In this document: positions 1-10,834 of the stretch, piece after piece
Position numbering within the stretch: the first letter of the stretch is position 1
Layout of the letters: each line of letters opens with the position of its first letter
The notes under the pieces: generated by a model
Databases searched by the model: none
What the model saw: only the letters and a program-made list of their open reading frames with translations
Told to the model about the DNA's origin: nothing
Program-made: the position numbers and the translations under genes
Source of the DNA: Bacteroidales bacterium
GTDB taxonomy: Bacteria > Bacteroidota > Bacteroidia > Bacteroidales > UBA10428
Reading direction: 5' to 3'
NCBI GenBank assembly: GCA_016926235.1
Contig: JAFGOZ010000560.1
Span: 1 to 10,834 of the forward strand
Length of the DNA: 10,834 nt

Positions 1-39
1 AGGAAAAATATTTAAATTTGCTTGCCTGATTAATAATTT

Positions 40-111
40 GCGGGAGTAGCTCAGTGGTAGAGCATCAGCTTCCCAAGCTGAGGGTCGAGGGTTCGAATCC
101 CTTTTCCCGCT
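40..111 (+). tRNA. tRNA-Gly (anticodon CCC)
   Basis: A full cloverleaf can be folded. The acceptor stem is GCGGGAG (40-46) with TTCCCGC (104-110), and the discriminator base is T111. The D arm is GCTC/GAGC. The anticodon stem TCAGC/GCTGA encloses the loop TTCCCAA, which gives anticodon CCC at 72-74 and so glycine (GGG codon). The T arm is GAGGG/CCCTT around TTCGAAT. CCA is not encoded. The gene is the integration target of the element to its right. Bases from about 69 onward are repeated with changes at 9447-9489, so the 3' half seen here was supplied by the element. Position 40 fits a start because it completes the seven-pair acceptor stem. Confidence 0.97.
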
Positions 112-130
112 CTTAACAATCAGGGACTTA
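69..130 (+). repeat. Left attachment site (tRNA 3' half plus start of terminator)
   Basis: This is a direct repeat of 9447-9508. By hand alignment 57 of 62 bases match, with no gaps. The first 19 bases (69-87 = 9447-9465) are identical and cover the anticodon loop, the 3' anticodon stem and the variable loop. The mismatches are at 88, 98, 102, 115 and 117. If the two T-arm versions are the element and chromosome versions, strand exchange must have occurred within 69-87. That is a usual crossover region for tRNA-targeting tyrosine integrases. Confidence 0.93.
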
Positions 131-157
131 CAAGTTAATAACAAGTGAGTCCCTTTT
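122..157 (+). terminator. Rho-independent terminator of tRNA-Gly
   Basis: AGGGACTTAC (122-131) pairs with GTGAGTCCCT (145-154) over ten pairs including one G-T wobble. The loop is 13 nt and the stem is followed by a short T run. It lies eleven bases after the tRNA, inside the element, so the element brings its own terminator for the gene it interrupts. The counterpart at 9500-9536 has a different loop and a longer, perfect stem. Confidence 0.8.
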
Positions 158-159
158 CA

Positions 160-180
160 TTTGCACCAAATTTTGCACCA
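160..180 (+). repeat. Paired repeats TTTGCACCA, candidate integrase arm sites (left)
   Basis: TTTGCACCA occurs at 160-168 and again at 172-180, 12 bp start to start and in the same orientation. The same pair with the same spacing is at 9297-9317 next to the integrase start, and a variant pair (TTTGCAATA) is at 9538-9558. Short direct repeats on both sides of the att core are typical of arm-type binding sites of heterobivalent tyrosine integrases. That role is inferred from placement. Confidence 0.65.
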
Positions 181-260
181 TAAAAATAACCAATTTCCCC
201 ATCTTAATTTTAATTATTATAATTTTTTTTATAAAAAAATTAAAGGCCGAAATAGTTATT

Positions 261-324
261 CCTGTATCACCCCTGCTGGATTCAGACCCCCTCTCTCCCC
301 TGTGGGGGTACTAAGGGATACAGG
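261..324 (+). promoter_or_regulatory. GC-rich nested hairpin ahead of gene A1
   Basis: CCTGTATC (261-268) is perfectly complementary to GATACAGG (317-324). Inside it, ACCCCC (286-291) pairs with GGGGGT (304-309). The structure stands out in very AT-rich DNA and lies 56 bp before the start of A1. A differently sequenced nested hairpin precedes A2 at 9772-9866, so the architecture is kept while the sequence is not. It could be a leader RNA structure, a REP-like palindrome, or a DNA site for an element protein. No known riboswitch motif was recognised. Confidence 0.55.
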
Positions 325-380
325 TAGATACATCTTGCATTACATAGTCTGCACAGTATTTATATATAAAAGCATATAAT

Positions 381-785
381 ATGAATACTAATGAAATCAA
401 ACACGATGATAGGAGAGTATCAGAAAATACATTACTAAATGCAATGGCCGATTCTGACAAATATTCACACTTGCGCATAATATTAAGTCGCAAAGCAATT
501 AAAGGAACATTTCCACACTGCTTTCTGATGGTGACACCGTCAAGTTTTGGGATAGTAAAATTACTTGAACTTGGATATGATGACGATAAAATTATTCTTC
601 ATCTACAGGATGTTTACACAGAAATCACATCAAAGGTTTATCTTGACATTCATGACAAGCGATACAAATTTCTTTTGATTGAATGGCAGGATATTCTGGA
701 TATGGTTCTCCGTTACAAGTCTACTTTGGAAGGTACTGAGGAAATGTTGGAACTTGATGAAAACGAAGTTCATTTAAAAGTATAA
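381..785 (+). CDS. Unrecognised small protein A1 of the att-proximal gene pair
   Basis: This 134-aa protein is not one I recognise. It has no signal peptide or membrane segment. The N-terminal 40 residues are polar. A region rich in predicted beta strands follows (about residues 45-105), with the pattern IVKLLEL (58-64), IILHLQD (71-77) and W102. It ends acidic, with LELDE at 123-127. The flank gene A2 (9905-10330) shares IVKL at 63-66, a LxLxDL-type strand, a tryptophan at the same relative place and a C-terminal LELDE, so the two look like distant homologues. B1 follows 15 bp downstream and is probably cotranscribed. ATG at 381 is the first start after the upstream hairpin. Function is unknown; expression as a real gene is supported by the duplicated arrangement in the flank. 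Confidence 0.75.
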   Translation: MNTNEIKHDDRRVSENTLLNAMADSDKYSHLRIILSRKAIKGTFPHCFLMVTPSSFGIVKLLELGYDDDKIILHLQDVYTEITSKVYLDIHDKRYKFLLIEWQDILDMVLRYKSTLEGTEEMLELDENEVHLKV

Positions 786-800
786 ATATACTTGTATACT

Positions 801-1133
801 ATGCAAACAATAATTACTACTGGTTTCAGTACTTCAAACAAATTAAAATATTTACCAGATAATTCTGTAATTCTGGATATGCCTTTCATCTTAACTGAGC
901 ACAGACGATTAATTATTGGTATGCCTTACCTAAAATATGAAAATTGGCTTGCAGATTCGAAAATTCAAGCAGTACGACTTCTGAAGGTTTGGGACACTAA
1001 GAATATTGCTTACCTACAGATTCGTGATTTAAAATCAACCAAGGCCGATATATTATCATATAATTTGGAATATATTGGAGACTATTGGCTTTGGAGTCTT
1101 AGTTCTCTTGAATACCTTACAAAAAATTTGTAA
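801..1133 (+). CDS. Unrecognised small protein B1 of the att-proximal gene pair
   Basis: This protein has 110 aa from the ATG at 801. A TTG at 792 would add three residues, but the ATG makes it exactly as long as its homologue B2 (10333-10665). The two align without gaps over the first 91 residues, and about 40 of 110 positions are identical by hand alignment. The conserved core is SxxLDxPxILT (22-32), MPYLK (41-45), a strand ending in RL (59-60), and DxWxWSL (94-100). It has no signal peptide or transmembrane helix and no recognised catalytic motif. The stretch 57-105 also resembles the core of A1 (xVKLLxx..., LQD, a late W), so A and B may be ancient paralogues. It follows A1 closely in one transcription unit. 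Function is unknown. Confidence 0.8.
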   Translation: MQTIITTGFSTSNKLKYLPDNSVILDMPFILTEHRRLIIGMPYLKYENWLADSKIQAVRLLKVWDTKNIAYLQIRDLKSTKADILSYNLEYIGDYWLWSLSSLEYLTKNL

Positions 1134-1338
1134 TTTGTTCTGCTATCAATTTCTTTTTTGGTCGTACAGAGTGACAGTATTAATTGTTTTGTTAAACACT
1201 ATTTAATAACTTTGAAATAATCTTAAAAACAAACCTGATTTGAATAAATATTAAAGAACTTTTAAATATTTGTTGAAATAACATAACAGGCTTATAATCA
1301 TTTTAATAAAATATTGGTGAACTTGTAAAGTGAAGATT

Positions 1339-1719
1339 ATGAAAATATATGTGTATATAGCCTTACTTTTTTTCAGTCTGTCATTATGTGGGTGTTATTC
1401 ATATCAAGGTGTTTCACAACAAACTGTTTCACAACCAAGTGTTTCAGAACAAGAATCTCAAAAACAACAGGCAGAGGAAATCAAAAAAGCGATGGATTCT
1501 TGGATTGGTACTCACAAATCTAAATTAATCCAGCAGGTGGGCCCCCCTACAAGATATGCATCTGATGGTCAAGGTGGAGAAATATTAATCTATGAGACCT
1601 CAAGAAGTATCGGGATGACGGCTTATGGCACCTATATGCAGAGAACACTTATTGACTATAGGGAAGTGTTTGCTAATTCTAATGGAATAATTTATCACTG
1701 GAGAACAGGAACAAGATGA
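1339..1719 (+). CDS. Exported lipoprotein, cargo gene
   Basis: From the ATG at 1339 this is a 126-aa protein. GTG at 1330 is in frame and possible, but it would put extra residues before a compact signal sequence. A hydrophobic stretch (YIALLFFSLSL) leads to the lipobox LCGC, which predicts lipidation of the second cysteine. A Q/S-rich linker follows, made of three tandem 15-bp units (VSQQT, VSQPS, VSEQE), then a short helix and a globular end with WIGTHKSKLIQQVGPPT and a DGQGGEIL turn. That W-x-G...L-x-x-x-x-GPPT pattern is common in small bacterial lipoproteins and vaguely resembles the SmpA/OmlA type. It probably sits in the periplasm or outer membrane. It is the first of four exported cargo proteins. 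Confidence 0.8.
   Translation: MKIYVYIALLFFSLSLCGCYSYQGVSQQTVSQPSVSEQESQKQQAEEIKKAMDSWIGTHKSKLIQQVGPPTRYASDGQGGEILIYETSRSIGMTAYGTYMQRTLIDYREVFANSNGIIYHWRTGTR
1411..1455 (+). repeat. Three tandem 15-bp repeats in the lipoprotein linker
   Basis: Units GTTTCACAACAAACT (1411-1425), GTTTCACAACCAAGT (1426-1440) and GTTTCAGAACAAGAA (1441-1455) lie head to tail and in frame. Each encodes a five-residue unit beginning VS. Unit length is a multiple of three, so gain or loss of a unit by slippage would change only the linker length. Confidence 0.85.
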
Positions 1720-1801
1720 TTTAATTAATAAAATAGTAATTCATTTCACACTAAATTTCTGCATACTATATATTTAAATTAGATGTCCTAAATCATTATA
1801 T

Positions 1802-2377
1802 ATGAATAGATTAATAATCATTTTAATGTTGATAAGTTTTAAGTCTTACGGCCAAAATTGTAGTGATTTAAATCTATCCATCACCCCTGATTATTCTTAT
1901 ACAAATGAAACCCATGATTTTTCGCTTCCATTTAATGAAGGTTGGAAAATTATGCTTGAAAACCAAAAAGCCATTATTGTGAGTCTCACTGACCCAATGC
2001 AATTTGCAAGTGCATCAGTGATGTTAAATCAAAATGGATATCCAATACCTTCAGCACATTCAATAAATGACCAAATGGTAAGAGAACTTGCAAATATGGT
2101 AGGTAGCCGTATAGGAAATGATTTCAAAATATTAACAACAAAAAAATCATACATAAAAAATATAAAAGTTAATATTATTGAGTATGAATATCTTATTAAG
2201 AATCTTGACGATGAGTATCAAATGGCTGGTATTATGTTTCAAATCGTTAAGAAACAGAACTATACTTTTGTGTGTATGTTTAATTGTTTAAAATCTCTGA
2301 AAACATGTTATATACCTTTCTTCACGAATGTGATGAAACAGGCTTATTTTGGTCAGGAGTGGTATTCTTTAAATTGA
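1802..2377 (+). CDS. Secreted protein of unknown function, cargo gene
   Basis: This 191-aa protein has a clear N-terminal signal peptide (MNRLIIILMLISFKSYGQ), likely cut after the YGQ around residue 18. The mature part begins with an acidic and polar segment and then has an FSLPFNEGWKI block. A gentle alternation of strands and helices continues to the end. This layout recalls DUF1795/PsbP-like periplasmic proteins, but the resemblance is weak. Mature cysteines occur near the N-terminus (NCSDL) and in a CMFNC...TC cluster, which could form disulphides in the periplasm. It lies 82 bp after the lipoprotein on the same strand and may be in its operon. It converges with the gene at 2450-2956. Confidence 0.75.
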   Translation: MNRLIIILMLISFKSYGQNCSDLNLSITPDYSYTNETHDFSLPFNEGWKIMLENQKAIIVSLTDPMQFASASVMLNQNGYPIPSAHSINDQMVRELANMVGSRIGNDFKILTTKKSYIKNIKVNIIEYEYLIKNLDDEYQMAGIMFQIVKKQNYTFVCMFNCLKSLKTCYIPFFTNVMKQAYFGQEWYSLN

Positions 2378-2398
2378 GTTTAAAGTGAATCATATTTG

Positions 2399-2414
2399 TT
2401 GTAACTTTTTACAA
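2399..2414. terminator. Weak AT-rich hairpin between convergent genes
   Basis: TTGTAA (2399-2404), a CTTT loop and TTACAA (2409-2414) form a perfect six-pair stem in the 72-bp gap between two convergent genes. The position suits a shared terminator, but the stem is AT-rich and no T run follows on either strand, so the call is weak. Confidence 0.3.
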
Positions 2415-2449
2415 TCCAACATCCCTTTAACTACTTCTATATTTGATAC

Positions 2450-2956
2450 TTAATTAACTTTGACCCGCTCTGCTTTAAGTGTTTCATGATATCGACCCTC
2501 TTTGCTTTGTCTGCTTAATATAAACGTATAATTATATCCTTCAAATGAAAATCCATAAACTCCTGCACCATCAGAATTCGTGCGTATGTAGTATTTCTCT
2601 AATTCTGCTAATAAAGGACGATAACCAGATGAACTTGCTGGGCCATGCCATAATTCCACAAACTTATTTCCACATTTTTTTAAAGCATCAAAGTATTCAT
2701 CCATAGATAGTACTTGTCCTGCAAAGGCGACAATACACCAATCGTTCTCAGTCACGGTTGAAAAACCATTTAGTTTACTGTACTTTTCAAATTCAAAATC
2801 AGTCAGGCTTAAAATTGCAATGTAATTTTGCACGGTTCTTACTAAATCTTTTTTGATGTCACTATTTGAAGAATATTCAACTTTTATCGGATTTGTCTGT
2901 GCCATAGATGGTTCTATAGTCAACATCATAAATAAAAAAAAGATAAATCGTTCCAT
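2450..2956 (-). CDS. Secreted protein of unknown function, cargo gene
   Basis: The open frame extends to 3034, but the ATG at 2956 gives a 168-aa protein starting directly with a signal peptide (MERFIFFLFMMLTIEPSMAQ, likely cut after MAQ at residue 20). The 26 residues before it would bury the signal, so I chose 2956. The mature protein is mixed alpha/beta with two cysteines. It has an ELWHGPASSSGYRPLL segment and a glycine-rich DGAGVYGFSFEGYNYTF strand pair. I do not recognise the family. It lies 64 bp downstream of the gene at 3021-3455 on the same strand, and the two are probably cotranscribed as a pair of small exported proteins. Confidence 0.7.
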   Translation of the reverse strand: MERFIFFLFMMLTIEPSMAQTNPIKVEYSSNSDIKKDLVRTVQNYIAILSLTDFEFEKYSKLNGFSTVTENDWCIVAFAGQVLSMDEYFDALKKCGNKFVELWHGPASSSGYRPLLAELEKYYIRTNSDGAGVYGFSFEGYNYTFILSRQSKEGRYHETLKAERVKVN

Positions 2957-3020
2957 ACTATTTAGTTTAATTATGATATCATTCCACAAATCAAATATTA
3001 AAATTGGCCGACAAGTGCCA

Positions 3021-3455
3021 TTAAAATTCAACAATACTTCCCAGATAACTAAATTTATATTGTAAATAAAAAACAGTTACACTCACAGGTACTATATCTA
3101 TTAGTTTCTCATAGAATCGCAATCCAACAATGCAATCATTTCCTTTTTTATCCACGGCTATATACATGTTTTCAATGTACTTGCCAAAAATTTCTACCGT
3201 ACCAGAATCTCTCTCATGAAGTTTTAGCAATTTAAATGTATCTTCAGCCTTATTTGCTATTTTTACTGTATTATTTATCGAATCAATCTTTATGGTAAGT
3301 TCATTATCAGTAAAGTTCTTCCATTCATTCCATTTGGAAGTAGTATCATTGTAAGTGGCATCACAACTATTCTTCGTATAAATAATTATTAATTGTGCCT
3401 TTATGCTAAAAGACACAAACAATAATCCAATGAGAATTATTGCTGATTTTTTCAT
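3021..3455 (-). CDS. Small secreted protein of unknown function, cargo gene
   Basis: The open frame starts at 3479, but the ATG at 3455 begins a classic signal peptide (MKKSAIILIGLLFVSFSIKAQ, cut after KAQ). A perfect Bacteroidota -7 box lies only 22 bp upstream of 3455 and overlaps the longer start, which rules that start against. The resulting protein has 144 aa. The mature part holds a charged KNSCDATYND start, several predicted beta strands (ELTIKIDSINNTVKIA, GTVEIFGKYI) and two cysteines. It has a hydrophobic but interrupted C-terminus (VPVSVTVFYLQYKF). No family was recognised. It is the first gene of a leftward pair with 2450-2956. Confidence 0.7.
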   Translation of the reverse strand: MKKSAIILIGLLFVSFSIKAQLIIIYTKNSCDATYNDTTSKWNEWKNFTDNELTIKIDSINNTVKIANKAEDTFKLLKLHERDSGTVEIFGKYIENMYIAVDKKGNDCIVGLRFYEKLIDIVPVSVTVFYLQYKFSYLGSIVEF

Positions 3456-3476
3456 GACCTGTATTCTGGTTTCAAT

Positions 3477-3484
3477 CAAAGATA
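3477..3484 (-). promoter_or_regulatory. -7 promoter box for the leftward secreted-protein pair
   Basis: The minus strand reads TATCTTTG, an exact match to the Bacteroidota -7 consensus TAnnTTTG, 22 bp before the ATG at 3455. No clear -33 TTTG lies at the usual 19-21 bp distance. The box gives a short leader and supports the start chosen for the gene. Confidence 0.5.
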
Positions 3485-3777
3485 CAAATTTATTAGCACT
3501 TTTTATTCGTTTCTGATTTGATTCAGCCTATTATAATTACCATCCTATTTTAATCTTGTGGATGGTCAAAAGAGTATGCAGTATCGGCAACATATTTTCC
3601 CAAAATAACTCAAAGAATGTTTTCAGGAACATAGCGAAAAAGTAGGCAGAAAATAATAATATCGTTATAGGTAGAATATAAAAATTAAATACATACTATC
3701 CGTTTGTTCATTTAATTAATAAAAGTTTGGTTAATTTGCTACAAATAATTACTTAGTATGGATTAAAATATAAGAAA

Positions 3778-3990
3778 ATGGAAAAATCTGATTTAAGAGC
3801 AGCATATCATAGATTAACATTATCAACCAGTGATACCTACCCTCAGGAAGAACGATTACTATGTTTAAAAGAATGCTTTGATGAACTGGCAAAAAGAGAA
3901 AATTTTCTATCACAGAATGAAGTCACAGAAATCACAGAGTTTGTTCAATCTGTATTAACACGACATGTTAAAGATATCCTGAAAGGATAA
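3778..3990 (+). CDS. Small helical protein of unknown function
   Basis: This is a 70-aa soluble protein, highly charged and predicted to be almost wholly helical. It has two stretches suited to paired helices (about 3-38 and 47-69) separated by NFLSQNE. No HTH motif or signal peptide can be seen. It stands alone: about 320 bp of non-coding DNA lies before it and about 120 bp after it, and it faces the serine recombinase convergently. Its size and charge would suit a small regulator or accessory protein, but nothing in the sequence proves that. The coding call rests on its length, a plain ATG and normal amino-acid composition. Confidence 0.55.
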   Translation: MEKSDLRAAYHRLTLSTSDTYPQEERLLCLKECFDELAKRENFLSQNEVTEITEFVQSVLTRHVKDILKG

Positions 3991-4109
3991 TGTTGCTCCA
4001 ACGAATCATTTTAACGGTGTTATTTCAAATCTTACCGACTTTATCCAATAGTTAGTGGATTATTACATTCATAAGTTAAATCCTTTTATTTCGGCATCTC
4101 TGAGGGTAC

Positions 4110-4754
4110 CTAAGCAGAATTCTTTTCAATAACCAACTTTCTCAACTTTGTTAGTGTATTTTTATTGGTATTAGTTATTTTTTTTATGTGGTGATAACTG
4201 TAACCTTTTTTCAGCATCTTTATCTCTTCATCATATTGTTCAAACATTTTTTCATTACTTTTCCGAAAACCAATTTTACGGCCAACTATGCCACCCTGTA
4301 ACCGATAGTTCTGGTATCCGCTTGATAACCGATTCTCAATGTTTCTACGCTCCATCCGTGATATTTCAGCCAGAATTGTAATAAGAAACTGACTCATCGG
4401 GTTAATTTCCCTTTCAGGAGTCAGCGTTTCAACATTGTAATTCTGGATAAATAGCGATATTTTATTCTGGTTCAAAATCTCGATGGCTTCCAATATTTGT
4501 AGCGTGTCTCTGCCTAATCTTGACAGTTCAGTAACCATAACCTTATCTATATTGTTGGTATCCACAAATTTCACCATTTTCATTAATTCAGGCCGCTCAT
4601 TATTTTTCTTAGAACCAGATATTTTTTCAGCAAAAACACTGACTATTTCATAGTTCCTTGAATTCGCCAGCATTGTTAAATCATTAATTTGTCTGTCATA
4701 GTTCTGGCGGTCATTTGATGATGAAACACGGCAAAATAATACCACTCTTTCCAT
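4110..4754 (-). CDS. Serine recombinase (resolvase/invertase family)
   Basis: This 214-aa protein has the full small-serine-recombinase layout. The catalytic domain begins with VVLFCRVSSS, where S11 after RV is the expected nucleophile, followed by the DRQ motif (20-22). ELSRLGRD (76-83) carries the conserved active-site S and arginines. A long helix (ISRMERRNIENRLSSG, 131-146) forms the dimer and DNA-entry region. A C-terminal helix-turn-helix (about 180-206, GYSYHHIKKITNTNKNTL) binds DNA. No residue appears missing. Roles known for the family are resolution of dimers or cointegrates and inversion of DNA segments; which applies here is not shown, as I found no obvious paired inverted site next to it. 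It lies 11 bp after the short ORF at 4766-5011 and may be cotranscribed with it. Confidence 0.95.
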   Translation of the reverse strand: MERVVLFCRVSSSNDRQNYDRQINDLTMLANSRNYEIVSVFAEKISGSKKNNERPELMKMVKFVDTNNIDKVMVTELSRLGRDTLQILEAIEILNQNKISLFIQNYNVETLTPEREINPMSQFLITILAEISRMERRNIENRLSSGYQNYRLQGGIVGRKIGFRKSNEKMFEQYDEEIKMLKKGYSYHHIKKITNTNKNTLTKLRKLVIEKNSA

Positions 4755-4765
4755 ATTGAAATATT

Positions 4766-5011
4766 TTAGTTACAACAAAATTGGTAATAAGGATAATTCG
4801 GGTCATAAAAAACATACCATTCAGGATAGGAAATAATGTGAACCGATTCAACTTTGCTGTGATTCATAAAGACAATCACCAGATTGTTTTCCATGCCTTC
4901 GGAGCATAATGACATGCTGGATTGTAGAATTCGGTATTGTTTCTTCTTCATACTAATGTTTGATAAGACTGACATAAAAGTAATTATATTGATTATATTT
5001 ACCAAATTCAT
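4766..5011 (-). CDS. Possible small protein upstream of the serine recombinase
   Basis: This 81-aa open frame ends 11 bp before the recombinase start on the same strand. In-frame ATGs at 4975 and 4951 would give 69 or 61 aa. The N-terminal 20 residues of the longest version are hydrophobic but have no basic start, so it is a poor signal peptide. The body reads like a folded small domain, with strand NNLVIVFMNHS, then VHIISYPEWYVFYDP and an aromatic tail ending FCCN. No family was recognised. Translational coupling with the recombinase is plausible. It could also be a chance frame; the tight spacing is the main support. Confidence 0.4.
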   Translation of the reverse strand: MNLVNIINIITFMSVLSNISMKKKQYRILQSSMSLCSEGMENNLVIVFMNHSKVESVHIISYPEWYVFYDPNYPYYQFCCN

Positions 5012-5092
5012 AAGTAAATATTTTTAATATTACTACTGAACTAAGGTGAGTTTCTTAATTTTTCATACTTTAGCATTACATAAAATTAAACC

Positions 5093-5341
5093 ATGACATC
5101 TTCCGACAAAAACAGGCAGGTCATTCATTTGCAAATTATTGCTACTGATGAACACTTCTACTATGGGAGCATTACGGCAATGTTTGAACATTTTAGCCGT
5201 GAGCAATTGGGTGTGGCCCATCAAACCTTGTATAATACTTGGAAAGACGAACCTTATGTAACCGAATTGGCTGTCATTCGAAAGGGTCGGCTTGTACAGA
5301 AAAAGCAACAGAGTCTTAAATCTAAAAACAGTAATGGTTAG
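5093..5341 (+). CDS. Small conserved-looking protein of mobile elements, unknown function
   Basis: This is an 82-aa soluble protein. The pattern HLQIIATDEHFYYGSITAMF, then EQLGVAHQTLYN and a late VIRKGRLVQKK, is of a kind I associate with short hypothetical proteins in Bacteroidota mobile elements. A basic C-terminus (QKKQQSLKSKN) suggests nucleic-acid contact. An overlapping minus-strand frame (5063-5308) is less protein-like. A possible -7 box (TACTTTAG, 5066-5073) lies 19 bp before the ATG. The gene is divergent from the recombinase group and convergent with the replication initiator. The family recollection is from memory and unverified; function is unknown. Confidence 0.65.
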   Translation: MTSSDKNRQVIHLQIIATDEHFYYGSITAMFEHFSREQLGVAHQTLYNTWKDEPYVTELAVIRKGRLVQKKQQSLKSKNSNG

Positions 5342-5407
5342 TGAGATACACGTGGTGGGCGTACAAAACTATGAAATCACTCTAAAAATGTCTTAAATAG
5401 AACATTA

Positions 5408-5470
5408 GCGGGCATATTCCGCAAAAATAAGTGTATGTTTAAATGGGGTTTTGGTACATATAAAGTGCCA
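5408..5470. promoter_or_regulatory. Two hairpins in the gap after the replication initiator gene
   Basis: The 157-bp gap between convergent genes holds GCGG/CCGC (5408-5411 with 5419-5422, 7-nt loop) and TGGTAC/GTGCCA (5452-5457 with 5465-5470, one wobble, 7-nt loop). Neither is followed by a T run, so they are poor intrinsic terminators. Their place beside a Rep-like gene makes a replication-origin role conceivable but unproven. Confidence 0.3.
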
Positions 5471-5498
5471 TTATAGTACACAAGCAAATATTTTTGAA

Positions 5499-6488
5499 TC
5501 AATCCGCTTTTAACTCCAATAATTTTTGTTTAATTCCATTCATGACCTGTAAATTTTTATTCGGAATTGGTTGTACGTTAATTAATTTGGACAGTTTTGC
5601 CCTGTATTTTCTTTTATTCGTATTTGGTGAAAGTGTACTATTGAGCACCAAATCAATCTGAGATAGGTCATTATTACATGCTTTTATTAGCAATGCATCC
5701 TTCAGTTCAGAAAGTTTGCGGTACGATAATAGCGATTGTATTTCATTAAGTATAGGTTCCGATTCATCCGATACGTCAAATACTGAATTAAACAATGCAA
5801 ATAACGGATTAGCGGTTGAATTCAGTGCAACCAAAAGGCTATTCCCATCTATTTCCAGTAGTTCCTTTAACTGTGTTACTGTACGCACATTGGCTTCAAT
5901 ACGGTACTTTCCATTGAAATAAGCCAACAGATTGTACTTATCATCAAGCAAATCCAAGTACTCCACATTGGTTACTTTTTGCATTTCTTTGTACTTATCA
6001 TAGATGGAAAGCCTTATTTTTCTGTTCTGAGTTTTCACCAGTTTTGTTACTGTATATCCACAATTTGCGTATTTCTGAACCTGATACTTATTGAGGCTCT
6101 TCAGGCATATTTTAATGGCCAGAAGGTCTGGCATAACTATACCGTCCAAGTCTGTAGTTATATCGGCTGATATCAAATCACTTGCAGTAATAACACCATC
6201 AATATTCAATTTACAAATACCGCTTTCATTCATCCTTTCAAAACAATATCTGATGTTGTTCTTATTGATAAGTTCAGGATAACGGTCACCAAGTACCTTT
6301 GCAGAAATCTCAATTACACATCTGTCATCAGCAAGACTTTTATTTATATAGAGATTGAAAGGTTTTATTTGTTTATAGCGTATTTCATTTTGAAGGCCAT
6401 TTTTTATAACATGAGTACATGCATCAGAATTCATAAATTCTATGTTTTTATTATTAGTTACTATTTTTATCCTGTCGAACTTAACCAT
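5499..6488 (-). CDS. Putative replication initiator, phage/plasmid gpII-like
   Basis: This 329-aa protein resembles the replication proteins of filamentous phages and some Bacteroidota plasmids (gene II/X type). What I see: MVKFDRIKIV at the start; CVIEISAKVLGDRYPELIN (57-75) and an ADITTDL motif (108-114), which mirror the ExSxKxL and DxTxD segments of that group; IYDKYKEMQK (162-171), with tyrosines placed where a nicking residue could be; and YRIEANVRTVTQLKELL (195-211), matching the RxEvxlrs...L signature. The C-terminal third is helical and basic. The family nicks one strand at its origin to start rolling-circle replication. It is 35 bp downstream of the HTH gene in the same direction, consistent with an excise-then-replicate operon. 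Assignment is from motif memory only. Confidence 0.7.
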   Translation of the reverse strand: MVKFDRIKIVTNNKNIEFMNSDACTHVIKNGLQNEIRYKQIKPFNLYINKSLADDRCVIEISAKVLGDRYPELINKNNIRYCFERMNESGICKLNIDGVITASDLISADITTDLDGIVMPDLLAIKICLKSLNKYQVQKYANCGYTVTKLVKTQNRKIRLSIYDKYKEMQKVTNVEYLDLLDDKYNLLAYFNGKYRIEANVRTVTQLKELLEIDGNSLLVALNSTANPLFALFNSVFDVSDESEPILNEIQSLLSYRKLSELKDALLIKACNNDLSQIDLVLNSTLSPNTNKRKYRAKLSKLINVQPIPNKNLQVMNGIKQKLLELKAD

Positions 6489-6523
6489 GTACCCAAAAAA
6501 GTCGAAATTGTTTCTTTGAGAAG

Positions 6524-6877
6524 TTACTTCTTGCCACTACTGCCTTCAGCCACTTCCTGTAATTGTTTTAATGTTTTACGTCTGTCAGAGCGAATCCAGT
6601 CATCAATTTCCCGTGCATCAAAGAATAACCTACCGATTTTTTTGTAATGCGGGATTCTTTTCTGATGTGTTAGATTATATATTGCACCCTCTGATATGCC
6701 TAATTTTATGCTGACTTCCTTTACATTCAACAGTTCTTTATTCACCACTTCTTCAATGTCGGGTTTGGTCTGTGCAGAACTGTTTAGAATGTGGTCTTTA
6801 ATGAATGCCACATCCTGCATAAGTCGTGAGACGGCTTCTGGAAGTTTTTCAAACGTTATGTTATTGAATTCTGTCAT
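6524..6877 (-). CDS. Excisionase-type helix-turn-helix protein
   Basis: The frame is open to 6925, but ATG at 6877 gives 117 aa. It also lies just downstream of a -7-like box (6898-6905) that the longer start would overlap. The N-terminal half (8-35) is helical. Residues 49-96 form a winged-helix domain of the HTH_17/MerR-like excisionase kind: LLNVKEVSIKLGISEGAIYN, then RIPHYKKIGRLFFDAREIDDWI. The IPHYKxGxxxxFxxxEIxxW ending is diagnostic of the type. Such proteins bend att DNA and direct tyrosine integrases to excision, or regulate replication genes. It is first in an operon with the putative initiator (35 bp gap). The basic tail (RSDRRK, GKK) would suit DNA binding. Confidence 0.88.
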   Translation of the reverse strand: MTEFNNITFEKLPEAVSRLMQDVAFIKDHILNSSAQTKPDIEEVVNKELLNVKEVSIKLGISEGAIYNLTHQKRIPHYKKIGRLFFDAREIDDWIRSDRRKTLKQLQEVAEGSSGKK

Positions 6878-6897
6878 ATTTTCACATAAATACAACG

Positions 6898-6939
6898 TAA
6901 AGATAGACAGATAGATACTCGCCATCCGACCGAAGGTGG
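6898..6939 (-). promoter_or_regulatory. Promoter and possible operator of the HTH-replication operon
   Basis: The minus strand reads TATCTTTA at 6905-6898, matching TAnnTTTG except for the last base, 21 bp upstream of the ATG at 6877. A short inverted repeat (CCATC 6922-6926 with GGTGG 6935-6939, one wobble, 8-nt loop) lies where the -33 region should be, and no good TTTG is present. An activator or repressor site there would fit, but this is inference. Confidence 0.4.
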
Positions 6940-7048
6940 TTACTTACGGTTGTTGTTGGATTGGCTCAATTCAATGCCAAATGATGGAATGAGAAGAAGA
7001 TAGGAAAATGAAATAATTGGGTGAAAAGAAAAAATATTGAACTTTCGG

Positions 7049-8023
7049 TTATTTTTTATGATTTAACTTTCCACCAACATAACTGTTGATGGAGTCATCA
7101 ATTATAGTGTCTATTTTATCGTGATATTGTTTATAATGACCATCATGGTATATATTTTTTACTTTAAAGGTTTGGCCATACTTATTTTCAAAAAAACACT
7201 TCAACGCAATTTGATTGTTTGACGGCCTTACACTGTATTTAATAAAAACATTTGTTAATTCTTTTATAAAATAACTCAGATGGCTATACTTTTTTAACCA
7301 GATGATTGGTCTTGGATTCTTGGATAAAAATACCTGCTTAAATTCTGGAAGAGTACAATCAATATAACCATGCTCTTTAAGGTTTTTATGAATGTTGGAT
7401 AATATATTGTGACACTGTTTTGATACGGAAGGTTCGATTTTAAAATAATACTTTGTAGTGGCTGGAACCTTTATGGCTTCTTCATCATCGATTGATTCAC
7501 TTTTGATTATGGCTTCTTTCCCACTGCTGTTTGCTCTTATCAAAATGGTTACATCTTTAAGCATCTGATTTATGAAATACAACTGAATCGAAGAACAAGA
7601 ATAAAAGAACTTATATGCCCATCTTGTGTACTTTTCCTGTTTTTCAATAACGTAATCTTTCTTTGGGTTTGGTATTACAAAATACTGTGAATGATTCTTC
7701 CATTCTCTGCGTAATGAAGAATGGGTAAATCTATATTTGGTACGCCTATAAAGGGTAAATATTCTCGCAAGTACAGGAATAATTGTTTCATCGGTGGTTC
7801 CAGTGGTTGAACATTGCTTAATAAACGTGTTCAGGTACTTAATGAAATTATCATAGTAAAGTTCAATTTGTTGTTGGAAACCCTCTTCACTTGTGTAGTA
7901 TTTAAAACCTAAATATATCGATTCCTCAACAGGATTAGTGCACAGAACGGGATGTTCATCCAATGCACAAATTATTGAATTTAATTGGTCTTCAGGAGAA
8001 GAATCATATATCGGTTTGCTCAT
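7049..8023 (-). CDS. Unknown 324-aa protein cotranscribed with the integrase
   Basis: Its ATG lies 5 bp after the integrase stop, so the two form an operon. No signal peptide or membrane helix is present. The N-terminal half is helical and rich in aromatic and basic residues (RREWKN, KYTRWAYKFFYS). The C-terminal part (about 203-262) reads L-x-x-I-x-x-x-L-x-x-x-GYID...F-x-x-x-F...PIIWLKKYSHLSYFIKEL. That order loosely recalls the C-terminal part of RteC, the CTnDOT regulator of excision. The resemblance is by eye and could be superficial. A role as an accessory or regulator of integration and excision is inferred from the operon. The gene is followed by about 120 bp without coding sequence or a clear terminator. 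Confidence 0.7.
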   Translation of the reverse strand: MSKPIYDSSPEDQLNSIICALDEHPVLCTNPVEESIYLGFKYYTSEEGFQQQIELYYDNFIKYLNTFIKQCSTTGTTDETIIPVLARIFTLYRRTKYRFTHSSLRREWKNHSQYFVIPNPKKDYVIEKQEKYTRWAYKFFYSCSSIQLYFINQMLKDVTILIRANSSGKEAIIKSESIDDEEAIKVPATTKYYFKIEPSVSKQCHNILSNIHKNLKEHGYIDCTLPEFKQVFLSKNPRPIIWLKKYSHLSYFIKELTNVFIKYSVRPSNNQIALKCFFENKYGQTFKVKNIYHDGHYKQYHDKIDTIIDDSINSYVGGKLNHKK

Positions 8024-8028
8024 ACAAA

Positions 8029-9279
8029 TTAAATTTCCGCCAAAAATCCTGCTGTTTTTTCAAGCGTGTCAAGATTAAAAGAATCTAAATAATTTTGTGT
8101 CGTTTCGGTTGATGTATGGCCCAACGCTTCCGAGATAACATCAACGGATACACCACACCTTTTCAAATATGTCGAAAAACTATGTCTTGCCCAAATAGTA
8201 GTAATTACAAAATCAAACTTCAATTCTACCGAAATCTTTTTCATGTGTTTGTTAATATTTCTGGTAAATGACATTATCATTCCCCGTTCTTCTTTCGGTG
8301 TTATACCGTGTTTTAGAATTACGAAAATATATGCTTCTGATGTTTTGTCCTGATTTCCAATTTCATTTATTATCCCTTTAATTTCATCTGATAAAAATAT
8401 TTGAATTGGCCTAACATTACTATTTGTATTTTCAGTCTTAGCACGTGTTATTGTGATGGTATTGCCTGAAATGTTTTTATTCTTTAATAAGCATATATCC
8501 TTTGTATTTAATCCATTAGCATAAAATGAAAACCACCATAATAACCATGCTTTTCTTTGAGCGTACGACTTTGGTCTGAAATTTTTCAGGAGCCTGAGTT
8601 CTTCAATAGTCAATGCTCTCTTGTTGCTTTCACCTTTCTTGATTTTATATTTCTTATCATTTCTTGTCTTTGAGAAAGGATATTTATCAGCATTTACCAA
8701 TTTCTCTGCGATTGCAATATTGTATATAGTTCGCAGATTACGAAGGTTCATTGCAATATATGTAACAGAATGGCCTGATTTCGCCATTTTTCTTTCATAT
8801 TCTTCAAGAAATGTAACTGTAACTTCATCAAACGTCAGCCTTTTCCTGATACCTTGAAATGTTTTTAATGCACTTTTATAAATTGTGGCCGTACCTATAT
8901 TACCTGAATCTGTGAATTCTTTTATTTGCCTATTGAATATAGCGTAAACATCTTTGCTGGCCAAATTACGTTTATTTGTATCGAAATAAGCAGACTTAAA
9001 TTTTTCAAAATCAAAATCACCCTCTATCTTTTTAAGTGCCTGTTGGAATTTATCACCAATAAAATAATCCAGTTTAATCTTTGACTCTTTCAATGTATTA
9101 TCACGGAGTTTTGGTGCATTAAGTTTCTTCCATTCATCTTCTGTAAAACTGTATGGCAGACCATATCGCTTCTTTTCACCAGTAAAGTAAACCGTTAATT
9201 TAACTGGATGCTTCCCCGTTTTTTTTAATTTTGTACGGGTGTCAAGGAAAAGATTTGCTGTTGGATTGGTAATTGCCAT
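8029..9279 (-). CDS. int: Tyrosine recombinase (integrase), Bacteroidota type
   Basis: This 416-aa protein has the usual three parts. The N-terminal arm-binding domain (LFLDTRTKLKKTGKHPVKLTVYF start) spans 5-90, the SAM-like core-binding domain about 105-200, and the catalytic domain 220-416. Catalytic residues by position: K281 (RAKT), R365 (WARHSF), H388 (LGHTS) and nucleophile Y397 (TTQNYLDSF). The first catalytic arginine is replaced by N258 (GLNTKDI), and the residue three before R365 is isoleucine rather than histidine. Loss of the first arginine is known in Bacteroidota integrases such as IntDOT. The gene lies beside the right att site and starts an operon with the 324-aa gene. It carries out site-specific integration into the tRNA-Gly gene, and excision with a helper. 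Confidence 0.96.
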   Translation of the reverse strand: MAITNPTANLFLDTRTKLKKTGKHPVKLTVYFTGEKKRYGLPYSFTEDEWKKLNAPKLRDNTLKESKIKLDYFIGDKFQQALKKIEGDFDFEKFKSAYFDTNKRNLASKDVYAIFNRQIKEFTDSGNIGTATIYKSALKTFQGIRKRLTFDEVTVTFLEEYERKMAKSGHSVTYIAMNLRNLRTIYNIAIAEKLVNADKYPFSKTRNDKKYKIKKGESNKRALTIEELRLLKNFRPKSYAQRKAWLLWWFSFYANGLNTKDICLLKNKNISGNTITITRAKTENTNSNVRPIQIFLSDEIKGIINEIGNQDKTSEAYIFVILKHGITPKEERGMIMSFTRNINKHMKKISVELKFDFVITTIWARHSFSTYLKRCGVSVDVISEALGHTSTETTQNYLDSFNLDTLEKTAGFLAEI

Positions 9280-9296
9280 TATTTATACCATTAATA

Positions 9297-9317
9297 TTTG
9301 CACCAAGATTTGCACCA
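9297..9317 (+). repeat. Paired repeats TTTGCACCA, candidate integrase arm sites (right)
   Basis: TTTGCACCA is at 9297-9305 and 9309-9317, 12 bp start to start, the same sequence, spacing and orientation as the pair at 160-180. In the excised circle the two pairs would flank the 19-bp core, about 73 bp on one side and 130 bp on the other. The pair also lies in the 5' leader of the integrase gene, so integrase binding might lower its own transcription. Confidence 0.65.
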
Positions 9318-9348
9318 TAAATGTATTAAAAGCGATGATAACATCAAA
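9318..9348 (-). promoter_or_regulatory. Promoter of the integrase operon
   Basis: On the minus strand TTTG (9348-9345) is followed after 19 bp by TACATTTA (9325-9318). This matches the Bacteroidota -33 TTTG and -7 TAnnTTTG boxes with one mismatch in the last position. Transcription would start within the TTTGCACCA pair directly downstream, giving a leader of about 30 nt before the ATG at 9279. Confidence 0.55.
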
Positions 9349-9423
9349 AACACGATTAGATTGGACTTCAGTTAATACATTGATATTTAATACTACTATG
9401 AAATAACTAAAAAAGATTGGAAA

Positions 9424-9446
9424 GCGGGTGAGGACTCAAAGGGACA
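9424..9446 (+). pseudogene. Degenerate tRNA 5'-half-like sequence at the right junction
   Basis: Directly before the right core, GCGGG (9424-9428) is complementary to CCCGC (9484-9488), and a CTCA (9435-9438) lies where the D arm would be. The segment is 23 nt against 29 in the true gene, and the rest of the acceptor and D stems does not pair. It may be a remnant of a captured or duplicated tRNA gene, or a chance match. Confidence 0.3.
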
Positions 9447-9508
9447 CTTCCCAAGCTGAGGGTCGTGGGTTCGAACCCCATTTCCCGCTCTTGAAAATCA
9501 GGGACTTA
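9447..9508 (+). repeat. Right attachment site: displaced tRNA-Gly 3' half
   Basis: This is a direct repeat of 69-130. It contains the anticodon loop, variable loop, T arm (GTGGG/CCCAT around TTCGAAC) and acceptor 3' strand of the tRNA, but no functional 5' half. It is most simply the original chromosomal 3' part displaced when the element integrated. Compared with the active gene, T9466 and A9480 replace A88 and T102, which keeps the T-stem pair. Confidence 0.9.
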
Positions 9509-9536
9509 GAACAATAGACTTCTAAGTCCCTTTTTT
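9500..9536 (+). terminator. Former tRNA terminator
   Basis: AGGGACTTAGAA (9500-9511) pairs perfectly with TTCTAAGTCCCT (9520-9531) over 12 pairs with an 8-nt loop and six Ts. It is the counterpart of the left terminator and is now cut off from a complete tRNA gene. It still can stop transcription leaving the element's right end. Confidence 0.85.
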
Positions 9537-9537
9537 A

Positions 9538-9558
9538 TTTGCAATAAAATTTGCAATA
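9538..9558 (+). repeat. Paired repeats TTTGCAATA outside the element
   Basis: TTTGCAATA occurs at 9538-9546 and 9550-9558, again 12 bp start to start, and exactly as far from the tRNA core (73 bp) as TTTGCACCA is on the left. These look like diverged arm sites of a second, related integrase. They lie in the 413-bp stretch 9492-9904 without genes, which otherwise holds the terminator, plain AT-rich DNA (about 9560-9770) and a nested hairpin. Confidence 0.55.
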
Positions 9559-9771
9559 TAAAGTGATGCTCGTCACATTTCAGGTTTCCCGAATATTTTT
9601 TTAAAAAAAAATTCTACCTGATAGTAATCAAAAAACATTGTAACTTTCTGTATTTTAATTTTTTACGGAATTTCTCAGTCTTAACTTTCAAAGTAATCCA
9701 ATAGGTTCTCACATTTCGAAAAAAAATTTTAAAATTTTTCTCCCAGTATTTATTTATAGAGAAGCACTTCT

Positions 9772-9866
9772 ATCAGGAAATAGCTTAACCGTCTCACCCT
9801 CTGCCATATATGGAGGCGTACCCTTGGCGGAGGGGTATACGGGGGGTTACGGTGAATATACCTGAT
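9772..9866 (+). promoter_or_regulatory. GC-rich nested hairpin ahead of gene A2
   Basis: Three nested helices are visible: ATCAGG (9772-9777) with CCTGAT (9861-9866); ACCGT (9788-9792) with ACGGT (9849-9853); and CCCTCTGCC (9797-9805) with GGCGGAGGG (9826-9834, one wobble). An alternative pairing of GTACCC (9818-9823) with GGGTAT (9833-9838) is possible, so it could switch. The sequence CATTACATA follows both this hairpin (9875-9883) and the one before A1 (338-346). A leader RNA or palindromic DNA element are both open; no known class was recognised. Confidence 0.55.
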
Positions 9867-9904
9867 TATGTGTACATTACATAAATTGAAATGATTGTAC
9901 GAAT

Positions 9905-10330
9905 ATGAGACTTCAAGACTTTTTCCCATATGATACCATAATTCTGGGTTTACTTCAGGTTTATCATGGTGTTGGAACGAACTCCTTCTTCATCAACCAC
10001 CCCTGCACGATGGTTAAAGACCGTATTATTACCACAGGCGAGACTTATTTCTTATTCAGTTACAATGGAAATCAATTATTAGCATCCAGCATAGTGAAAC
10101 TCATCGATACCTTTTATTATAATGACCATGTTTATCTGCTGCTCAATGATTTACTCACTGATGAAGTTATGCTCCGCAATCATCCTTTAAATAAGGGCGA
10201 AAACAGATGCCAATGGAAACTATTTGATGTTGAAACGCTCAGAAATATTCTGTTTGTAAAAGATGAACCACATTCTCCTGAAAGAACCACCCATATCAAT
10301 AACGATGAACTTCTTGAACTTGATGAATAA
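9905..10330 (+). CDS. Unrecognised small protein A2 of the att-proximal gene pair
   Basis: This 141-aa protein resembles A1 in its core and ending: SIVKLIDTF (62-70) against GIVKLLELG, VYLLLNDL (76-83) against IILHLQDV, a tryptophan at 104, and LLELDE as the last residues. The N-terminal part differs (MRLQDFFPYDTIILGLLQVY) and is more hydrophobic, but it lacks a basic start and is not a convincing signal peptide. The core is rich in predicted beta strands. B2 starts two bases after the stop, so the two are translationally coupled. It sits behind a tRNA remnant, terminator and hairpin just as A1 does, which is strong contextual support for homology. Function is unknown. Confidence 0.75.
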   Translation: MRLQDFFPYDTIILGLLQVYHGVGTNSFFINHPCTMVKDRIITTGETYFLFSYNGNQLLASSIVKLIDTFYYNDHVYLLLNDLLTDEVMLRNHPLNKGENRCQWKLFDVETLRNILFVKDEPHSPERTTHINNDELLELDE

Positions 10331-10332
10331 CC

Positions 10333-10665
10333 ATGAATAATAATACTTATATCAACAGTTATGGAAGAAAGGTATTAGAATATGTTCCGCCAGTCTCTAT
10401 TATGCTTGACTTGCCACACATCCTGACCCGTGACAAAATATTAAGGTTAAATATGCCTTATTTGAAACTGGAAAAGAAAATTGCAGGTAATGATATCGCT
10501 GCAATCAGGTTAATTGATTTTGAAGATGAAGACGGGATTGTTACGTTATATGTGCAGGAACTGGAAAGTAAAAGGACATATTACCTTTCTGCTAATATGG
10601 AGTACGATGATATGTGGTTCTGGTCGCTGACAGACCTTCCTACCTTATATAACCTATCCAAATAA
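10333..10665 (+). CDS. Unrecognised small protein B2 of the att-proximal gene pair
   Basis: This protein has 110 aa, the same length as B1. Shared residues include S22, L25-D26, P28, ILT 30-32, MPYLK 41-45, RL 59-60, L72, L77, NxEY 88-91 and a DxWxWSL ending (93-99). About 40 of 110 positions are identical by hand alignment, and only one gap is needed, near residue 92. It has no export signal or known catalytic motif. The fold is probably small and beta-rich, with a C-terminal helix. The start codon is two bases after the A2 stop, so a two-gene operon is clear. A GC-rich hairpin and a strong terminator follow. Confidence 0.8.
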   Translation: MNNNTYINSYGRKVLEYVPPVSIMLDLPHILTRDKILRLNMPYLKLEKKIAGNDIAAIRLIDFEDEDGIVTLYVQELESKRTYYLSANMEYDDMWFWSLTDLPTLYNLSK

Positions 10666-10679
10666 ACGGTCGTTTATTA

Positions 10680-10701
10680 GTACCCCTCTGTGCAGGGGAG
10701 G
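10680..10701. repeat. GC-rich REP-like hairpin after gene B2
   Basis: CCCCT (10683-10687) pairs with AGGGG (10694-10698) around a 6-nt loop, preceded by GTAC. The series GTACCCC, short spacer, AGGGG also occurs before A2 (9818-9835) and, on the minus strand, before A1 (311-297), so three related palindromes border the A/B genes. Confidence 0.4.
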
Positions 10702-10715
10702 TTTGTATAAAAAAC

Positions 10716-10735
10716 AAGGGGTTTCGCAACCCCTT
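10716..10735. terminator. Bidirectional terminator between B2 and a leftward gene
   Basis: AAGGGGTT (10716-10723), a TCGC loop and AACCCCTT (10728-10735) form a perfect eight-pair stem. On the minus strand it is followed by GTTTTTT, a good T run for the leftward gene ending at 10766. On the plus strand only AATTATTT follows, so termination of B2 is weaker. Confidence 0.8.
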
Positions 10736-10765
10736 AATTATTTACCAACTTTTATTTAAAAAATG

Positions 10766-10834
10766 TCAGGCATTAATGTACTCTTCAATCGGTTTTTTAA
10801 TGCCATTTCTGAAATCCATTTCCTGTTTTTCACG
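10766..10834 (-). CDS. C-terminal end of an unidentified leftward gene (partial)
   Basis: The minus strand has an open frame from the window edge to a TGA at 10766-10768, encoding 22 residues that end KPIEEYINA. A strong terminator begins 30 bp after the stop, as expected for a real gene end. The visible part is too short to name a family. It may mark the return to ordinary chromosome, or be part of a second element. Confidence 0.6.
   Translation of the reverse strand, partial: REKQEMDFRNGIKKPIEEYINA

Follow-up and report, generated by a model that had tools for sequence, protein, structure and literature searches.

A tRNA-Gly locus with two pairs of small genes

The window, by which we mean the whole 10,834-nt stretch of DNA analysed, carries an intact tRNA-Gly gene (anticodon CCC; positions 40–112, + strand) detected by ARAGORN and as Rfam RF00005. 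This gene is the integration target. Its 3′ half and flank form a left attachment repeat (69–133, +), which recurs as a right attachment repeat (9447–9511, +; direct repeat D1, 65 nt each, 91% identical). Between them, the minus strand encodes a tyrosine integrase (8029–9279; Pfam PF00589 at 2.1e-12, with PF13102 and PF17293) and an HTH_17/excisionase-like protein identified in library scans (6524–6925). With an integrase and flanking attachment repeats at a tRNA, this 9.4-kb stretch is an integrated mobile element. Its scanned proteins (Pfam and NCBIfam; the frames at 2450–3034 and 3021–3479 lay outside the scan) included no defence family above the cut-off and one match below it, to an HTH of the MADS1 type.

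The sequence-only reading of this DNA had described two pairs of small genes, and all four are open frames on the plus strand. The first pair comprises A1 (381–785, +; 134 aa), with an MLELDE motif near its C-terminus, and B1 (801–1133, +), which has 110 aa from the ATG at 801, its longest frame beginning at a TTG at 792. The second comprises A2 (9905–10330, +; 141 aa) and B2 (10333–10665, +; 110 aa). The positions of the repeats place A1–B1 inside the 9.4-kb element and A2–B2 past its right end, where the tRNA-Gly 3′ end is matched at 91.7% in the right repeat, 414 nt ahead of A2.

Each pair follows a leader with a GC-rich part, a feature common to most of the related gene arrays described below. 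In leader 1, sequence and leader comparison place the GC-rich part at 261–324 (+), and a AGTATTTAT motif, which may be promoter-like, lies at 355–363 (+). Leader 2 contains the AGTATTTAT motif at 9745–9753 (+), a GC-rich part at 9788–9854 (+) that ends in GGGGTTACGGTG, and a TGTACATTA motif at 9871–9879 (+). A structured or catalytic leader RNA was considered and rejected, because the Rfam scan of the window returned tRNA only and the leaders folded no better than dinucleotide shuffles (mean z of −0.6 over 26 leaders, four of the 26 below −1.5; consensus fold energy −4.2). Thus, we treat this region as a conserved promoter or leader region. The suggestion that the leaders of A1 and of locus L045 are inverted was also dropped, as comparison of all leaders by eye did not support it. 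Nine stretches of viral contigs that contain a 17-nt leader pattern matched A, B, C or D in none of the nine cases, and are therefore taken as unrelated.

Protein families and predicted folds

We compared the four proteins using pairwise searches and leave-out profiles, which excluded the window proteins and, in the case of type C, also any row at least 50% identical to A2. B1 and B2 are related (42% identity over 92 aa, E 3e-22) and score 141.1 and 184.0 bits, respectively, against the type B profile. The first genes are more distant, with A1 and A2 sharing 27% identity over 83 aa by BLASTP (E 0.009). A1 scores 77.9 bits against type A versus 16.3 against type C, while A2 scores 103.1 bits against type C versus 2.1 against type A. 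The earlier view that the same pair occurs twice therefore holds for the B genes, which belong to one family, and fails for the first genes, which are of type A and type C. Comparison of the A and C profiles (E 2.5e-8) indicates that A1 and A2 represent paralogous subfamilies within one superfamily. The profiles of A and B are weakly linked (E 0.0015, probability 16.8), and the sequence comparisons indicate that types A, B and C together make up a single superfamily, whose members are small, rich in beta structure and mostly acidic. The mean net charge is −11.4 for type A (n=115) and −5.7 for type C (n=119); types B and D are just mildly acidic, and B1 is basic, with a pI of 8.8. D, a fourth gene of the arrays, showed no resemblance to B on comparison and is called an unrelated protein. 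The searches returned 101 database proteins for B, 198 for A and 159 for C, where the A query included two C-type rows and the A and C sets may overlap.

Neither family had been recognised from the sequence, and this assessment stood: types A, B and C gave no convincing match in Pfam, NCBIfam, PHROGs, PADLOC or the PDB. PADLOC, searched with seven proteins (A1, B1, A2, B2, one C, one A and one D), returned just two weak matches (E 0.02 and 6.4e-4), and the contents of the modules were not convincingly matched to known defence families. The fold matches were weak and pointed to SH3-like small barrels (Tudor, chromobarrel and ribosomal protein barrels). AF2 predicts A2 to form a small beta barrel with a disordered tail, NDELLELDE; the B2 model has a pLDDT of 68.8. 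Searches for B2 in plasmids and phages, and for type B in viral contigs, gave no match, and type C matched one viral contig. The viral contig locus L149 holds a C-D array whose neighbours are a large serine integrase and a gene fragment of the Mg-chelatase family.

Composition, mosaicism and genomic setting of the arrays

The usual array consists of the leader, one or two genes of type C or A, and then often B or D. The compositions observed were A-B, C-B, C-A-D, C-D, A-D and C alone, such that some modules are without both B and D. Of 41 groups, 23 have exactly one protein with an LLE-type C-terminal tail and none has two such proteins; the tail is on A in all five C-A-D arrays and on C in all five C-D arrays.

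Six locus pairs, profiled for identity along their length, show a mosaic pattern, with variable gene content beside conserved element genes. L041 and L044 are 97% identical over the 563 nt that precede the start codon, after which identity falls to 45–56% in C. L001 and L003 share their flank and leader (91% over 431 nt) and B (84% over 338 nt), with a first gene of type C in one and type A in the other. Between L045 and L093 identity is 82–86% in the leader, 47–59% in C, 87–92% in A and 62–71% in D. These profiles indicate that orthologous modules are gene-by-gene mosaics, with similar leaders before different first genes, and it appears that individual subunit genes are exchanged separately. 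Estimates of dN/dS were 0.08–0.38 in 22 of the 23 estimable A, B, C and D pairs, which are not all independent and include several dS values above 1.5, suggesting that the module genes are mostly under purifying selection.

Thirty-two arrays, including the window, were evaluable for their surroundings, several of the sites being the same site in related species. This count leaves out four loci that are fragments or uncertain matches (L005, L033, L049 and L102), two with too short an upstream sequence (L006 and L048) and L149, found after the count; it retains the fragments L037, L046 and L096. At L040 no match was obtained at the gene level. In 11 of the 32, a tyrosine integrase in the orientation of the array is found directly upstream, 196–873 nt away, and a tRNA or tRNA 3′ fragment lies within 0.7 kb upstream in seven (five by ARAGORN, two as 3′ fragments). 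Either mark (integrase within 0.9 kb or tRNA within 0.7 kb upstream) is present in 18/32 and neither is nearby in 14/32. At control nikR loci from the same genome group, the corresponding counts were 0/28 for an integrase and 3/28 for a tRNA (ARAGORN). Thus the integrase link alone is clearly above background, and the tRNA link, by itself, is not convincing. The relatives do gather at integration sites; they neither lie mostly far from tRNAs and integrases nor match a housekeeping family. What had been read as a conserved pair kept next to a tRNA is better described as a modular set of genes that often occurs close to integrases.

Part of this distribution would be expected of a passenger, that is, a cargo family that piles up in integration hot spots where islands collect and whose role is not tied to the element. 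The 14 arrays that lack either mark, the tRNA link not clearly beyond the nikR control and the existence of module fragments (L005, L006, L033, L037 and L096) all fit such cargo. However, the co-oriented integrases within 0.9 kb were absent from the control loci, and the opposite orientation occurs only at the second array of the window, across the attachment repeat. We consider a passenger role unlikely.

The integrases directly upstream, and the att-proximal position in the window, would also fit an accessory to integration or excision, whose products help or control the recombinase as a directionality factor or repressor and hence stay beside int and att. We regard this as rather improbable, since the adjoining tyrosine recombinases are divergent (22% identity between those of L004 and L047) and fall in three profile groups built in this analysis, one neighbour is a large serine recombinase, and the 9.4-kb element already has its excisionase-like protein. 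Moreover, most modules have their own leader, neither mark is near those 14 arrays, and A and C are acidic. An addiction module, in which the tightly coupled small genes would be a toxin–antitoxin set holding the island in the chromosome, would suit the short overlapping genes (in L002 the stop of A and the start of B share 4 nt), their location at element ends and the purifying selection, but has the poorest prospects of the explanations weighed here, given the varying composition (single C, C-D, C-A-D, A-B, C-B), a single superfamily for A, B and C in place of a toxin with an unrelated antitoxin, and no match to a toxin or antitoxin family for A1, B1, A2 and B2 (Pfam, NCBIfam and PADLOC) or for D (Pfam and PADLOC).

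A possible role in conflict between mobile elements

Our best guess, held tentatively, is that the arrays encode a protein-binding conflict module with exchangeable subunits, acting in defence or counter-defence. The module proteins would form a small complex, in which the A and C barrels, being acidic, may bind other proteins rather than DNA. The tail would recruit one constant partner, and specificity would be set by the first subunit, the one that is exchanged. The phrase one constant partner is a simplification, since D is unlike B and some modules have neither. The module would act in conflict between mobile elements, through defence, exclusion or counter-defence, and we propose that such conflict would favour swapping of the recognition subunit. 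The mosaicism could instead reflect exchange among paralogues that is not driven by selection for specificity.

For the window, we propose that the 9.4-kb element, carrying its own module, entered at tRNA-Gly(CCC) ahead of a resident module. In L093 the same tRNA-Gly(CCC) is followed by a C-A-D array, and the 9.4-kb element is missing. On the conflict-module reading, the window and the tRNA-His of L044 are examples of an incoming element meeting a resident module. PADLOC defence genes were found in four of the five loci whose neighbours were chosen by eye for scanning.

The conflict module can be compared to several known systems. ArdA and Ocr are small, acidic anti-restriction proteins carried by mobile elements. 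The proteins described here are likewise small, acidic and borne on mobile elements, whereas their modules are multi-subunit, beta-barrel-like and variable; library scans, including Pfam, NCBIfam and PADLOC, returned no anti-restriction family (ArdA, Ocr) among the matches. Integron cassette arrays consist of a recombinase gene followed by exchangeable small genes. This arrangement is similar to that of the modules, except that here the genes are paralogous, their order is fairly fixed, and the integrases are upstream and co-oriented. A 2022 study of defence hotspots in mobile elements (PMC9122126) describes small loci (about 1–5 kb) between conserved element genes with a high turnover of content, one of them placed between cI and the integrase, which hold diverse defence systems with demonstrated anti-phage activity. 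The modules resemble these hotspots as small loci with content turnover beside conserved element genes. They differ in that what changes behind the conserved leader is a set of paralogous subunits from a single superfamily, and in that their anti-phage activity is putative.

In its fullest form the proposal is more speculative still: the arrays might represent an undescribed conflict system of Bacteroidota integrative elements, in which a constant leader and partner accompany a shuffled set of recognition subunits that are acidic small barrels. The modules would be retained at the end used for integration, so that an arriving element meets the resident module and can trade subunits with it. 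Even if the genes are cargo, three families that are unnamed in the scanned libraries now have a described build, a leader in common and a known place in the genome. If they form a conflict system, the arrays would supply naturally swapped recognition subunits with which specificity could be mapped, and the proposal, if true, would reveal how integrative elements of uncultured Bacteroidota compete where they share a site.

Relatives of the window proteins

We compared the two gene pairs of the window, A1-B1 (381-1133) and A2-B2 (9905-10665), both on the + strand. The sequence-only reading took them for the same pair present twice, which is borne out for B1 and B2 (42% over 92 aa, E 3e-22) but not for A1 and A2, which differ in kind and match weakly in direct comparison (27% over 83 aa, E 0.009). 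Against profiles of database relatives, from which the window proteins were left out (type A, 119 rows; type C, 85 rows after removal of 34 with at least 50% identity to A2), A1 reached 77.9 bits with the type A profile and 16.3 with that of type C; A2 reached 103.1 bits with type C and 2.1 with type A. Profile-profile comparison linked B to C (E 7.4e-16) and A to C (E 2.5e-8); the match of A to B (E 0.0015, probability 16.8) is weak on its own. We take types A, B and C as one superfamily. Comparison of D, the fourth gene of the arrays, with B and with C revealed no relationship.

Database searches at E ≤0.01 matched 101 proteins for B, 198 for A and 159 for C, with two C-type rows in the A query and 120 of the 198 A and 120 of the 159 C matches listed. 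The sequence-only reading recognised neither family, and A1, B1, A2 and B2 gave no match above the curated cut-offs of Pfam and NCBIfam and weak matches only in PHROGs and PADLOC, and the type A, B and C profiles matched no PDB sequence at E ≤1.

In the A2 model, confidence is high in the core (block means of 81-95 for residues 21-90 and 101-120, and 73 for 91-100), and the tail is disordered from residue 121 on. SH3-like barrels are among the best fold matches, none of which is significant. One C-terminal LLE-type tail occurs in 23/41 groups, two in 0/41 and none in 18/41, many of these 18 being fragments or lone D genes. A bears the tail in 5/5 C-A-D arrays and C bears it in 5/5 C-D arrays, and the same rule finds it in 79/119 A and 75/120 C proteins among the database matches listed and in 3/101 B database proteins. 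Mean net charge is -11.4 for A (n=115) and -5.7 for C (n=119), both thus acidic, against -2.5 for B (n=95) and -2.2 for D (n=11), which are less acidic; B1 is basic.

Element, arrays and leaders

The integrated element of ~9.4 kb targets tRNA-Gly(CCC) (40-112) and is flanked by 65-nt direct repeats, 91% identical, at 69-133 and 9447-9511. A tyrosine integrase (8029-9279, -) and an HTH/excisionase-like gene (6524-6925, -) belong to it. A1-B1 lies inside, adjoining the intact tRNA, and A2-B2 outside, past the right repeat. The HTH protein also matches the anti-phage HTH model MADS1, at 35.9 bits and hence below the cut-off of 80. The element also encodes a second recombinase, of serine resolvase type (4110-4754, -; PF00239, 1.6e-31), and a 329-aa protein (5499-6488, -) with weak, sub-cut-off likeness to phage replication protein G2P (PF05144, 0.025). 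ATTTGCA-type motifs repeated close to both attachment repeats (159-184, 9296-9321 and 9537-9562) are possible integrase arm sites. Directly 3' of B2, GC-rich inverted repeats (10680-10735) are terminator-like in appearance.

Fetched relative loci hold the orders A-B, C-B, C-A-D, C-D, A-D, C alone and fragments. A co-oriented tyrosine recombinase lies directly upstream, 196-873 nt away, in 11 of the 32 arrays with usable upstream sequence (L003, L004, L036, L038, L039, L042, L047, L090, L091, L092 and L099). Some of the 32 arrays are non-independent, L041, L044 and L100 having one site in common and L038 and L042 another. The integrases of L036, L091 and L099 were recognised via profile alignment to other integrases, that of L099 also by a Pfam match below cut-off (E 0.0019); in L091 the gene near the recombinase is D, and an inserted gene separates A. 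A tRNA or tRNA 3' end lies upstream of 7/32 arrays: the two of the window, L034 (Pro), L041 and L100 (His), L044 (tRNA-His as a 22-nt 3' fragment) and L093 (Gly CCC). Among nikR loci of the same 117-genome group (30 members, two of them array loci, hence 28 counted), an integrase was found at 0/28 and a tRNA or tmRNA no more than 1.4 kb away at 3/28, one locus having just 195 nt upstream. Thus the integrase link stands well above background; the tRNA link alone does not.

The loci that matter most are L093, with a C-A-D array behind the window's tRNA, tRNA-Gly CCC, and lacking the 9.4-kb element, and L044, with an array behind the tRNA-His 3' fragment and other DNA in front. Both are consistent with the second module of the window having been in place already when the element landed. 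The viral contig L149 carries a C-D array adjoining a large serine integrase and a Mg-chelatase-family gene fragment (PF01078), presumably ComM/YifB-like. Elsewhere, a DUF2400 gene with an inverted partial self-copy, seen by eye (8226-8564 and 8545-9342), sits just upstream of the L002 A-B array; in L006 (388-3270), B of an A-B array appears shortened beside an IS21-like gene pair; and the B proteins of L004 (9548-10324, 258 aa) and L047 (7956-8801, 281 aa) carry a second, fused N-terminal domain.

Of 39 leaders, fragments included, 27 have AGTATTTAT no more than 330 nt ahead of the first gene. By eye, most leaders also combine a TGTACATTA-like motif with a GC-rich stretch (GCACCCC ... GGATACC or GGTTACGG), in one of two orders. 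Searching the 117 genomes for this combination gave seven places, six of them array leaders and the seventh in a genome where none of A, B and C was matched; three places fitted the pattern when reversed. Folding of 26 leaders was no better than that of shuffles (mean z -0.6).

Distribution and exchange

B is present in six loci of the genome collection; by record name, five are Bacteroidota, Bacteroidetes or Bacteroidales, and L001 is a Chloroflexi MAG. Within the family of G002, a sampling centre, B occurs in 13/117 genomes, A in 9/117 and C in 15/117 at E 1e-3, and the three combined in 20/117, some being fragments. Counting the centres, B was found in 1/395 genomes of the class sample and 3/104 (one weak) of the family of a second centre, G003, and C in 2/393 (one weak) of the order sample. 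Within the samples searched the family is rare beyond a narrow group. The array, leader and B of L001 are close to those of the Bacteroidota locus L003; L001 is possibly a misbinned contig.

Orthologous array pairs are mosaics. L041 and L044 are 97% identical across 563 nt ending at the start codon, after which C is at 71%, dropping to 45-56%. L001 and L003 are 91% identical in flank plus leader (431 nt) and 84% in B (338 nt), with different first genes, one array starting with C and the other with A. For L045/L093, the leader is at 82-86%, inner windows of C at 47-59%, A at 87-92% and D at 62-71%; for L042/L038, the integrase is mostly at 71-89%, C at 41-51% and nikR at 90-99%. The second window module matches L001 at 76-87% in C and 59-70% in B. 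The A, B, C and D genes are mostly under purifying selection: dN/dS is 0.08-0.38 in 22 of 23 estimable pairs, which are partly non-independent and include several with dS >1.5, three further pairs having no estimable dS. The outlier (0.76) is a 54-codon B fragment pair.

Proposed role of the modules

PADLOC found defence families among hand-picked neighbours in 4/5 loci: BrxL, PglZ, AbiTii and PD-T4-1 relatives (L003), AbiEi/AbiEii (L004), a type I methyltransferase (L047) and a GmrSD/NsnA-like protein (L093). L001 neighbours gave just one sub-cut-off Mrr-like Pfam match. We infer function from anatomy at every step. That the modules are mere passengers is unlikely, a role as recombination accessories is somewhat more doubtful, and addiction is the least probable; all three rank behind a protein-binding conflict module. 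We tentatively favour the latter because of the picked defence neighbours, the exchange of subunits, the acidity and the position, and propose that the modules may act by binding proteins in such conflicts.
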